The notes beneath the pieces were generated by a model, which was given only the letters and a program-made list of their open reading frames with translations, did not search any database and was not told the DNA's origin. From Flavobacteriales bacterium (GTDB lineage Bacteria > Bacteroidota > Bacteroidia > JANQJC01): DNA of 64,000 bases. Location: positions 62,001 to 126,000 of the forward strand of contig JANQJC010000027.1 of the NCBI GenBank assembly GCA_028281825.1. The letters run 5' to 3'. Shown here piece after piece: positions 1 through 64,000 of the stretch (positions within the stretch are counted from its first letter, which is position 1; every line of letters begins with the position of its first letter). A program made the translations under genes and the position numbers.

Positions 1-125
1 GCATGCTCATCCGGGTCAAGGATATAAGTTGAAACATTCAGGTTGATAGCCTCCTGTATTAGCATTCTGCCCAGCTGTCCACCGCCGAGCACCCCAAGTT
101 TAAAGTTGCCTTCAAATGATTTCAT
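1..125 (-). CDS. purK: 5-(carboxyamino)imidazole ribonucleotide synthase PurK, N-terminal part only
   Basis: Only the first 41 codons lie in the window; the gene runs off the left edge. The visible peptide has the N-terminal nucleotide-fold start of PurK, with the glycine motif GVLGGGQLGRM at residues 11-21, followed by an amphipathic helix and the beta-strand ending in LDPD. PurK is an ATP-grasp enzyme that carboxylates aminoimidazole ribonucleotide in purine synthesis. It is divergent from hpt, so purine synthesis and purine salvage start from the same 79-bp intergenic region. The family assignment rests on this short segment, but the motif is characteristic. Confidence 0.8.
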   Translation of the reverse strand, partial: MKSFEGNFKLGVLGGGQLGRMLIQEAINLNVSTYILDPDEH

Positions 126-131
126 AGCCTG

Positions 132-139
132 CAAAAATA
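132..139 (-). promoter_or_regulatory. Bacteroidota -7 box (TATTTTTG) for purK
   Basis: A match to the Bacteroidota -7 consensus TAnnTTTG on the minus strand. It ends only 6 nt before the purK ATG, so the transcript would have little or no leader. Confidence 0.45.
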
Positions 140-161
140 GGAATTAAGGTGGCAAATTTCT

Positions 162-169
162 TACCTTTG
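162..169 (+). promoter_or_regulatory. Bacteroidota -7 box (TACCTTTG) for hpt
   Basis: Perfect TAnnTTTG match 35 nt upstream of the hpt start codon. No convincing TTTG -33 element is visible at the usual spacing, so only the -7 half is supported. Confidence 0.45.
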
Positions 170-204
170 GCGCCCTCATTCAAAATAAACCTTTTAACAG
201 GAGC

Positions 205-753
205 ATGAGCGGCAATGAAGTGACTCTTCATGATAAGACTTTCTCAGTGTTTATCAATGCTGAAGAAATCAAGGTGCTAACCCAAAAGGTAGCTGCCCAA
301 ATTGAGAGTGACCTGGCTGGTGAGTGCCCTATTTTTATTGGAGTTTTGAATGGAGCTGTTTTTTTTGTGACCGACCTGCTGCGCGAGCTTAAAATGGATT
401 GTGAGCTGGGATTTATTGGTGTGTCATCATACGATGGGATGAAATCCAAAGGCAAGGTTACACTCAACCTGCCTCTCGAAGGTGGTATCAGTGGTCGTAC
501 GGTAGTGCTGGTGGAAGATATAGTGGACAGTGGTTTAACACTTCAATTCTTATTGGAGAATATGGATGAAGCAAAACCCAAGGCTCTTAAAACAGCGGCC
601 TTGCTTTATAAGCCTGATGCTTTTAAAGGCAACTATAAGGTGGATTACATAGGAAAAGAAATACCTAATGATTTTGTGGTGGGCTACGGGCTCGACTACA
701 ACGGGATAGGCCGTAACCTAAAAGATATATATAAGCTTAAACAAACAACCTGA
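205..753 (+). CDS. hpt: hypoxanthine phosphoribosyltransferase
   Basis: A 182-residue purine salvage enzyme that joins hypoxanthine (or guanine) to PRPP to give IMP or GMP in the cytoplasm. The type I phosphoribosyltransferase PRPP-binding loop is present as VVLVEDIVDSGLT at residues 100-112, with the two acidic residues followed by the small-residue loop expected for the family. The early strand with the G-V-L-N-G-A turn (residues 46-51) and the late aromatic and Asp segment (YGLDYNG, near 161-167) also fit. Length is normal. It starts the hpt-adk-obg run; adk begins 3 nt after its stop codon, so the genes are probably co-transcribed. Confidence 0.93.
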   Translation: MSGNEVTLHDKTFSVFINAEEIKVLTQKVAAQIESDLAGECPIFIGVLNGAVFFVTDLLRELKMDCELGFIGVSSYDGMKSKGKVTLNLPLEGGISGRTVVLVEDIVDSGLTLQFLLENMDEAKPKALKTAALLYKPDAFKGNYKVDYIGKEIPNDFVVGYGLDYNGIGRNLKDIYKLKQTT

Positions 754-756
754 ATT

Positions 757-1332
757 ATGCTAAACCTAGTATTATTTGGCCCTCCAGGAGCTGGTAAGGG
801 AACTCAATCTCAAAAACTGATAGATAAATACAACCTGGTTCACCTTTCAACGGGTGACATCCTTCGTAGTGAAATTGCTAACCAGACAGCATTGGGTTTG
901 GAAGCCAAAAAGCTCATGGACCAAGGCCATTTGGTACCCGATGAGGTGGTGATTGGTATGATAAGCTCTAAGCTAGATAATAATAAGGATGCTGCAGGTT
1001 TCATCTTCGATGGTTTCCCAAGAACTACTGCACAGGCAGAGGCCTTGGACAACCTGCTGAAAGAAAAAGGTACTGTCGTAAACATGATGGTAGCCCTTGA
1101 TGTGGACGACGAGGAGTTAACTAAGCGTCTTTTACTTCGTGGCAAAGACTCAGGCAGGGCTGACGATCAGGATGAGTCTATCATCAGAAATAGGATAGAG
1201 GTATACAACAAGAATACAGCTCCTTTGAAGGACTATTATTCTGCGCAAAGCAAGTTCTACTCAATTGACGGTATTGGCTCAATTGATGAAATTTTCAGTC
1301 GGGTGTGTGATACTATCGACAACAACCGCTAG
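757..1332 (+). CDS. adk: adenylate kinase
   Basis: Adenylate kinase, 191 residues, converting ATP + AMP to 2 ADP. The P-loop GPPGAGKGTQ is at residues 8-17, the AMP-binding segment with STGD at about 31-34, and the DGFPR motif at about 85-89. The LID region around residues 125-140 is short and has no zinc-binding cysteines, which is the short form of the enzyme. It follows hpt by 3 nt and precedes obg by 21 nt in the same direction, a purine salvage and energy-charge grouping frequent in this phylum. Confidence 0.95.
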   Translation: MLNLVLFGPPGAGKGTQSQKLIDKYNLVHLSTGDILRSEIANQTALGLEAKKLMDQGHLVPDEVVIGMISSKLDNNKDAAGFIFDGFPRTTAQAEALDNLLKEKGTVVNMMVALDVDDEELTKRLLLRGKDSGRADDQDESIIRNRIEVYNKNTAPLKDYYSAQSKFYSIDGIGSIDEIFSRVCDTIDNNR

Positions 1333-1353
1333 TATTAGCGACGATTAAATAAA

Positions 1354-2358
1354 ATGGACTCCCCCAATTTCGTTGACTACGTTAAGATTTGCTGCCGTTC
1401 AGGGAAAGGGGGGGCTGGTTCATCCCATTTTTATCGCGACCGCACAACCCCAAAAGGTGGCCCCGATGGCGGTGATGGAGGCCGTGGCGGGCATATCATC
1501 CTTAAGGGTAATGCCCAACTTTGGACTTTACTTCACCTTAAGTACCGCAAACACATCATCGCTAAACCCGGTGTAGGGGGCAGTGGTGGACAAAAAACAG
1601 GGGCACAAGGCAAAGACGAGATAGTTGAAGTGCCACTAGGCACCGTAGCCCGTGATGCTGAAACGGGAGAAATTGAGTTTGAGATAACCGAAGATGGCCA
1701 AACTGAAGTTTTAGTGGAAGGTGGCCGTGGAGGGTTGGGTAACCAACACTTTAAATCATCAACCAACCAATCGCCCCGCTATGCGCAACCTGGGGAACCA
1801 GGTAAGGAAGAATGGAAAGTGTTAGAGTTGAAAGTGCTGGCTGATGTAGGTTTGGTGGGTTTCCCTAATGCGGGCAAATCAACTTTTTTGTCAGTAGTTA
1901 CAGCTGCTAAACCCGAGATTGCCAACTACCCCTTTACTACCTTGGTGCCCAATCTGGGTATCGTTCCCTATCACGATTACAGGTCTTTTGTCGTGGCCGA
2001 TATACCTGGTATAATTGAAGGAGCACATGATGGCAAGGGATTGGGTTTAAGGTTTTTACGCCATATCGAACGCAATTCCATCTTGCTTTTTATGATTCCA
2101 GCCGATGCTGATGACATTAGGAAAGAGTATGACATTTTACTGAATGAACTCAAGGAATATAATCCTGAATTGCTGGATAAACAAAGGGTTTTGGCCATCA
2201 CCAAATGTGATATGTTGGATGATGAGTTAAAAGCCGAGATGAGAGAACTACTTAAAAACACATTGCCAGAAGACCTTGATTGGATAATGATATCCAGTCA
2301 AAGTGGTTTTAACTTGCAGCAGACAAAAGACCTAATCTGGCAAAAAATTAATATGTGA
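1354..2358 (+). CDS. obgE: Obg family GTPase (ObgE/CgtA)
   Basis: A 334-residue ribosome-associated GTPase needed for 50S maturation. The glycine-rich Obg fold occupies residues 1-160 (for example GGRGGHI and GGRGGLGN). The G domain has G1 GFPNAGKST at 169-177, G3 DIPGIIEGA near 217-225 and G4 TKCD near 288. There is no C-terminal OCT extension, so this is the short form. It starts at an ATG 21 nt after adk. Its 3' end overlaps an open frame leading into the next gene, but that gene has a better start 80 nt downstream. Confidence 0.95.
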
Positions 2359-2385
2359 ACGTAACATTAAATTCACGTAAAAAAT

Positions 2386-2393
2386 TATATTTG
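2386..2393 (+). promoter_or_regulatory. Bacteroidota -7 box (TATATTTG) before the T9SS protein gene
   Basis: Perfect TAnnTTTG match just after the obg stop codon and 45 nt before the chosen ATG of the next gene, indicating that the secreted protein gene has its own promoter. A -33 element is not clear. Confidence 0.45.
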
Positions 2394-2438
2394 CTGTCTG
2401 CTTTTCGCAAACGTATTTTTTTAACAAAACTTAAACTA

Positions 2439-3515
2439 ATGAAAAAAATCTACTTTTCCGTGGCTTTTGTAATGAGCGCCGTTTTGGCTATGGCTCAATT
2501 GCCACAACAACCAGGTGTAGCTGTTGTAAATAGGGCAGAGCGCCTTTCTATCTCAACAGGAGCGGATAATCGCGTGCCTACCGACACTCTAGGTCTTGAT
2601 ATATTTGCCCCTAATGGTACTGTTATTCAGTATGGCCTTCAGGGTGGTGGTTACATCTTGGGTAACAACAGCCAAATGCAGCAAGGATTGGATATAAAAA
2701 CTTTTGAAATTGCTCAAGCTTTCGCGGTTAGTTCCATTGCTTATAATGTAGAAGGAGCCATGTTTTTCTTTGCAGCGAAGGAAGCTGTTTCTAGTACTCC
2801 TGCTGGTGTTGACGTAACAGTTTATGAATTAGGGCCAGATGTAGCGTATGGAAGTACTTCTTCTACAACTCCTGATGCTGTTGGCCCCAGTTCTGCTAGT
2901 TCTACAGCTTCAATTGCGTTTGCAGATATCGATACTACATTTGGTATGCCAACATTTGTTACTTTCCCACAACCAACTTGGGTTTCAAGTGATTTCGCAA
3001 TTGGTGTTTCTATTGAAGGTACTTACGCTGGCCAAGACACAGTTGTACTCTATGGTGATGAGCTTGGTGATGGTGGTGGTCTTAACTTCTTGTATCACAG
3101 ATTTGGTGTGGTAGGTAATCCACTGGAATTATGGTATGTTTCTTCAGCGGCCTTTACTGGCCCTGGCGGCGAGCAGTTTGATATTAACTCTTCTATATTT
3201 GCTATTGTTGCCACTTCTGATGTTAGCGTGGGTGATGAGGCTTTCTTGGATGGAATGCAGTTAAGCCAAAACTATCCTAATCCAGCAAACGGTCTAGTAA
3301 CTATTGATTATGCCCTGGAGAAATATCAAGAAAAAGCGACGCTTGAAGTTTATGCTGCCAATGGTCAGTTGGTTCACAAAATTGAGAACAAAGACCAAAA
3401 GGCTGGTAAGCACACCGTTAAGATAGACGCTAACCTTTTCTCTTCAGGCACTTATTTCTACTCACTTGAAGTGAACGGCAAGCGCCTAACTAAGAAAATG
3501 TTGATTGCTAAGTAA
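2439..3515 (+). CDS. secreted protein with T9SS type A C-terminal sorting domain
   Basis: A 358-residue exported protein. The start chosen is the ATG at 2439, because it puts a clean signal peptide (MKKIYFSVAFVMSAVLAMAQ) at the N-terminus; the frame is open further upstream but that stretch has no export signal. The middle of the protein (about residues 30-265) is Ser/Thr/Gly-rich with no enzyme motif I recognise. The last ~85 residues form a type IX secretion sorting domain: QNYPNPANG, then a beta-rich module with the GTYFYSLEVNG strand and a final KKMLIAK. It is therefore predicted to cross the outer membrane through T9SS and be anchored or released. Role otherwise unknown. Confidence 0.85.
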   Translation: MKKIYFSVAFVMSAVLAMAQLPQQPGVAVVNRAERLSISTGADNRVPTDTLGLDIFAPNGTVIQYGLQGGGYILGNNSQMQQGLDIKTFEIAQAFAVSSIAYNVEGAMFFFAAKEAVSSTPAGVDVTVYELGPDVAYGSTSSTTPDAVGPSSASSTASIAFADIDTTFGMPTFVTFPQPTWVSSDFAIGVSIEGTYAGQDTVVLYGDELGDGGGLNFLYHRFGVVGNPLELWYVSSAAFTGPGGEQFDINSSIFAIVATSDVSVGDEAFLDGMQLSQNYPNPANGLVTIDYALEKYQEKATLEVYAANGQLVHKIENKDQKAGKHTVKIDANLFSSGTYFYSLEVNGKRLTKKMLIAK

Positions 3516-3536
3516 TAACTCTATAGGATATTATAC

Positions 3537-3566
3537 AAAAAAGGGGGGCTATTCAGCCCCTTTTTT
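3537..3566. terminator. bidirectional intrinsic terminator
   Basis: A-tract, GC stem (GGGGCT with AGCCCC, 4-nt loop) and T-tract between two convergent genes. The T-tract runs into the stop codon of the ABC ATPase gene. It can serve both strands. Confidence 0.8.
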
Positions 3567-4317
3567 ACTTTGCAGCCTTTAGGCGTCTCATATATTTTGA
3601 GGCATACACAAAATCATTGATTTCTTTATTCTCAGTTTTCAGGATATCCTCGTTACTACCTTCCCACCATTTCTCTCCTTTGTAGATAAAGATAATGTTG
3701 TCGCCAATTTCCATCACCGAGTTCATATCATGGGTAATTACCACGGTGGTCATGTTATACTCATCGGTTATCTCCTTAATCAGGTTGTCAATCACAATAG
3801 AGGTTTGAGGGTCAAGCCCAGAGTTAGGCTCATCACAAAACAAGTATTTGGGATTCATAGCCATTGCCCTGGCAATCGCTACCCTTTTTTTCATCCCCCC
3901 GCTTATCTCCGCAGGGAATAACTTATTGGCATTATCCAACTTCACACGATTTAGGCAGAAATTGGCCCTATCCCTTTTCTCTGACATACTCTGGTCACTA
4001 AACATCGATAGTGGGAAAAGTACGTTTTCTTCTACAGTGAGTGAGTCAAATAGCGCCCCACCTTGAAAAAGCATACCTATCTCTTGCCTTAGCTGTTTTT
4101 TCTCTTTAAAGTCCATGACGATAAAGTCCTTATCGCCATAATGTATTTGGCCGCTATCCACAGAGTGCAGGCCAACAATGCATTTTGTAAGTACAGTTTT
4201 TCCTGAACCACTTTGTCCAATAATCAGGTTGGTTTTCCCAGCTTCAAACGTAGCTGTGATGCCTTTAAGAACATGTTTTTCCCCAAATGATTTATTGATA
4301 TCTGCAATTCGAATCAT
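3565..4317 (-). CDS. ABC transporter ATP-binding protein, MlaF-like
   Basis: A 250-residue ATPase of the retrograde phospholipid (Mla) type. Walker A GQSGSGKT is at residues 34-41, the signature ISGGMKKR near 138-145 and Walker B LFCDEP near 160-165. The ISGGMKKR form of the signature is typical of MlaF/Ttg2A proteins. The start at 4317 is chosen because its ATG overlaps the TGA of the upstream permease (ATGA), giving translational coupling; an in-frame start 11 codons upstream would lie inside the permease gene. With the permease it forms an inner-membrane lipid transporter; no MlaD-like substrate-binding gene is next to it here. Confidence 0.88.
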   Translation of the reverse strand: MIRIADINKSFGEKHVLKGITATFEAGKTNLIIGQSGSGKTVLTKCIVGLHSVDSGQIHYGDKDFIVMDFKEKKQLRQEIGMLFQGGALFDSLTVEENVLFPLSMFSDQSMSEKRDRANFCLNRVKLDNANKLFPAEISGGMKKRVAIARAMAMNPKYLFCDEPNSGLDPQTSIVIDNLIKEITDEYNMTTVVITHDMNSVMEIGDNIIFIYKGEKWWEGSNEDILKTENKEINDFVYASKYMRRLKAAK

Positions 4318-5054
4318 GCCAACAACATTTGAGTAATTATCAAGTTGCAAAGCAGGATAAGTATAGTGCTGTACACCACCGCCTTAGTACCAGATGCTCC
4401 TACTTCCACAGCCCCACCTTGGGTATAATAACCAAAATAAGCGGGTATCGAAGTCAATAAAAAGGCGAATACAACAGTTTTAATCAAGGCATAGGTCACG
4501 TAAAATGGAATAAACCAATAGGTAATGCCATACACAAACTTATAAGTAGTAACCACGCCAGACATCACCCCGAAAATCCATCCACCACCAATACCAAGAA
4601 ACATACTGATAATAACCAAAAATGGAATGATAAGTACAGCAGCCAATATTTTTGGCAGGATAAGGAAGGCAGAAGAATTAACCCCCATAATTTCAAGCGC
4701 GTCAATTTGCTCATACACGCGCATAGTTCCTATTTCAGAAGCTATATTAGAACCAACCTTTCCAGCTAAAATAATACAAATGATAGTAGGTGAAAATTCC
4801 AGTATCATACTGTCTCTCACAGCAAGGCCCACTGCATAAAGCGGTATCCAGGGGCTCTCCATGTTGTAGGCAGTCTGTATGGTAGTTACGGCACCCATAA
4901 ATATAGAAACAATAGCCACAATACCCAGTGAGTTGAGACCAATGGCATCTACCTCTTTCCAAAACTGCTGGGCATACACCTTGAATTTCTCAGGGCGTCT
5001 GAAAACCCTGCTCATCAACAATACAAACCTGCCTACGTGTGATAATATTCCCAT
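4314..5054 (-). CDS. ABC transporter permease, MlaE family
   Basis: A 246-residue inner-membrane permease of the MlaE family (DUF140). It has about five hydrophobic segments (near residues 40-60, 85-105, 130-165, 178-205 and 220-242) and the family's conserved core with the GKVGSNIASEIGTMRVYEQIDAL region near residues 98-120 split over a loop. It is translationally coupled to the ATPase gene by a 4-nt ATGA overlap. The pair probably moves phospholipid or another hydrophobic compound between the membranes. The divergent promoter region with the small lipoprotein gene is about 120 bp. Confidence 0.88.
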   Translation of the reverse strand: MGILSHVGRFVLLMSRVFRRPEKFKVYAQQFWKEVDAIGLNSLGIVAIVSIFMGAVTTIQTAYNMESPWIPLYAVGLAVRDSMILEFSPTIICIILAGKVGSNIASEIGTMRVYEQIDALEIMGVNSSAFLILPKILAAVLIIPFLVIISMFLGIGGGWIFGVMSGVVTTYKFVYGITYWFIPFYVTYALIKTVVFAFLLTSIPAYFGYYTQGGAVEVGASGTKAVVYSTILILLCNLIITQMLLA

Positions 5055-5138
5055 ATATTCCTGAAGTTCGCTAAAGTACTAATTATTGATAATTGACTGC
5101 GCAGATATTTGCCCTTCACCTTGCTTAAGGGCACGAAA

Positions 5139-5170
5139 TTGTAGAATCCATCGTTTTATCCTTAACTTTG
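5139..5170 (+). promoter_or_regulatory. Bacteroidota promoter, TTG-N21-TAACTTTG
   Basis: TTG at 5139-5141 and TAACTTTG at 5163-5170, with a 21-nt spacer inside the accepted 17-23 range. It lies 5 nt before the ATG of the small lipoprotein gene, so the transcript is likely leaderless or starts just inside the frame. Confidence 0.6.
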
Positions 5171-5175
5171 ACAAA

Positions 5176-5319
5176 ATGAATGCTCTTCAAAAAATAAAGC
5201 TCATGATAATTACTTTTGGTATCATTGCCATTAGCAGTTGTGCTGGACCCAAGAAAGGTGGTAAAGGGTGTGACTGCCCTGGCTTTGGCAAAGTGGAGAC
5301 TACCCGGCATCATTCCTAA
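5176..5319 (+). CDS. small Cys-rich lipoprotein (47 residues)
   Basis: A very short predicted lipoprotein. A Lys-containing N-region and a hydrophobic stretch lead to a lipobox ending ISSC, so about 25 residues would remain after processing: a Gly/Lys-rich segment (PKKGGKG), then CDCPGFGK and a tail with two His. The start at 5176 is preferred because it gives a proper charged N-region; the next ATG (5203) gives a weaker signal and is the alternative given the promoter just upstream. The longer frame upstream of 5176 has no signal. I recognise no function; Cys and His residues could bind a metal, which is a guess. Confidence 0.55.
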   Translation: MNALQKIKLMIITFGIIAISSCAGPKKGGKGCDCPGFGKVETTRHHS

Positions 5320-5320
5320 A

Positions 5321-5338
5321 ATACCCTGTTTAGGGTAT
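5321..5338. terminator. stem-loop after the small lipoprotein gene
   Basis: Perfect inverted repeat ATACCCT-GTTT-AGGGTAT directly after the stop codon. The following T-run is weak, so it is a possible terminator or mRNA-end stabiliser. Confidence 0.4.
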
Positions 5339-5388
5339 CCTGTTTTCAGAACTTAATAATCCCAAAACCGTTATTTTAGCGGTCTTAT

Positions 5389-5403
5389 TTAGAATTATTC
5401 TAA
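5389..5403. promoter_or_regulatory. 7-1-7 palindrome, candidate iron-regulator operator upstream of feoA
   Basis: TTAGAAT-T-ATTCTAA is a perfect 15-bp palindrome ending 8 nt before the feoA ATG. The 7-1-7 layout and AT-rich arms match the general form of Fur and DtxR-type iron operators. Given the gene it precedes, iron repression is the natural reading, but the bound regulator is not shown by sequence. Confidence 0.55.
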
Positions 5404-5411
5404 TCAAACAG

Positions 5412-5654
5412 ATGCCAAAGAAACTACTGTCAATGTTGGGGATAGGTGAAATCGGCGTGATAGATTCATTTGAGGACGAAGAGTTATCTCTTAAATTTCT
5501 TGAAATGGGTTGTTTGCCGGGCGAGACCATTGAATTGGAGCGTATTGCGCCCATGGGAGACCCAATTGCAATTAGGGTAGGCAAATCATCATTATGCATG
5601 CGCAAGGCCGAAGCTGCCGGAATAACTGTTAAATTTGTGGAAAACGGCAGGTAG
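5412..5654 (+). CDS. feoA: ferrous iron transport protein A
   Basis: An 80-residue SH3-like FeoA domain protein that supports FeoB-mediated ferrous iron uptake at the inner membrane. The typical start with GEIGVIDSF, the L-E-M-G-C-L-P-G turn (about residues 34-41), GETIELERIAPMGDP and a basic-rich C-terminus match the family and its usual ~75-80 residue length. Its TAG stop is immediately followed by, and in frame with, feoB. A 15-bp palindrome just upstream suggests iron-responsive control. Confidence 0.92.
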   Translation: MPKKLLSMLGIGEIGVIDSFEDEELSLKFLEMGCLPGETIELERIAPMGDPIAIRVGKSSLCMRKAEAAGITVKFVENGR

Positions 5655-7799
5655 TTGAACGCTCACCAAACAAACACTTCAAAACAGGGAAACAACGGTA
5701 AACTAAAGATTGCACTTGCCGGTAACCCCAATAGCGGTAAAACCACACTGTTTAACGCACTTACTGGCCTCAATCAGCAGGTAGGTAACTTTCCTGGTGT
5801 TACAGTCGAAAAAAAATCGGGTTCTACTACCCTAAAAGGTGGCGATAGACAAAGCATAAAGGTCGAATTGACAGACCTTCCCGGCGCCTATAGCATCTAT
5901 CCAAAATCACTGGATGAGCGTGTGCAATGCGATATACTGGTCAACACTACCCACGATGACCATCCAGACTTGGTAATATATGTGGCAGATGCCAGTAACT
6001 TAAAGCGCAGCCTTTTTCTGTGCACACAACTGATAGACTTGGGGCTTCCTCTGGTATTAGTGCTCAATATGATGGACCTGGTAGAAAAGGAAGGTGACAA
6101 TATCGACCATCAGGAGTTGGAGAAAGAACTGGGTGTTCCAGTTATATTGATGAGTGCTCGCTCAAGCATGGGTCTAGATGAATTGAAAACCAAAATGCTT
6201 GGTGAAATTGGTCAGTCTCAAAAGCGCTTTATTGATGAAGCCGAAATAGAAACGCCTGTCATTCGAAAAATACAAAAGATTGAAAATGTAGGGGTTTACC
6301 AGGCCTTTCAGTTAGCCAGCAATTATGCACTCCTGAGTGATGAAAGAGTGAAAGCCGAGATCGAAAAAATAGTTGACGAGAGCCGATTTAACGCGCTCCA
6401 ATATCAGCGCCAGGAAACACTGGCTCGCTACAAAAAAATAAACTTATTACTCACACACATACTCAGGCATGGCCCAGAGGGTCAAACCAAGCTCACCCAA
6501 AAGTTAGACAATATCCTTACCCATAAAGTTTGGGGTTTTGCAATTTTCTTAGGGGTGCTATTCATGGTGTTTCAGGCTATTTTTTCATGGTCTGAATACC
6601 CAATGATGTTGCTGGAGGAGTTTTTCGTTATTCTCTCTACCAAACTTAAAAGTATATTGCCTGAAGGGGTCTTAGCTGATTTACTGGTGGATGGAGTTTT
6701 AGCGGGCTTAAGTGGTATTTTGGTTTTCATCCCTCAAATAGCCTTGCTTTTCTTTTTCATAGCCATCCTGGAAGATACAGGTTATATGGCTCGCGTTAGC
6801 TTTATCATGGATAAAATGATGCGCAAGGTGGGTTTGAATGGTAGATCTGTAATACCACTTGTTAGTGGTGTGGCTTGCGCCGTCCCAGCGATTATGTCAG
6901 CGCGTACCATCTCCAATTGGAAAGAGCGAATTATTACCATTATGGTAACACCCTTAATGAGTTGTTCCGCAAGGCTTCCAGTATATACCTTGCTCATTTC
7001 ATTGGCGGTGCCATCAAAGACAGTCTTAGGTTTCTTGAATTTGCAAGGTATAGTGATGATGGGACTTTACCTGATTGGCTTTTTAGCCGCCATTGGTGCA
7101 GCTTTGGTACTCAAATGGATTATAAAGGCCCGTGAGCGTAGCTACTTCATAATGGAGTTACCAGTTTATCGGGCTCCAAGATGGTCTTCTATAGGCTTGA
7201 CAATCACTGAAAAAGTGAAGTTGTTTGTGTTTGAAGCTGGTAAAGTAATAATTGCAGTATCCATTGTATTGTGGGTGTTCTCCTCATATGGGCCTTCATC
7301 AAAAATGCAAGCCATTGAAGATAAGTACTCTACCGAGCAGGCTGCTGCTCAATACACGCCCGAAGAAATTGATAGCAGAATTGCTTCAGAGAAATTAGAG
7401 GCCTCCTATGCTGGCTTGTTTGGTAAAGCAATTGAGCCGGTTATCCGCCCACTGGGTTTTGATTGGAAAATAGGTATTGCCCTTTTCACTTCCTTTGCCG
7501 CGCGCGAAGTATTCGTAGGTACTATGGCAACCATCTACAGCGCTGGTAATGAAGAAAACACAACTTCCATTCGGGAGAAAATGAGGGCAGAAATAAATCC
7601 TGGTACAGGAGAGAAACAATATAATCTAGCGGTTGTGTTCTCATTGATGATATTTTATGCTTTTGCCATGCAATGCATGAGTACTTTGGCCATTGTGTTC
7701 GCCGAGACAAAAAGCTGGAAATGGCCACTTGTTCAATTTACTTATATGAGCGCGTTGGCGTATCTTTCCAGCCTGATAGTTTACCAGGTATTGAGCTAA
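5655..7799 (+). CDS. feoB: ferrous iron transport protein B
   Basis: A 714-residue Fe(II) permease with an N-terminal G-protein domain (G1 GNPNSGKTT at 23-31, G3 DLPG near 74, G4 NMMD near 117) followed by the transmembrane core starting near residue 285, with two Gate motifs and the conserved GVACAVPAIMS and MSCSARLPVY segments that carry the metal-pathway cysteines. There is no ATG before G1; the only plausible initiator is the TTG directly after the feoA stop, in the same frame. Translation therefore depends on feoA, either by reinitiation or by stop-codon readthrough giving a FeoA-FeoB fusion, an arrangement known in other Bacteroidota. Confidence 0.93.
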   Translation: MNAHQTNTSKQGNNGKLKIALAGNPNSGKTTLFNALTGLNQQVGNFPGVTVEKKSGSTTLKGGDRQSIKVELTDLPGAYSIYPKSLDERVQCDILVNTTHDDHPDLVIYVADASNLKRSLFLCTQLIDLGLPLVLVLNMMDLVEKEGDNIDHQELEKELGVPVILMSARSSMGLDELKTKMLGEIGQSQKRFIDEAEIETPVIRKIQKIENVGVYQAFQLASNYALLSDERVKAEIEKIVDESRFNALQYQRQETLARYKKINLLLTHILRHGPEGQTKLTQKLDNILTHKVWGFAIFLGVLFMVFQAIFSWSEYPMMLLEEFFVILSTKLKSILPEGVLADLLVDGVLAGLSGILVFIPQIALLFFFIAILEDTGYMARVSFIMDKMMRKVGLNGRSVIPLVSGVACAVPAIMSARTISNWKERIITIMVTPLMSCSARLPVYTLLISLAVPSKTVLGFLNLQGIVMMGLYLIGFLAAIGAALVLKWIIKARERSYFIMELPVYRAPRWSSIGLTITEKVKLFVFEAGKVIIAVSIVLWVFSSYGPSSKMQAIEDKYSTEQAAAQYTPEEIDSRIASEKLEASYAGLFGKAIEPVIRPLGFDWKIGIALFTSFAAREVFVGTMATIYSAGNEENTTSIREKMRAEINPGTGEKQYNLAVVFSLMIFYAFAMQCMSTLAIVFAETKSWKWPLVQFTYMSALAYLSSLIVYQVLS

Positions 7800-7800
7800 A

Positions 7801-8445
7801 TTGGAATTTAGGGAAAAGGAAATACAGGCGTTGCAACGTTACTTGCCCCAGGGCACGGTGCATCGGGTGTTGGAGTGGATAAAACTCTACAATTTCAGCC
7901 TGAAGATAAACAAACCCCGAACCAGTAAACTGGGTGACTATCGTTCGCCCTTCAATGGCAGGGAGCATCGCATCACTGTGAATGCCAATCTGAATAAGTA
8001 TGCCTTTTTTGTGACCTTGGTTCATGAAATAGCACATTTGGTGGTTTGGGAAAAGTACAAAAACAAGGTGAAGCCTCACGGCAACGAATGGAAAAGGGAA
8101 TACGCATTATTGATGGATGAATTTTTAGACCAAGGTATTCTTCCTAAAGAGCTGGAGATTGGCTTAAAGGCTTATATGACCAACCCTGCAGCGTCTTCCT
8201 GTTCGGATGTTAATCTTTACAAACTCCTGAAAAGTTTCGACGAAAATGCACACCAAATTTTACATTTGGAAGACATCCCTGAAAACAGTATATTTAGACT
8301 GGATAACGGTCGAATATTTATCAAGAAAGATAAATTGAGAAAGCGCTTCCGTTGTATGGAAGTTAAATCCAGAAAAATGTACCTGGTGAGTCCCCTCGCC
8401 GAAGTGCAGTTGGTTGAGCAACATCAGCTTAACCTAAATTTGTAA
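7801..8445 (+). CDS. SprT-like zinc metallopeptidase domain protein
   Basis: A 214-residue protein with a zincin motif HEIAH at residues 75-79 and a third potential zinc ligand His93 in KPHGNEW, the layout of the SprT/SPRTN-like family (HExxH followed by HGxxW). Family members process proteins, sometimes DNA-bound; the substrate here is unknown. No signal peptide, so it is cytoplasmic. The start is a TTG one nucleotide after the feoB stop, so it probably belongs to the feo transcript, although no link to iron uptake is evident. The C-terminal ~100 residues contain basic patches and no zinc-ribbon cysteines. Confidence 0.75.
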   Translation: MEFREKEIQALQRYLPQGTVHRVLEWIKLYNFSLKINKPRTSKLGDYRSPFNGREHRITVNANLNKYAFFVTLVHEIAHLVVWEKYKNKVKPHGNEWKREYALLMDEFLDQGILPKELEIGLKAYMTNPAASSCSDVNLYKLLKSFDENAHQILHLEDIPENSIFRLDNGRIFIKKDKLRKRFRCMEVKSRKMYLVSPLAEVQLVEQHQLNLNL

Positions 8446-8457
8446 GGCTGTTTTTCT

Positions 8458-8465
8458 TACTTTTG
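8458..8465 (+). promoter_or_regulatory. Bacteroidota -7 box (TACTTTTG) before the aminotransferase
   Basis: TAnnTTTG match 28 nt upstream of the ATG. A TTTG lies upstream with a 15-nt spacer, shorter than the usual range. Confidence 0.45.
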
Positions 8466-8493
8466 CCGAACCAAAAAAAATTGACCACTTAAA

Positions 8494-9789
8494 ATGGACA
8501 TTACAACCGATACAATGACAAACGAGCTAAAGGTTTCCAAGACAGCGGAAGGCCTCGTTGGTTCAGAGATTATAAAAATCGCTAACGACATCAACGATAA
8601 AATCAGCAAGGGAGAAACTATTTACAATATGACTATTGGGGATTTCAACCCAAAAGTATTCTCTATTCCTGCTGAATTGAAAGAGGAGATAATGAAAGCC
8701 TACAGCACAAACCAAACTAACTACCCTAAAGCAAATGGTATGCCTGAGCTTAGGGAAGCTGTTGCTCGCTTTGTAAAGAAAAACCAACCAGAATTAGACT
8801 ATCACCCAGACCAGGTATTAATATCTGGTGGTGCAAGGCCTTTAATTTTTGCTACTTACTTAGCAGTGGTGGATGAGGGAGATGATATTATATTCCCTGT
8901 GCCATCATGGAACAACAACCACTATACTTACCTCATGAAGGGTAACCCGGTAGTAGTGGAAACCCAGGCAGAGAATTATTTCATGCCAACTGCGGCTGAA
9001 TTATTCCCTTATATTGAAAACGCAACGCTTCTGGCATTGTGTTCTCCACTTAATCCTACTGGTACTTTATTCACCCAAAAAGGATTGGAAGAAATATGCG
9101 ATATGGTACTTGCAGAGAATAAGCGCCGCGCACCAGGCGAAAAACCACTCTATGTGCTTTATGACCAAATTTATAGCACCCTTACTTTTGGTGAGAACAA
9201 ACATCACGACCCAGTATCATTAAGGCCTGAGATGAAGAACTATACCATTTTTGTTGATGGTATGTCAAAAGGTTTTGCAGCTACTGGTGTTAGGGTAGGC
9301 TGGGCTTTTGGCCCTACCAAGGTAATGGCAAAAATGAGGGCCATCCTTTCTCATATTGGTGCATGGTCGCCAAGAGCAGAGCAAATGGGAACAGCAAGCT
9401 ACCTGAATAATGAAGCTGCTGTGGATACTTACTTGACAGAAATGCGCGGCAAGGTTCAGGAAAGGTTAGCGGGTTATTACAATGGTTTTGAACAATTAAA
9501 AAGAGATGGTTTTGCAGTTGATGCCATTGCTCCGCAAGGTGCTATGTATTTAACTGTGCGTTTCTCTTTACTAGGATATACAACTCAAGATGGTACTGTA
9601 CTGGAAACTACAGCAGACATTACCAAGTATCTTTTAGATGAAGCAAAAGTGGGACTTGTACCTTTCTACGCTTTCGGAACACCAACTGACTCTGACTGGT
9701 TCAGGCTGTCAGTAGGCACTACCAAAGTAGAAGATATTGAAGTTGTAATAACCTCGTTAAGAGAAGCATTGAAAAAACTGGTTCCCTAA
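8494..9789 (+). CDS. class I/II pyridoxal-phosphate aminotransferase
   Basis: A 431-residue fold type I PLP enzyme. The PLP-phosphate loop region SGGAR is near 111-115, the NPTG motif in CSPLNPTG is at 183-190, the Asp-x-x-Tyr pair appears in LYDQIYS near 212-218, and the Schiff-base lysine is Lys259 in VDGMSKGF. The arginine that binds the substrate carboxylate is probably the one in WFRLSVG near residue 408. This is the aspartate/aromatic aminotransferase superfamily; the amino donor cannot be fixed from sequence. It has its own promoter box and stands 15 bp upstream of manC. Confidence 0.85.
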   Translation: MDITTDTMTNELKVSKTAEGLVGSEIIKIANDINDKISKGETIYNMTIGDFNPKVFSIPAELKEEIMKAYSTNQTNYPKANGMPELREAVARFVKKNQPELDYHPDQVLISGGARPLIFATYLAVVDEGDDIIFPVPSWNNNHYTYLMKGNPVVVETQAENYFMPTAAELFPYIENATLLALCSPLNPTGTLFTQKGLEEICDMVLAENKRRAPGEKPLYVLYDQIYSTLTFGENKHHDPVSLRPEMKNYTIFVDGMSKGFAATGVRVGWAFGPTKVMAKMRAILSHIGAWSPRAEQMGTASYLNNEAAVDTYLTEMRGKVQERLAGYYNGFEQLKRDGFAVDAIAPQGAMYLTVRFSLLGYTTQDGTVLETTADITKYLLDEAKVGLVPFYAFGTPTDSDWFRLSVGTTKVEDIEVVITSLREALKKLVP

Positions 9790-9804
9790 GCAAGGGTTAT
9801 CAGC

Positions 9805-10893
9805 ATGAGTCATAATTACGTTATCATAATGGCAGGGGGCATTGGCTCCCGCTTTTGGCCGATGAGCAGAAGCCATCATCCAAAGCAATTCATGGATGTG
9901 CTGGGTGTTGGAAAAACCCTGCTTCAACAAACTTTCGAGCGCTTTAATCAAGTTGTTCCCGCAGAGAATATCTATGTGGTAACCAATGCTGATTACACAG
10001 ATATGGTCTTAGAACAATTGCCCAAGATATCGTCAGAGCAGGTGATTGGAGAGCCCAGCAGGAGAAACACGGCGCCATGCGTGGCATACGCTAGTTTTAG
10101 AATTGCGCAACGTGATCCTAAAGCCAATACAGTAGTTGCTCCTTCAGACCACCTGATATTAAACACAGAGAGCTTTGTAGAGCTTATTAAAAAAGGGTTG
10201 AGCGTTACTGAAAAAGAAGATATCTTAGTGACTTTTGGCATAAAGCCGACTAGGCCTGATACAGGCTACGGCTACATTCAATATAACTCAGCTGCATTGG
10301 AGAGCGATGTTGATGTAAAAAAGGTGAAAACGTTTACAGAAAAGCCCGATAAGGATTTAGCCAAGTTCTTTATCAAGAGTGGTGATTTCGTTTGGAATTC
10401 AGGCATCTTTATATGGAATGTGAAAAGCATTATGTCTGCCTTTGCTGAGTATCTGCCTGAAGTTTACCAGTTATTTGAAGAGGGCATCAGTGTTTATGGA
10501 ACTCCAGGAGAAGAAGAGTTCGCTAAAAAGGCTTACTCCCAATGCAAGAACATCTCTATTGACTACGGCATCATGGAGAAAGCCCAAAATGTATACCTGC
10601 TCAAAGCAGAAGATATTGGTTGGTCAGATTTGGGTACATGGGGCTCTCTATATGAGTTTTCTGACAAAGACGACATAGGCAACAAGATAATCGGTAAGAA
10701 TGTAATGCTCTACGATTCTAAAAACTGCTTGGTGAATGTGCCAAAGGGCAAACTAGTTGTACTGCAAGGCCTAAAGGATTATATAGTAGTGGAATCAGAT
10801 GACATTTTGCTGGTTTGTAAGATGTCCGAAGAACAAAAGATAAGAGATATTGTTCAAGATGTAAAGCTGAACTTTGGGGATGAGTTCGTTTAA
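9805..10893 (+). CDS. manC: mannose-1-phosphate guanylyltransferase
   Basis: A 362-residue nucleotidyltransferase making GDP-mannose from mannose-1-phosphate and GTP, for cell-surface glycan and glycoprotein synthesis. The signature GGIGSRFWPMSR is at residues 11-22 with the conserved PKQF following, and the later FTEKPD and WNSGIF segments (near 173 and 193) are typical of the GDP-mannose pyrophosphorylase family. It lacks a fused phosphomannose isomerase domain, so it is the short, single-function type. Confidence 0.9.
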   Translation: MSHNYVIIMAGGIGSRFWPMSRSHHPKQFMDVLGVGKTLLQQTFERFNQVVPAENIYVVTNADYTDMVLEQLPKISSEQVIGEPSRRNTAPCVAYASFRIAQRDPKANTVVAPSDHLILNTESFVELIKKGLSVTEKEDILVTFGIKPTRPDTGYGYIQYNSAALESDVDVKKVKTFTEKPDKDLAKFFIKSGDFVWNSGIFIWNVKSIMSAFAEYLPEVYQLFEEGISVYGTPGEEEFAKKAYSQCKNISIDYGIMEKAQNVYLLKAEDIGWSDLGTWGSLYEFSDKDDIGNKIIGKNVMLYDSKNCLVNVPKGKLVVLQGLKDYIVVESDDILLVCKMSEEQKIRDIVQDVKLNFGDEFV

Positions 10894-10970
10894 ACTATTC
10901 ACGAAACCCTAACTAATAATTCATTCTGTAGTATAACATCCTCATTAGTATTGCAGCGCAAAGCATAATA

Positions 10971-11441
10971 GTGAAGGAATATTTAGATAAAAGACTTTTA
11001 ACTCCACTTACTCAATACCTTAAGCAGGGGTTGAGCCCTAAAAAATTAGCTCTTACTGTAGCCATAGCATTTTCTATAGGCCTTATTCCATTATGGGGCA
11101 GTGTAACAGCTTTATGTTTTATTATAGCTACTGTTCTTAGGCTGAATTTGCCTGTAATGGTGCTAGTCACGGCCCTCATTACCCCATTGCATATATTGAG
11201 TTATGTCGTATTTATCCAAATTGGGATAGTCATATTTGGGGCGCCCGCTTTATCTTATTCCGCTGACCAAGTATTTACGCTCATTCAAGAGGATTTCCTT
11301 GTAGCCATAAGAGAACTGTGGTACATTAACTTATTAGGTATAATTGTATGGGCAGTGTTGAGTATACCTATCGCTGCCGCAATGTATTACATAATGTTAC
11401 CTATAATCAAGGGCATCAGCAACAAGCTGGAATACCACTAA
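10971..11441 (+). CDS. DUF2062 family membrane protein
   Basis: A 156-residue membrane protein with a short cytoplasmic N-terminus (about 25 residues) and three to four hydrophobic segments (about 27-48, 50-75, 78-92 and 118-148). The first part, with LSPKKLALTVAIAFSIGLIP, is the characteristic beginning of the DUF2062 family, whose function is not established and which often sits near glycan-synthesis genes. The start is a GTG; no ATG lies nearby upstream in frame. It ends 15 bp before the convergent fumC. Confidence 0.78.
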   Translation: MKEYLDKRLLTPLTQYLKQGLSPKKLALTVAIAFSIGLIPLWGSVTALCFIIATVLRLNLPVMVLVTALITPLHILSYVVFIQIGIVIFGAPALSYSADQVFTLIQEDFLVAIRELWYINLLGIIVWAVLSIPIAAAMYYIMLPIIKGISNKLEYH

Positions 11442-11456
11442 CACTTAGATGTTTGA

Positions 11457-12851
11457 TTATAGGCTGCCAATCATCTTTGAAGGGTCAACCCACTCATCAA
11501 ACTGCTCAGCAGTCAAGTAACCTAGATTAATAGCTTCCTCTTTAAGTGTAGTGCCATTTTCATGGGCGGTCTTAGCTATTTTCGCAGCCTTCTCATAACC
11601 AATATGGGTATTCAATGCTGTCACCAACATCAGTGAGTTATCCAAATTCTTTTTGATATTCTTGTTGTTTGGTTCAATACCAACAGCGCAATGGTCATTA
11701 AATGAAATACAGGCATCACCAATCAACCTGGCTGATGCCAGTAGGTTGTTTGCCATCATAGGCTTGAACACATTCAACTCAAAGTGACCGTTGGAACCAC
11801 CAACACTCAAAGCAACATCATTACCCATCACCTGAGCACACACCATCGTCATAGCCTCACATTGGGTGGGGTTAACTTTTCCTGGCATAATAGAAGAACC
11901 AGGCTCATTGGCAGGTATAATTAATTCACCAATTCCACTTCTAGGTCCTGAAGCCAATAAGCGGATATCATTAGCAATTTTCATCAGGCTTACCGCGATT
12001 TGCTTTAAGGCCCCATGTGTTTCTACCAAAGCGTCGTGAGCAGCCAAAGCCTCAAATTTGTTCTCCGCAGAAACAAAAGGTAAACCGGTAAACTCAGCTA
12101 TTTTTTGGGCTACTAATTCAGCATAGCCTTTTGGGGTATTGATACCTGTGCCTACCGCTGTGCCACCCAATGCCAACTCTGAAAGATGGGGCAGGGTGTT
12201 TTTTAGTGCCTTTAAACCATGGTCAAGTTGTGACACATAACCAGAAAACTCTTGGCCAACAGTTAATGGAGTAGCATCCATCAGGTGGGTGCGGCCTATT
12301 TTTACAACATCCATAAAGGCTGCTGACTTCTCTTTTAATGTATCTCTCAATTTCTCAATTCCCGGGATGGTAGTCTCTACTACTATTTTGTAGGCAGCAA
12401 TATGCATTCCCGTTGGGAAGGTATCGTTAGAAGACTGAGACTTATTTACATCATCATTAGGATGGATATCTGCTTTTCCTTCACCCAGTTTACCTCCTGC
12501 AATAACATGTGAACGGTTTGAAACTACCTCGTTCACATTCATGTTTGATTGTGTGCCCGAGCCAGTCTGCCATACTACCAGAGGAAATTGGTCATCCAGT
12601 TTTTTTGCAATAATCTCATCACACACCTGGGATATCAAATCACGCTTTTCGGCAGGTAGCACACCCAATTCACAGTTGGCGTGGGCAGCAGCTTTTTTCA
12701 GGTAAGCAAAGCCATATACTATCTCCATTGGCATGCTCGCCTCTGGTCCTATTTTAAAGTTATTCCTTGATCTTTCTGTTTGTGCACCCCAGTATTTATC
12801 CGCTGGTACCTGCACTTCTCCCATAGTGTCTCTTTCTATCCTATAATCCAT
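11457..12851 (-). CDS. fumC: fumarate hydratase, class II
   Basis: A 464-residue tetrameric fumarase of the TCA cycle, interconverting fumarate and malate. The superfamily signature [11 protein letters not shown] lies near residue 320, the GSGTQSNMN substrate loop near 96-104 and the SSNDTFPT region near 140. Length and motif order are those of class II fumarases and separate it from aspartase and argininosuccinate lyase by the local sequence around the signature. It has its own -7 box and is divergent from a small membrane-protein gene. Confidence 0.95.
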
Positions 12852-12897
12852 GTCGATTTTATTTGATGATTTAATGCAAAAACTTTAATTTCGCCGT

Positions 12898-12905
12898 CAA
12901 ACTTA
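12898..12905 (-). promoter_or_regulatory. Bacteroidota -7 box (TAAGTTTG) for fumC
   Basis: Perfect TAnnTTTG match on the minus strand, 46 nt upstream of the fumC start codon. Confidence 0.45.
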
Positions 12906-12912
12906 TTCAATT

Positions 12913-13092
12913 ATGGGTTACGCTGGTGCTTTTGCAGTATTCTTCTTCATTTTGTTGGGCTTCTGGATGTTGATTTTCCTTGGTTCATTCATCCCTGTGA
13001 TGATACTTTTCGTATTGTTGGATATATACAAGCCAGAGCTTGCTGAAAAGCTTTGCACTGCCTTGGGTATTACCATCAAGCCACGCTCATAG
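12913..13092 (+). CDS. small membrane protein (59 residues)
   Basis: Found by reading the gap between fumC and the ArsC-like gene. ATG at 12913, stop at 13090-13092. The peptide starts MGYAGAFAVFFFILLGF, has a hydrophobic hairpin of about 40 residues (two short membrane segments interrupted near GSFIP), and ends with a charged tail containing DIYKPELAEKL and KPRS. The composition and intact frame argue for a real gene. It is divergent from fumC and its last 6 nt overlap the convergent ArsC-like gene. No family recognised. Confidence 0.55.
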   Translation: MGYAGAFAVFFFILLGFWMLIFLGSFIPVMILFVLLDIYKPELAEKLCTALGITIKPRS

Positions 13093-13425
13093 TAATTCGT
13101 TAACGTTTTCTGGTGGTCGTCCAACTACGGCCTTATTTGCTTTTACCACTATTGGTCTTTCTATTAGTATTGGGTTCTTTGCCAATACCTTTATCCATTG
13201 AGCATTGGTAAGCTCTTTACCTTTGTATTCTTCCTTAAAAAGCTTCTCCTTTTTCCTGATAATATCTTCGGCATTCATACCCAGTTTATTCAGGATATCT
13301 TTTAACTCAGCCTCGCTTGGTGGTGTTTTTAGGTATTCCACTATCTCAGGGCTTTCACCTGCTTCTTCAATAAGTGCCAACGTTTTACGGCTGGTAGCAC
13401 ATCTGTTGTTGTGGTAAATTCTCAT
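13087..13425 (-). CDS. ArsC/Spx-family protein (arsenate reductase-like)
   Basis: A 112-residue thioredoxin-fold protein. Cys9 in NNRCATSRK is the nucleophile position of glutaredoxin-coupled ArsC, and the LIERPIV segment with Arg90 near the C-terminus is the second family hallmark. A second cysteine as in Spx (CxxC) is absent. Many chromosomal members with this layout (YffB/ArsC-like) have no proven arsenate activity, and there are no arsenic-resistance genes nearby, so a general thiol-redox role is equally possible. Convergent 6-nt overlap with the small membrane gene. Confidence 0.8.
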   Translation of the reverse strand: MRIYHNNRCATSRKTLALIEEAGESPEIVEYLKTPPSEAELKDILNKLGMNAEDIIRKKEKLFKEEYKGKELTNAQWIKVLAKNPILIERPIVVKANKAVVGRPPENVNELL

Positions 13426-13451
13426 ACTTACTTAGTTTATCGTGTTCTTGA

Positions 13452-14541
13452 TTATTGTCCTCCGTACTCCATCAAATAGGCTTTGACAAAGTCGTCTATA
13501 TTGCCATCCATTACGGCCTGCACATCAGAAGTCTCGTGACTGGTTCTGATATCCTTCACCAGTTTATAAGGATGCATCACATAGTTCCTGATTTGTGAAC
13601 CCCACTCAATTTTCTTTTTCGAACCTTCAATATCTGCTATTTTCTCACGTTTTTTGCGCATCTCTATCTCATATAATTGAGACTTCAACAAACGCATGGC
13701 GTTCTCCTTGTTCTGTAACTGTGAGCGGCTTTCCTGGTTCTTGATGATAATGCCAGTAGGCTTGTGGTAAAGGCGAACTGCTGTTTCCACCTTATTCACG
13801 TTCTGCCCACCAGCGCCGCCCGAGCGGAAAGTCTCAAACTCCACATCGGCTGGATTTACTTCTATCTCTATCGAGTCATCTATCACTGGATAGGCATATA
13901 CTGAACAGAATGAAGTATGCCTTTTCGCATTCGAGTCAAAAGGAGATATACGAACCAAACGATGCACGCCATTTTCACCTTTTAGGTAGCCATACGCAAA
14001 TTCACCCTCAAACTTTAGGGTAACCGACTTTACACCAGCTACATCACCTTCCTGTAAGTCGGTTTCAATCACTTTCCAGCCCTGTTTTTCGCCATACATG
14101 ATATACATGCGCATCAGCATACTTGCCCAATCGCAGCTTTCAGTGCCACCCGCACCAGCATTTATGGTAACTATGGCATCCAGTGCATCTTCTTCCTCGC
14201 TCAGCATGTTCTTGAACTCGAGGTCTTCCAACTCAGCAATGGCTTTATTGTATTGCTCTTCAAGCTCTTTTTCTGAGGCTTCTTCCTCTTTGTAGAACTC
14301 ATAGATAACGCCAACTTCTTCCGAGGCAGTTTTCACTTTCTGAAAAGCATCTGTCCAGGTCTTTTTGCGTTTTATTTTCTTTAGTAGTTCTTCGGCTTCT
14401 TGTGGGTTGTCCCAAAAGCCGGGTGAGGCCGTGGTGCCTTCTTCTTCTTCTATCTCACGTAACTTACGGTCGATGTCAAAGATGCCTCCTCAGCGCTTCC
14501 GTGCGCTTATCCAACTCTGCTATTTGTTCTGCTGTTATCAT
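13452..14541 (-). CDS. prfB: peptide chain release factor 2 (programmed +1 frameshift)
   Basis: RF2, reading UAA and UGA stops. The protein is made from two frames. The first 21 codons run from the ATG at 14541 to CTT (14479-14481), then an in-frame TGA (14476-14478); a +1 shift continues at GAC for 341 further residues, 362 in total. The second part has the stop-recognition tripeptide SPF (RISPFDSN) and the peptidyl hydrolysis motif GGQ in [10 protein letters not shown]. Length and order are those of RF2. An internal GTG at 14336 would give only 294 residues without the coiled N-terminal domain and is not the true start. Confidence 0.95.
14475..14490 (-). promoter_or_regulatory. RF2 autoregulatory frameshift site
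   Basis: On the minus strand: an internal Shine-Dalgarno AGGAGG (14485-14490), three spacer nucleotides, then CTT-TGA-C. This is the conserved RF2 recoding signal; low RF2 lets the ribosome slip +1 on CUU-U and make more RF2. The SD is perfect although most genes in this window lack one. Confidence 0.95.
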
Positions 14542-14581
14542 AGTGGCAGCAAAGTTACCACAATCACCATAAGTTGCAAAG

Positions 14582-15046
14582 CTATTTTTTATCTAGTTCC
14601 CTCAAAACAACCCATATCAAATCACCTTCATATCCCTTTCGCATCATACTTTGGGCAGCCTTGCTCTTTTTGACGTAATCGTTCTTTTCTTTCTTCAGGT
14701 CATTGAGTTTTGTTTCTAGCAAATCTTTCAATACTTCAAGATATTCGTCATCATTAATAGCATAAATAGCCTCCTGAATGACGGCACTTTCTATCTTTCT
14801 GGCTTGCAGTTCCATTTTTATCCTAATCCGCCCCCATTTTCTAGTTTTGAATTTCCCTCTTGCAAATATCGTTGCAAACCTATGGTCATCAATAAAACCT
14901 TCTTTTTTCATCTGCTGAAGGATGCCCCCTTTATTGTTATCGGACACATTCCATTTATCCAACTTGTCCTTGAGTTGTTTGGTGCAACGCTCTTGGTAAG
15001 CGCAATACCTGCGGGCTTTGGTCAGTATTTCTTCCATAGAGGGCAT
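14582..15046 (-). CDS. recX: regulatory protein RecX
   Basis: A 154-residue helical-repeat protein of the RecX family, which binds RecA filaments and inhibits recombination and SOS activity. The N-terminal repeat with ILTKARRYCAYQERC, the KKEGFIDDHRFA motif near residues 47-58 and the WGRIRIKMELQARKI segment near 72-87 match the family. There is no recA next to it. The start at 15046 is the first ATG; the Met at residue 4 is an alternative. It lies about 40 nt upstream of prfB and may share its transcript. Confidence 0.85.
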   Translation of the reverse strand: MPSMEEILTKARRYCAYQERCTKQLKDKLDKWNVSDNNKGGILQQMKKEGFIDDHRFATIFARGKFKTRKWGRIRIKMELQARKIESAVIQEAIYAINDDEYLEVLKDLLETKLNDLKKEKNDYVKKSKAAQSMMRKGYEGDLIWVVLRELDKK

Positions 15047-15090
15047 AGTGCAAAGATAACCGCCTGTTGATATTATTTCCTTGCAGCGAC

Positions 15091-15120
15091 ACTTTTCTCC
15101 TGTCTCCTTTAGTAGTTTTG
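15091..15120 (+). promoter_or_regulatory. Bacteroidota promoter, TTG-N19-TAGTTTTG
   Basis: TTG at 15091-15093 and TAGTTTTG at 15113-15120 with a 19-nt spacer, the best complete promoter match in the window. It ends 7 nt before the MFS gene's ATG, implying a leaderless or nearly leaderless mRNA. Confidence 0.65.
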
Positions 15121-15127
15121 CGCAGTC

Positions 15128-16402
15128 ATGAAAAACACCCGTGCATTAAGCCTTCTTTTTATTGCAAATAGCATTTCAGGTTTTGCACAGGGTATCAGCA
15201 TGTTGGCAATCCCATGGTACTTTACTTCTATCATCAATCAGCCAGGGACTTTTGGTGTGATGTATGCCATCGTTACCTTTCTCACCATTTTCTGGAGTCT
15301 ATATTCCGGAACCTTAATAGATCGCTACCCTAGAAAGAACATATTTCTTTTTACTTCTCTGGGCGGGGGTCTTGTATTGGGGAGTGTCGCTCTTTATGGC
15401 TTCACTCATGGTGAAACGCCATTAGGTTTGGTGATGTTGGTTTTTGCCACTACCATGTTTGTATACAATATCCACTATCCAACGCTCTACGCCTTTGGGC
15501 AGGAGCTGACAGAGAAAGTCAACTATCGCAAAGTCAATTCATTAATTGAGATAATAGGTCAAAGCACCAATATGATAGCTGGAGCCATTGCAGCTATACT
15601 GCTATCAGGCACTGATGCCGACAACATGTTTAACTTACTTGGCCTGAAAATACAACTTCCTTTTGCCATTGAGCGTTGGAAACTACATGAAATATTCTTG
15701 ATGGATGCTATAACCTATGCAGTGGCTATTTGCCTCATAATCTTCATCAAATACATTCCTACTGTTGATTTAAAAGTAGATAAAGACACTATTCTTAAGC
15801 GTATGAAGATGGGTTTTAGTTTCCTGAAAGAACGTCCAGCACTCTTTCTTTTTGGGATATGCAGCTATACCATTTTTGTCATTCTTTTAATAGAAATACA
15901 TTTCTTATTACCCATGTACGTAGATAATCATCTACAGGAAGCGGGAGATGTATACTCATCCTCTGAGGTATATTATACCCTGGGGGCATTAACCATCGGC
16001 TTAGTGCTAAACAAGCTATTGCAAAATGTAAATGAGGTAAAAGCTATCATCTTCAATATGATATTGACTACAGCAGTAATGGTGCTTTGCACTTTCACCA
16101 AAAGTGTAGGTATCTTTTTCTTCGTTTCATTTGTGATGGGCATTACTAATTCTGGCAGTAGGATAATGCGGGTTACCTATTTATTTAATCAGGTGCCCAA
16201 TAATATCATGGGTAGGGCGAGTAGTGTATTTCACGTGATAAACATTCTCATGAGGACTGCTATGATTTTGCTCTTTTCCTTGCCTTTCTTCGCGGAAGGT
16301 TCTAATGTCCGATGGGCCTATTTTATCAGTGGAATTTTTGTGCTGATATTCGTTTTCCCAATCATTTCCAATTATAGAAAACTCGTTTCAGGAGACGCAT
16401 AA
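15128..16402 (+). CDS. major facilitator superfamily transporter
   Basis: A 424-residue inner-membrane protein with about 12 hydrophobic segments and a long central loop near residues 195-235. The MFS loop 2-3 motif appears as GTLIDRYPRKN near residues 58-68. The fold resembles the MFS_3/enterobactin-exporter-like group of drug and siderophore exporters. The substrate is not predictable. It has its own promoter and ends in a strong hairpin terminator. Confidence 0.85.
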   Translation: MKNTRALSLLFIANSISGFAQGISMLAIPWYFTSIINQPGTFGVMYAIVTFLTIFWSLYSGTLIDRYPRKNIFLFTSLGGGLVLGSVALYGFTHGETPLGLVMLVFATTMFVYNIHYPTLYAFGQELTEKVNYRKVNSLIEIIGQSTNMIAGAIAAILLSGTDADNMFNLLGLKIQLPFAIERWKLHEIFLMDAITYAVAICLIIFIKYIPTVDLKVDKDTILKRMKMGFSFLKERPALFLFGICSYTIFVILLIEIHFLLPMYVDNHLQEAGDVYSSSEVYYTLGALTIGLVLNKLLQNVNEVKAIIFNMILTTAVMVLCTFTKSVGIFFFVSFVMGITNSGSRIMRVTYLFNQVPNNIMGRASSVFHVINILMRTAMILLFSLPFFAEGSNVRWAYFISGIFVLIFVFPIISNYRKLVSGDA

Positions 16403-16436
16403 AAAAGCCCGTATATCAACTGATATACGGGCTTTT
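16401..16436. terminator. bidirectional intrinsic terminator (MFS gene and secA)
   Basis: Stem GCCCGTATATCA / TGATATACGGGC with a 2-nt loop, preceded by six A and followed by four T. It separates two convergent genes and overlaps the MFS stop codon. Confidence 0.85.
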
Positions 16437-16455
16437 CAAATAGGTTATTATTTTC

Positions 16456-19400
16456 TTAAGAACCGTGACAATGCTTGTATTTCTTGCCACTACCACAAGG
16501 GCAAGGGTCGTTTCTACCTACTTTTTGTTCCACACGCACTGGCTGTACCTTTTGTGGTTCTGGCGGCATGTTAGGTGGCCCTTGAGGTCTTCCGCCACCT
16601 GCACTTGCACCAGCCAGTTCAGGCTTATTCGCAGTTACCTTGCTCATATCAGTTCTCGGCTGAGACTTAGCCTCTCTCACATTAGCAGGGTCTTGAGAAG
16701 GTAATTGTGCCTTAAACAAGAATGGTATCACTGATTGGCTTACCTTATCCAACAATTTCTTGAATAACTCGAATGACTCAAACTTGTAGATAAGTAATGG
16801 GTCTTTTTGCTCATAAGTCGCATTTTGCACCGATGTCTTCAACTCATCCATCTCCCTCAAGTGGTCTTTCCAAAGGTCATCTATTATGGCCAACACGATG
16901 TTCTTTTCAAACGCCTTGGTAAGTTCTTTACCATTGCTATCATAGCTCTTCTGTAGATGGGCTACAACATTCAAGGTTTTATTTCCATCAGTAAATGGCA
17001 CTACCATATTTTCGAATTGATGACCTTGGTTTTCAAATACTTGCTTTATCACAGGTAGCGCTCTTTCGGCAATTGCCTCCTTCTTCTCTCTGTATTTTTG
17101 GTCTATATAAGCAAAGGTTTTCTCTGTCAATTCATTTGGCGACAGGTTCAAAAACTCATCTTCGCTTATGTTAGCTTCAACTGAGAAGTTGCGAATCATA
17201 TCGAGCTTATAGCTTTCATAATCCTTAGCTTCCAACGATGTCTGAACGATAAACTCTACTGTATCATAAATCATATTAGAGATATCCAGAGCCAGTCTCT
17301 CACCATACAACGCGTGCCTTCTTCTCTTATAGATAACCTCACGTTGGTTATTCATCACATCATCGTACTCTAGCAACCTTTTCCTAATACCAAAGTTATT
17401 TTCTTCCACTTTCTTTTGGGCTCTCTCAATAGACTTGGTAATCATGGAATGCTGTATAACATCCCCTTCCTGGTGGCCCATGCGGTCCATTACCTTAGAT
17501 ATCCTTTCAGAACCAAACAAACGCATCAGGTTATCCTCCAGTGACACAAAGAACTGTGACGAACCTGGGTCTCCCTGACGACCAGCACGACCACGTAACT
17601 GCCTGTCTACGCGCCTTGATTCATGTCTTTCGGTGCCTATGATAGCCAAGCCACCAGCATCTTTCACACCTGGTCCCAATTTGATATCCGTACCACGACC
17701 GGCCATGTTAGTTGCAATAGTCACCGCACCAGCTTTACCAGCCATAGCAACTACTTCTGCCTCCCTTTGGTGCAACTTTGCGTTAAGGATATTGTGGTTG
17801 ATGTTTTTCATCTTCAACATCCGACCAAGTAGTTCCGATATCTCAACCGAGGTAGTACCTACCAGAACAGGGCGTCCTTCTTTAGTCAGCTTTACAATCT
17901 CATCAATTACAGCCTTATACTTTTCCCTGTTGGTCTTGAAAACCATATCCTCGGAGTCATCTCTGGCAATTGGCCTGTTGGTTGGTATCACTACCACATC
18001 CAATTTATAGATGTCCCAGAATTCGCCAGCCTCTGTCTCTGCAGTACCCGTCATACCAGCCAGCTTATTATACATCCTAAAGTAATTCTGCAGGGTAACG
18101 GTAGCATAGGTCTGTGTTGCATCTTCAATCTTTAGGTTTTCTTTGGCCTCTATCGCTTGGTGCAAACCGTCAGAATAGCGCCTTCCCTCCATAATACGGC
18201 CCGTTTGCTCATCTACAATCATCACCTTATTATCCATCACCACATATTCCACATCTTTTTCAAATAGCGCAAAGGCTTTCAAAAGTTGGTTGATGGTGTG
18301 AACGCGTTCAGATTTAATACCAAAATCTCTTAAAAGCTCATCTTTTTTCTCAGCCTTCTCCCTGTCTGGAGCATTCATCTTTTCAATATCAGCCATTGCT
18401 GAACCTACATCTGGCAGGATAAAGAAATTAGGGTCATCAGCGTTGGTAGTAATAAGGTCAATCCCCTTCTCAGTGAGGTCAACTGAGTTTTGTTTCTCCT
18501 CAATAACGAAGAAAAGCTCTTCGTCTATCTTGTGCATTTCCTTGGCTTGGTCCTGCAAATAATAGTTTTCCGTTTTCTGGAGAATTTGCTTCACACCAGG
18601 CTCACTCAAGTATTTGATGAGCGCCTTATTTTTCGGTAAACCACGGTAGCAGCGCAAAAGTGCTACGCCACCGTCTTTCTCATTGCCTTCAGCAATCAGC
18701 TTTTTAGCTTCTGCAAGGGTAGGAGTGAGATAACTTCTCTGAGCAGCCATCAATTTTTCAATCTTTGGCTTCAGTGGAATAAACTCATGTTGGTCACCCT
18801 TTGGTATAGGCCCTGAAATGATTAGGGGTGTTCTGGCATCGTCAATCAACACCGAGTCAACTTCATCCACAATGGCGTAATTGTGAGGGCGTTGCACCAA
18901 ATCTTGTGGGCTTCGTGCCATGTTGTCACGCAGGTAATCAAAACCAAATTCGTTATTGGTTCCAAAAGTGATATCTGCCAAATAGGCTTGTCTTCTTTCT
19001 TCTGAATTTGGGCGGTGCTTATCAATGCAATCTACAGACAGCCCATGGAATTGATACAAAGGGCCCATCCATTCACTATCCCTTTTAGCCAGGTAGTCGT
19101 TTACTGTTACTACATGGACTCCACGACCTGCTAAAGCGTTGAGATAAACAGGTAGCGTTGCCACAAGAGTTTTACCTTCACCAGTGGCCATCTCAGCAAT
19201 TTTTCCTTCATGCAATACCACGCCACCTATCAACTGCACGTCATAATGCACCATATCCCACGTTATTTCAGCACCACCAGCTATCCACTTATTATAATAC
19301 TTAGCGCTGCTGCCAAGTATTTCCACGTTAGAATGATTTACTGAAAGGTCTTTGTCCATTTCAGTTGCGGTAACATCCAAAAACTCATTTTCCTTAAACC

Positions 19401-19773
19401 TTCGTGCAGTTTCTTTTACTACAGCAAAAGCCTCTGGCAAAATATCGTTGAGCAGGTCTTCTATCTTCTCTTTTTCCTTCGTTTCAAGCTTGTCTACTTC
19501 CTCATATATCCTCTCCTTTTCATGGGCATCCATATCTGGGTTGTCATCTACTTGGGCTTTTAGTTTAACTATCTCGTCTTGCTCCTCTTTAATTGCCTCA
19601 TTTATTCTCTGCTTAAACTCGGCTGTTTTGGCTCTCAATTGGTCGTTGCTTAGTGAAGCAAGTTTTTCATACTCGGCTAGGGTCTCCTTTACCTGCGGCA
19701 TTACTTCAGCTATATCCTTATCCGATTTCTTCCCGAAAATCTTTTCTACAGCTTTATTTACGAAATCCAACAT
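16456..19773 (-). CDS. secA: preprotein translocase ATPase SecA
   Basis: A 1105-residue SecA, the motor that pushes preproteins through SecYEG. Walker A appears as MATGEGKT near residue 195, the DEAD-type box as [17 protein letters not shown] near 303-319, and motif VI as [14 protein letters not shown] near 735. The C-terminus ends in the zinc-binding SEC-C motif [13 protein letters not shown]. It is about 200 residues longer than the E. coli enzyme because of extra segments in the nucleotide-binding region (about 330-460), which is usual for Bacteroidota. It shares a bidirectional terminator with the MFS gene. Confidence 0.97.
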
Positions 19774-19858
19774 CTTGAAAAATTATTTGCGATTAGGCTA
19801 TTATGTGGTCAATATTCATTCCAATTTTTTGCACTGACAAACTGACAGAATTGGGGTG

Positions 19859-19866
19859 CAAAGTTA
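19859..19866 (-). promoter_or_regulatory. Bacteroidota -7 box (TAACTTTG) for secA
   Basis: TAnnTTTG match on the minus strand 85 nt upstream of the secA ATG, leaving a fairly long leader. No matching -33 element at the usual spacing. Confidence 0.4.
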
Positions 19867-19898
19867 AGGTTATTTAGCCCAAATCGTGTAGCTAAAAA

Positions 19899-19933
19899 CA
19901 AAAAACGGCCTCACATTTTGTGCAAGACCGTTT
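19899..19933 (-). terminator. intrinsic terminator after the DUF2795 gene
   Basis: On the minus strand: a stem formed by AAACGG and CCGTTT with an inner CACA/TGTG pairing, followed by a T-rich tail. It separates the DUF2795 gene from secA. Confidence 0.65.
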
Positions 19934-19952
19934 CCAATTAAGTTTTTGGGCG

Positions 19953-20174
19953 TTAATATTCATCTTCGTTAAAGAAGAAGTCTTCCTTGGTAGGATAATC
20001 AGGCCATATATCCTCAATGGCTTCGTAAGGTTCACCTTCATCCTCTATTTCCTGAAGGTTTTCAATTACCTCAAGAGGTGCTCCTGACCTCATGGCATAG
20101 TCAATCAATTCGTCCTTAGATGCTGGCCAAGGCGCGTCTTCCAGATATGATGCTAATTCAAGTGTCCAGTACAT
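19953..20174 (-). CDS. DUF2795 family protein
   Basis: A 73-residue acidic soluble protein. The start MYWTLELASYLEDAPWPASKD and the following helix-turn segment are those of the DUF2795 family, small helical proteins of unknown role; the typical GAP motif appears as RSGAPLEV near 49-56 here in a shorter form, followed by the acidic tail ending FFFNEDEY. It stands alone, with 211 bp to the upstream gene and a terminator after it. Confidence 0.75.
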   Translation of the reverse strand: MYWTLELASYLEDAPWPASKDELIDYAMRSGAPLEVIENLQEIEDEGEPYEAIEDIWPDYPTKEDFFFNEDEY

Positions 20175-20385
20175 ATTCCCGAACTTTTAGTGTTTGCGAT
20201 TTAACGAAAAAGATTTCAAATTGTTTTATGAAATCTGACCCCTTTTTCAAGAGGCGCAAAGCTAAAAATTTATTGCTTATATAAAAGCCTTACGTGTAAA
20301 AAACAATATTATTTCCTGATGATTATCGAAAATATACTTAAGTTGCTGAAAAACAGCTTATTATAAAATACGAAAAATTATGGAA

Positions 20386-20937
20386 TTACATTTTTGGCTT
20401 CCATTCGGTCTCTTTCAAGCCAAAATCGTGCGAGAGTTTACGTGATAAAACGAAAAGATAGTCTGAAAGGCGATTTAAATACTTAATCAGTATCTCATCA
20501 ACAGGTTCTGTTTCAGAAAGGTTTACGGCCAATCTCTCAGCCCTTCTGCAAACGCAACGTGCTATATGGCAGTACCCTACTTCATCATTACCGCCAGGTA
20601 GTATAAATGCTTTTAATTCAGGTATTTGCTCGTTCATTTGGTCTATTTCTTTCTCGAGCAGGATAATATCGTTCTCTGAAAGGGTGGGAACTTTCAGTTT
20701 ATGCACCTTTTCCGGGTCTGAAGCGAGCAATGAACCTAAGGTAAACAACCTGTCTTGTACTTCAGCTAGTACATTCTGGTAATGTGGGTTTATTTTCCTG
20801 AAACGTATCAGCCCAACCCAAGAGTTGAGCTCATCCACTGTTCCATAAGCTTCAATTCGAGGATGGTCTTTAGCTACCCTTTTGCCACCAAATAATGAGG
20901 TCTGACCTCTATCTCCTGTTTTGGTATAAATCTTCAT
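20386..20937 (-). CDS. PduO-type cob(I)alamin adenosyltransferase
   Basis: A 183-residue PduO/MMAB-type enzyme that transfers adenosyl from ATP to cob(I)alamin, making coenzyme B12. The N-terminal ATP-binding motif KIYTKTGDRGQTSLFGG (residues 2-18), the YGTVDELNSWVG helix (31-42) and the C-terminal RRAERL and LNRLSDYLFVLSR segments are diagnostic. It follows the ABC ATPase gene by 4 nt and is probably co-transcribed, though no functional link to that ATPase is obvious. Confidence 0.92.
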   Translation of the reverse strand: MKIYTKTGDRGQTSLFGGKRVAKDHPRIEAYGTVDELNSWVGLIRFRKINPHYQNVLAEVQDRLFTLGSLLASDPEKVHKLKVPTLSENDIILLEKEIDQMNEQIPELKAFILPGGNDEVGYCHIARCVCRRAERLAVNLSETEPVDEILIKYLNRLSDYLFVLSRKLSHDFGLKETEWKPKM

Positions 20938-20941
20938 ACTA

Positions 20942-21655
20942 CTATACTGGCTGAGAAACCCGTGCTATGTCAGTGTTTTGGGTGTCTGTTTCTATCAATC
21001 CATCTCTCAATCTCACAATGCGGTGGGCGTGGCGGGCAATATCTTCTTCATGTGTAACTAGGATAATGGTGTTACCATTCTTGTGTATCTCCTCAAACAA
21101 ACCCATTATTTCTATCGAAGTCTTTGTGTCCAGGTTTCCAGTAGGCTCATCGGCCAGTATGATAGAGGGGTTATTGACTAGTGCTCTTGCTACGGCAACT
21201 CTTTGTCTTTGACCACCTGAAAGTTCATTAGGTCTATGATCCATTCTATCTGCCAGGTTTACCTGTTCCATCACCTCTTTAGCGCGTTTCTCTCTTTCTG
21301 CCTTACCAATACCGGCATATATCAATGGTAGCATCACATTTTCCAGGGCAGTAGAGCGGGGCAGCAGGTTGAAAGTTTGAAATACAAAGCCAATCTCTTT
21401 GTTCCTTATCTCAGCTAGTTCGTTGTCCAGTAAGCGGCTTACATCAGTCCCATTCAAAATGTACTGTCCTTTGGTAGGGGTATCAAGGCAACCTAGGATA
21501 TTCATCAGGGTTGATTTACCAGAACCTGATGGACCCATCAAGGCAACATATTCATTCTTAGAAATACTCATTGAAACATCAGCTAAGGCACGAACCACCT
21601 CAGTGCCTATTTTGTAGTGCTTTGCGATGTTTGATATTTTGATTAGTCCTTCCAT
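20942..21655 (-). CDS. ABC transporter ATP-binding protein, LolD/MacB type
   Basis: A 237-residue ATPase of the LolD/MacB/FtsE group. Walker [10 protein letters not shown] lies near residues 41-49, the signature [15 protein letters not shown] near 143-157, Walker B ILADEP near 165-170 and the H-loop THEE near 200. The [20 protein letters not shown] opening is typical of ATPases that pair with FtsX/MacB-like permeases for lipoprotein release or export. No permease is adjacent, so the partner is elsewhere in the genome. Confidence 0.88.
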
Positions 21656-21691
21656 GCTTTTACGAAGAAACGAAATTACTACTTAATGTAT

Positions 21692-22477
21692 CTAAAACCT
21701 GATAACGAAATCTTCTTTCACTTGTTCTTTCCTCAAAAAAACGATGCCTATGAAGAATAAATCCAAAGTAATTGTGACTCTCTCATTACCTTTAATGGCT
21801 TCCCAGGCTTCTTCCATTCCCTGCGACCAATGAATATCATCAAAGATAAAGATAGTATCCTCATAAGCTTTTTCAAGGCATTGGTTGAAATAGGATATAG
21901 TTGGCTCTTTCCTATGATTACCATCTATAAACACAAGGTCTAATCGCTCTGTTTTTTGTAATAGGTCAGGTAGTTTATCATCAAAATTGCCAGTTATCAA
22001 TTGAATGTTCTCTAAACCTAGTTGCTCAAAATTCGTATAAGCCGCTTTAGCCGTTTCCGGGCAGCCTTCAACGGTATATACAGTTGAATTAGGGCAGGCC
22101 TTGGCTAAGTATGCAGAACTGATACCCAGTGAAGTCCCTAATTCAAGGATGTTTTCGGCTTTCAACCACTTGGCAAGCCTGAAAATAAGTTGAGCTAGTT
22201 TAGGTGGTTTAGCTGAGTTTTTAGCGATATCACTTACCCTTCTGGTCTTATTGGTGTTAACAGTGGAGCCAGCGCCTAAATCCGTAATGGTAATACTTCT
22301 GTTGTCGTTTACAAGTCCCGCTCTTAGTTCTTCAATAGCAGCAAATTCTTCATAAGTTGTCTTATCGTATATAACTTCATCTAATAGTTTATACACAAAA
22401 GGGGAGTGGACACCATGTCTGTTTTTGGCATCAATCAGGTATAGTAAATAGCCCTTTGCTTGAATGAACTTGCTCAT
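21692..22477 (-). CDS. class I SAM-dependent methyltransferase
   Basis: A 261-residue protein with a Rossmann-like methyltransferase core: motif I as ILELGTSLGISSAYLA (about 130-145), the acidic residue after strand 2 in VYTVEGC and the catalytic-region strand LDLVFIDGNHR (about 194-204). The DGNHR and FDDIHW pattern resembles O-methyltransferases of the caffeoyl-CoA type. The N-terminal ~100 residues are a separate region, starting KGYLLYLIDAKNRHGVHSPF. The substrate is unknown. Encoded 36 nt upstream of the LolD-like gene in the same direction and divergent from the asparaginase. Confidence 0.8.
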   Translation of the reverse strand: MSKFIQAKGYLLYLIDAKNRHGVHSPFVYKLLDEVIYDKTTYEEFAAIEELRAGLVNDNRSITITDLGAGSTVNTNKTRRVSDIAKNSAKPPKLAQLIFRLAKWLKAENILELGTSLGISSAYLAKACPNSTVYTVEGCPETAKAAYTNFEQLGLENIQLITGNFDDKLPDLLQKTERLDLVFIDGNHRKEPTISYFNQCLEKAYEDTIFIFDDIHWSQGMEEAWEAIKGNERVTITLDLFFIGIVFLRKEQVKEDFVIRF

Positions 22478-22499
22478 ATCGGCGAAATTAGGCTAAACG

Positions 22500-23564
22500 A
22501 TGCGGAAAATGAATATTTTTGAATTTATGTTTTACAAATTAGTCCCAACAATCCTTTTTCTATTTATTATCATGACGGTTAATGCACAAGAAAAACCCAT
22601 CGTATTAGTGATACATGGTGGGGCAGGTAACATTCTCAAGAGTAAGATGACACCTGAAAAAGAGCAACAATACACACAAAAACTTCAGGAAGCGCTTGAT
22701 GCTGGATATACCGTTTTAGAAAATGGCGGTAGTAGCACAGATGCAGTGGAAAAAGCGGTGATGATAATGGAAGACAGCCCTTTGTTTAATGCGGGTAAAG
22801 GTTCAGTCTTTACCGCTGAAGGCAAGAATGAGATGGATGCCAGCATGATGGAAGGTAGGAACCTAAATGCCGGTGCCGTTGCTGCTGTTACCAATATCAA
22901 GAATCCTATTCAAGCCGCCAGATTAGTGATGGAGAAATCTCCCCACGTAATGTTGATAGGAAAGGGGGCTGAGTTATTCTCTCAGAAAGGTGGGTTGGAT
23001 ACAGCAAGTCCTGAATATTTTTATAATGAGTTACGATACCAGCAATGGCAAAAGATAAAAAACACCAAAAAGATACAGCTTGATCACTCAGAAGACAAAG
23101 GTGATGTGCAACCTTCATTTGATGTAGAGTTTAACCCCAATCCAGATGGTAAGTTTGGGACAGTGGGTGCCGTTGCTCTGGATAAAGAAGGTGATTTAGC
23201 TGCTGCCACTTCCACTGGCGGTATGACAAACAAGAGTTATGGTAGAGTGGGAGATTCTCCGATTATCGGTTCAGGCACCTATGCCAACAATAAAACTTGT
23301 GCGGTATCTAGCACCGGGCATGGAGAATATTTCATACGCACATTGGCGGCCTACAATGTATCAGCCCAAATGGAGTTTCAAGGACTCTCCTTGCGTGAGG
23401 CGACTCAAGCTACTATTGATAGGGTAGCTGAGATAGGAGGCTCAGGTGGTGTAATAGCAGTGGATGCCAATGGTAATGTAGCCATGCCTTTTAATACTAA
23501 AGGAATGTATCGTGCCTACAAGTTGGCTGATGCAACCTCAAAGGTACTAATATTTAAGGATTAA
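22500..23564 (+). CDS. isoaspartyl peptidase/L-asparaginase, Thr-nucleophile type
   Basis: A 354-residue exported N-terminal-nucleophile hydrolase. A signal peptide (hydrophobic stretch about residues 12-28, cleavage after VNAQ) sends it to the periplasm. The mature part starts with the typical VLVIHGGAGN. Autocleavage should occur before Thr221 in GKFGTVGAVALD, freeing Thr as the nucleophile, with the STGGMTNK substrate loop following. It hydrolyses isoaspartyl dipeptides and asparagine. The Met at residue 4 is an alternative start. Divergent from the methyltransferase gene by 22 bp. Confidence 0.9.
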   Translation: MRKMNIFEFMFYKLVPTILFLFIIMTVNAQEKPIVLVIHGGAGNILKSKMTPEKEQQYTQKLQEALDAGYTVLENGGSSTDAVEKAVMIMEDSPLFNAGKGSVFTAEGKNEMDASMMEGRNLNAGAVAAVTNIKNPIQAARLVMEKSPHVMLIGKGAELFSQKGGLDTASPEYFYNELRYQQWQKIKNTKKIQLDHSEDKGDVQPSFDVEFNPNPDGKFGTVGAVALDKEGDLAAATSTGGMTNKSYGRVGDSPIIGSGTYANNKTCAVSSTGHGEYFIRTLAAYNVSAQMEFQGLSLREATQATIDRVAEIGGSGGVIAVDANGNVAMPFNTKGMYRAYKLADATSKVLIFKD

Positions 23565-23818
23565 CTAATAGTATAAAGGGGCGCCCTACCATTAGGCTGA
23601 ATACCTTTTGAACCGATAAAAAAAGAGTAGTTTGCCTAGCGAAGGGCAACCCCAAGGATGGTGGATGTTAGGTTGTCAAACTGAATTGACTATTTCCGTA
23701 TAACCAAAATACCCAGTTAATATTACTTTCTAAATCTCAATAATGGGTGGTCTTGTTAATGAAAACCCATTTTGAGGTAATGAACGACTGCCTCTTTGGA
23801 ACAAATGGCAAGGCGTTC

Positions 23819-24574
23819 TTAAAGCTTTTTAAGTAATCTCTCTCTGCCATTCCTTGAAACGGGAAGCTCTTTGCCGTCAGTAGTAACAACCCAACCTCCG
23901 TCAGTTTTGCTATATTTTAATATCTTGTCAATGTTTACCACATGTGAGCGGTGAACTTTAACAAATTGAGTGCTATCTAGCAAGTCAATATATTCACCCA
24001 GGTTTTTAGACGAAGTAATTTTTTTGTCAGTATCACAATAGATATCAGTGTATTTACCTTGGGCTTCAAGCCTGATAATCTCTGCAGTAGAAATGGGAAT
24101 AATATCTTTAGTGGAGTGTATCCATAGGCGGTTAGAATGGCTCTTTTCACTTTTTACCTGAGCTAGTAAATCAGCGAGACGCTCATTAACGCCAGTTAAC
24201 TTTAAACGCTCAAAGGCGCTATTTGTAGCATCCAATAGGTCATTTATATTAACAGGCTTAAGAACATAGCCAATAGCATGTGCCTGAATGGCTTGTAGTG
24301 CATAATGGCTATAGGCAGTCACAAAAATCACTTCAAAATTGAATTTAGGCAACTTGGCTAGTAAATCAAATGATGTGTTGTATTTGGATGACGCTTGTGA
24401 TATTTCTATATCAAGCAATAGAATTTGCGGATGGGTTTTACAAATTATGTCAAACGCTTCCTCACCAGATGATGCAACACCAATGATTTCAATTTCAGGG
24501 CAGTATTTGCTCACAAACTCCTTCAGGGATTTTCTTCCGCTTTCCTCGTCATCAAGTATTAGTGCCGTGTACAT
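23819..24574 (-). CDS. LytTR-family response regulator
   Basis: A 251-residue response regulator. The receiver domain (residues 1-125) has the acidic pair in ILDDEES, the phospho-acceptor Asp55 in LLLDIEIS and the Lys in LKPVN near 114. The C-terminal LytTR DNA-binding domain (about 150-250) includes EIIRLEAQGKYTDIY and FVKVHRSHVVNI. Its start overlaps the end of the sensor kinase gene by 23 nt, so the two are translated together and form a cognate pair. LytTR regulators bind short direct repeats; target genes are not evident. Confidence 0.92.
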   Translation of the reverse strand: MYTALILDDEESGRKSLKEFVSKYCPEIEIIGVASSGEEAFDIICKTHPQILLLDIEISQASSKYNTSFDLLAKLPKFNFEVIFVTAYSHYALQAIQAHAIGYVLKPVNINDLLDATNSAFERLKLTGVNERLADLLAQVKSEKSHSNRLWIHSTKDIIPISTAEIIRLEAQGKYTDIYCDTDKKITSSKNLGEYIDLLDSTQFVKVHRSHVVNIDKILKYSKTDGGWVVTTDGKELPVSRNGRERLLKKL

Positions 24575-27560
24575 GTATCTGGTTTACTTTTAAGTTTAGT
24601 GATAGCTCTGCCCTAGTTCCGCAAGCACTATTCTCAACATCTTTTAGGTCAATATATTTTAAGTTGATTTCACCTTCTGTGCTGCTGTTGATTATTTCTA
24701 TCCTTTCTGTAATAATAGCACTTGCTTTGCTTTTATGGTCTTTTCGTATAGTCTTGTTTATCTCTTTTGATTTCTCTCTTCCAACACCGTTATCCTCCAC
24801 TGCTATCAATATAGAACCATTCTCCATTTCATTTATTTCTATTAACAGTCTGCCGCCCTTTTCTTTATGCTTTAAACCATGTTTAATGGCATTTTCAATC
24901 AAGGGTTGCACCAACATTGATGGAACATATAGCTCATCAAGCTCAATATCTTCTGCTAATATGAATTTATATTCAAACTTATTGTTTATCCTCATTCTTT
25001 CCAATTCTATATACAAAGTAAGTAGTTTAACTTCTTTGTTTAGGGCTATATATTTCTCATCTGAGGCATCAAGGAAAAGCCGCATCAATTTTGAGAAATC
25101 GGATAGATATCTATTGGCAGCCTCTACATTGTTAGAAATAAAATATTCTTGTATGCTGTTTAAAACATTAAATACAAAATGGGGGTCCATTTGTGATTGC
25201 AGGGCCTTTAACTTAAGTTCTGCAATTCTGTTGTTCATTTCAGTTCTTTCCCTTTCCCTTTTTTGTAATTGTCTTATCCTTATTCTAAATATGACAATAA
25301 CTGAAACTAGGAAAACAAACAAAAGTGTTAGTCTGAACCAAGTGGTTTTCCACCAATATTCATTTACAGTAATATTCAACTGAACTGTTTCAGAAGAAGA
25401 TGTTCCATTTATATCCTTGGCTTTAAGTAAAAAAGTATAATTACCTGCAGGCAGGAAAGGGTAAGAAACTGAAGTTTCATTGGTCTGTTTCCAATCAAAA
25501 TCGATTCCTTCGAGCATGTATTCATAAGTGATATGACCAGCACTTTTAGGTGAAATATAAACATAGTCTATTTCCAGTGCATTTTGGTCCGGCGAGAGTT
25601 CATAGTTTGTAGCAATGCCTATTTTTTGCCCTTTAGAAGACACATTGCTCAACAGCACTTGATATCCACTTGAAATTCGAGATAACCTTTTTCTTTTAAT
25701 TACATTAAACCCTTTGGTTGTTCCCACGTATAGATATTCACTATCTGTGGCTACAGAAGTTACTTCATTGGTTAATAATCCATGAGCTAGTGTCAGCTTT
25801 CTGTTATATGTGTATTCTCTTGCTTCTTCATCAAAATAGAATTGTATTAAACCATTATTCGAAGCTACCCATAGTGCAGTATCCTCTTCAAAATAAACAT
25901 CATTAATAATGATATCCTCTAAGGCCTTAATGGGAAGTATGGTATCGCCAATAACTTTATAAGCCCCATGACTTTTTAGTATAAGCCATAAGTTATTATT
26001 TGCATCAGGTTCTATTCTTTTCGTTTGCATGTCATAAGAGAGAAGCTTGGTTTCACTCTCTTTACAAATGTGCAAGCCCCCGAATGAAGAGACAATTAAT
26101 TCGCCATGTTTATTGGCAGAAGCAGCTAAAGCCCTTTGATTGGAGAATATTGACATTTTAGCAGGTTGGCCTTTGTCTAGCTCCAATTCGTACACCTTAG
26201 CGAAGGTGGTTATATACAAATTACCATTTGTTCCTTTATTGATGGTTTTGGTATGATTATGATCCAACTCGTTTACCAAAAAAGGCTCATCTATTATGTT
26301 ACTATTCTCATCTATCTCAAACACCTGTATCTCATAATTTCCAACCGCCAGTATCAGGAGACCTTCAACAACTTTAATATCACGCAAAAACCAATTCTTA
26401 TCTCGGTTGTTTATAGGTTTTACAAAGTACTTTTTCAAGGTTCCATTAGCGTAGGATATCACATTTCCATTCTTGAATGCGGCCCATTTAACACCGTTTC
26501 TATCAGTTTCTATTCCTACAACTTCTGAGTCAAGACCTTCAATATACTCAAAGCTAGTTGCAGCTAAGGCATCTTTTGTTAGGTAAAGCAAGCCTTGGTC
26601 TGTGGTCGATATCCATATACTTCCTTCGTGGTCTTCATAAACGGTGTTGATATTGTAATTAGCCATGAAATCATATTCAGGAAGGTGAACAAAACTGGAG
26701 TTTGTCATAAAACTACCGGTAGAATTTATGAAGGCATATTTATCACCTACTTTAAGAACTTTATAACTCGTTGCATTAAGTTTGTGTGCAGATGGAAACA
26801 AGCCAAGATTATGTATTTGTCCATCATAGTATCCGACTAATTGGTCTTTACGGACTGTGTACAGACTATCATAAGTATTAAATATAAGGGTTGTATTTGC
26901 CTCATTATAGCTGCCGGGACCTTCCAAGACGTGAGATGCCCCATATATGTTGATATCATACTCATATAGTTTATGAACTTTACCTTTTGAGCCTGCCCCC
27001 CAAATTGTCAATGGACCTAAGGATACAAAGAACACTTCACCTGCTTTATTATAATGCATGCTTGGAAAGCCAATTTTTTTATCCAGCTCGAAATAAGGTA
27101 ATCGGTGCATATTGAACTCATCGTTCTTGAAACTGTAAAAGCGAGAACCTACTATTAACCAATAATACCCGGAATTATCTTGAACAATTTTTCGGAATGA
27201 GATGTCTCTTGCGTTTCCTTCAAAGTTTAGCGCTTTAGTTTTAAAGCTGTCATTTTCAAGATACCAAAGGTTCGTACCCGTGCTTAGCGTCCACAATTTA
27301 CCACCTTGGTCCTCATAGGTCCACCAAATATCATTACTGAATGAGTTTTTGTCTGAATTGACAACTTCAAAAGAATACCCATCATATTTGGTTAAACCTC
27401 GGTTAGTGCAAATCCAATAAAAACCCTGCTTGTCCTGTTTAACCTCATATACATGGGAACTGGGTAAACCATCATCTACAGTGAATTGCTTCACGGCATA
27501 TTCCTGGGCATTGGCCACAAGGCCAAATAGAAATGTGATAATGACAAAAAGGTGTTTCAT
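24552..27560 (-). CDS. Reg_prop beta-propeller sensor histidine kinase, LytS/YehU type
   Basis: A 1002-residue one-TM sensor. A signal peptide (ending VANAQ) leads to a periplasmic propeller of about 14 repeat blades (residues 20-640; DGLPSSHVYEVKQD and similar), a Y_Y_Y domain (about 650-740), a TM helix near 750-770, a coiled linker and a His_kinase domain with the phospho-acceptor His794 in QMDPHFVFNVLNS, then an HATPase with N-box LIENAIKHGLKH and G-box GVGREKS. This class often senses polysaccharides or other extracellular cues; no polysaccharide locus is next to it here. It overlaps its LytTR partner gene. Confidence 0.93.
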   Translation of the reverse strand: MKHLFVIITFLFGLVANAQEYAVKQFTVDDGLPSSHVYEVKQDKQGFYWICTNRGLTKYDGYSFEVVNSDKNSFSNDIWWTYEDQGGKLWTLSTGTNLWYLENDSFKTKALNFEGNARDISFRKIVQDNSGYYWLIVGSRFYSFKNDEFNMHRLPYFELDKKIGFPSMHYNKAGEVFFVSLGPLTIWGAGSKGKVHKLYEYDINIYGASHVLEGPGSYNEANTTLIFNTYDSLYTVRKDQLVGYYDGQIHNLGLFPSAHKLNATSYKVLKVGDKYAFINSTGSFMTNSSFVHLPEYDFMANYNINTVYEDHEGSIWISTTDQGLLYLTKDALAATSFEYIEGLDSEVVGIETDRNGVKWAAFKNGNVISYANGTLKKYFVKPINNRDKNWFLRDIKVVEGLLILAVGNYEIQVFEIDENSNIIDEPFLVNELDHNHTKTINKGTNGNLYITTFAKVYELELDKGQPAKMSIFSNQRALAASANKHGELIVSSFGGLHICKESETKLLSYDMQTKRIEPDANNNLWLILKSHGAYKVIGDTILPIKALEDIIINDVYFEEDTALWVASNNGLIQFYFDEEAREYTYNRKLTLAHGLLTNEVTSVATDSEYLYVGTTKGFNVIKRKRLSRISSGYQVLLSNVSSKGQKIGIATNYELSPDQNALEIDYVYISPKSAGHITYEYMLEGIDFDWKQTNETSVSYPFLPAGNYTFLLKAKDINGTSSSETVQLNITVNEYWWKTTWFRLTLLFVFLVSVIVIFRIRIRQLQKRERERTEMNNRIAELKLKALQSQMDPHFVFNVLNSIQEYFISNNVEAANRYLSDFSKLMRLFLDASDEKYIALNKEVKLLTLYIELERMRINNKFEYKFILAEDIELDELYVPSMLVQPLIENAIKHGLKHKEKGGRLLIEINEMENGSILIAVEDNGVGREKSKEINKTIRKDHKSKASAIITERIEIINSSTEGEINLKYIDLKDVENSACGTRAELSLNLKVNQIHVHGTNT

Positions 27561-27576
27561 CAGGAAGGATGAAGAA

Positions 27577-27584
27577 CAAAGGTA
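27577..27584 (-). promoter_or_regulatory. Bacteroidota -7 box (TACCTTTG) for the sensor kinase
   Basis: Perfect TAnnTTTG match on the minus strand, 16 nt upstream of the kinase ATG. Confidence 0.45.
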
Positions 27585-27625
27585 TTAATTAACAGGCCTC
27601 GTTGAAAGGCTGGTGAGAATTAAAA

Positions 27626-27720
27626 AAGAAGTCTTTTGAACTTCTTGTTCTGGTATTAGGGTCATGAATCGAACTCGCACCGTTGAGATAGTCACATGAT
27701 TTTAATAGAATACACATTGC
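27626..27720 (-). pseudogene. relic (a): 3' half of a tRNA-Leu(UAA) with its terminator
   Basis: On the minus strand a leucine tRNA 3' half can be read: an anticodon-loop remnant with TTAAAA, a class II-length variable region, the T-arm GCGAGTTCGATTC and an acceptor-like end CTAATACCA. A hairpin (arms AAGAAGT/ACTTCTT, 27626-27646) with flanking A/T follows, like a tRNA terminator. The 5' half is missing or unrecognisable, so no functional tRNA can form. It lies between the kinase gene and the bicarbonate transporter module. Confidence 0.6.
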
Positions 27721-27725
27721 CATAA

Positions 27726-28688
27726 TTAATAGAGATGTATAATTGATAAATAAATTGGTAAGCCGAGTGTAATATTGAAAGGAAAAGTAATCGCTAAAGC
27801 CATTGGGATGTACAAACTAGGATTGGCTTTGGGGGCGGCCAGTTTCATTGCTGCTGGCACTGCTATGTATGAAGCACTTGCGGCAAGAATTGAAAACAAA
27901 AGCCTATTACCATCTGATTGAGTGATTGTTGAACTCATCATTGCAACTATGCTTCCATTGATTAATGGTACTATTAAAGCAAATAATAAGGCGAACCATC
28001 CATGCTCCATAAAGGAGCTCAGTTTTTTTCCACTTGTAATACCCATATCGAGGAGAAAAACGGCTAAAAAACCTTTGAATATGTCTGTGGTGAAAGGTTT
28101 TATACCTTCTGCCTGGGCATGGTTGGCTAGAAAGCCGATAACCAAACTACCGATTATAAGTAACACACTTCCGTTGGTTAATGAATGTCTCAGAATATGA
28201 ACAATTGAGGATTGGTGCCCCCGACTTGAGGAAAACAGCATGATTAACAGCGTACCGATTATAATTGAAGGAGCTTCCATTAATGCCATAACAGCCACCA
28301 TGTGGCCACCATATTCTATTTGCTGTGTTTCAAGAAAAGAAACTGTTGTTACAAAAGTTACCGCACTTACTGAACCGTAAGCAGCAGCAATAGCACCAGC
28401 ATTATAGACACCAAGTTTTTTCTTAAGGATGAAAAAGGTGTAAAGAGGTATTATAAAAGCCAGAATTACTCCAAAAGCCAGAGACAGCAAAATCTCTATA
28501 TCTAAATGGCTATGCGAGAGTTCTTGCCCACCTTTGAAACCGATGGAAAACAATAAATAAAGCGAGATGAACTTTGAGGAGCCTGGTGGTATTTCCAAAT
28601 CGCTTTTTAAGCGAACTGCAATTAAACCAAGAAAGAAAAAAAGCAAGGCAGGATTAGTTAAATTATCAATTAATAGCCTTAGTTCCAT
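27726..28688 (-). CDS. sodium-dependent bicarbonate transporter, SbtA family
   Basis: A 320-residue inner-membrane protein of the SbtA (DUF897) family with about ten hydrophobic segments in two inverted halves. The family hallmark near residues 100-113 (AAAYGSVSAVTFVT) and the second-half counterpart SASYIAVPAAMKLAAP near 288-303 are both present. SbtA proteins take up HCO3- with Na+. No PII-like SbtB gene is adjacent. In a heterotroph the likely use is feeding anaplerotic carboxylation. It lies in the same direction as two small genes upstream and, further up, the DUF6671 and isocitrate dehydrogenase genes. Confidence 0.85.
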   Translation of the reverse strand: MELRLLIDNLTNPALLFFFLGLIAVRLKSDLEIPPGSSKFISLYLLFSIGFKGGQELSHSHLDIEILLSLAFGVILAFIIPLYTFFILKKKLGVYNAGAIAAAYGSVSAVTFVTTVSFLETQQIEYGGHMVAVMALMEAPSIIIGTLLIMLFSSSRGHQSSIVHILRHSLTNGSVLLIIGSLVIGFLANHAQAEGIKPFTTDIFKGFLAVFLLDMGITSGKKLSSFMEHGWFALLFALIVPLINGSIVAMMSSTITQSDGNRLLFSILAASASYIAVPAAMKLAAPKANPSLYIPMALAITFPFNITLGLPIYLSIIHLY

Positions 28689-28982
28689 TTATAATTTTAC
28701 AAATGTTTTACGGTTATTGTAACTTCTATTTGGAAGGAAGAATTGTCTTTCTTTTACAGCTCTCAGTTTCTTTATTTTATCACCTATTAAGTGGGTCTCT
28801 GTTAAGTGGATTCTTTCCCATTCGCTAAGCGACTTTAAGTTGTAATACCATATCTGGTTGCCAATTAAAGACCGAGGAGTGTCACTTATTTCTTCAGGGC
28901 TATATTCTACTTCTTCCATCAAGAGTTCTTGAAGGCGCAGTGAATCTCTCATGATATTGCAGTTATGGTCAGCAATTATCAA
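28689..28982 (-). CDS. small protein of unknown function upstream of the bicarbonate transporter
   Basis: A 97-residue frame from a TTG at 28982, whose start overlaps the stop of the upstream gene by 4 nt; an ATG at 28952 would give 87 residues and is the alternative. The product is soluble, rich in charged residues (IWYYNLKSLSEWERIHLTE in the middle, a basic C-terminus ending KTFVKL), with no membrane segment. It abuts the SbtA-like gene, ending one base before its ATG, so it is probably translated in the same operon. No family recognised. Confidence 0.55.
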   Translation of the reverse strand: MIIADHNCNIMRDSLRLQELLMEEVEYSPEEISDTPRSLIGNQIWYYNLKSLSEWERIHLTETHLIGDKIKKLRAVKERQFFLPNRSYNNRKTFVKL

Positions 28983-29251
28983 TTAGGGTCATTATCAGTT
29001 GAAGGGAGTCTGTCTGCCAATGACTTTAGCATTAGCAGAAGCGAGATAATAAAACCTGTGCTAAGGGCTTCTCTTAAAAACAAGCCCCCACTGTATATGC
29101 AAAGTGCAATCCAAGTTGTTAGAGTTAAAACATTTAGTAGGTCTTTATACTGTGCGGTTAAAATCCATGCACTTGTTACCTGTTTTTTTAGGATGGAGAT
29201 GACTTTTTTTAAATCTGATAATGCGCTTTGTCGGCTCAAGAGTTTTTTCAT
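28979..29251 (-). CDS. small two-TM membrane protein
   Basis: A 90-residue protein from the ATG at 29251; the frame is open for 17 codons more, but this Met gives a plausible basic N-terminus (MKKLLSRQS). A charged ~40-residue N-terminal region precedes two hydrophobic segments (about residues 44-58 and 62-78) and an acidic tail (TDNDPN). It overlaps the next small gene by 4 nt and is the first gene of a three-gene run ending with the bicarbonate transporter. It could be an accessory subunit or regulator of that transporter; this is inferred from position only. Confidence 0.55.
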   Translation of the reverse strand: MKKLLSRQSALSDLKKVISILKKQVTSAWILTAQYKDLLNVLTLTTWIALCIYSGGLFLREALSTGFIISLLLMLKSLADRLPSTDNDPN

Positions 29252-29388
29252 GCTTTTTTGCTTTAAATGATTACTTCTGCAAATCTCAGACTTATAGTTC
29301 ATATATTTTTATTTATTATATTCATGATATTCATTACTTTATTTTATGATTAAGTATATTTAATGGATGTTTCTTATTGAAGGTATTT

Positions 29389-30261
29389 TCATGGATTACA
29401 AAAGTCACAATACATGGGGTCTTGGAACTTAATTCCATTAGGATACCTGATACCTTTGGTATGATTGCACTTTGAGCACATGTACACATGATAAAGTGGA
29501 CCTTTGGTTGGCATGGCACAAGTTTGGCAGGGTAGGCCTGGCTTGACTTCAGTAACGCCAAAGCCCGGTGTATTGCAAGAAGGGCATAGAGAATTTAGTT
29601 TTTCAATTAGGGCATGGGTAGCTTTTTGGATAACTGCCAAGCGGGTTGGGTTGTACATCGCCCTCATATCGGTTTCTATGTAGGCCCTGCCAAAGATTTC
29701 AGCAGTTTTGTAAAAAACTTCAATAAGTTCAGCCCAATTGGTTATACCTTTCCAAATAGGTTCAAAGCTGTTTTTGGTTCCGCGAACTATTAGCCCGTGA
29801 GAGGGAAAGCCAACTTTATTAGCAAATTCTTCAAGCTGTTTTACTGATTTAACCTCAGTTGCGTTAAAATTGGTTTCTAAACTAAGCTCACTGGCAACTA
29901 CCTTGAGATCATTTTTCTTGTCAACCATTACAAGCATCTCTTCATTAGCATTAGTAAAAAATATGATAGGGTGTGCTCCAAATGATCCCTCACTAGCTAC
30001 TGCCAAATCAGCCCCACTGAGTTCCATTGCCAACTCACATTTCTTTATGGCTGTTAAGTAAGGAATCTCTATACGTTCAATCTCACCGGTGAAGGTTCCT
30101 AAGGTGTCAGTATCAATGTTTTCAGGCACTATACATTTAACTCCCAACTGCTTTTCCAACAATGGGGCAATTACACTTTCTTTTTTGTGTTTGGTGGCTA
30201 TCACAAGATTTCTCTTGCCAAACCAGCTTTTAATGATGTTCTCACGCCTAGTCATTGGCAA
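29389..30261 (-). CDS. DUF6671 family protein with C-terminal zinc-ribbon cysteines
   Basis: A 290-residue soluble protein. Residues 1-210 form an alpha/beta region beginning with basic residues (KRNLVIATKHKKE) and including DLAVASEGSFGAHP near 86-99. The C-terminal ~70 residues carry four CxxC pairs (CPSC, CQTC, CSKC, CDFC), enough for two zinc ribbons. I associate this layout with DUF6671, whose function is unknown. The gene follows isocitrate dehydrogenase by 34 nt and is probably in its operon, next to the bicarbonate transport genes. Confidence 0.7.
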   Translation of the reverse strand: MPMTRRENIIKSWFGKRNLVIATKHKKESVIAPLLEKQLGVKCIVPENIDTDTLGTFTGEIERIEIPYLTAIKKCELAMELSGADLAVASEGSFGAHPIIFFTNANEEMLVMVDKKNDLKVVASELSLETNFNATEVKSVKQLEEFANKVGFPSHGLIVRGTKNSFEPIWKGITNWAELIEVFYKTAEIFGRAYIETDMRAMYNPTRLAVIQKATHALIEKLNSLCPSCNTPGFGVTEVKPGLPCQTCAMPTKGPLYHVYMCSKCNHTKGIRYPNGIKFQDPMYCDFCNP

Positions 30262-30295
30262 TAATGCTTTTTACAAGTGCTTATCTGGCTATTAT

Positions 30296-31729
30296 TTATT
30301 GGCCCTGCCCAAGCGAGTATCCCTTCACACCGTCAAATTCGTACAGGTTTTCAGTTTTTATTACTTCCAGATTATCGTCATCCAAGGTGTTAAGGAGGTT
30401 TAACAAATCTTTTGTCCGTATTGGTTGCCCTTCTTTGGCTTCGTAGCGGCACCTCCAGTGATCTGTGCAAAATGTCTCACTAAACCCATCAGGCCACACT
30501 TTCACGCCCCTATTAGTTATCATCAAGAGCTCTACATTACTGTTGTGCTTGATAAGCTCAGATGCTAAAATATTGGCATCCGTACCCTTCCAGTCAATGA
30601 AAACATCAACACCTTTCAGGTTTTTTTTGCGTTCCTCTTTGCGTTTATATTTTGGCAGGTTAAATTTCACACCGCGTGAATATTCCACCGACTTTATTTG
30701 TTCTGGCTTTTGCCCCAGCCGTTCTATAACAGCTTTTGCAAACTCACCTGTGCCAACCAATTTTTTGCTAGTATTAGATTTGTAAATGTCTTGTGTGTGA
30801 ATGCCTTCTTCTATTGTTTTTGACCATGCATTTTTTACCTCTTCTGCTACATCTTGTTGCCCAATGTGTATGAGCATCATTACAGCTGCCCTTAACAGGC
30901 CTGATGGGTTGGCAACATTTTTTCCGGCAATATCAGGAGCGGAACCATGCACAGCCTCAAACATCGCACATTCTTCCCCTATGTTTGCAGAGCCTGCCAA
31001 ACCAATTGAGCCAGAAACCTGGGCTGCTATGTCGGATATAATATCACCATAAAGGTTGGGTGTTACTATTACATCAAAGAGTTCTGGTTCATCGGCTAGT
31101 CTTGCAGCTCCTATGTCAATTATCCAGGTGTCTGTTTCAATTTCAGGATATTCTAGGGCTATTTCTTTAAACACCTTATGAAACAGGCCATCTGTGAGTT
31201 TCATTATATTATCCTTAACGAAGCAACTCACTTTCTTCCTCTTATATATTTTGGCATATTCAAAAGCATATCGTATTATCCTTTCACACCCTGGTCGAGT
31301 TAAGAGTTTTAGACATTGAACCACTTCTTGCGTCTGCTGATGTTCAATTCCTGCATACAAATCTTCTTCGTTCTCCCTTATTATTACTACATCCATTTCC
31401 GGGTGTTTTGAATGCACAAAAGGGTGGAAACTTTTACAGGGCCTTACGTTAGCATAAAGGCCAAGGGATTTTCTGATAGTTACGTTTAGGCTTTTATACC
31501 CATCACCTTGGGGGGTAGTAATCGGAGCTTTGAGAAACACCTTGTTTTGCCTGATAGAGTTCCAGGCTGCGGTATCTATTCCACTTGAATTGCCAGAGAG
31601 GTAAACATTTTTACCTATTTCAATCTCCTCAAAAATTATCTTGGCACCTGCTGCATTGAGGATTTTTAATGTGGCATCCATTATTTCAGGGCCGATACCG
31701 TCACCTTTTGCTACTGTAATTTTTTGCAT
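30296..31729 (-). CDS. icd: isocitrate dehydrogenase (NADP-type, long form)
   Basis: A 477-residue isocitrate/isopropylmalate dehydrogenase family enzyme that makes 2-oxoglutarate and CO2. KGDGIGPEIM opens the fold, the substrate-binding arginines occur in SLNVTIRKSLGLYANVRP (split in context), the Lys-Asn pair in VKDNIMKLTDGLF, the metal Asp cluster follows, and the coenzyme segment is EAVHGSAPDIAGK. A ~140-residue C-terminal extension follows the core, as in the Thermus-like long form. The ATG at 31729 is preferred to the upstream GTG at 31750 because a CCTTTG promoter element lies directly against that GTG. Divergent from a LysR regulator. Confidence 0.9.
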   Translation of the reverse strand: MQKITVAKGDGIGPEIMDATLKILNAAGAKIIFEEIEIGKNVYLSGNSSGIDTAAWNSIRQNKVFLKAPITTPQGDGYKSLNVTIRKSLGLYANVRPCKSFHPFVHSKHPEMDVVIIRENEEDLYAGIEHQQTQEVVQCLKLLTRPGCERIIRYAFEYAKIYKRKKVSCFVKDNIMKLTDGLFHKVFKEIALEYPEIETDTWIIDIGAARLADEPELFDVIVTPNLYGDIISDIAAQVSGSIGLAGSANIGEECAMFEAVHGSAPDIAGKNVANPSGLLRAAVMMLIHIGQQDVAEEVKNAWSKTIEEGIHTQDIYKSNTSKKLVGTGEFAKAVIERLGQKPEQIKSVEYSRGVKFNLPKYKRKEERKKNLKGVDVFIDWKGTDANILASELIKHNSNVELLMITNRGVKVWPDGFSETFCTDHWRCRYEAKEGQPIRTKDLLNLLNTLDDDNLEVIKTENLYEFDGVKGYSLGQGQ

Positions 31730-31771
31730 TGCTTTATTTATTGGTTGCACAAAGGAAAGTAGAAAAAATCA

Positions 31772-31779
31772 TATATTTG
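31772..31779 (+). promoter_or_regulatory. -7 box (TATATTTG) for the LysR gene, in the IDH/LysR divergent region
   Basis: TAnnTTTG match 36 nt before the LysR ATG. The same 86-bp divergent region holds an ATAAAATTTTAT palindrome (31806-31817) overlapping the LysR start codon, a possible autoregulatory site. Confidence 0.45.
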
Positions 31780-31815
31780 TATTTATGTTTTTAATAAAAT
31801 GCATAATAAAATTTT

Positions 31816-32706
31816 ATGAATTATACTTTACATCAACTACAAATCTTCCTGGAAGTAGTAAAACAGGAAAGTATAACCAGGGCTGCAGAAAAGATGTACA
31901 TGACACAACCGGCACTTTCTATCCAGCTAAAAAATTTCCAAATGCAATTTGATGTGCCCCTTACTGAAGTGATTGGCAAGAAACTTTTTGTAACAGATTT
32001 TGGGCAGTCCATTGCCCAAATTGCGGAAAACATACTTAGTGAAGCTGAAGAGCTAAAGTATAAAACCAAGGAGTATAGCGGATTGCATACCGGCAAACTG
32101 AAAATATCATCAGCCTCAACAGGAAAGTATGTTATACCATATTTCCTGAGTGGGTTTTTAAAAAATCACACTGGTATTGACCTGACGCTTGATGTATCAA
32201 ACAAGTCTACCGTTGTAAAAAACCTGCAAAACAATGAAATAGATTTTGCATTGGTTTCGGTGCTTCCAGATGGGCTGGATGTTTACGAGGAATTGTTGGT
32301 TGAAAACAAACTCTATCTGGTTGGTAATACTGCCAAACTTAGCATGGGCAAGCCTTTCATATATCGTGAGGTAGGTTCTGCTACCCGAATGGCAATGGAT
32401 AATTATTATAGGGGAAAAACAAAAAGAAAGAGTATTCAGCTGACTTCAAATGAGGCTGTAAAACAAGCCCTTATTGCTGGGCTTGGGTACTCAATTCTGC
32501 CTCTGATAGGTATAAAGAACGAGCTGTCGAATAAGGATTTATTCATTATTCCATCCAAGGGTTTACCAATTATCACAAATTGGAGACTGGTATGGTTGAA
32601 GGGTAAAAAATTATCGCCCATAGCTGAGGCCTATTTGAATTTTATACGAAGCAACAAAAACAAAATTATCAATGAAAAATTTGGCTGGCATTCGGATTAC
32701 AAGTAG
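31816..32706 (+). CDS. LysR-family transcriptional regulator
   Basis: A 296-residue regulator with an N-terminal winged helix-turn-helix (LQIFLEVVKQESITRAAEKM, then TQPALSIQLKNFQ, residues 8-43) and a C-terminal periplasmic-binding-like effector domain (about 90-290; GKLKISSASTGKYVIPYFL start). The N-terminal sequence resembles the CbbR/RbcR group that reports on carbon metabolites. It is divergent from isocitrate dehydrogenase, the usual arrangement for a LysR protein and its target, and the downstream module carries a bicarbonate transporter. The effector is unknown. Confidence 0.88.
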   Translation: MNYTLHQLQIFLEVVKQESITRAAEKMYMTQPALSIQLKNFQMQFDVPLTEVIGKKLFVTDFGQSIAQIAENILSEAEELKYKTKEYSGLHTGKLKISSASTGKYVIPYFLSGFLKNHTGIDLTLDVSNKSTVVKNLQNNEIDFALVSVLPDGLDVYEELLVENKLYLVGNTAKLSMGKPFIYREVGSATRMAMDNYYRGKTKRKSIQLTSNEAVKQALIAGLGYSILPLIGIKNELSNKDLFIIPSKGLPIITNWRLVWLKGKKLSPIAEAYLNFIRSNKNKIINEKFGWHSDYK

Positions 32707-32839
32707 GTATTGCGTGATAGATTTTCAGCTACATGTCAATTTTTTAAGAGTAAAAGAATACAAAAGGAATGTTTAATTGGCAGGAAGTTTAGTAATGAGT
32801 AGGAAACAAACAGTATCCTAACGTTGTACCAAACAAAAA

Positions 32840-32950
32840 AGGAATCCTTTTGAGCTTCCTGTATCTAGCACTCGGGGGCGGGTCGAACCTCTACGGCTGC
32901 AACGGCCAAAGGGTTTTAAGGACTACGTTAAGCCACCATTATGATGCAAT
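32840..32950 (-). pseudogene. relic (b): 3' half of a tRNA-Leu(UAA) with its terminator
   Basis: Minus-strand reading gives GTCCTTAAAACC (anticodon loop with UAA), a long variable arm able to pair (GGC...GCC) and the T-arm GAGGTTCGACCCG plus a CCCCCGAGTGC acceptor-like end, then a hairpin (AGGAA/TTCCT, 32840-32860) whose loop resembles that of relic (a). The 5' half is not recognisable. It lies in a 418-bp gap between the LysR gene and the AraC gene; I see no other gene in that gap. Confidence 0.6.
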
Positions 32951-33124
32951 TGCACGCAAAAGAACACCAGAATGATTATTTGTTGACAAAATCATGCACC
33001 AAATATTACACACCATTGTCTTCAGGAAACAAAAAGGCGAGCTTTGCTGACCTTTAAGTTGGCTTGGTACCCATATAGTTGCATTGTCGAACCAAATAGA
33101 ACAGGTAATAAAAGTAGTTAATGC

Positions 33125-34030
33125 TCAATTCAATTGACGATATTCCTTTGGACTCTTTCCTGTCTTTGACTTAAAAAGTTTGCTAAAGTGTTGAGGGTAT
33201 TCAAATCCAATGTCATACGCAATCTGAGAAACTGCATCTGTACTTGAGAGCAGTTTCGTTTTTGCCTTTTCAATTACAAATTGCTGAATCGTCTCTTGTG
33301 CAGTTTTACCAGTTTCTTTTTTTATTAAGTCACTGAAATAGTCCGAAGAATATCCAAGTTCAGAGCTGCAATATGAGACAGTTGGAATTCCTGTTTCATA
33401 TTGCTGGCCTTCTTTGTAATAATCTTTCAGCAGTCTTTCAAATCCACTAACTAAATCCGAATTTAAGTTAGTTCGCATCAGGAATTGCCTGTCGTAGTAA
33501 CGAGTACAATAATCCAACAGCAATTCCAGATTAGCGATGATTAGTTTTTGACTGTGCTTGTCGTAGTTCTGTGAATATTCCTTCTCAATATTTTCGACCA
33601 ACTCTTTAAGTTTCCTTTTTTCCTCGTCAGAAATATGAAGTGCTTCATGTAAATCATAGGCAAAGAAGGTATAGCTGTCCATGTTTCGTCCTAACTCAGA
33701 TTTTCGTATCAAATCTGGATGAAATATAAGTGTCCATCCCTCCTCATCGGGAACTTCCGGAGCTTCAAACTTTAGTGCTTGACCTGGTGCTGTGAAAAGA
33801 AGCGTTCCATCCTGAAAGTCGTATGTATTTCTGCCATAGTTGAAACTTCCATCAACCTTGGATTTAAAACTCACTTGATAAAGGTTAAGAATATACTTTG
33901 TATCTCCGAAATCTATATCTGGAAGATATTGCTTCAGTCTCAACACGGATATGAGTGGATGTTTAGGGCGTGGCATCCCAAAGAACTCATGCACTTGAGA
34001 AATACTATTTATGTTTAATAGGTGACTCAT
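33125..34030 (-). CDS. AraC-family transcriptional regulator
   Basis: A 301-residue regulator. The N-terminal ~190 residues form a ligand-sensing region (cupin-like strands such as DGTLLFTAPGQALKF near 79-93), followed by the two helix-turn-helix AraC domain in the last 100 residues: YCSSELGYSSDYFSDLIKKE and VSQIAYDIGFEYPQHFSKLF. It begins 5 nt after the alpha/beta hydrolase gene's stop codon, so the hydrolase and regulator are one operon, and it may control that operon. Tract between two tRNA-Leu relics, so probably an acquired module. Confidence 0.88.
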   Translation of the reverse strand: MSHLLNINSISQVHEFFGMPRPKHPLISVLRLKQYLPDIDFGDTKYILNLYQVSFKSKVDGSFNYGRNTYDFQDGTLLFTAPGQALKFEAPEVPDEEGWTLIFHPDLIRKSELGRNMDSYTFFAYDLHEALHISDEEKRKLKELVENIEKEYSQNYDKHSQKLIIANLELLLDYCTRYYDRQFLMRTNLNSDLVSGFERLLKDYYKEGQQYETGIPTVSYCSSELGYSSDYFSDLIKKETGKTAQETIQQFVIEKAKTKLLSSTDAVSQIAYDIGFEYPQHFSKLFKSKTGKSPKEYRQLN

Positions 34031-34035
34031 TGGCT

Positions 34036-34923
34036 TTAAAGATATTTATTAAACCAATCAACCATTTTTTTTGGGTGGTCATAAAACCAATTATATCCAT
34101 CAAATCTATGAGTGGGCTCTTCCATCCAATGCATTTCTTTCTCTGCTGGAATAGCTTCAAAAGCCTTATTTACAAAGTCAAGGTTTGTCCATGGGTCTTT
34201 CCTCCCCTGACATAACAAAGTCGGGACAGAAACATGTTTCACTGCCGGGATGATAGGATAATCCAAAGCCACTCCAGTATGTTTTTTATAGTGCGTATCA
34301 GCATGTCTGTATATCGCTCCTTTAATACCATAGGCTTTCAAGAAATCAGCATTTCCTAAGGGTTGCATCCCTACAAGTGCTTTCACATTGTACTTATCGA
34401 ATATTTCCTGGTCCTCTTCAAATGCGTAAAAAGTCGCATTCAAGCCCATACAGTAACTAAGCAATCCTATAGGTTTGTCTTTAGTTGACTCGTTTGTCCC
34501 TACGAATTCAACTGCTGCTAATACATCAAATCGTTCATCATATCCACCGGTTCCACAAGCTAACTTGCTCTTTCCACTAATACCATGGTTTCTCATATCA
34601 TACATCAATACAGTATAACCTTGGTCTATTAATCTACCCGCCACCTTTACAAATTCAATTTCCTTTTTGTAAGGTTTAGTAAGCATTGGTTGGTGTTTAG
34701 TTTGATAACCAAAGCGATTTGCTCTGTAGCCAAAGTGCGTCATGATGACTGTCGCTTTCCCCCACTCGTTTAAAAGCCAACCTGAAAGTTGAACTCCATC
34801 CCTGGCTTTGAATTCCACATCTCGATATTCAATTCCATAATCCTTAGGGGTTTTTGGGAATGGCTGAGCCACAGGATAAAGAACTGTGTCTCCAATTTTT
34901 CGTCCGATAAATCTTGCAATCAT
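34036..34923 (-). CDS. alpha/beta hydrolase with a Cys in the nucleophile position
   Basis: A 295-residue alpha/beta hydrolase. The nucleophile elbow is SYCMG with Cys158 where most relatives have Ser (GxSxG). The other triad members are visible as Asp243 in CQGRKDPW and His272 in EPTHRFDG. Cys-His-Asp triads are known from dienelactone hydrolases. The oxyanion-side strand ATVIMTHFGYRANR (about 57-70) contains no HGG. No signal peptide. It is the first gene of an operon with an AraC regulator 5 nt downstream. The substrate is unknown; an ester or lactone is likely. Confidence 0.82.
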   Translation of the reverse strand: MIARFIGRKIGDTVLYPVAQPFPKTPKDYGIEYRDVEFKARDGVQLSGWLLNEWGKATVIMTHFGYRANRFGYQTKHQPMLTKPYKKEIEFVKVAGRLIDQGYTVLMYDMRNHGISGKSKLACGTGGYDERFDVLAAVEFVGTNESTKDKPIGLLSYCMGLNATFYAFEEDQEIFDKYNVKALVGMQPLGNADFLKAYGIKGAIYRHADTHYKKHTGVALDYPIIPAVKHVSVPTLLCQGRKDPWTNLDFVNKAFEAIPAEKEMHWMEEPTHRFDGYNWFYDHPKKMVDWFNKYL

Positions 34924-35037
34924 TGTTTTTCGTCTTTTTGATTAATTATAGAACAAAGGTCTGCAAGTGATAAGTAAGCTACGAATACATATACGGGAAG
35001 TTTGTATACATTGTAGTGATTCAAAAGTGTTGAACAC

Positions 35038-35160
35038 AAAAGCCCCGTATCAGTTGCGATACGAAGCTTTTGCATAAATGTACTCGGAACGGTACTTGAA
35101 CCCGCACGCTCCAAATGGACACGATATTTTGAGGACTTTGTATGAGCTGCATGGCCTAGC
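35038..35160 (-). pseudogene. relic (c): 3' half of a tRNA-Leu(CAA) with its terminator
   Basis: The best preserved of four leucine tRNA relics. The minus strand reads GTCCTCAAAATA (anticodon CAA), a long variable region, then GTGCGGGTTCAAGTACCG and CCGAGTACA, close to a bacterial tRNA-Leu 3' half. A terminator-like hairpin follows (35038-35071: AAAAGC/GCTTTT outer and CGTATC/GATACG inner arms). The D-arm half cannot be recognised in 35120-35160. It sits just downstream, on the minus strand, of the truncated cytochrome copy. Confidence 0.65.
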
Positions 35161-35251
35161 AAGCAAAGGCAAAATCGCGCAAGATTGAGCATTTGGTATG
35201 AAAATCGCATCTAAAAAGTGTTACTCATCTATATCTTAAAGTTAAACTACC

Positions 35252-35392
35252 TTAATTCTTTTTCTTTGGGATGGGCCTGTTGTAATCAGGGCAACCCATA
35301 CCTTGCTTTCTTTGACCTTCTGATGAAAGGATGCATTCGGCAACTGCTAATCGTGTTTCTTCAGACAAATAAGTCTGGCGAGGCATTTCAGA
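35252..35392 (-). pseudogene. truncated copy of the 3' end of the beta-helix/cytochrome c gene
   Basis: The minus strand encodes about 45 codons matching the last residues of the gene at 37920-39482: EMPRQTYLSEETRLAVAE, then EGQRKQGMG and a DYNRPIPKKKN-stop, versus EMPPQAYLSEETRLAVAE and PIPEKKN-stop. The similarity also covers about 40 nt after the stop codon. The heme motif is not included, so it is non-functional. It is separated from the intact gene by an inserted three-gene operon. Confidence 0.8.
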
Positions 35393-35410
35393 AAAACCCT
35401 CTTTGCTTCA

Positions 35411-35507
35411 CAGGGTTTGTAACCCTGAGGTCAAAAGTAAAAAGACTTATAACCCCGGATGTAATGATATATATTACCATTATTTTTATCGGGATTACAA
35501 ACCCCTG
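35411..35507. repeat. REP-like inverted pair
   Basis: Palindrome CAGGGTTTGTAACCCTG (35411-35427) and, inverted about 65 nt away, GGGATTACAAACCCCTG (35491-35507); a partial third arm AACCCCGGATGTAAT lies between. The arrangement resembles two REP units in opposite orientation. The remainder of this gap to 35703 shows no gene. Confidence 0.45.
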
Positions 35508-35703
35508 CAGTGGGTTGTCAGGATTCACAAATTGGCTTCAAGCTAGGTCATGAAAAAGCAGAAACGCTCTTAGTAAATTTCCGTAATTTCTAGTTTATAT
35601 TATTCATAAGAAAATCACTTGCCTAATAGTTTCAGGGTTTGCTCCATTGAACAACCCAGCACATGAAAAAAGACCATACTTCGCCTCGGTTTTTTAAGGG
35701 CGC

Positions 35704-36414
35704 TTATAACTCTATAAACCAATTCAAAGCTATCCAATAATTATGACGAATATTTGAATTAAGAATAGAACTGGCTCTGTAATCTAAACCAATCTCAATT
35801 TTATGCTTTTCTGTGATAGTGTACCCAAGCAAGGGAATAAGCCTGATTTCAATATCATATTTAGAATCTTGTATGCTATTAAGCCACTCACTACCAACTT
35901 TAAGATAAAATTCTCTGAGGTCGGCCGATTGACCATTCATTGGTATTTCACAAACTAGTCTGTATCTTATTCTATGCTCTGGGGTCTCATTTTGAGAAAA
36001 AGTTTGATCGAATACAATACGATGAGCTAATTTTAAATTAGATAAATTTTGTGTTGTCGAATATTGAAAGATAGCTCTATTGACAATTTTGTCCCCTAGC
36101 AAGCGAAGTAAATAGCCTCCAGCGATTCTGGAATTTAAACCGACTTTTTTCGCACCAATTAGCGAATAATCAGATAAAACATATCTATAGCTATTATCAC
36201 TTTCAGCATTAAGTATATCTCTTTGAAAAAGGTGACGTGATTCAAATTTGAAGTTTAAAGTCCAACCTTTTTTGAGCTTGTAGTTTAAGTTAACTGCAGG
36301 AAGGCCCCCAATCTGATAACTACTTTGAGCAAAAGTGGAACTGGAAAATGCCAAAGACAGAAAGAGAAAAAAGCAAACAAGTCCCTTAATATACAAGATT
36401 ACTAGCGTTTTCAA
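35704..36414 (-). CDS. DUF2490 family outer-membrane-type protein
   Basis: A 236-residue exported protein. A signal peptide ends near residue 30 (STFAQ). The rest alternates polar and aromatic residues in beta-strand pattern, with RHLFQRD and a final YWIALNWFIEL strand ending in an aromatic-containing segment, as in outer-membrane beta-barrels; this matches DUF2490. The gene overlaps the preceding one by 29 nt and is last in a three-gene run led by an MscS-like channel. Role unknown. Confidence 0.75.
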   Translation of the reverse strand: MKTLVILYIKGLVCFFLFLSLAFSSSTFAQSSYQIGGLPAVNLNYKLKKGWTLNFKFESRHLFQRDILNAESDNSYRYVLSDYSLIGAKKVGLNSRIAGGYLLRLLGDKIVNRAIFQYSTTQNLSNLKLAHRIVFDQTFSQNETPEHRIRYRLVCEIPMNGQSADLREFYLKVGSEWLNSIQDSKYDIEIRLIPLLGYTITEKHKIEIGLDYRASSILNSNIRHNYWIALNWFIEL

Positions 36415-36973
36415 TTAAAATTTCAGAAACACTGAGCTTTTCGCCAGTCTCACTAAACAAGTATTCAAAAAGAGCTACACTTTTAGTTTCTGAACACCTA
36501 ACCACAATTTCGTATCTTATAATGATGTTGTTCATACTGTCATGCTTATCTCTAATTTTCTCTAATAGAACTGCACGACTTCCTAAATACTGAATTTGGA
36601 TTTTTCGGATTTTAAACTTCTTACAATCTTCTTTAAGAATATTAGTAATGGCATCTTTGCTTTTCGGTTGCAGATTATCCCACTTAATTTGGACTTCGAT
36701 ATCTTCAATACTTCCTGTAGTATCAAATTCAACGCTATACTTTTTCTTATTCAATTTGAATTTAGCCTCTATACTGCTTCGGCCAAACCCTTTTTCTAAA
36801 TACCATCTCACTTTTTTAACTAACCGTAAAGAGTCTATAAAATGAAGTGCACGGGTTGGAACATCCTCTTCCTTAATTCGCTTCTCCATTTCATATTTGC
36901 TTTGTGCAAATAGAGAATTGGAGCATAAGGCTAATAGAATGCATATAAAGATTACATTAAAGTAATTAGGCAT
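36386..36973 (-). CDS. exported protein of unknown function (PepSY-like layout)
   Basis: A 195-residue protein with a signal peptide (cleavage near SLFAQ, residue ~24). The mature part has the order KKVRWYLEKGF, SSIEAKFKLNKKKYSVEFDTTG and SIEDIEV, which looks like a small PepSY-type periplasmic domain (residue-to-metal or substrate exchange strands), then a basic C-terminal part. It overlaps the MscS-like gene by 8 nt and the DUF2490 gene by 29 nt, so the three are tightly coupled. The PepSY comparison is by pattern only. Confidence 0.6.
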   Translation of the reverse strand: MPNYFNVIFICILLALCSNSLFAQSKYEMEKRIKEEDVPTRALHFIDSLRLVKKVRWYLEKGFGRSSIEAKFKLNKKKYSVEFDTTGSIEDIEVQIKWDNLQPKSKDAITNILKEDCKKFKIRKIQIQYLGSRAVLLEKIRDKHDSMNNIIIRYEIVVRCSETKSVALFEYLFSETGEKLSVSEILIENASNLVY

Positions 36974-37454
36974 TTTGGTTGCGTTTTATCATTTTTTGCA
37001 CAAACACATTGCTGGGGACAGTTACTTTATCACCTTCCTTAGTTTTAATAGTGACAAAAAAAAGTCCTATGTCACTGACCCTTCCATCAACCTGATAATC
37101 CTTATCAAGGATGCTAATTTCGTCATCCAGTTTAACCGGATGATTAAAGAAAATAATTATTCCTGAAGTTACGTTAGATAATATTGACCACTGGGCGAAT
37201 AATGCAACTCCTAAAATAGCCAAAAAAGAGCCAATAAAAACTACTAATTCAGTTTGTTTAACCCCCCAAATAAAAAACAAAAAAGCCAGGACTATTAAAA
37301 GTAAAATGGTGTTGAAGCCTTTTTTAATAACTTTCCCTCTTGTTTTTTGCATTAGACTATTTTCTACTGTCTTATCAATCATTTTGCTTGAGACAATTCG
37401 TATGAGAAAATAGACTATTATAACAGAAAGGGTCTCTAGTATTTTGATATTCAT
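36966..37454 (-). CDS. small mechanosensitive channel protein, MscS family
   Basis: A 162-residue inner-membrane protein with hydrophobic segments at about 6-25, 47-66 and 70-95, followed by the MscS beta domain: SNVTSGIIIFFNHPVKLDD (near 92-110), IGLFFVTIKTKEGDKVTVPSN. The pore helix with small residues (LAILGVALFAQW) precedes it. It lacks the usual C-terminal alpha/beta cage, so it is a minimal MscS. It leads an operon with a PepSY-like and a DUF2490 protein, an envelope-spanning set inserted between the cytochrome gene and its truncated copy. Confidence 0.8.
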   Translation of the reverse strand: MNIKILETLSVIIVYFLIRIVSSKMIDKTVENSLMQKTRGKVIKKGFNTILLLIVLAFLFFIWGVKQTELVVFIGSFLAILGVALFAQWSILSNVTSGIIIFFNHPVKLDDEISILDKDYQVDGRVSDIGLFFVTIKTKEGDKVTVPSNVFVQKMIKRNQNA

Positions 37455-37919
37455 TTTGGTGATTTTAATTTTTTAAAGTAGTCTGAATTCTTTTTTACAC
37501 TTTTTATCAGAAAAAACTTAAACATCTTTCTTTAACTCTTGGGTCTGTTTCCAATCCATATGAACTATTGTTGGGGAATAAAGTTCAGGTATGTTTTCAT
37601 CAGCCATTTATCTAGGCGTTATACAATAGCGCTTTAGTTTTGATAGTAAGAACAAATAGATTGCCTCTAACCAGGCGATTATTTATTAATTCTAATCTTT
37701 TGGTATTTGTTTTAAGATTTACATCTTTTATCGAATTTTCTTAGGGCAATGACAAAGCTATTTCTTTTCGTTCCTTGAGCAAACCCTAATTCTATATCGA
37801 TTGTAGCAAGGCTAAAAACCATTAGAAAGAGACAAAAAAACAAAGAAAAAGTGGAGGAAGCCGAGAAAAATGCACTTAAAAAGTGCAACTCTCATCTAAA
37901 TCATAAAGCTACGACTGCC
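37455..37919. other. 465-bp gap upstream of the MscS gene; repeat copy at its right end
   Basis: No convincing gene. A 29-codon frame on the minus strand (37518-37607) has no recognisable sequence. At 37833-37885 lies one copy of a dispersed repeat (ACAAAGAAAAAGTGG, then GAGAAAAATG and CACTTAAAAAGTGC) also found at 42543-42606. Confidence 0.5.
37833..37885. repeat. dispersed repeat, copy 1
   Basis: Shares AAACAAAGAAAAAGTGG, GAGAAAAATG and the palindromic GCACTTAAAAAGTGC with 42543-42606; a degenerate third copy is at about 35195-35232 next to the truncated cytochrome copy. Confidence 0.6.
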
Positions 37920-39482
37920 TTAATTCTTTTTCTCAGGTATGGGTCTGTTGTAATCAGGGCGGCCCATACCTTGCTTTCTTTGACCTTCTAATGAGAGCAC
38001 GTATTCAGCAACTGCTAACCGTGTTTCTTCAGACAAGTAAGCCTGGGGAGGCATTTCAGGAAAATCCTCTCTCTTGCGAACCGGATTGGCTATATAATCG
38101 GCAATGCCTTGTGGATTATTCTTGTATAATGCTTGGATAACCTGTGTTGGTGGACCTATCATTCTTACGTCGTAAGCATGACATCCTGAGCAAACACCAT
38201 AGTAGGCGAGTTTCCCTTTTTCTTCCTTAGAAATATCTCTTGGTGGTACTGGCTCATCAAGTAAGTAAGATATTACGTGTTTTGTATCCGTTGTGCTGCA
38301 TTGGCCATATTTATCCAGTCCAAAAGTCCTGTAGTTGTCACGGTTTCTGATGCAACTGCCAACCCCTCCACCAATGGCCACAATATCTGGAGCTTTAGTA
38401 GATAACTGTGCTACCATAATTTTTTTGATGTCACCCACCGGATTGTTTCCGTTATTGATCATTATGTTGTCCAGAATTACCAGGCTATCAGGATAGGGCT
38501 CTGATTCTGGGTCTTTTGAAATTTGGGCTCCAAAACTCAAATCCGTTATGGTGATGCCAACATTATCATTACCAGTGATAATATTATTTTCAATAATTAC
38601 CTTGTCTGCTGCCATTATAATAATGCCTGTTCCTTTGGGTAGCATAGATACAATAGCCCCTTCTTGACCAAAGTTCTCATGATTGTTGTTTACAACATAA
38701 TTATTCCGCACAATCACATCGAAGCATGTTTTTATCGGGAGACCTGGAGTTATAAAAACCAATATTCCACCAGTATTGTCATGCACATAATTATACTCCA
38801 CAAGGCATTGGCGGGAGTTTTCAATTTCAATACCAGCCACACTTTCAAAAACCTCATTGTGGCGAACATCAATATTATCGCTCATGCCTACATAAATGGC
38901 GGCATCTTCTATGCCTGAAAGAAGATTATGTTCAATTAGCCCATTTTTGCCAAATTCAGGAAAAATACCGTACACACCTGTATCGTCTATCCAATTGTTT
39001 CTTAATACAAAATTATTACCTGCCTGGCCCATGATGCCATTACCTTTGTAATTGATGATTTTGAAGTTTTCTATGAGTATGCCACTTCCTGAGTATAAGA
39101 ATCCGTCGTTTAACTCTTTTTCACCATCCAGGGTAGGCCATTCACCTTCCCTGATAACCCCCTGCAGTGATATATTGTCCTTATCGATATAAACCGTCTC
39201 TTTATAAGTGCCTGGAAAAACCCGTATCAAATCTCCTGGTTTTGCTTTTCCCACCGCATCCTGTATGGATTCACCATCTTTTACATCAAAAACATTACCA
39301 GTAAAGCCTTGATTAACCGACGGTATTCCAGAGTTTCCTGATGTTGATGTTTGGCGGTTGAAATGTGTTGGTGCAGGCGAAGCAACTTCTGAGGGTGTTT
39401 TTTTGGCTAAAAAAGAGCGGCCAATGAGCACTCCAACCACCATAAAGGCCACACAAATAAGGGCGTAAACAACTTTCTTCAT
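37920..39482 (-). CDS. parallel beta-helix (NosD/CASH-like) protein fused to a cytochrome c domain
   Basis: A 520-residue exported protein. A signal anchor (residues 4-22) is followed by a right-handed beta-helix (about 65-400) with repeated N-x-I/V rungs, as in NosD/CASH domains, and a C-terminal c-type cytochrome (about 415-505). The heme motif CSGCH is at 431-435 and a likely axial Met is Met477 in PEMPPQ. It is the last gene of a three-gene cytochrome operon, 10 nt after the peroxidase. A truncated copy of its 3' end lies 2.6 kb downstream. Function is unknown; electron transfer to or from a substrate held by the beta-helix is an inference. Confidence 0.82.
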   Translation of the reverse strand: MKKVVYALICVAFMVVGVLIGRSFLAKKTPSEVASPAPTHFNRQTSTSGNSGIPSVNQGFTGNVFDVKDGESIQDAVGKAKPGDLIRVFPGTYKETVYIDKDNISLQGVIREGEWPTLDGEKELNDGFLYSGSGILIENFKIINYKGNGIMGQAGNNFVLRNNWIDDTGVYGIFPEFGKNGLIEHNLLSGIEDAAIYVGMSDNIDVRHNEVFESVAGIEIENSRQCLVEYNYVHDNTGGILVFITPGLPIKTCFDVIVRNNYVVNNNHENFGQEGAIVSMLPKGTGIIIMAADKVIIENNIITGNDNVGITITDLSFGAQISKDPESEPYPDSLVILDNIMINNGNNPVGDIKKIMVAQLSTKAPDIVAIGGGVGSCIRNRDNYRTFGLDKYGQCSTTDTKHVISYLLDEPVPPRDISKEEKGKLAYYGVCSGCHAYDVRMIGPPTQVIQALYKNNPQGIADYIANPVRKREDFPEMPPQAYLSEETRLAVAEYVLSLEGQRKQGMGRPDYNRPIPEKKN

Positions 39483-39492
39483 AACTAATTAT

Positions 39493-40686
39493 TTAAAGGT
39501 TTGATATTTTTTTATTATCCATGATTAAGGTGCCGGAAGGTAAAACCTCTGGGGTTTTAGGCCTAAAACTTTCATCGGTTAGTGTTCCTAAAAAGTCAAC
39601 CAAACGATCTAGCTCATAGTCGCTCAGTTCTGGTTCCCATATGTGCCAATGTATCTTTAGGTTTTCGTTTTCTGGTACTGCATGCCCCCGTCCCTTGGTA
39701 TAAAAAGTAACAGCCTCTTTTAGTGTGGCGAATTTACCTGAGTGCATGTAAGGGGCTGTTTTTTGTATATTCCTTAAGGTTGGGATTTTAAACCCCCCTC
39801 TCATTGAAGTATCACTATATGGTATTTCAGCTCCAGGGTCAAACTCCATACCATCGGGTTCTGGCGTTCCTATTACTGCGATTTGTTGATTAGTAAACAG
39901 GGGAGGAGTGTGGCATTCCGCACATCTTGCAACAAATGAGCGGAAAACATTAAGTCCCTCAATTTCATTTTGTGTGAGTGCTTCGTGGTATCCATGAGCA
40001 TAATGGTCATAGCGACTGTTTAATGAAATCAATGATGATTCGAAAGCAGCAAGAGCTGTATATACTTCTTCCAGTTTGATGTTTGTGCCTTTCTTTTCTG
40101 GAAATGCAACTCGGAAAAGTTTCCTGTACTCTTGACTCCCGTTGAGCGTTTTCATTAGATTTTCTCTTGTGTTGCCCATTTCAGCTTCTGAATACAAAGG
40201 TCCTTGCATCTGTTCTTCTAATGATGAAGCACGAGCGTCCCAGAAAAAAGATTTCAAGTATCCCACATTCCATAATGTTGGGGCCGACCGATTTCCCTCA
40301 TGGTCGTTAATACCCAAGCTTCTTGCCCGTCCGTCTGAAAATCCCAGGTCAGGATTATGGCAACTAGCACATGATTTAGAACCATCTCTTGATAATATAG
40401 GATCAAAGAAAAGATATCTGCCTAAATCAATTTGCTGTGGTGAAAAACCGTCGCGAATTTCGGGGAGGGCTGTTTTCAATCCCCCAACGCCATAACCTCC
40501 AAGAGATTCATATTGTTGATATAAATTACGATTCAGGCATTGGTTATTTTCGTTTAGTTCAAAACCCGGTGGGCAATCACAAGCTAAGCTGATAAGCGGC
40601 AATTGTTCAGGCTCGTCCTGCGTGGCCATTAAGAAACAAACAAACAGCAAGAGCAATGCTATGATAATGTATTTAGGCATATTCAT
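39493..40686 (-). CDS. diheme cytochrome c peroxidase, MauG/CcpA family
   Basis: A 397-residue exported diheme protein. Heme motifs are CASCH (106-110) and CAECH (255-259); the conserved region around APTLWNVGYLKSFFWDARA (about 135-153) and RNIQKTAPYMHSGKFATL (about 305-322) are those of the CCP/MauG family. The N-terminus has a hydrophobic anchor and then a Cys-containing insert (CDCPPGFELNENNQC, about 36-50) that could form disulfides. It reduces H2O2 or, as in MauG, oxidises a protein. It is 2 nt after the diheme cytochrome gene and 10 nt before the beta-helix gene. Confidence 0.87.
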   Translation of the reverse strand: MNMPKYIIIALLLLFVCFLMATQDEPEQLPLISLACDCPPGFELNENNQCLNRNLYQQYESLGGYGVGGLKTALPEIRDGFSPQQIDLGRYLFFDPILSRDGSKSCASCHNPDLGFSDGRARSLGINDHEGNRSAPTLWNVGYLKSFFWDARASSLEEQMQGPLYSEAEMGNTRENLMKTLNGSQEYRKLFRVAFPEKKGTNIKLEEVYTALAAFESSLISLNSRYDHYAHGYHEALTQNEIEGLNVFRSFVARCAECHTPPLFTNQQIAVIGTPEPDGMEFDPGAEIPYSDTSMRGGFKIPTLRNIQKTAPYMHSGKFATLKEAVTFYTKGRGHAVPENENLKIHWHIWEPELSDYELDRLVDFLGTLTDESFRPKTPEVLPSGTLIMDNKKISNL

Positions 40687-40688
40687 CT

Positions 40689-41369
40689 CTATCTCTGTTC
40701 CAAATTTTGGAGCGATTGAATGTATGCAATTACGTCTTTCAGGGCCTGATCGTCAGGCAATGAGTTAGACATGGCCTGCATTTGGGCACCATGTGTATCA
40801 TCCGGGTGCATTCCCCGAATGCCATTTTTAAAAAGGTTGAATTGTGCCTCAAGATACCAGTCATCAATCCCAGCAAGTCGTGGAGAGTTTAATGATGGAT
40901 TTCCAACCGCATTTTTTCCGTGGCAAGCGCCACATATCATATGATAGTAATTTCGCCCTTTTTCAATATCACCTGAAATAGTTTGCTCAGTAGTAGTGGG
41001 GGGTAAAGTTTTAATATAGGCTGCCACATCGCTCACCTGATCAGCCCCTGTTAAAGTTTTTGCGATTGTAGCCATCTGGGTGCCAGGTATATTCTCCGGG
41101 TCATTGCCCCTGATACCTAAGCGAAAGTTGTTAAGCTGCTTTTCCAAATACCATGTCTCCTGATTTACTAGTGCTGGTGCATTCAATGCTTTTATCCCTT
41201 CACCATTGGCTCCGTGGCATCCTGCGCAAACTATGTATAGTTCTTTACCCAAAGCAATGTTCCCTTCCTTTAAGGGCTGATCTTCAGAGGTTTCTTTGAC
41301 ACTTTCTGAACATGCGCTCATAAGAAGAAAATAGAAAATAGAAAGAAGTAAGGGGATTATCTTGTACAT
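40689..41369 (-). CDS. diheme cytochrome c lipoprotein, c4-like
   Basis: A 226-residue lipoprotein with a lipobox ending at Cys20 (LMSAC) and two class I cytochrome c domains: CAGCH at 48-52 and CGACH at 146-150, each followed by a Met-containing segment suitable as axial ligand (GTQMATI and GAQMQAM). The domain duplication is that of cytochrome c4. It probably carries electrons between the membrane and the peroxidase encoded 2 nt downstream. First gene of the cytochrome operon; a LytTR regulator is encoded upstream in the same direction. Confidence 0.88.
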   Translation of the reverse strand: MYKIIPLLLSIFYFLLMSACSESVKETSEDQPLKEGNIALGKELYIVCAGCHGANGEGIKALNAPALVNQETWYLEKQLNNFRLGIRGNDPENIPGTQMATIAKTLTGADQVSDVAAYIKTLPPTTTEQTISGDIEKGRNYYHMICGACHGKNAVGNPSLNSPRLAGIDDWYLEAQFNLFKNGIRGMHPDDTHGAQMQAMSNSLPDDQALKDVIAYIQSLQNLEQR

Positions 41370-41493
41370 AGGGGTATCGGTGCAATATTAAGATAAGCAA
41401 TATATTAAGAAGAACCCAGCAATATGAAATGTTACCGAAAGCAAGGAATATGTTATGAATGACAACTGGATTAATAATGATAATAAAAAGAAA

Positions 41494-42360
41494 CTACCCC
41501 ATTATTTTATTAAAACGGTTAATGTAGCTTCGCGCTACTGGTATATGTCCTTTATAGTTTTCAATATTTATTTGATATCCCAAAGCATTTCCTTTCACAG
41601 ATTTTACATAATCAATGTTTACAAGGTAAGACCTGTGAATCCTAACTAGGTTTTTATGCGCTTCACATTGCTCCTCAACTAATTTCATGGGTATTCGCTT
41701 TACTTCTTTTTTTATTGAACCATTATACAGAATATGAAATTCTGTGTAGTTACCTTCTGCTTTGACAAAACACAATGCATTGGTGTCAATTGTTATCCGG
41801 TCATTGGTACTGGATATTTCAATTTGTTCCCAATTTTTTTCTTTTGCTTCTTCCTTAGATTTCTCAAGAAGGATGTTTGACAGCCACGCCTTATTTTCAT
41901 TGTCATTTATCAGGTAGAAAAAATTTAGCATTGTAAGAGCGCTAAGGGGCACTATGCCAACAAGATAAGTATTCACTACGTCTTCAGCTAAATCTGTAAT
42001 ATCAAATCCTGTATATGAAGTGCTTACTACATTTCTAAGAAAGTAATTTATGACCCCGACAATAAATACCAGTACGGTAAGTCCTGTCAATTCACTCAAT
42101 AAGGTCCATTTAATTTTTATTAAATAGGTGCGAGCTAGGTTTAGTGTCGAGTAAAACATATAAAAAGTCAAGCCAGCAGTAAGTCCATAAATTAAGCATG
42201 TCAGCTTGAGGTCAAATCTTAGATTGGCATCAATCTCAACAGGCCTTAGTAGGAATAAAAAGAATGTAACTGTTACTACAAGCAGTAATGAAAATTTCCA
42301 CAGCTTACCTATTGTATAGTAATATGGGTAGCGTTGCCTTAGGGTGTTAATTAAATTCAT
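41494..42360 (-). CDS. membrane-bound LytTR transcriptional regulator
   Basis: A 288-residue one-component regulator with about four membrane segments in residues 20-165 and a cytoplasmic LytTR DNA-binding domain (about 185-285; ALCFVKAEGNYTEFHI and LVRIHRSYLVNIDYV). There is no receiver domain, so the signal is probably sensed in the membrane. The ATG at 42360 is preferred to one 7 codons upstream, because a -7 box lies at 42379-42386 within that longer frame's start region. Upstream of and co-directional with the cytochrome operon, separated from it by 124 bp, which could hold its binding site. Confidence 0.83.
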   Translation of the reverse strand: MNLINTLRQRYPYYYTIGKLWKFSLLLVVTVTFFLFLLRPVEIDANLRFDLKLTCLIYGLTAGLTFYMFYSTLNLARTYLIKIKWTLLSELTGLTVLVFIVGVINYFLRNVVSTSYTGFDITDLAEDVVNTYLVGIVPLSALTMLNFFYLINDNENKAWLSNILLEKSKEEAKEKNWEQIEISSTNDRITIDTNALCFVKAEGNYTEFHILYNGSIKKEVKRIPMKLVEEQCEAHKNLVRIHRSYLVNIDYVKSVKGNALGYQINIENYKGHIPVARSYINRFNKIMG

Positions 42361-42378
42361 GTGTTTCCACTTGAGATG

Positions 42379-42386
42379 CAAACTTA
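42379..42386 (-). promoter_or_regulatory. Bacteroidota -7 box (TAAGTTTG) for the LytTR gene
   Basis: Perfect TAnnTTTG match on the minus strand 18 nt upstream of the chosen ATG (42360); it overlaps the alternative upstream start, which supports the downstream one. Confidence 0.45.
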
Positions 42387-42463
42387 GGGAAAAGGAACTT
42401 TCAAATGTGGCACTTATGACTGTGCCTAGAAAGAAATGATTGAACTGAAAGGGTTAGAAAAAA

Positions 42464-42545
42464 GTACCCAGGGCGGGATCAAACCTGCACTCTCGCAATT
42501 AGAACAGGATTTCTAAATTACGATTAGGTTACAGAACCTACAAAA
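42464..42545 (-). pseudogene. relic (d): 3' half of a leucine-type tRNA
   Basis: The minus strand reads an anticodon-loop remnant TTTAGAA (UAG if aligned to the loop; the stem is degenerate), a long variable region and a T-arm GCAGGTTTGATCCCG with an acceptor-like end TGGGTAC, then a T-run. Weaker than the other three. The gap from 42382 to 42744 holds this relic, a dispersed repeat and a second short repeat, with no gene seen. Confidence 0.45.
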
Positions 42546-42606
42546 AGACGCAAAAACAAAGAAAAAGTGGGCAAATAGAGAAAAATGGCACTTAAAAAGT
42601 GCATCT
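42543..42606. repeat. dispersed repeat, copy 2
   Basis: AAAAACAAAGAAAAAGTGG, GAGAAAAATG and CACTTAAAAAGTGC shared with 37833-37885, directly next to tRNA relic (d). Confidence 0.6.
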
Positions 42607-42672
42607 AAAGCCGCAAAATCAATGGGAATATTTTCGCAAGAATTGCATGGAAGCCATGTTATGATTGGTGCA

Positions 42673-42710
42673 CACGACTGAATGATATCCGAACGTGCGT
42701 AATAAGCACT
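42673..42710. repeat. 31-bp repeat with core GATATCCGAACGTGCG, copy 1
   Basis: CACGACTGA-TGATATCCGAACGTGCGTAAT also occurs at 49100-49130 with only one or two differences. Both copies lie in the 3' flank of minus-strand genes. Not coding in a conserved frame that I can see. Confidence 0.65.
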
Positions 42711-42744
42711 TTTGATAAGAACCATAAAAACGACAAAAATCATC

Positions 42745-43149
42745 TCACTCACTGTGCATAAAGGTCCCCATGTTTTGTTGAATATAGGCACTGTATTTCT
42801 GTTGAGCATTTATCCATGCACTTGAGCAATCTGTATCAGTAAAAACCTCAGCATTCTCTTTCATTTTCTTGCTTAGCGCCTCCATTTTCACATCAATGGC
42901 TTTCATCTTGGTGTTAATTTCCTCTTTGTCTCCTTCTTTTGCTCGCCTTTGGCTGAGAGCCAGTAGTTCGTCAACATTCTTAACATATTCAGCCAAAAAG
43001 TAACCGCATTTTGCTGGCACCGCCCCATGCCCTATGGTAGTAACCTCTGTTTTGTCAATATCTTTTCTTACCTGTTCAGCTGTCTGGGCTATTGAATTAT
43101 AGGAAACGAGAGCAAGGGTTAGGCAAAGTAAGTGATTTACCGGTTTCAT
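42745..43149 (-). CDS. exported protein of unknown function (134 residues)
   Basis: A signal peptide (cleavage near NSIAQ, residue ~22) precedes a small, mostly helical, charged protein with two cysteines (CGYFLAEY near 48 and TDCSSAW near 107) that could pair in the periplasm. The helical middle (LALSQRRAKEGDKEEINTK) is coiled-coil-like. It follows the T9SS gene by 14 nt in the same direction, so it is probably in the same operon. No family recognised. Confidence 0.65.
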   Translation of the reverse strand: MKPVNHLLCLTLALVSYNSIAQTAEQVRKDIDKTEVTTIGHGAVPAKCGYFLAEYVKNVDELLALSQRRAKEGDKEEINTKMKAIDVKMEALSKKMKENAEVFTDTDCSSAWINAQQKYSAYIQQNMGTFMHSE

Positions 43150-43163
43150 GATATTTGATTTAA

Positions 43164-44171
43164 TTAGTTTACTAGAATAATCCTTTGATTGTACACTTCT
43201 GTTGCAGAATGTATCTTAAGTAGGTAGGTTCCTGGAACCAGGGAAGAAATCTTTATAGGATTCACACCACTAATCAAGTTATTGTTCGTTTCAAAAACTA
43301 GCTTGCCCTCCATGCTATAAATGGAAACAGTTGCATCTTCATTTTGCTTCCAGGTAAGGTTAATATTACCTTCATCCGCAACAGGATTGGGATAAACGGA
43401 AATACCTGAAGTTTCTTCAGTATGAAGACCTGTGACTAGTGAAAGCGGATTTTTGTCATACCATATAAGTTCAGTTGTTGCAAAACCGTCAAAATTCTCT
43501 TCCATCAACAGCAACCAAAACCTATAGTCGGCAGACACCCATGCCCATTGTTCTTTCGTCTGGGTATTAGAGGGAAAACCGCTTACATAATTGGTTTGCT
43601 CTCTGAAAAAGTGATAACGCACCACATTGTTGTATGTGCCTGTCGGAAGTATCAGGGTCCCATATCCATCGGCTTCAAAATCAATATCTCCATCAAAATC
43701 TAAACCACCAAACCCTGGAACGTAATTAGTACCATCAAAAACATCCAGAAAATTATCATTGTAAGTATATGGGAACTGGACTATCTGCTCAAAATCATCA
43801 AAAACTATCATAGCAGTATCTGTTGGCGGAACTGGTGTTACATATCCAACAGCTTCAAGAGCGTTTGGACTCACTTTATAATAACTATAGCTGCCATCCC
43901 AGCTAATACCACATAAGTTAGCATCTGGAAACGAGTCGGCTTTTGGTGTGGTGCCAGGATCCACATATATGAATGATTGTTCCTCGCTCTCAGTCAATCC
44001 ACTAAAGTCCCAGGTTTGATTGACTCCTGAGCTTCCCTCGTTTAAGGGGTCTGAACAAATAGCAATCGTCACATTGTCGCCGATTAAAGGAATATTGGAT
44101 TGAGTAATTGTGGGTTGAGAAAACCCCCATGAGGCAACACAAATTAGTAAGAATGTAAGAGTCGGTTTCAT
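43164..44171 (-). CDS. secreted protein with T9SS type A sorting domain
   Basis: A 335-residue exported protein: signal peptide (cleavage near GFSQ, residue ~19), a beta-rich, aromatic and Asp-rich body (about 20-245), and a C-terminal sorting domain starting SGISVYPNPVADEGNI and ending YNQRIILVN. Predicted to be exported by T9SS. The body has no motif that I recognise. It is followed 14 nt later by a small exported protein gene. It has no TACCC/GGGTA site, unlike the lipoprotein gene next upstream. Confidence 0.83.
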   Translation of the reverse strand: MKPTLTFLLICVASWGFSQPTITQSNIPLIGDNVTIAICSDPLNEGSSGVNQTWDFSGLTESEEQSFIYVDPGTTPKADSFPDANLCGISWDGSYSYYKVSPNALEAVGYVTPVPPTDTAMIVFDDFEQIVQFPYTYNDNFLDVFDGTNYVPGFGGLDFDGDIDFEADGYGTLILPTGTYNNVVRYHFFREQTNYVSGFPSNTQTKEQWAWVSADYRFWLLLMEENFDGFATTELIWYDKNPLSLVTGLHTEETSGISVYPNPVADEGNINLTWKQNEDATVSIYSMEGKLVFETNNNLISGVNPIKISSLVPGTYLLKIHSATEVYNQRIILVN

Positions 44172-44249
44172 AATAGTACATTTTGAAAATGAATTAGACC
44201 AGGGAGCACAAAATCACTTGCACCCCCCGATCTTTCATGAAGTAAAAGT

Positions 44250-44825
44250 TTAGTTATCTTTAATGTTTATACCGCTAAAGGAGCCTGTAACGGTTATTTC
44301 CTTAGGTGGATTAGACTCATCAGCACAGCTCATAGTGAAGGTGCCGTCAATAAAGTAATCATCGGCTCCACCAAGTGAACTTCCTACGGATTGATATAAT
44401 TCAGCTTTTGTAATAGTAACACTGCCAGAGGCTGATAAATAACCTACCCCTGCATCCTGGTCGGTATAGCTACCAAATGATGATTGGGTTTGGTTCATCT
44501 GGAAAGTTCCCGTAGTGACTGAATTTGCAGTAACACCAAGGACGATTGACCACTTTTCAGAACCACCAAGAACGTTGATCAAAAGTAAGTTAAGGCTATT
44601 GTTTTGAGAACCGTTAATTGCCTTTCCATCTGCTGAGGTTACGTTTTTGGGCAAGGTAAACTCAACATGTCTTGTAACATCGCCACTTATGTCGGCTGAA
44701 AAAACAGCGTCAGGCAATTCACTTTGAGTTGTATCGTTATCGTCATCATCATCTTTTTTGCAGGCTGTGATACTTACCATTGATACTGATAAAAGCAGAA
44801 GTAATAAATGTTTAAATGATTTCAT
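44250..44825 (-). CDS. lipoprotein with acidic tether
   Basis: A 191-residue lipoprotein. The start at 44825 gives a clean signal (MKSFKHLLLLLLSVSM) and lipobox ending ITAC; the frame open further upstream has no export signal. After the lipidated Cys comes KKDDDDDND, the acidic type of surface-export signal described for Bacteroidota lipoproteins, so it may face outward. The remainder is beta-rich (DISGDVTRHVEFTLP, SGTFTMSCAD), resembling small secreted beta-sandwich lipoproteins. Its promoter carries the inverted repeat shared with two other genes, suggesting control by the neighbouring NarL-type regulator. Confidence 0.78.
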   Translation of the reverse strand: MKSFKHLLLLLLSVSMVSITACKKDDDDDNDTTQSELPDAVFSADISGDVTRHVEFTLPKNVTSADGKAINGSQNNSLNLLLINVLGGSEKWSIVLGVTANSVTTGTFQMNQTQSSFGSYTDQDAGVGYLSASGSVTITKAELYQSVGSSLGGADDYFIDGTFTMSCADESNPPKEITVTGSFSGINIKDN

Positions 44826-44861
44826 TGGGTATGGTTTTGGTTTAACAAAATTATTTGAGAC

Positions 44862-44911
44862 CAAAAGTAGAGGGGTAAAAAGCACAGCACAATTACCCAT
44901 ATGGGGTAATT
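44862..44911 (-). promoter_or_regulatory. -7 box plus TACCC-N5-GGGTA operator for the lipoprotein gene
   Basis: -7 box TACTTTTG at 44862-44869 and a perfect 8-bp-arm palindrome AATTACCC-ATATG-GGGTAATT at 44891-44911, whose centre is 32 nt upstream of the -7 box. Two other genes in this region show the same layout. Confidence 0.65.
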
Positions 44912-44927
44912 TATGAGGAAAGGTTAT

Positions 44928-45563
44928 TTAAACCAGTTTATCCTTTAAAGCCTTGGTAACAGCTTCGCCTCGTGAATTAACATGCAGTTTGCGATATATA
45001 TTCTTAATGTGCGCACGTACAGTGTGACCACTGATATACAGAGAGTCTGCAATAGTTGAATAGTTTTGCCCCTGACATAGTTTCTCCAATATTTCCGTTT
45101 CCCTTTCTGATAATGGAGACTGGGAACTGGAATGGAAAGAGTCAGTTATTTTTCGTGCTATACTGGGACTCATAGGTGCGCCACCTTCATGCACTTCCTT
45201 GATGCCAGCTAAGAGACGTGTTGGTACTGTATCTTTTAGTAGATAGCCTGTGGCACCAACCGCCAATGATTGAAATATAGACTCGTCATCCTCACGAATG
45301 GTAAGCATTATAAAATCAGTTCCGGGAACACTTTCCTTCAGTCGCTTTACTCCTTCAATACCACTAATACCAGGTAGTTCAACATCCATTAATACCACAT
45401 CGGGTAAATGTTTTTTAATAGGCTCAATGGCACTTTCGCAATCTTTAAAAACATGTTTACATGAAAACCCTGGAGACCTATCTATCAGTAATTCCAACAG
45501 GTCGCGTATCTCATTATTGTCTTCCACAATAGCTACTGATATGGTATGCAGGTAGTTATTCAT
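44928..45563 (-). CDS. NarL/FixJ-family response regulator
   Basis: A 211-residue response regulator. The receiver domain has the acidic pair VEDNNE, Asp60 in VLMDVELPG and Lys near 110 (LLKDT). The LuxR-type helix-turn-helix is in residues 145-205 (LSERETEILEKLCQGQ and SGHTVRAHIKNIYRKL). It is 58 nt downstream of the Reg_prop kinase gene and the likely partner of that kinase. A TACCC-N5-GGGTA site lies in its own upstream region, so it may be autoregulated. Confidence 0.92.
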   Translation of the reverse strand: MNNYLHTISVAIVEDNNEIRDLLELLIDRSPGFSCKHVFKDCESAIEPIKKHLPDVVLMDVELPGISGIEGVKRLKESVPGTDFIMLTIREDDESIFQSLAVGATGYLLKDTVPTRLLAGIKEVHEGGAPMSPSIARKITDSFHSSSQSPLSERETEILEKLCQGQNYSTIADSLYISGHTVRAHIKNIYRKLHVNSRGEAVTKALKDKLV

Positions 45564-45594
45564 TTATCCTGGCTCACAAAATATTGATAATGTG

Positions 45595-45641
45595 CAATAA
45601 TATCGGCTTTTACAGTTCTACTCAATTACCCATATGGGGTA
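45595..45641 (-). promoter_or_regulatory. -7-like box plus TACCC-N5-GGGTA operator for the response regulator gene
   Basis: TATTATTG (45595-45602, one mismatch to TAnnTTTG) with TACCCATATGGGGTA at 45627-45641; the centre is 32 nt upstream of the -7 box, as for the lipoprotein gene. The operator overlaps the last codons of the kinase gene. Confidence 0.6.
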
Positions 45642-48600
45642 TATTACATATGAAACTCACAGTAGTACCTTTCCCTTTCTCCGATTGTAAACCAAAAGTA
45701 GCTCCGGCTGTTGCTGCCCTTTCAGCCATAATGCTTCTTCCATACCCTTTTTTGCTGGTTTCTTCGTTTACATCAAAACCTTTCCCATTGTCTTGAAACT
45801 CTACTTTCAATTCACCTTTTTTTAAAGATACCATTAATTTCACTTCTTCCGCTTTAGCGTGCTTGACGCAATTATTCATTGCTTCTTTAAATATCTGTAC
45901 CATGGCCCTGCGGGTATCCATTGGTAATTTTACTTTTTGATATTCTTCTACAAGCCCTTCCACCACAAAATAAGTTCCTGCGTCAGTAAACATTGAATCA
46001 CCAAAATCCTTTAGCCTGATGATTGTATCAAAAAGTGTATCTTTCGCTGGATCCATCGCCCAGATAAAGTCTCTCATACCAGCAGAAAGTTCTTTTGAGT
46101 TTTGTTCTATTTTATTAAGAAAGTCAAGCACCTCTTTTTTACCTCCCGCTTCAACACGGGCTAATTCAGTAAACAAATTTATCTTGGTAATCTTATTACC
46201 CGCTTCGTCATGAAAATCTTGTGAACTCTTTTTTCTAAAGTTCTCCCGCTCCTCAATTTTAGCTCCCTCAATTTTAGCCTGTACCTCCAGTTTATGGGTA
46301 GCTTTTTGAACCTTATACCTTATGTAAGAGTATATAATACTGATAAAGACCAACAAGTATATCAGGCTGGCGTACCAACTCAACCACGGTGGAGATGGTA
46401 TAAAAAGGGTGATGGCAGCGCCTTTCTCATTCCATAAACCGTCGTTATTGCAAGCCTTTACCCTAAAAGTATACTCACCAGCATCCAGGTTAGTGTAAGT
46501 GGCAGAACGTTTAGTGCCCGCATCTACCCAATCTTGATCAAAACCCTCCAATTTGTACAGGTATCGGTTTTTACCCGGGTTAATAAAACTGAGAGCCGCA
46601 AATTCAAAAGTCAATACATCATGGTCATAAGAGAGGTAAAGTTCTTTTGTTTTTTCTATACTTTTATCAAGGCTAAAGCCATGCTTTCCTTTACTGTGTG
46701 CATTGACTGGTTCATTAAACAACAGGAATCTGGTAAAAACCACGGGTGGTTTGTAAGTATTATTACTCAAGCTGTCGGGGTGAAAAAAGTTAAGCCCGTC
46801 TATACCACTAAAAAACAACTCACCACTTTTGGTCTTTAAGAAGCCATTTTGGTTAAATTCATTATGTTGCAGCCCATCCCCGAGCTCATACGTTTTAGCG
46901 ACTTTACCCCGCACAGGATCAAAACATACAACACCTTTATTGGTACTGGCCCACAGGTTACCTTTATTATCTTCCAGTACACCATATATCACCTCGTTAG
47001 GGAAACCACAATCGGCCGTGTAACGAACAAACAGAGAATCTTTCTCTGGGTCAACATTTTGTAACTTCTCAAACATATTGGGTTGAAGCTGCTTAGTTAA
47101 CTTATTCAAACCACTGGCAGTAGCTATCCATAAATTATGATTGTTATCCTCATAGGTACACAATACAATATTATTGCTTAGGCTATTAAGGTTATCTGAG
47201 ACATTTCTGAAATAGATAAATCTCTCATTCACCCGATCAAAAATATTCAGCCCACCAGTTGGTGTCCCCAGCCACATATTGCCAAAGCTATCTTCCAGGA
47301 TATTGTACACAAAAGGATGACTTGGTTTTTTTTCAACCTCACCTTTGTAATACTGTTTTATATCATTAGTTCCTGGAGAATATCTGAGTAACCCAGCCCC
47401 ACCAGTACCCAGCCATATAATGCCTTGATTGTCTTCTAATATGTAATGAACAGATGTTGTACTGATATCTAATCCATTTGGCTGAATCCTCTCGAATATT
47501 AAACCGTTCAATTTACTCTTGTGCTTTGATGATACTCTATGCACACCTCCTTGTCTTGTACCTATCCAAACATTGCCCTCTTTGTCTTCTCTCAACGATA
47601 GAATATAATCTGAACGAAGTGAACTTTTAGCCTCACCTTTCCAGTATATGGCTTTTTCTCCTGTTTCTCTATCAAGTATCTTTAAACCCTCAGGGCTACC
47701 TATCCATAGGCGGCCATTACTATCTTCAAGCATCGCATACAGGCTCCTGTGCATAGACTTTTTTTTGCCCTGTTTGCTACGCATCAAACCAAAATTGGGA
47801 TTTTCCTGATAAAGCATATTCACACCTGTGCGTGTACCTATCCAGATGATATCATCCCTTGAACGGCACAAGGCTGTAATAGTATTATGAGAAATACTAC
47901 CAGGGTCATTAGTATCATGCCCGTGCCTTACCACTTCTCCTGTTTCAGGATTAAAAAAGAGGAGCCCCCTGTTGGTACCTATACAAAAGCGCTTATCCCG
48001 AGGAGGCAATAATTTCAGAAAGTCAGGGTTTCTTTCATCAAATGAGTATTGTAAGACGTGTTTACTCTCTTTTGTCTTGGGATTGACCTTATATAAGCCT
48101 GTTTTAGTAGCAAAATATATTTCGCCCCTATATTCGAGCATGTCATAGATGGCCCCCCAATTCTTACCATCGGAAAATGGTGATTTGCCTAAAAACTCGC
48201 TCTCCAATGTTTGTGTGTTGATATCCACAAATCCAGAATCTGTGTGTGCCCAAATATGTCTTGTGCCTGTGGACACTATACTACCTGTATAGTTACCTGT
48301 CGCCCTGTCGCCATTTATTCGGCTTTGCATAAAGCCTTTGCTCTTGCCTGTAGACTTATTAAATCGACATACTCCATCATTAGTACCCATCCACAAAACA
48401 CCATCATGCTCAATAATCTTGAATATGCGGTCGCTGGATATCGACTCTGGGTCATTCGGGTCATTTCGATATGAGTTGAAGGTTTCTGTAAAAGGGTCAA
48501 AGCGGTTAAGCCCTCCTCCAAATGTGCCTATCCACAAAACACCCTCCTCATCCTGATGAATGGACCATATATAATTATTACTTAAACTATTTGGGTTACC

Positions 48601-48870
48601 TGGTTCGTTCTTATATATTTTAAAACTATACCCATCATATCTACAAAGACCATCTTGGGTGCCAAACCACATAAAGCCCAATTTATCCTGTATAATGCAC
48701 TGAGATGTGCTTTGCACTTGTCCGTTCTCATCAGTCAATGAGTGAAACATTAGTTGTGAAGTCTGTGCTGCAATCTCCCTAGTGGAAAAGATAATCGCAA
48801 GTAGTATCAAAATAATGTATCTACTCCTTACCAAGAGTGAAAAGTTTTGGTTCAAGACCAAAAATGCCAT
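45622..48870 (-). CDS. Reg_prop beta-propeller sensor histidine kinase, NarX/DesK-type
   Basis: A 1082-residue sensor. A signal segment (ending IAAQ) is followed by periplasmic propeller repeats (about 45-750; many WIGT-type blade ends), a Y_Y_Y domain (about 755-825), one TM helix (about 835-855), then a kinase with His887 in QDFHDEAGNK (HisKA_3 type) and a HATPase with N-box NCVKHAKAEEV and G-box DNGKGFDV. This kinase class pairs with NarL-type regulators, one of which is encoded next. Its last codons overlap the operator of the response regulator gene. The ligand is not evident; nearby genes encode surface proteins rather than a polysaccharide locus. Confidence 0.93.
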   Translation of the reverse strand: MAFLVLNQNFSLLVRSRYIILILLAIIFSTREIAAQTSQLMFHSLTDENGQVQSTSQCIIQDKLGFMWFGTQDGLCRYDGYSFKIYKNEPGNPNSLSNNYIWSIHQDEEGVLWIGTFGGGLNRFDPFTETFNSYRNDPNDPESISSDRIFKIIEHDGVLWMGTNDGVCRFNKSTGKSKGFMQSRINGDRATGNYTGSIVSTGTRHIWAHTDSGFVDINTQTLESEFLGKSPFSDGKNWGAIYDMLEYRGEIYFATKTGLYKVNPKTKESKHVLQYSFDERNPDFLKLLPPRDKRFCIGTNRGLLFFNPETGEVVRHGHDTNDPGSISHNTITALCRSRDDIIWIGTRTGVNMLYQENPNFGLMRSKQGKKKSMHRSLYAMLEDSNGRLWIGSPEGLKILDRETGEKAIYWKGEAKSSLRSDYILSLREDKEGNVWIGTRQGGVHRVSSKHKSKLNGLIFERIQPNGLDISTTSVHYILEDNQGIIWLGTGGAGLLRYSPGTNDIKQYYKGEVEKKPSHPFVYNILEDSFGNMWLGTPTGGLNIFDRVNERFIYFRNVSDNLNSLSNNIVLCTYEDNNHNLWIATASGLNKLTKQLQPNMFEKLQNVDPEKDSLFVRYTADCGFPNEVIYGVLEDNKGNLWASTNKGVVCFDPVRGKVAKTYELGDGLQHNEFNQNGFLKTKSGELFFSGIDGLNFFHPDSLSNNTYKPPVVFTRFLLFNEPVNAHSKGKHGFSLDKSIEKTKELYLSYDHDVLTFEFAALSFINPGKNRYLYKLEGFDQDWVDAGTKRSATYTNLDAGEYTFRVKACNNDGLWNEKGAAITLFIPSPPWLSWYASLIYLLVFISIIYSYIRYKVQKATHKLEVQAKIEGAKIEERENFRKKSSQDFHDEAGNKITKINLFTELARVEAGGKKEVLDFLNKIEQNSKELSAGMRDFIWAMDPAKDTLFDTIIRLKDFGDSMFTDAGTYFVVEGLVEEYQKVKLPMDTRRAMVQIFKEAMNNCVKHAKAEEVKLMVSLKKGELKVEFQDNGKGFDVNEETSKKGYGRSIMAERAATAGATFGLQSEKGKGTTVSFICNIPHMGN

Positions 48871-49304
48871 TTTTTAGGTCTCTTTGCAAAGTAATTTGAT
48901 TAAGATGCATGATTTTACCCTTTATAAAGGACTGTTTCTCTGGAAGTGTTACATTCCATATCCCATTACACCCCCACCTATTCAGCAAGGGCATTCCTTA
49001 CTTCGCCCGCCTTTGTTTTCGCAGTTGGAATACGCTCTTTGAGATAAAGCAAACAGACCGCCTGTTGTATACCTACATCATTGACAAAACGGGTACAAAC
49101 ACGACTGACTGATATCCGAACGTGCGTAATGAACACAAATAATAAAAGAAATACTCATCAGAGAGAAAAGCCCCATACAAATACTCGCGTGGGATTACTA
49201 AACCATCTGCTGCTTTAGGGTGACGAAGAAAACCCCAAGATTTTTGAGGGTTCATATGCTTTGGTCAAGCATCACCTGCATTATGCAAAAGGTTTTCCCA
49301 ATCG
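48871..49304. other. 434-bp gap with a short repeat
   Basis: No gene supported. Holds the second copy of the GATATCCGAACGTGCG repeat (49100-49130). Downstream of it is a stretch with ACGAAGAAAACCCC-type sequence and no T-arm, so not a tRNA relic. Confidence 0.5.
49100..49130. repeat. 31-bp repeat with core GATATCCGAACGTGCG, copy 2
   Basis: Matches 42673-42710 (CACGACTGACTGATATCC then GAACGTGCGTAAT). Intergenic, downstream of the delta-60 gene. Confidence 0.65.
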
Positions 49305-50723
49305 CTAGTATTTAACCAGCCTAATTACATTTCCCGCTTCTGTTTGCAAAAAATACATCCCAGTGCTATATCCTACTAAATCAATATTCAAGGAAGAATT
49401 CCATTCCTTCACTACAACTCCATTTAAATCAATAATACGATAGGGCACAGAGGTATTTGAACTTACTACCTGCATTATCCCATTTGAAGGGTTTGGGAAA
49501 ACGGTAAAAGTTTCTTTTCCAAAGCCCTCAATAATACTGGTTGATTGATCATTATGTACTCGCGCGATATGATTTCTCAGGGTCCCGTCATACTGAGTGA
49601 AGTTCCCTCCGATTAGTATCTTCCCATCGCTCTGAATAGCTAAGGCCTCCCCGGTATTATTACAACCAAAGCCAGGGTCAAAGATGGTGTCTAAGGCACC
49701 GTTGGAACTAATACGAGCAATTGAATTTCTTGATATCCCATCATAATTGTAAAAACCACCTAAGATTATCAGGTTTCCACCGGAAAGAATTTCAACCCTG
49801 TGAATAGCATTCAGGTCAGCACCCGAACCAGGGTCAAAGGAAGCGTCAAAGTTGCCATTTGAATTCAATCGGGCAATCTTCCTCCTTGTGTTCCCATCAA
49901 ATGAATCGAAATAACCGGCTGCAATAATCTTTCCGTCATTTTGTACTTTAACAGTACGTATAGATGGAAAAGTGCCATCGCTGCCTGTTCCGGGGTCAAA
50001 TCCAGTATCCAAAGAACCATCTGAATTAATCCGGGCAATCCTGTTCAGCGCTGTACCATCGTATGAGGTGAAATCACCTCCAATAACTATTTTCCCATCT
50101 CCCTGAATGGCCAGGGAGTTAATCGAGGAGTTTGCACCATCCCCTGGTGAAAAGGAATTGTCTATTGTGCCATCTGTATTTATACGTGTTATTGATGGCG
50201 CTAAATTTGAAAGGCTGTAATAGCGTGAGAAGCTACCGCCTATGAGTATTTTCCCGTCTCCCTGAATTGCCATGGTGCGAATTTCCCCATCAGCCCCATC
50301 TCCAGGATCAAATGTATTATCAAGGCTTCCATCAGCATTCAAACGAACAATCCTATCCCTCGGAGTATTATCGAAATTGTGAAATGCTCCTCCAAGAAGT
50401 ATTTTCCCGTCCGTCTGAATAGCAATAGCATATACGTGATATTGCTGTCCTTGAACATAACCCATTACACCTGCTCCCGGGTCAAAAGTGGTATCAAGGC
50501 TGCCATCAGTATTTAGTCTGGCAATACCATTGATAGCTGTGCTGTCATATAATGAAAAAGGGCCGCCTATGAGTATTTTTCCGTCAGGTTGAATGGCTAT
50601 TGCCTCGACAACCGTATTGGTTCCAAATCCGGGGTCAAATGAAAGGTCTAATGTACCAGGATTTTGTGCTTGGGTATTAAACCCAATGATGATTAAAAGA
50701 AGGGGTAAAAATTTAAATTTCAT
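49305..50723 (-). CDS. delta-60 repeat protein with T9SS sorting domain
   Basis: A 472-residue exported protein: signal peptide (cleavage near NTQAQ), then about seven delta-60 repeats (about residues 24-375), each with a LAIQGDGKILIGG-type strand and an IARLNSDGSLDxxFDPG-type loop, forming a beta-propeller-like shape, and a C-terminal type A sorting domain from about 395 (FTVFPNPSNGIMQ, ending RLVKY). Surface-exposed or released by T9SS. Its promoter carries an AACTACCC-N4-GGGTAGTT site, so it is a candidate member of the same regulon as the lipoprotein gene. Encoded next to a TPR-LuxR regulator. Confidence 0.88.
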   Translation of the reverse strand: MKFKFLPLLLIIIGFNTQAQNPGTLDLSFDPGFGTNTVVEAIAIQPDGKILIGGPFSLYDSTAINGIARLNTDGSLDTTFDPGAGVMGYVQGQQYHVYAIAIQTDGKILLGGAFHNFDNTPRDRIVRLNADGSLDNTFDPGDGADGEIRTMAIQGDGKILIGGSFSRYYSLSNLAPSITRINTDGTIDNSFSPGDGANSSINSLAIQGDGKIVIGGDFTSYDGTALNRIARINSDGSLDTGFDPGTGSDGTFPSIRTVKVQNDGKIIAAGYFDSFDGNTRRKIARLNSNGNFDASFDPGSGADLNAIHRVEILSGGNLIILGGFYNYDGISRNSIARISSNGALDTIFDPGFGCNNTGEALAIQSDGKILIGGNFTQYDGTLRNHIARVHNDQSTSIIEGFGKETFTVFPNPSNGIMQVVSSNTSVPYRIIDLNGVVVKEWNSSLNIDLVGYSTGMYFLQTEAGNVIRLVKY

Positions 50724-50755
50724 GCTTACCTTTTTTAATTTAGCAATTACGCTTA

Positions 50756-50803
50756 CAAAGCTGCTATATACCCTTAAAATCAGAACTACCCACTAGGGTA
50801 GTT
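50756..50803 (-). promoter_or_regulatory. -7-like box plus CTACCC-N4-GGGTAG operator for the delta-60 gene
   Basis: CAGCTTTG (50756-50763; first position differs from TAnnTTTG) and a perfect palindrome AACTACCC-ACTA-GGGTAGTT at 50784-50803, centre 30.5 nt upstream of the -7 box. Same site type and position as at 44891 and 45627. Confidence 0.6.
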
Positions 50804-50828
50804 TTATAAAAAATGAAAGAAAATGGGA

Positions 50829-52457
50829 TTAACTTCTATTCCAGATGTCTAACACACTGGCCTTGGTAATGGCCTCAGTTCGGTTTTTGACATCCAGTTT
50901 GACATAGATGTTCTTTAAGTGGAATTTCACGGTATTCTCCGAAATAAAGATGGTTTCGGCTACTTCTTTATTCGTTTTACCGCTTGCAATTTCAGTAAGC
51001 ACTTCAATCTCTCTCTCTGATAAAGGGTCAATCAAATACTGGTTAATCTCTTCCTGGGTGATTTTCAGGTTTATCTTTTTCGGAGACGCTGAAATCTGGG
51101 TTTCTACATGAAGTCGCAGCATTTCCATTTCCTTCCTGTATTCTTGAAGGTGCTGCTCAGAAATCATCAGCTTACGCCTCTGTTTTTGGCGATACCGGCC
51201 AAAGAGAAAAAGGCCTGCTGTACCGATAAGGAATACTCCGCCAATGAGTATTAGTATTATGATGGTTTTTCTTCTTGTTTCTGACTTTACCTGTGTCAAT
51301 TCAAGGTCCTTTTGGGCTAGTTTTCTTTTTCTTTTTTCCGCCTCGTATTTTCCCTGCACATCCTGAATGGCTTTCTGATGTTCTATGACATAGACGCTGT
51401 CTCTGAAAACATTGCTCTTTTCCAGGTGTATATATGCTTGTGGGAAATCGTTTAGGGCTTGATAAGCCTGGGCCAGGGCCTTGTGATTTTCATAGAGCAA
51501 TATGTTAGTGATGTTCTTACCAGGAATCTCAATGGCTTTATTTAAATGTTCAATAGCCTTTTGAAAATTATCCTGTTCCAGATAGTATACTCCCAAATTT
51601 TGATGTACATCACTTATATAGTCAGGACTATTGATTTGTTGAGCGTAAGAATATGAAGTGTCCATATGCAGCAAAAACAAGTCTTCATGTCCCTGTTTTT
51701 TATATATGTTTCCCAGGTTAAGATGGTTGATGTAATGCTGCTCTATATCATCAATGGTCAAATTGTACTTTATGCTTTCCCTAATCAGGGAAATAGCTTG
51801 GTCTAATTCCCCCTTGTTTTTTCTGATAACTGCCATATTTGAAAGCAGTCTGGATATTCCCAGGCTATCATGGAGGCTTTTCTTTAATTCCAGACTTCGC
51901 CCGTAATAGTCCAGTGCTTTTTCTGGTTCACCTATGAGGTCCCAAACAAGTCCAATATTCAGCAGTGTGGAGGAAATTGAACGCGCCGAAGACTCAATGC
52001 TTTCTTTCAGCTTTAGCGCGGTATATAGAGCATGGACAGCATCCTTATACCGACCAACGGTTTTTAATTCAAGACCATAGTTATTCATGAAAGATGCGCG
52101 CAGCGTATCATTTGCCCCTGCGAATTCTAAAGCTTGTTGGTATAGTTTTATAGCCTGTTCATGGTCGCCTAGGTCACTTGTTAAGTTTCCCATCAAGTTC
52201 GTGGCAAGAGCCTTTGTCCTTATTTCATCATATTCATCAGCCAGGAGAATACAGTTTTGGAGATGAGCCTTACATAATGAATCCTGATAGGAGTTATAAT
52301 ACAATTTGGCAAGCCTATACTCTGTCTTAGCCGCGGCCTTTGCATTGCCATTTTGCATTTGGGTGTTCAATAACTGTATCAAGCTGTCTTCAACTCCTTG
52401 AGAAAAAGCATTTGAGGAAACTTGCAGTAGTGCAAAAACAATAAAGTACAATCGCAT
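50829..52457 (-). CDS. TPR-repeat transmembrane regulator with LuxR-type HTH
   Basis: A 542-residue one-component regulator. The start at 52457 gives a signal peptide (MRLYFIVFALLQVSSNAFSQ); the frame is open for 22 codons more without an export signal. About eight TPR helical pairs fill residues 30-375 in the periplasm, one TM helix lies near 405-425, and a cytoplasmic LuxR HTH occupies the last ~65 residues (LSEREIEVLTEIASGKTNKE, then SENTVKFHLKNIYVKL). The recognition helix resembles that of the neighbouring response regulator. No receiver domain. It may regulate the delta-60 gene, which is next and shares the TACCC operator. Confidence 0.82.
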   Translation of the reverse strand: MRLYFIVFALLQVSSNAFSQGVEDSLIQLLNTQMQNGNAKAAAKTEYRLAKLYYNSYQDSLCKAHLQNCILLADEYDEIRTKALATNLMGNLTSDLGDHEQAIKLYQQALEFAGANDTLRASFMNNYGLELKTVGRYKDAVHALYTALKLKESIESSARSISSTLLNIGLVWDLIGEPEKALDYYGRSLELKKSLHDSLGISRLLSNMAVIRKNKGELDQAISLIRESIKYNLTIDDIEQHYINHLNLGNIYKKQGHEDLFLLHMDTSYSYAQQINSPDYISDVHQNLGVYYLEQDNFQKAIEHLNKAIEIPGKNITNILLYENHKALAQAYQALNDFPQAYIHLEKSNVFRDSVYVIEHQKAIQDVQGKYEAEKRKRKLAQKDLELTQVKSETRRKTIIILILIGGVFLIGTAGLFLFGRYRQKQRRKLMISEQHLQEYRKEMEMLRLHVETQISASPKKINLKITQEEINQYLIDPLSEREIEVLTEIASGKTNKEVAETIFISENTVKFHLKNIYVKLDVKNRTEAITKASVLDIWNRS

Positions 52458-52648
52458 AACTCCGGACAAATAAAAGCAAAATTGGCTATCTATATTTGGG
52501 CAATATGTTTTGCCAGGGGTCATAGCGTTTATTGGTCAATATATATCCTACCTATTCGCGTAAATAGTTTTTCAAATTTCAGGGTAGAGTTTACCTGATT
52601 TTATAGTGTTGTGAATGCGCCAACCGACTATTCATATTTTTTGATTAG

Positions 52649-55600
52649 TCACATTAGGCGAACTCCCATAATAAGGATGTCATCGACCTGGTCCTCTCCG
52701 CCCATCCAGTCTATCAAATAGCGATCCAGGCAGTCTCTTTGATTTGCACAGGGCAAATTATGTATATCTTCCAATTGTTCTTTCAGACGCTTTGACATAA
52801 TTTTTTTCCCCTTCTTTCCTCCAAACTGGTCAACATAGCCATCCGAAAAGAGATATAGCATATCACCTGAAGAGAAGTCTATCGAGGCAGTCTCGTATTT
52901 CTTTATTGAAGTACTCAACACACCGCCCAGACTAAACTTTGACCCTTTAACATACGATAATCCTTCATCAGATATAAGGATGATGGGTCTTCCGGCCCCT
53001 GCAAAATCCATTTGCCCGGAATTGGTATCAATACTACAAATTGCCATATCAATCCCGTCGGTTACATTTTCACCATCTGCTTTTCCTAAAACATTCACTA
53101 GTCCATCGTCCAAAAGCTCAAGTATATGCGTGGGGTATGACGCCCCCTCCTGTACAATTATCTTATTTAAGAGTTCAATACCTAAAACACTCATGAAAGC
53201 ACCAGGAACGCCATGCCCTGTGCAATCTGCCGCCACGATAATAAATTTACCCTTCCTTTTGTGAAACCAGTAAAAGTCACCACTTACAATATCCCGCGGA
53301 CGTAGGTACACAAAAGCATCCTGAAAAAAATCCTGGAGAATACTTTTATCGGGAAATAGTGCTTTTTGAAGCCTCAGGGCATAGTTTATACTATCGGTAA
53401 TATCTTTATTCTTTCTGGACAAAAGCGAGTTTTTATCCGACAACTCACTAGTCCTTTGAAGTACTTGTGTCTCAAGCTTTTTTGTAAAATCTTTTCTTTC
53501 CTTTTCAATTTTTTTCCTCTCCCTTATATCCCTTACGATACCGGAAACCGAAGTTATCTTTCCATGATCATTGATAATTGGAAAAATTGATAACTCAATA
53601 GGTACACGCCTTTGGTTCTTTCGCAACCCGATTGCCTCAATAGTGACACTTACATTTTCTCGTACTACCTTTCGGGTTGCCTCCCTGGCTCGTTCTAAAT
53701 GTTCCGGCGGTGAAAGTATACCTAGTGGCTCTCCAAGGATTTCTTCAGATGTATAGCCAAAAAGTTCGGCAGCGCTTTTATTCCAACTGAGAATAGCTCC
53801 GTTGAGCCCCACACTGATTATTGCCTCATTTGAATTAGAAACTATCTTGGCGAGTCGCTTTGATTTCTCCTCCGTCATTACCTTGGCAAGCGCTGCTGAT
53901 ATGCCATTGGTGATACGTTCAAATCGTTCAATCATCTTTATGGGAAGCACTCGTGAATGGATTAAGATAATTACCCCAAACGCATCCCTTCTGGAAGAAA
54001 CTGGTATAATGATTGATGATTTAACACCTGAGCCTGTAAGAGACTCAACCAGGTGGGAATGGACGGTGTGATTTTCAGTAAATTCACGACTTAAGTCAAT
54101 AATGTCATCCTTATCCCTGGTAATCTGGGCACGTTTATCACTCATGGCTTTCCAAATTAGCCCACCGGATAAAAGCACAGGTATACGTTCTGGAAAATTG
54201 ATACTTGTTCCGGCCTGTTTGGATATGCCATCATTGAACCCCTTATTCATACATCGTAATTGTTTCTTCTCGTCAAAAAGATATACCCATCCATCCAAAA
54301 TAGGTTCAAGCGCCTGAAAAGTCACTACCACCTCATTGGCAATATAGCTTATGGACTGGTCTGCAAGTGAAAGAGTATTTATTTCCTCAATGGCTTTAAG
54401 TTCCTTATAGGACTGTTCTATCTCATTCTGGGTATTCTTAGTAGCGGTAATGTCTGTACTAATACCTATAAACTTCTCCAGTTTTCCATCAGGTGATTTC
54501 TGAGGGGTTATTGATAGGGTAATCCAATAAGCCAATCCTGCGGAATTGTAATTCAGTATTTCCGTCGTGAAAGGTTCTGCCCGTTGTAAGCTCTGGCGTA
54601 TTGCCATTACTGCTTGAGGGTCAGTCCGGGGGCCTTGCAGGAAATCGCCTGGTTTCTTACCTATAACTTCTACAGACTTGTACCCTGTCAGCTTTTCAAA
54701 ACCTGTATTCACCCATTCAATCATACCCTGCGCATTGGTGATAATCACTGCATTATCTATCTGGCTTGCAACCCGAGATAACTTCACAATTTCCTTTTCG
54801 GCTTCAACCCGTTGTGTTATATCCCTTACGAAGGCCTGAAGAACCTTCTTCCCGTCATGCTCAATTATTTTCGCTACCACCTCCACCGGATAGAGGCTTT
54901 GGTCTTTTCGCCGATGTTTAGAAATAAAACTTAACTTCTCTCTGACTAATGCCTGGGCAACCCTTTGCTCTATTTCAGGGATGTTTTCCTGGGCTATTAA
55001 AATAGAAATTGGTTGTCCCAGGACCTCTCCTTTATCGTATCCCGTGTTTTCATACAAAGTGGGATTTGCATCCAGAATCCGATAGGTGGCAACATCAATG
55101 ATTATTATTTCATCCGTGGCATTCTCATAAAGGTCACGGTATTTTTTCTCTCTTTTCACCAAATCAAGGCGAGCAAGTTTTTGGTTCGTAATGTCAGTAA
55201 TCGTTCCTATATAACCCATCATGTTATGATCCCCATCCTGCTCGACATCTGCCTGTCCCAATACCCAAATAATCTCTCCTGTATTCTTCACAAAACGGTA
55301 TTCGACACTGACACTTGATTTGCTTTTAGATAATAGTTCTTGCCAGGCGTCTAATACAATCTTGCGATCATCCTTGTGTACAGCACTGAACCAGCCGGTT
55401 CCGAGGGCCTCATTTTTAGAAAGCCCCGCCAATTCAGTGTATTTTTTATTAACATAAATACACTGTCCGTTTTTGTCCACTTGAAATATACCAACAGGGG
55501 ACATGGAAGCCAATGCAAAAAACTTTCGCTCACTTTTCTTTGTTGCGAGTAATGCCTCCTCTTTTTCATTTAGCAACTTTCTTCTTGCAATAGCCTGTTG

Positions 55601-55945
55601 TATGGCACTTGGCAAACGTTTCAGCCTGTCCTTGAAAACGTAATCATCAATACCCAATTGCAGCATCTCTGCTGCTATTGTATCACGAAGGGCACTGGTA
55701 ATGAAGATGAAAGGTATATGAGGCTGCCTCTCGTTCAATATCTTAAATGCTTCCTTACCACTGAAAGTCGGCAAGTCGTAATCAGACAATATAATATCAG
55801 GAAGCTGGTCTTTACTTAATTCGGTCGTATAATCAATCTTATTATCGACATGAGCATATTCAAAATCAAGGCCTGATTTTTTTAATACCCTTAAGAGTGT
55901 ATCCACATCACGTGAAGTATCTTCCAGAATGAGTAATCTCAGCAT
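52649..55945 (-). CDS. multidomain REC-PAS-GAF-PP2C (SpoIIE-type) signalling phosphatase
   Basis: A 1098-residue soluble protein. Order: receiver domain (1-120, Asp55 in LSDYDLP), four PAS domains (about 138-255, 262-380, 388-505 and 705-820), one GAF domain (about 520-690), a coiled coil (835-870) and a SpoIIE/PP2C phosphatase (about 880-1095; RPRDIVSGDFYW, DCTGHGVPGAFMS, DGIDMAI, with the metal Asp residues). It should dephosphorylate a target, typically an anti-sigma-factor antagonist, in response to a phosphorylation signal and small-molecule or redox cues. No partner switch genes are nearby. Confidence 0.92.
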   Translation of the reverse strand: MLRLLILEDTSRDVDTLLRVLKKSGLDFEYAHVDNKIDYTTELSKDQLPDIILSDYDLPTFSGKEAFKILNERQPHIPFIFITSALRDTIAAEMLQLGIDDYVFKDRLKRLPSAIQQAIARRKLLNEKEEALLATKKSERKFFALASMSPVGIFQVDKNGQCIYVNKKYTELAGLSKNEALGTGWFSAVHKDDRKIVLDAWQELLSKSKSSVSVEYRFVKNTGEIIWVLGQADVEQDGDHNMMGYIGTITDITNQKLARLDLVKREKKYRDLYENATDEIIIIDVATYRILDANPTLYENTGYDKGEVLGQPISILIAQENIPEIEQRVAQALVREKLSFISKHRRKDQSLYPVEVVAKIIEHDGKKVLQAFVRDITQRVEAEKEIVKLSRVASQIDNAVIITNAQGMIEWVNTGFEKLTGYKSVEVIGKKPGDFLQGPRTDPQAVMAIRQSLQRAEPFTTEILNYNSAGLAYWITLSITPQKSPDGKLEKFIGISTDITATKNTQNEIEQSYKELKAIEEINTLSLADQSISYIANEVVVTFQALEPILDGWVYLFDEKKQLRCMNKGFNDGISKQAGTSINFPERIPVLLSGGLIWKAMSDKRAQITRDKDDIIDLSREFTENHTVHSHLVESLTGSGVKSSIIIPVSSRRDAFGVIILIHSRVLPIKMIERFERITNGISAALAKVMTEEKSKRLAKIVSNSNEAIISVGLNGAILSWNKSAAELFGYTSEEILGEPLGILSPPEHLERAREATRKVVRENVSVTIEAIGLRKNQRRVPIELSIFPIINDHGKITSVSGIVRDIRERKKIEKERKDFTKKLETQVLQRTSELSDKNSLLSRKNKDITDSINYALRLQKALFPDKSILQDFFQDAFVYLRPRDIVSGDFYWFHKRKGKFIIVAADCTGHGVPGAFMSVLGIELLNKIIVQEGASYPTHILELLDDGLVNVLGKADGENVTDGIDMAICSIDTNSGQMDFAGAGRPIILISDEGLSYVKGSKFSLGGVLSTSIKKYETASIDFSSGDMLYLFSDGYVDQFGGKKGKKIMSKRLKEQLEDIHNLPCANQRDCLDRYLIDWMGGEDQVDDILIMGVRLM

Positions 55946-56103
55946 TGAATACTATCGCTTATGGTATGCTATGTTAAGCCATTTCTCATTTCAATGTTAC
56001 AAAATTCGACTAATTGTTTTATTTGCTCTTTGAAAAGGAAAATACTATCTGTTAGCTTTTATCTTGGTCCGTCAGGGAAAAGTATTCCGTAACAGTTAAT
56101 CAC

Positions 56104-56147
56104 AGTTGGTCAAAAAGCCCTGTCTACGCAGGGCTTTTTGACCAACT
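56104..56147. terminator. long perfect inverted repeat, terminator-like
   Basis: AGTTGGTCAAAAAGCCCTG with TCTACG loop and a perfect 19-bp complementary arm ending GACCAACT. It lies directly at the left edge of the RadC relic and could mark the end of the element or terminate the minus-strand gene that ends at 56434. Confidence 0.65.
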
Positions 56148-56160
56148 CAATTCTCCCATA

Positions 56161-56358
56161 CCCCTTGATTTTTATTACACAAGCCTCATTGTTTGAAATT
56201 ACCCAAGCGGGAACCTTACCCCTTCTGACAGTGATATTTCATTAACCCGCAACATTGCAAAGTTCGGCGATATCATTGGCATGTCGGTTCTTGACCATTT
56301 GATACTGACTTCGGAGGGGTATTGTTCTTTTGTGGATGAGCGTGTATTGCAAAATTGA
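56161..56358 (+). pseudogene. decayed C-terminal part of a RadC/JAB-domain protein
   Basis: In one frame the sequence reads YTSLIV, stop, NYPSGNLTPSDSD, ISLTRN and GMSVLDHLILTSEGYCSF, ending VDERVLQN-stop. This matches the last half of RadC (HNHPSG, LT, VLDH blocks), but both metal-binding histidines are lost (stop and Tyr) and the 5' part is missing at the hairpin. RadC-type genes are common in mobile elements of this phylum. Confidence 0.75.
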
Positions 56359-56364
56359 TGATGC

Positions 56365-56397
56365 AAAAGCACTATTTCAATACGAAATGGTGCTTTT
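56365..56397. terminator. intrinsic terminator
   Basis: AAAAGCAC / GTGCTTTT outer stem with an inner ATTTC/GAAAT pairing. Located between the RadC relic (plus) and the convergent RadC-like gene (minus). Confidence 0.6.
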
Positions 56398-56433
56398 GAG
56401 ATTATGAAATCTTACTGGAGAAAATCGTTTGTT

Positions 56434-56943
56434 CTAGTCCTCTGGCATATAATCCTGACTTCCGCAATGGCAGGCAGTGCCATTTTGTTGGCGGGTACTC
56501 CAGTAATGGTTGCCTGCGAAGATGGCGTAATTGCTGAAATCAGCATCATTCATAATCCTAGCCTGCATTTGCAAGGTGTCAATCAGTTTTTTATCTGCAT
56601 CAGTAGGGGCGGGGTCATCAGTGGCATTGTAACGATACGACATGAGAACAAACCGCTTGGCAAAGAAAACTGAATAGTAATGAAACAGTGCAGCCGTGTT
56701 AAATTTTTCCGGCTCGGCATTATCGCCAAATGCCAGCGGTTCAATGCCAAGTGCCATATAGTTCTCATCGAGGAACACGCCCCACATTTTGGCTACGGCG
56801 CTGTCATGGTTTTGCTCAATGAAATTGAACAAAGGTTTTTCATCCACAACAGGACCTTGTATCGGGCTTTCAATGCCAGTATCTTCCACCTTCGCTTTTT
56901 TGAGGAATTGAACCCCCTCATCTTCGCCGTCTCTGGTATTCAT
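56434..56943 (-). CDS. RadC-like (MPN/JAB fold) protein without the catalytic histidines
   Basis: A 169-residue soluble protein. Residues 52-150 follow the RadC pattern: FLDENYMALG then AALFHYYS, a position equivalent to HNHPSGDPxPS but reading YRYNATDDPAPT, and the later NYAIFAGNHYWS block corresponding to VLDHIIVG...YSL. The two zinc-binding His and most of the JAMM motif are missing, so it cannot be an active metallopeptidase-like protein. Adjacent to a broken, more normal RadC. Family membership is by alignment of landmarks by eye and is uncertain. Divergent from the small gene at 57181. Confidence 0.6.
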   Translation of the reverse strand: MNTRDGEDEGVQFLKKAKVEDTGIESPIQGPVVDEKPLFNFIEQNHDSAVAKMWGVFLDENYMALGIEPLAFGDNAEPEKFNTAALFHYYSVFFAKRFVLMSYRYNATDDPAPTDADKKLIDTLQMQARIMNDADFSNYAIFAGNHYWSTRQQNGTACHCGSQDYMPED

Positions 56944-57180
56944 GTGTTTATTATACCAGATGTTTCAGACTGTGCCAGCTTTCCTGATGTCAGATCGACT
57001 TGTAATTGCTTGTGTCTACTTCCTGTGTGAAGGGCTAATGAATAATAACCCAAATGTAGCAGCCCAGTGAAAGCCCGCAAGGAATTTGCCCCGCCTGAGG
57101 CGAGTTCCTCCTTGCCCGCTTCCCCTTTTTTATTGGCGGCTTGTGCCCCAGGGTGATTATTAATTAACCCATTAATCACT

Positions 57181-57550
57181 ATGGAAACAAAATCCACAAC
57201 ACAATTACAAGCCAGTTTAAAAGACATCATGGCTTCAGAACCAGATACCATTCGTGCAATGGTAGCAGAAGAAGCTTTGGAATACGGTTCAGAAGATATT
57301 CACTCTTTTTTTCACCGATATCCTTACTCACGGCTGCGTGAGCGGCATGGTCGGCTCGCTCATTTACTACGCTGATACCCATAAATTTTTCGATGCACAT
57401 TATAATGAAATCGAAGAATTACGGCAGGAATATGAAACATTAGTAGGACAACCGCTTCACATTAATGGCGATTTAAAAAACTTCATGGCATGGTTTGCTT
57501 TTGAAGAAATCGCTTGGCAAATTGTGAATGAATTGAATATTTACTATTAA
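57181..57550 (+). pseudogene. small mobile-element protein interrupted by a frameshift in a T7 run
   Basis: Two frames make one protein: codons from 57181 (METKSTTQLQASLKDIMASE ... EDIHSFF) and, after a T7 run at 57306-57312, the other frame (TDILTHGCVSGMVGSLIYYA ... WFAFEEIAWQIVNELNIYY-stop). Removing one T restores one ~122-residue frame; this joined sequence resembles small proteins found in Bacteroidota mobile elements. The frameshift may be a true mutation, an assembly error, or slippage on the T-run. Confidence 0.7.
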
Positions 57551-57568
57551 TATGATAATAAACTCTTT

Positions 57569-57599
57569 ATCAAAAAGCGGGATAATCTCGCTTTTTGAT
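57569..57599 (+). terminator. intrinsic terminator
   Basis: Stem ATCAAAAAGCG / CGCTTTTTGAT with a 9-nt loop and a following T-run, 18 nt after the small gene's stop. Confidence 0.75.
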
Positions 57600-57996
57600 T
57601 TTTCCGAAGATTGGCATCCTGAGACTACCTACATCACCATTGACTGAAAAAATATGACTCCCGTTAGACTATTCCAACTAATAAGGCTTCTGGCGAATAA
57701 GGTTGAAAGAGACTGCCAATTTCACTCTTCTTCCGTGCTTGAAATTGTCAGACACTTTTGAAAGTAATACTAGGTCTTTTTTCTACAACTGAAAGATGAC
57801 TACCTATATTACTCTAACAATATCATTTAACTTCCAGTACCTTCATAAGATCAAGGATAAGAATTGACTTGCAACTTTCACAAAAAATCACTAACATTGT
57901 TAATGAAAAACAACAAAGGAGGACACAAGTAATTTCTATCATTAGGGTATCTACCTTAAAAAAACAATATGTCAGAATAACATAAGAACTAGAAAA
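57600..57996. other. 397-bp gap before the PLAT-like gene
   Basis: No gene seen. Contains a purine-rich AAAGGAGGACACAAG at 57915-57930 too far from the next ATG to be its ribosome-binding site and no clear promoter box. Confidence 0.5.
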
Positions 57997-59109
57997 ATGA
58001 ACACTCCAAATTTAAGCCCTTGTCAGTCCTTTATTCAGCAATTACCTCAGATACCACTAAAAGATGAAATTACAAACTTCAATCAAAATCTCTACTTAGA
58101 ACGTTGGATTGACGAACTAGAAAAATTTACAACCAGAGACTGGAATATTGCAAAAAAAAGAGCAGCCCAATTAAATATACCTTTGGAAGAAGTGATGATT
58201 GGGTTTGGATATAAATCGAGTGAACAAGGCTGGAATCGTTTCAGAAAGTATATAAAGTCACGATCAAATGCTTATATCAATAAATCAAAGTTTTCCTATC
58301 AACATTTTAGTCAAATTAATGAGAAAATAGTGCAAGCTATAGAGAAATGTCTTGAGCCTCAAAAAGGATTTATTGTTTACGGGCACCCCTCTGGAGATGA
58401 CACCTCATATTTTGTTACTGTGATATATATTCGTCCAGACGACTTCAATCCTAAGAACGTTAAAGTGACATTACGTTCAAAGAACAAAATTCATTGGAAT
58501 AACAGTAAACCAAAAGATAGTTTCTCTTTTTGGTTGGGTTCTAGTTATAAAACTCAAACAACAGTGATTCTTGAACGCCTTGAATCTGATGACTTAAAAA
58601 GTGATATTCCCATTACTGCTGAAGTAAGTAATATTTCGAATGACAACCAACTAATCTCGAGAATGTTACTTAAAAAAAGAGTAGAAATAGCAGAAGCCCC
58701 CCCTCTTAAGCCTCCATTTAAATACTTGATTAGGACTTATACTGATTCTAAAAAAGCTAATTCAAAAACCGATAACAAGTTTTACGTAAAGTTAATTGGT
58801 GTTAAAGAGACTAGCGATTGGTTATCACTAAACCAACCAGGAAAGGATGACCGTGAACTAGGACAGATTGATGAATACTCATGTGTACTTCGATATGACA
58901 TTGGAGAACTTAGAGGTGTTTTAATTGAAGGGCGATTAAAAAAAGGCAAGAAGCATTTAGATGATTGGAGACTAACTCGAATTGTGGTGGAGGATTTGAA
59001 AAGAGAAATGAAACATGAACATCGTGGCCTTGTTAAAATTGGAGACGGATCAAAAGAAAAACCAAAGCCGGGAGGCAGGAGAAAGCCAATATATTTTCAA
59101 CTTAAGTAA
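57997..59109 (+). CDS. orphan protein with a PLAT/LH2-like C-terminal domain
   Basis: A 370-residue protein with no signal peptide or membrane segment. The last third (about residues 258-335) has the layout of a PLAT domain: FYVKLIGVKETSDWLSL, PGKDDRELGQIDEYS, YDIGELRGVLIEGR, then DDWRLTRIVVEDL, with Asp residues that could bind Ca2+. The first ~130 residues contain a helical segment (LERWIDELEKFTTRDWNIAK) that resembles no family I know. The C-terminus is basic (KEKPKPGGRRKPIYFQLK). In a mobile-element context such orphans often act in defence or in regulation, but that is not shown. It is followed by a two-TM protein gene. Confidence 0.55.
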   Translation: MNTPNLSPCQSFIQQLPQIPLKDEITNFNQNLYLERWIDELEKFTTRDWNIAKKRAAQLNIPLEEVMIGFGYKSSEQGWNRFRKYIKSRSNAYINKSKFSYQHFSQINEKIVQAIEKCLEPQKGFIVYGHPSGDDTSYFVTVIYIRPDDFNPKNVKVTLRSKNKIHWNNSKPKDSFSFWLGSSYKTQTTVILERLESDDLKSDIPITAEVSNISNDNQLISRMLLKKRVEIAEAPPLKPPFKYLIRTYTDSKKANSKTDNKFYVKLIGVKETSDWLSLNQPGKDDRELGQIDEYSCVLRYDIGELRGVLIEGRLKKGKKHLDDWRLTRIVVEDLKREMKHEHRGLVKIGDGSKEKPKPGGRRKPIYFQLK

Positions 59110-59175
59110 TCACCGGTTCATATTGAAATTAAACGTTCCCTCACAATTTAAATACATTTTCGAACTACCTAAACA

Positions 59176-59881
59176 ATGTCAAAATTTTTTTTAATTATCA
59201 TCATCATTTTATTGATTGGGGAAATCTATTTTTCGTGGAAAAATTTCACTCTCCATAAGTCTGGACAAAAAATTTTATCGGATGAACGATATTACGAGTT
59301 GAAATACCATATTAATCTCTTAAAATCAATATCAGCCATTCTTATATTTGTTATAAGTTTTTTAGGCTTTTCAAGCTATAAAGATCTCAAGGGCAACCTG
59401 TTTACAGAAACTGAAAAGGAAATAGACAAACAAAACAAATATATATTCCTATTAGAATCAAGGTTAGATTCCATAGCACTTTCAGTAGATACATTAAATA
59501 AAATTAAATCCAGAATTAATACTGAAATTAACATTCAAAATTTAAAATTAAATAAGCCAAGTTATAGATGAAAAAAATGCCCTTGTCCAAACTTCTGAAA
59601 TTTTCGTTGTTAGAAATCTCATAATTACACTAAACGATTCTACTAATAGAAATTCAATATATAAGATAGATTTTAGCGATCTTATCACTATTAAAGGCTA
59701 TAAATTACCAAAATTTAAAAACCCTCCAGCAGTCAGTGTTGTGGGTATGCAAAGAAAGTTTTTCATACAAACAATAACTAAAGATTACATTATAGTCAGG
59801 CCAGATATTGGTTTTTTTGAATCTATGCTTATGCCTAAAATGAAAAAAGAATCATTTAACCTATGGATATCTAAATCTTAG
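59176..59881 (+). pseudogene. membrane protein with coiled coil, interrupted by a frameshift
   Basis: The first 131 codons (59176-59571) encode a protein with two membrane segments (about 4-20 and 48-68) and a coiled coil (about 80-118). A second open frame (59553-59881, +1 relative to the first) has no start codon but continues for about 110 codons: QVIDEKNALVQTSEI, then SDLIT, VVGMQRKFFIQTITKDYIIV, to a TAG. The two together would give about 235 residues. A one-base indel near 59551-59569 explains it. A genuine short protein with an unrelated downstream open frame is less likely. Confidence 0.6.
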
Positions 59882-60184
59882 TAGCATAAGACCATTTCTA
59901 CAAAACTACTTCTTATAATACCTAACATATGGATGAGTGATGGTCATTCTTAACAGCGTGAGCTTAGGTTAATAGAGGTCTGTCACAAATCACCATAGGC
60001 AAAAAATGAAATATTGACAATAATAGTAAGTAAACTTCATCTAAAACACCTCAAACAGGGATAAAGTTGAGTTCTTTTTCTAGTTAATTGCAAGCGGATA
60101 TAGCGTGCAAGATAGCCTCATTCCTTGAACGCTATGCTTCCTCAATCCATGAAGCGATCTTGGCAGGAAGTTTTCCTGCACCTT
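59882..60184. other. 303-bp gap after the frameshifted membrane gene
   Basis: No gene. A GCAGGAA/TTCCTGC hairpin at about 60158-60174 has a T-run only on the plus side, so it is unlikely to terminate the convergent minus-strand gene. Confidence 0.5.
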
Positions 60185-61129
60185 TTATTTCATAAACAAA
60201 TCAATAACGGATGAAAAGTTTTTCATAATAAATAATAGGGTTAATACGATTGTAATAAGGATAAAAAAAACTACAAACTTTCCACTTGGGTATTTCCATA
60301 GTAAATACAAGAATGCATATATTCCAGTTAAGGAAATTTCTACATTAGGATCGGGAGGTTGAACTTGATTTTTTTCTTGAAAGGGTGCTTTTGTTGCCCA
60401 TGGGGAGGAGTGTTTACCCTTTCTGTTTATTGATTGGGTTTGAGGTCTAACATTAAGATTCAAATAATAATAGCCACTAAAATAAAGCGCTATCTTTAAA
60501 GGTAAAAACAATATTATTATAAGTTTCTCTGCACTAAGGATTGTTTCAGCAAAATCATGTGATGCAATGTGATGAGAAAAGCTTAATGCAACACAGAAGA
60601 ATAACAGTATAGCATACAGGTGAACTAACAATGACACCCATTCAAATTGATTTTTGGTGATACCTGTAAATCTTATCGCATAGAAAGTAAATGCTAAAGA
60701 GTAAATTGTAAAACTAACCATTGGAATAATACTATAATCTATGGATTTCTGAACGAAAGAGAAACCAAGTATAATTCCAAAAAAGAGCACCCAGATTGTA
60801 ATTTCAATGTATTTGCTTTTATTATTTCTTTGCTTTAAAAAAATACTTGATAGAATTAATGCAAGAGGTGCTAAGAGGTCAATTATGAAATATGGTATTT
60901 CTACTAAATCATAGTATGTAGGTATTAAGATACCTGCGTCACTTAATCTAATAATTATACTAAATAAATAAAGTAAGCTTAAGAGTATCCAAAATGTAGA
61001 CCAGTATATTAGAAATAATCTGTTTGTAGACTTCCTGAACTTAACAATTGCATGTATAACAAAAGATACACATAATATAAAGGTGCTTAAGACCAGATAG
61101 AAATATAAATCAAAATTATTCAATAGCAC
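60185..61129 (-). CDS. polytopic membrane protein of unknown function
   Basis: A 314-residue inner-membrane protein with about eight hydrophobic segments (about 8-28, 38-60, 72-98, 106-124, 132-152, 160-185, 198-225 and 275-305). A hydrophilic loop (about 228-262, RPQTQSINRKGKHSSPWATK) separates the first seven from the last. No motif I recognise. It follows the relaxase gene in the same direction after 94 bp, so it may be cargo carried by the element, or an entry or maintenance function of it. Confidence 0.6.
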   Translation of the reverse strand: MLLNNFDLYFYLVLSTFILCVSFVIHAIVKFRKSTNRLFLIYWSTFWILLSLLYLFSIIIRLSDAGILIPTYYDLVEIPYFIIDLLAPLALILSSIFLKQRNNKSKYIEITIWVLFFGIILGFSFVQKSIDYSIIPMVSFTIYSLAFTFYAIRFTGITKNQFEWVSLLVHLYAILLFFCVALSFSHHIASHDFAETILSAEKLIIILFLPLKIALYFSGYYYLNLNVRPQTQSINRKGKHSSPWATKAPFQEKNQVQPPDPNVEISLTGIYAFLYLLWKYPSGKFVVFFILITIVLTLLFIMKNFSSVIDLFMK

Positions 61130-61222
61130 TGTAATTACAAGGAAAGTTCAAACCTAAGCTCTTCAGTTTACACAAGGCTAGTATCAAATATACTTTATTA
61201 GATTGTTATTTCAAAAGTATCC

Positions 61223-62071
61223 TTATAGCATTATCTGTCTTTCATAGGCTTTATCTTTTGAACGAACTTTTTTAAGTTCTTGCAATCTTTCATCTTGCAC
61301 ATCCAATTCCTTGATCCTTTCAAAATCTAGTCCTAAACGACTAAATCTCATTTTCTTATTCCCCGTCGCCCAATACACTCCCTGCACCTTGTCTTTGAAG
61401 TTATACGTTTCAAATCCTTCTGATGTAAGGTTGTGATAGAACTCTTCTGAGCTTGAAGAAACCTTGAAAATGTCTTGAACTTTTTGTGAAAGCTCGTTTT
61501 TGATAAGTCTGATACCCGGATTACGTCTCTTTTGGTAATATTCGCGTTCACTATGAAGTTTTCTACCCCAATTCTGGGTATCAATACCAATGGTGAGTTC
61601 TGGGTGTTTCTCTTTCAAAAAGTCAATCATTTGCATGTGCACTTCTTTGAGTTGTTGTTTTGATAATCGAGTCCCCCTTTCACTCATAAGCTCGTTAGCG
61701 CTAACGAGTAAGTGGGAATGCCAATGAGAATGAGATTTATGGTGTGTGCCGAAAGCTAGGGCAGAGGGGTAAGCTGTCTTAAGGTAGTGGTTCACGATAT
61801 CATCCATAATATCAATGTTCATCCTATCCCTATCAAGAGGATTAACGGAAAGCATGATATGGAGCGCTTTATTACCATTACTTCGCTTTCTGGCATAATT
61901 GTCATAGTTAGTGATGAACTCGTGGGAAATGTCTTCTAAATCAGTGCTATTGAGATTATGAAATACACCTTCATTAAGGTAATTTTCAATACGCCCTTTA
62001 TCAGTTGCAATGTACGTGAGGACATTTTTAACTGAAGTATTCGTTTTTACGCCGACGGCTTTAATAATCAT
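61223..62071 (-). CDS. MobA/relaxase-family mobilization protein
   Basis: A 282-residue relaxase. The N-terminal part carries the catalytic Tyr candidate in NVLTYIATDKGR (Tyr20) and the three-histidine metal site in HHKSHSHWHSHLL (about 110-122). The enzyme nicks one strand at oriT and stays covalently attached to it during conjugation. The C-terminus is basic and shorter than in large Mob proteins. It overlaps the coupling protein gene by 11 nt, the classical mob pair. An oriT is not visible to me. Confidence 0.88.
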   Translation of the reverse strand: MIIKAVGVKTNTSVKNVLTYIATDKGRIENYLNEGVFHNLNSTDLEDISHEFITNYDNYARKRSNGNKALHIMLSVNPLDRDRMNIDIMDDIVNHYLKTAYPSALAFGTHHKSHSHWHSHLLVSANELMSERGTRLSKQQLKEVHMQMIDFLKEKHPELTIGIDTQNWGRKLHSEREYYQKRRNPGIRLIKNELSQKVQDIFKVSSSSEEFYHNLTSEGFETYNFKDKVQGVYWATGNKKMRFSRLGLDFERIKELDVQDERLQELKKVRSKDKAYERQIML

Positions 62072-63548
62072 GGGTGAGGAATGCTATGAGCTGTTCCCTG
62101 TCGTCGGGATGCTCTTGCAGGTGAAGTCTTATAATATCCTTGATGTTGTGAGGCTGAGTGAGCGTTTGCACGATGAGTTGTTCCAATTCTGAAAGCTTAC
62201 TTTGCATAGCTTGTATGTCGGTATACGCTAGCGACTTTTTAGCATTAACATATCGTGTCAATTGGTTAGCGTTATTCCCTATTCGGCGAATGGCGAGGGA
62301 TAGTTCTTGTAATGTGCCATCATTGGGCAGTACATAGCCTGTGCCGTATACATCGGCTTCAATGAGTTTCTTAGCAGTTGTTAAATCGAGTCCACCAGGT
62401 AGATAAAGTTTAGTGTAGCAGTTGGAAATTATTGTTTCGGCATCAGGGCCACCATAATTGTGGACAAGCTGATTTTGGGATTGATTAATGATAAGTAGTC
62501 CTGTTCGGGTTTTTCTGAGTGTTGCAAAGGCAGAAGCCGCGTTTGGTATTTTCATAGATGAGCCAAATTCATCAAGCACAAAGAACATGTCGAGGTCATC
62601 GCCTTGCGGTATATTACTCAAAAGAAATTCAAAGATTTGACCCATAAAAAGGTCAACGACAAAACGGAGGTATTCAAGGTCGGTTACGTTATTCTGTAAA
62701 AAGATTGCTTGCTTCGTTTTGCGGAGGTTTTGAAAATCGCCAAGCGTATCAACTGACGTCACACGCGCTATATCTTCATCTTGTAGGAGTGCGAGCGCTG
62801 CAAGACATGTTGCTACCACACCTTGCACAATCTTTTCGCCATAGCCAATAAATGCTCGATAACTGCTAAAGGTTGCTTCGTCTGACTGAGCAAAGAGCGC
62901 ATCTATTTGTTTAACGGTTGTTTTGCTATTAAAGAGCTCAAGTAAGTACCGTAGGTTGTAGAGGTTATGATACTTTTTCGGTTGCTCTTTTAATATGCGT
63001 ATCATAAGGGATAGCAAGACAATAGCGCTTTGATTCCAAAAAGGGTCTTTGGATTGTTGTCCCATGGTGGTGTTTACAATCACTTGTGCCGTCTTATTAA
63101 TCTGTCCAACGGTATTGGCTCGTTCAAGTACGTTGTATCCTGCGCTATGCTGAGGGTCACGAAAGCGTATGACACGAATGGTATATCCTTTTGCTATGAG
63201 GTCAGCGTAACTATTTTGTAGGAGTTCCCCACTATTGTCATTGATAATGAGCGAGGCATTATCAACTACTTTTAGAAAAGGGATTGCAATACATGTCGAT
63301 TTTCCCGACCCTACACCACCTTGTACCATGACGTTTCGGTAACTGTCTTTGCGGGTAATTCGACGCGTACCGTCAATGATAAACCCTTTATTAAACCGAC
63401 TGAGTAGTTCACTAGGTCGGCCAAAATCATCATCATAGGTTTTACGTCTGTTATCGTGCAAGAGGTAGCGGATTATAATAAAGAGGATAACACCTATTAT
63501 CACTATGGTGCGTATGCTAGGGCTAGTATAGAGAAGTATATTATTCAT
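62061..63548 (-). CDS. VirD4/TraG-type coupling protein (T4CP)
   Basis: A 495-residue ATPase that brings the relaxase-DNA complex to a type IV secretion channel. One N-terminal TM helix (about 12-28), Walker A QGGVGSGKST near 76-85 and Walker B FFVLDEFGS near 312-320 are present, plus the KTRTGLLIINQSQ sensor strand near 341-353. Length is shorter than TraG/TraD of large plasmids and typical of mobilization-type coupling proteins in this phylum. It overlaps the relaxase gene by 11 nt, and a 52-residue membrane protein gene lies 2 nt upstream. Confidence 0.88.
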   Translation of the reverse strand: MNNILLYTSPSIRTIVIIGVILFIIIRYLLHDNRRKTYDDDFGRPSELLSRFNKGFIIDGTRRITRKDSYRNVMVQGGVGSGKSTCIAIPFLKVVDNASLIINDNSGELLQNSYADLIAKGYTIRVIRFRDPQHSAGYNVLERANTVGQINKTAQVIVNTTMGQQSKDPFWNQSAIVLLSLMIRILKEQPKKYHNLYNLRYLLELFNSKTTVKQIDALFAQSDEATFSSYRAFIGYGEKIVQGVVATCLAALALLQDEDIARVTSVDTLGDFQNLRKTKQAIFLQNNVTDLEYLRFVVDLFMGQIFEFLLSNIPQGDDLDMFFVLDEFGSSMKIPNAASAFATLRKTRTGLLIINQSQNQLVHNYGGPDAETIISNCYTKLYLPGGLDLTTAKKLIEADVYGTGYVLPNDGTLQELSLAIRRIGNNANQLTRYVNAKKSLAYTDIQAMQSKLSELEQLIVQTLTQPHNIKDIIRLHLQEHPDDREQLIAFLTHDY

Positions 63549-63550
63549 AA

Positions 63551-63709
63551 TTATTTAATGAGTAGTTTTTTCATGAGTTCAATAATGATTTCAAGTGTCC
63601 AGTTAATGAGCTGGAGCGCCGAGAATATGAGTAAAAGGATAATCTCAAGACAATGCTTGAGAAAATCCCATGCCCATACTAGCCAGTCTTTACCACGTAC
63701 ATTTTTCAT
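63551..63709 (-). CDS. 52-residue single-TM membrane protein
   Basis: Not found as a long frame, but the ATG (63709-63707) overlaps the upstream gene's stop (ATGA) and it ends 2 nt before the T4CP start, so it is translated with them. Sequence: a basic N-terminus (MKNVRGKDWLVWAWDF), one long hydrophobic helix (about 20-40) and a Lys-rich end. It may be an accessory membrane component of the mobilization machinery. Confidence 0.7.
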   Translation of the reverse strand: MKNVRGKDWLVWAWDFLKHCLEIILLLIFSALQLINWTLEIIIELMKKLLIK

Positions 63710-63987
63710 CTGTTCATGGTATTGATGGTGAGTGATGCTTGTATTACCACATTTGCATTGTGAGCTTCAAGCATGTCTTGAAAGAATGTAGAGACAACAG
63801 CAAATTGCTGGTCTTCTTCCCTGTTTTTTGGGCGGTACATGAAATGAACCGTGATACCTTGGAGGTCAGAGAGTTGTAATTGTTCTTCTAGTGAAGTTGC
63901 AATACTATCGGGCGAATGTATGAGTGCTTTGAATGTTGCTGTATTGTAAAATGATATATCGGCATTTTCCATGAGGTCACTATACAC
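63706..63987 (-). CDS. unknown protein upstream in the mobilization operon (possibly partial)
   Basis: A 93-residue frame from the GTG at 63987, preceded by a strong Shine-Dalgarno AGGAGG at 63994-63999, unusual in this genome. The frame is open to the window edge, so a more distant start cannot be excluded. The product is soluble, acidic in its first half, with HFMYRPKNREEDQQFAVVST in the middle, and shows no recognised motif. It overlaps the 52-residue gene by 4 nt and so is the first visible gene of the mobilization operon. Confidence 0.55.
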   Translation of the reverse strand: MYSDLMENADISFYNTATFKALIHSPDSIATSLEEQLQLSDLQGITVHFMYRPKNREEDQQFAVVSTFFQDMLEAHNANVVIQASLTINTMNR

Positions 63988-64000
63988 AAATACCCTCCTG

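Follow-up and report, generated by a model that had tools for sequence, protein, structure and literature searches.

In Escherichia coli, NarL recognizes heptamers of the form TACYNMT, and its operators are built from inverted half-sites with 7-2-7 spacing. Class II activator promoters carry their operator near -41.5, upstream of a sigma-70 -35/-10 core. Among the Bacteroidota, the hybrid two-component systems of Bacteroides polysaccharide loci, in which one polypeptide holds both the sensor kinase and the DNA-binding regulator, use sensors with Reg_prop, Y_Y_Y and HATPase_c domains for local control of neighbouring surface-protein genes (SusCD), and PorXY-SigP of Porphyromonas gingivalis, which controls the secretion machinery, links two-component signalling to type IX secretion (T9SS). 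Bacteroidota commonly pair NarL-type regulators with Reg_prop kinases, and in the open-access literature searched we found no description of the operator or promoter logic of such pairs. Here we describe a locus of this kind within a 64,000-nucleotide stretch of a Flavobacteriales genome (the window).

The response regulator (RR) of the locus has the Response_reg plus GerE architecture of E. coli NarL and NarP and can be aligned to NarL (1a04), and its proposed operators also consist of inverted half-sites. The half-sites TACCCAT and TACTACT fit the NarL heptamer; TACCCAT forms one arm each of window sites 1 and 2 and TACTACT belongs to a sister subfamily, whereas the second arm of these two sites, TACCCCA, does not match the heptamer. 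The window half-sites abut or lie 1 nt apart, giving operators of 14–15 bp (7-0-7 or 7-1-7) rather than 7-2-7, and the 16-bp spacing is found mainly in the sister subfamilies with TACTACT or TACAACT half-sites. The resemblance to the NarL heptamer noted in the first-pass annotation thus extends to the half-site and not to the spacing, and because their spacing is not 7-2-7 we do not call the window operators NarL sites proper. Further differences from NarL are a Reg_prop kinase in place of NarX/NarQ, a -33/-7 promoter of the Bacteroidota type and a regulon confined to the locus. The operators abut the -33 element much as in class II promoters, but the core is the TTG-N20-TAnnTTTG of Bacteroidota. 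The sensor is of the same kind as in the Bacteroides hybrid systems, and control of surface-protein genes would again be local; the system is nevertheless not a hybrid one, because sensor and RR are separate, the latter being a NarL-type protein in its own right, and its predicted targets are T9SS cargo and a lipoprotein instead of SusCD. Like PorXY-SigP, the system is linked to type IX secretion; unlike PorXY-SigP, it has as its predicted targets individual cargo genes next to it.

A two-component pair flanked by matching inverted repeats

The genes, operators and -7 boxes of the proposed circuit are all on the minus strand. The RR (44928..45563), with recognition helix SGHTVRAHIKNIYRKL, is the proposed binder of three operators. 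It has an N-terminal receiver and a C-terminal helix-turn-helix (HTH) region (Pfam Response_reg, 3.1e-22; GerE, 4.4e-17), NarL, DesR and VraR are among the solved structures nearest to it, and by its domains it is a member of the NarL/FixJ family. Its likely partner is the sensor histidine kinase at 45622..48870 (Pfam Reg_prop, Y_Y_Y and HATPase_c), which has no output HTH in Pfam, the RR being a separate open reading frame (ORF); the kinase adjoins the RR in most of the extended loci compared. On the other side of the RR lies the first putative target, a predicted lipoprotein (44250..44825; signal ...SVSMVSITACKK), followed by a protein with a T9SS tail (43164..44171; 'PTITQSNIPLIGD...QTWDFSGL'; Por_Secre_tail, 8e-14) that is probably encoded in the same transcript. 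The remaining putative target, third in our numbering, is a delta-60 repeat protein at 49305..50723, a DUF5122 beta-propeller (3.7e-82) with a T9SS tail (Por_Secre_tail, 1.2e-8). Upstream of it is a TPR-LuxR gene (50829-52523), whose neighbour (52649-55945) encodes a large response regulator that combines several PAS domains with a SpoIIE phosphatase at the C-terminus.

The three inverted repeats described in the first-pass annotation are all present at the positions it gave, and two of them are the same 15-mer. Operator 1 (TACCCCATATGGGTA on the coding strand; 44894..44908) precedes the lipoprotein gene just past the RR stop codon and sits inside a 21-bp imperfect repeat (44891-44911). Operator 2 (45627..45641) repeats this 15-mer before the RR gene, and the two sites have 19 identical bases in common in all. 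Operator 2 and the kinase ORF overlap at the 3' end of the latter, the kinase stop codon being at 45622-45624. Operator 3 (TACCCTAGTGGGTA; 50787..50800) precedes the delta-60 gene within a 20-bp perfect repeat (50784-50803). Read on the forward strand, sites 1 and 2 are TACCCATATGGGGTA and site 3 is TACCCACTAGGGTA. The pattern TACCC-N0-12-GGGTA has 6 matches in the 64-kb window against 0.30 expected, a number reached in none of 100 shuffles. Across the whole genome (4.02 Mb), TACCC..GGGTA with N3-8 occurs at 33 palindromic places compared with 20 for the reversed control, and the matches other than our three sites and one further intergenic repeat all lie within ORFs or a tRNA. That further repeat, TACCCTGTTTAGGGTA (16 bp, N6), is at 5322-5337 of the window between divergent genes, and no -7 box was noticed at the corresponding distance.

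The end of the kinase gene doubles as the proposed RR operator (45622-45641). The final codons, for ...IPHMGN-stop, contain the operator, so that one sequence has two roles. Operators within the last kinase codons were also seen in 9 of the 24 upstream modules found in the comparison described below, namely in L064 (5909-5922), L042, L045, L056, L058, L158, L163, L165 and L211.

Each repeat is followed at a similar distance by a -7 box. With the boxes read on the coding strand and their first base taken as the end point, the distance from the centre of the repeat is 31.5 nt for TACTTTTG in the lipoprotein promoter (44862..44869), 31.5 nt for TATTATTG in the RR promoter (45595..45602) and 30.0 nt for the -7-like CAGCTTTG in the delta-60 promoter (50756..50763). 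The near-constant spacing that had been claimed is therefore present, but only the box at site 1 is an exact TAnnTTTG, the other two having one mismatch each. CAnnTTTG boxes also occur at the downstream operators of L070, L176, L190 and L191. The lipoprotein and RR promoters have a -33 TTG at 44890-44892 and 45623-45625, respectively, each separated from the -7 box by a 20-nt spacer. The site 3 promoter is the weakest of the three, with a poor -7 box and without a good -33 TTG.

Recurrence of the operator module beside related regulators

Using the RR protein as query for orthologs and close paralogs we collected 128 non-identical loci; these are related, some being near-duplicates, and the counts below are not independent samples. 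The GTDB scan yielded metagenome-assembled genomes of Bacteroidota, Ignavibacteriae and Calditrichota among others, and no relative closer than class level was found in the genome set compared. A dyad scan that assumed no motif, covering all 64 trinucleotide dyads at several spacings in the flanks of the first 30 loci, ranked TAC-N8-10-GTA first (21 flanks against 5.1 expected from dinucleotide shuffles; z 8.2). Over all 128 loci we found 73 repeats of the TAC..GTA form with a length of 14–16 bp. When repeat and box were scored jointly, modules were present upstream of the RR in 24/128 loci (0.3 expected from dinucleotide shuffles) and downstream in 20/128 (0.7 expected), and a conserved operator in the regulator's own promoter is what autoregulation predicts. 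By this strict score 96 of the 128 relatives have no module, so the module marks subfamilies and not the RR family as a whole.

The distance between operator and promoter is fixed. Of 24 TAnnTTTG boxes downstream of repeats, 22 start 29.5–32 nt from the repeat centre, compared with a mean of 0.3 and a maximum of 2 in mononucleotide shuffles. A -33 TTG directly behind the operator and exactly 20 nt before the box is present in 15 of the 44 modules, and several modules have no such TTG. In Flavobacterium, the TAnnTTTG box occupies -12 to -5 (PMC9723704), which places the operator centres at about -41.5 to -44. An operator near this position, next to the upstream core element and at a conserved distance from it, is class II geometry as judged from the sequence, and the class II activator distance originally proposed for three promoters is borne out by the wider set.

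Half of the upstream modules (12/24) leave only 4–6 nt between the G of TAnnTTTG and the RR start codon (L042, L045, L048, L049, L058, L155, L158, L176, L178, L183, L190 and L220), which predicts leaderless RR mRNAs in these loci. This proportion is far above the 5.5% leaderless share reported for Flavobacterium psychrophilum (PMC9723704). The RR of the window is not leaderless.

Gene order is conserved together with the operators. Nine genomes from four families (G085, G305, G001, G237, G052, G326, G084, G382 and that of the window) have their genes arranged as kinase, RR, (lipoprotein) and T9SS protein, and in each an operator adjoins the RR. In G326 the kinase is located beyond the targets. 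Between the RR gene and the gene that follows it there is a second operator; on visual inspection, the product of the following gene mostly begins with a signal peptide. With RRs of the TACCC type, the target that recurs belongs to the same family as the T9SS-tail protein at 43164-44171, and the eight other genomes all have a homolog of it behind the RR with 24–43% identity, that of G382 being cut by the contig end. G085 (L037/L222) repeats the whole order of the window, with an equivalent of the lipoprotein gene; in L037 the counterpart of operator 1 is TACCCATATGGGTA, followed by the lipoprotein gene and then the T9SS gene. In L222 (795-3840) the Reg_prop kinase is broken into short frames, by either decay or an assembly error, and both operators and targets are intact. 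For the delta-60 gene, a locus from Calditrichota (L065) is informative. There, TAACCCATTTGGGTA and a near-consensus box precede the gene of a beta-propeller protein with a T9SS tail, which stands directly after the RR gene and whose product is 28% identical to the delta-60 protein over 249 residues. This arrangement lends modest support, independently of the window, to the delta-60 gene as a predicted target. The comparison of orthologous promoters suggested by the first-pass annotation thus shows the same operators, at the same fixed spacing, beside RR genes in distant genomes.

Operator type goes together with the recognition helix. A TACCC..GGGTA site, one mismatch being allowed, accompanies all 12 RRs with a window-like AHIK helix ([HN]T[VI][KR]AHIK), compared with 5 of 110 other RRs (Fisher, 5e-13). 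The TETVRTHIRNIY subfamily has 16-bp TACTACT sites, the IDTVRHFIK and HDTVRFYIK types have TACATNA sites, the TETVRTHVHKIY type has TACAACT sites, and only degenerate sites are seen in those close homologs whose helix is of the GHTVR[ST]HIK type. Co-variation of half-site and helix beyond receiver-domain distance was not significant (partial Mantel r 0.09, 238/2000), and the helix code, visible as it is, is therefore not yet separable from common descent.

Proposed mechanism and competing explanations

We read these elements as a NarL-type operator system that regulates itself, serves a single locus as its private circuit and drives secreted surface proteins, and assign this reading a probability of about 0.85 from sequence comparison. 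A signal acting on the Reg_prop kinase would lead to phosphorylation of the RR, and a dimer of the RR would bind the 14–15 bp palindrome around -42, immediately ahead of the -33 TTG. The bound RR would then act as a class II activator and recruit RNA polymerase to three promoters nearby: that of its own gene, giving positive feedback, that of the unit encoding the lipoprotein and T9SS-tail protein, and that of the delta-60 gene. Binding of the operators by the RR and control of the RR by kinase phosphorylation are both predictions from the gene context and the comparisons above, and we infer activation in preference to repression from the position of the operator. The core of the original proposal, an autoregulated circuit with class II geometry that drives surface-protein genes, is upheld across the 128 loci.

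The sign of regulation is where an alternative deserves most weight. Response regulators that control their own genes include activators as well as repressors, and many of the promoters have a good -33/-7 pair and could be active unaided, so the operators might be real and the RR a repressor, for example one that represses when unphosphorylated and is relieved by the signal. This appears unlikely in view of the site, which borders the -33 element on its upstream side near -42, the classical position for class II activation, and leaves the -33/-7 spacer and the start site uncovered; the several modules without a -33 TTG would moreover need help. A second regulator may instead be involved, with the TPR-LuxR protein binding site 3 or perhaps all sites in a two-regulator circuit. 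Its helix SENTVKFHLKNIYVKL does resemble that of the RR, as had been noted, its gene adjoins site 3, and the HTH regions of the two proteins are 50% identical over 56 aa. The same operators nonetheless stand beside RR genes in many genomes, and the L065 beta-propeller gene has its operator directly after an RR gene. A search of 99 genomes found no relative of the TPR-LuxR protein at 1e-60. The weak match L231 looks like a sigma factor and not a LuxR regulator. The helix similarity proposed earlier stands, nothing supports the protein as a binder, and we regard its involvement as improbable.

Since all three repeats have a stop codon at or just ahead of them, it was necessary to exclude that they are intrinsic terminators of the upstream TPR-LuxR, kinase and RR genes. 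Site 3 is flagged as terminator-like and folds to -12 kcal/mol, but none of the stems is directly followed by a proper T-run, and their folding does not stand out from that of shuffled sequences (z -1.7, -0.6 and -1.4). Site 2, like the kinase-end operators elsewhere, is inside an ORF, and relatives keep imperfect second arms such as TACTACTTTTTGCGTA that are incapable of forming a strong hairpin. Termination, which also has no place for a fixed distance to a -7 box, is very improbable. That the sites resemble each other by chance, or through a local duplication that has no function, might be argued from the 19 bases common to sites 1 and 2 and from the TACCC dyads that arise by chance inside genes. 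Such an origin is hard to reconcile with the fixed promoter spacing and with the presence of the sites next to orthologous RR genes of other families, where the flanks have diverged; the comparative counts refute it, and we give it almost no credence.

Private circuits and their wider meaning

A genome-wide search for the repeat with its -7 box, as had been suggested, revealed no regulon beyond the locus. Operator-plus-box searches of the organism's own genome, strict and relaxed, gave 9 matches compared with 8 in reversed controls, with essentially site 1 alone above background, and a genome-wide regulon was rejected on these grounds. What is said here of the genome as a whole is based on pattern searches and on individual stretches of it. 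False matches in such scans can come from typical terminators that mimic operator plus box, as with the rejected candidate CACCCAATTGGGTGGCTTTTTTG (G000:C82:9963-10006; L018 near 5367). Two further loci of the same genome with LuxR-type RRs, L225 (G000:C16) and L228 (G000:C82), have TTTAGAATTAGTCTAAA-like sequences in their flanks, which are possibly further self-operators. In L225 the upstream region contains, in addition, two TACCCC-N6-8-GGTA-like repeats.

For the TACTAC sister type, the search returned 17 operator-plus-box matches in 12 genomes, 12 of them directly beside the RR gene searched for. Two matches away from the RR locus, G027:C17:187923-187969 and G065:C9:197490-197536 (both on the minus strand), are possible additional targets. 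By their distribution of sites, TACTAC-type systems look like private circuits in which one sensor and one regulator would serve the regulator's own gene and a neighbour, with occasional extra sites. There is perhaps an even chance that this applies to many Reg_prop-kinase/NarL-regulator pairs of Bacteroidota and neighbouring phyla, each with a helix-matched operator flanking the RR gene and few exceptions elsewhere, so that the pair controls itself and the adjacent secreted protein.

With the operator form, the fixed spacing and a conserved target in hand, targets, binding sites and reporters become predictable from sequence alone, and it can be asked whether individual surface-protein genes are served by sensors dedicated to them. 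If the private-circuit view is true, it would make the helix-to-operator code of hundreds of orphan systems readable. Because the proposed wiring recurs in distant relatives, it offers a control code that can be read and tested across a large bacterial phylum.
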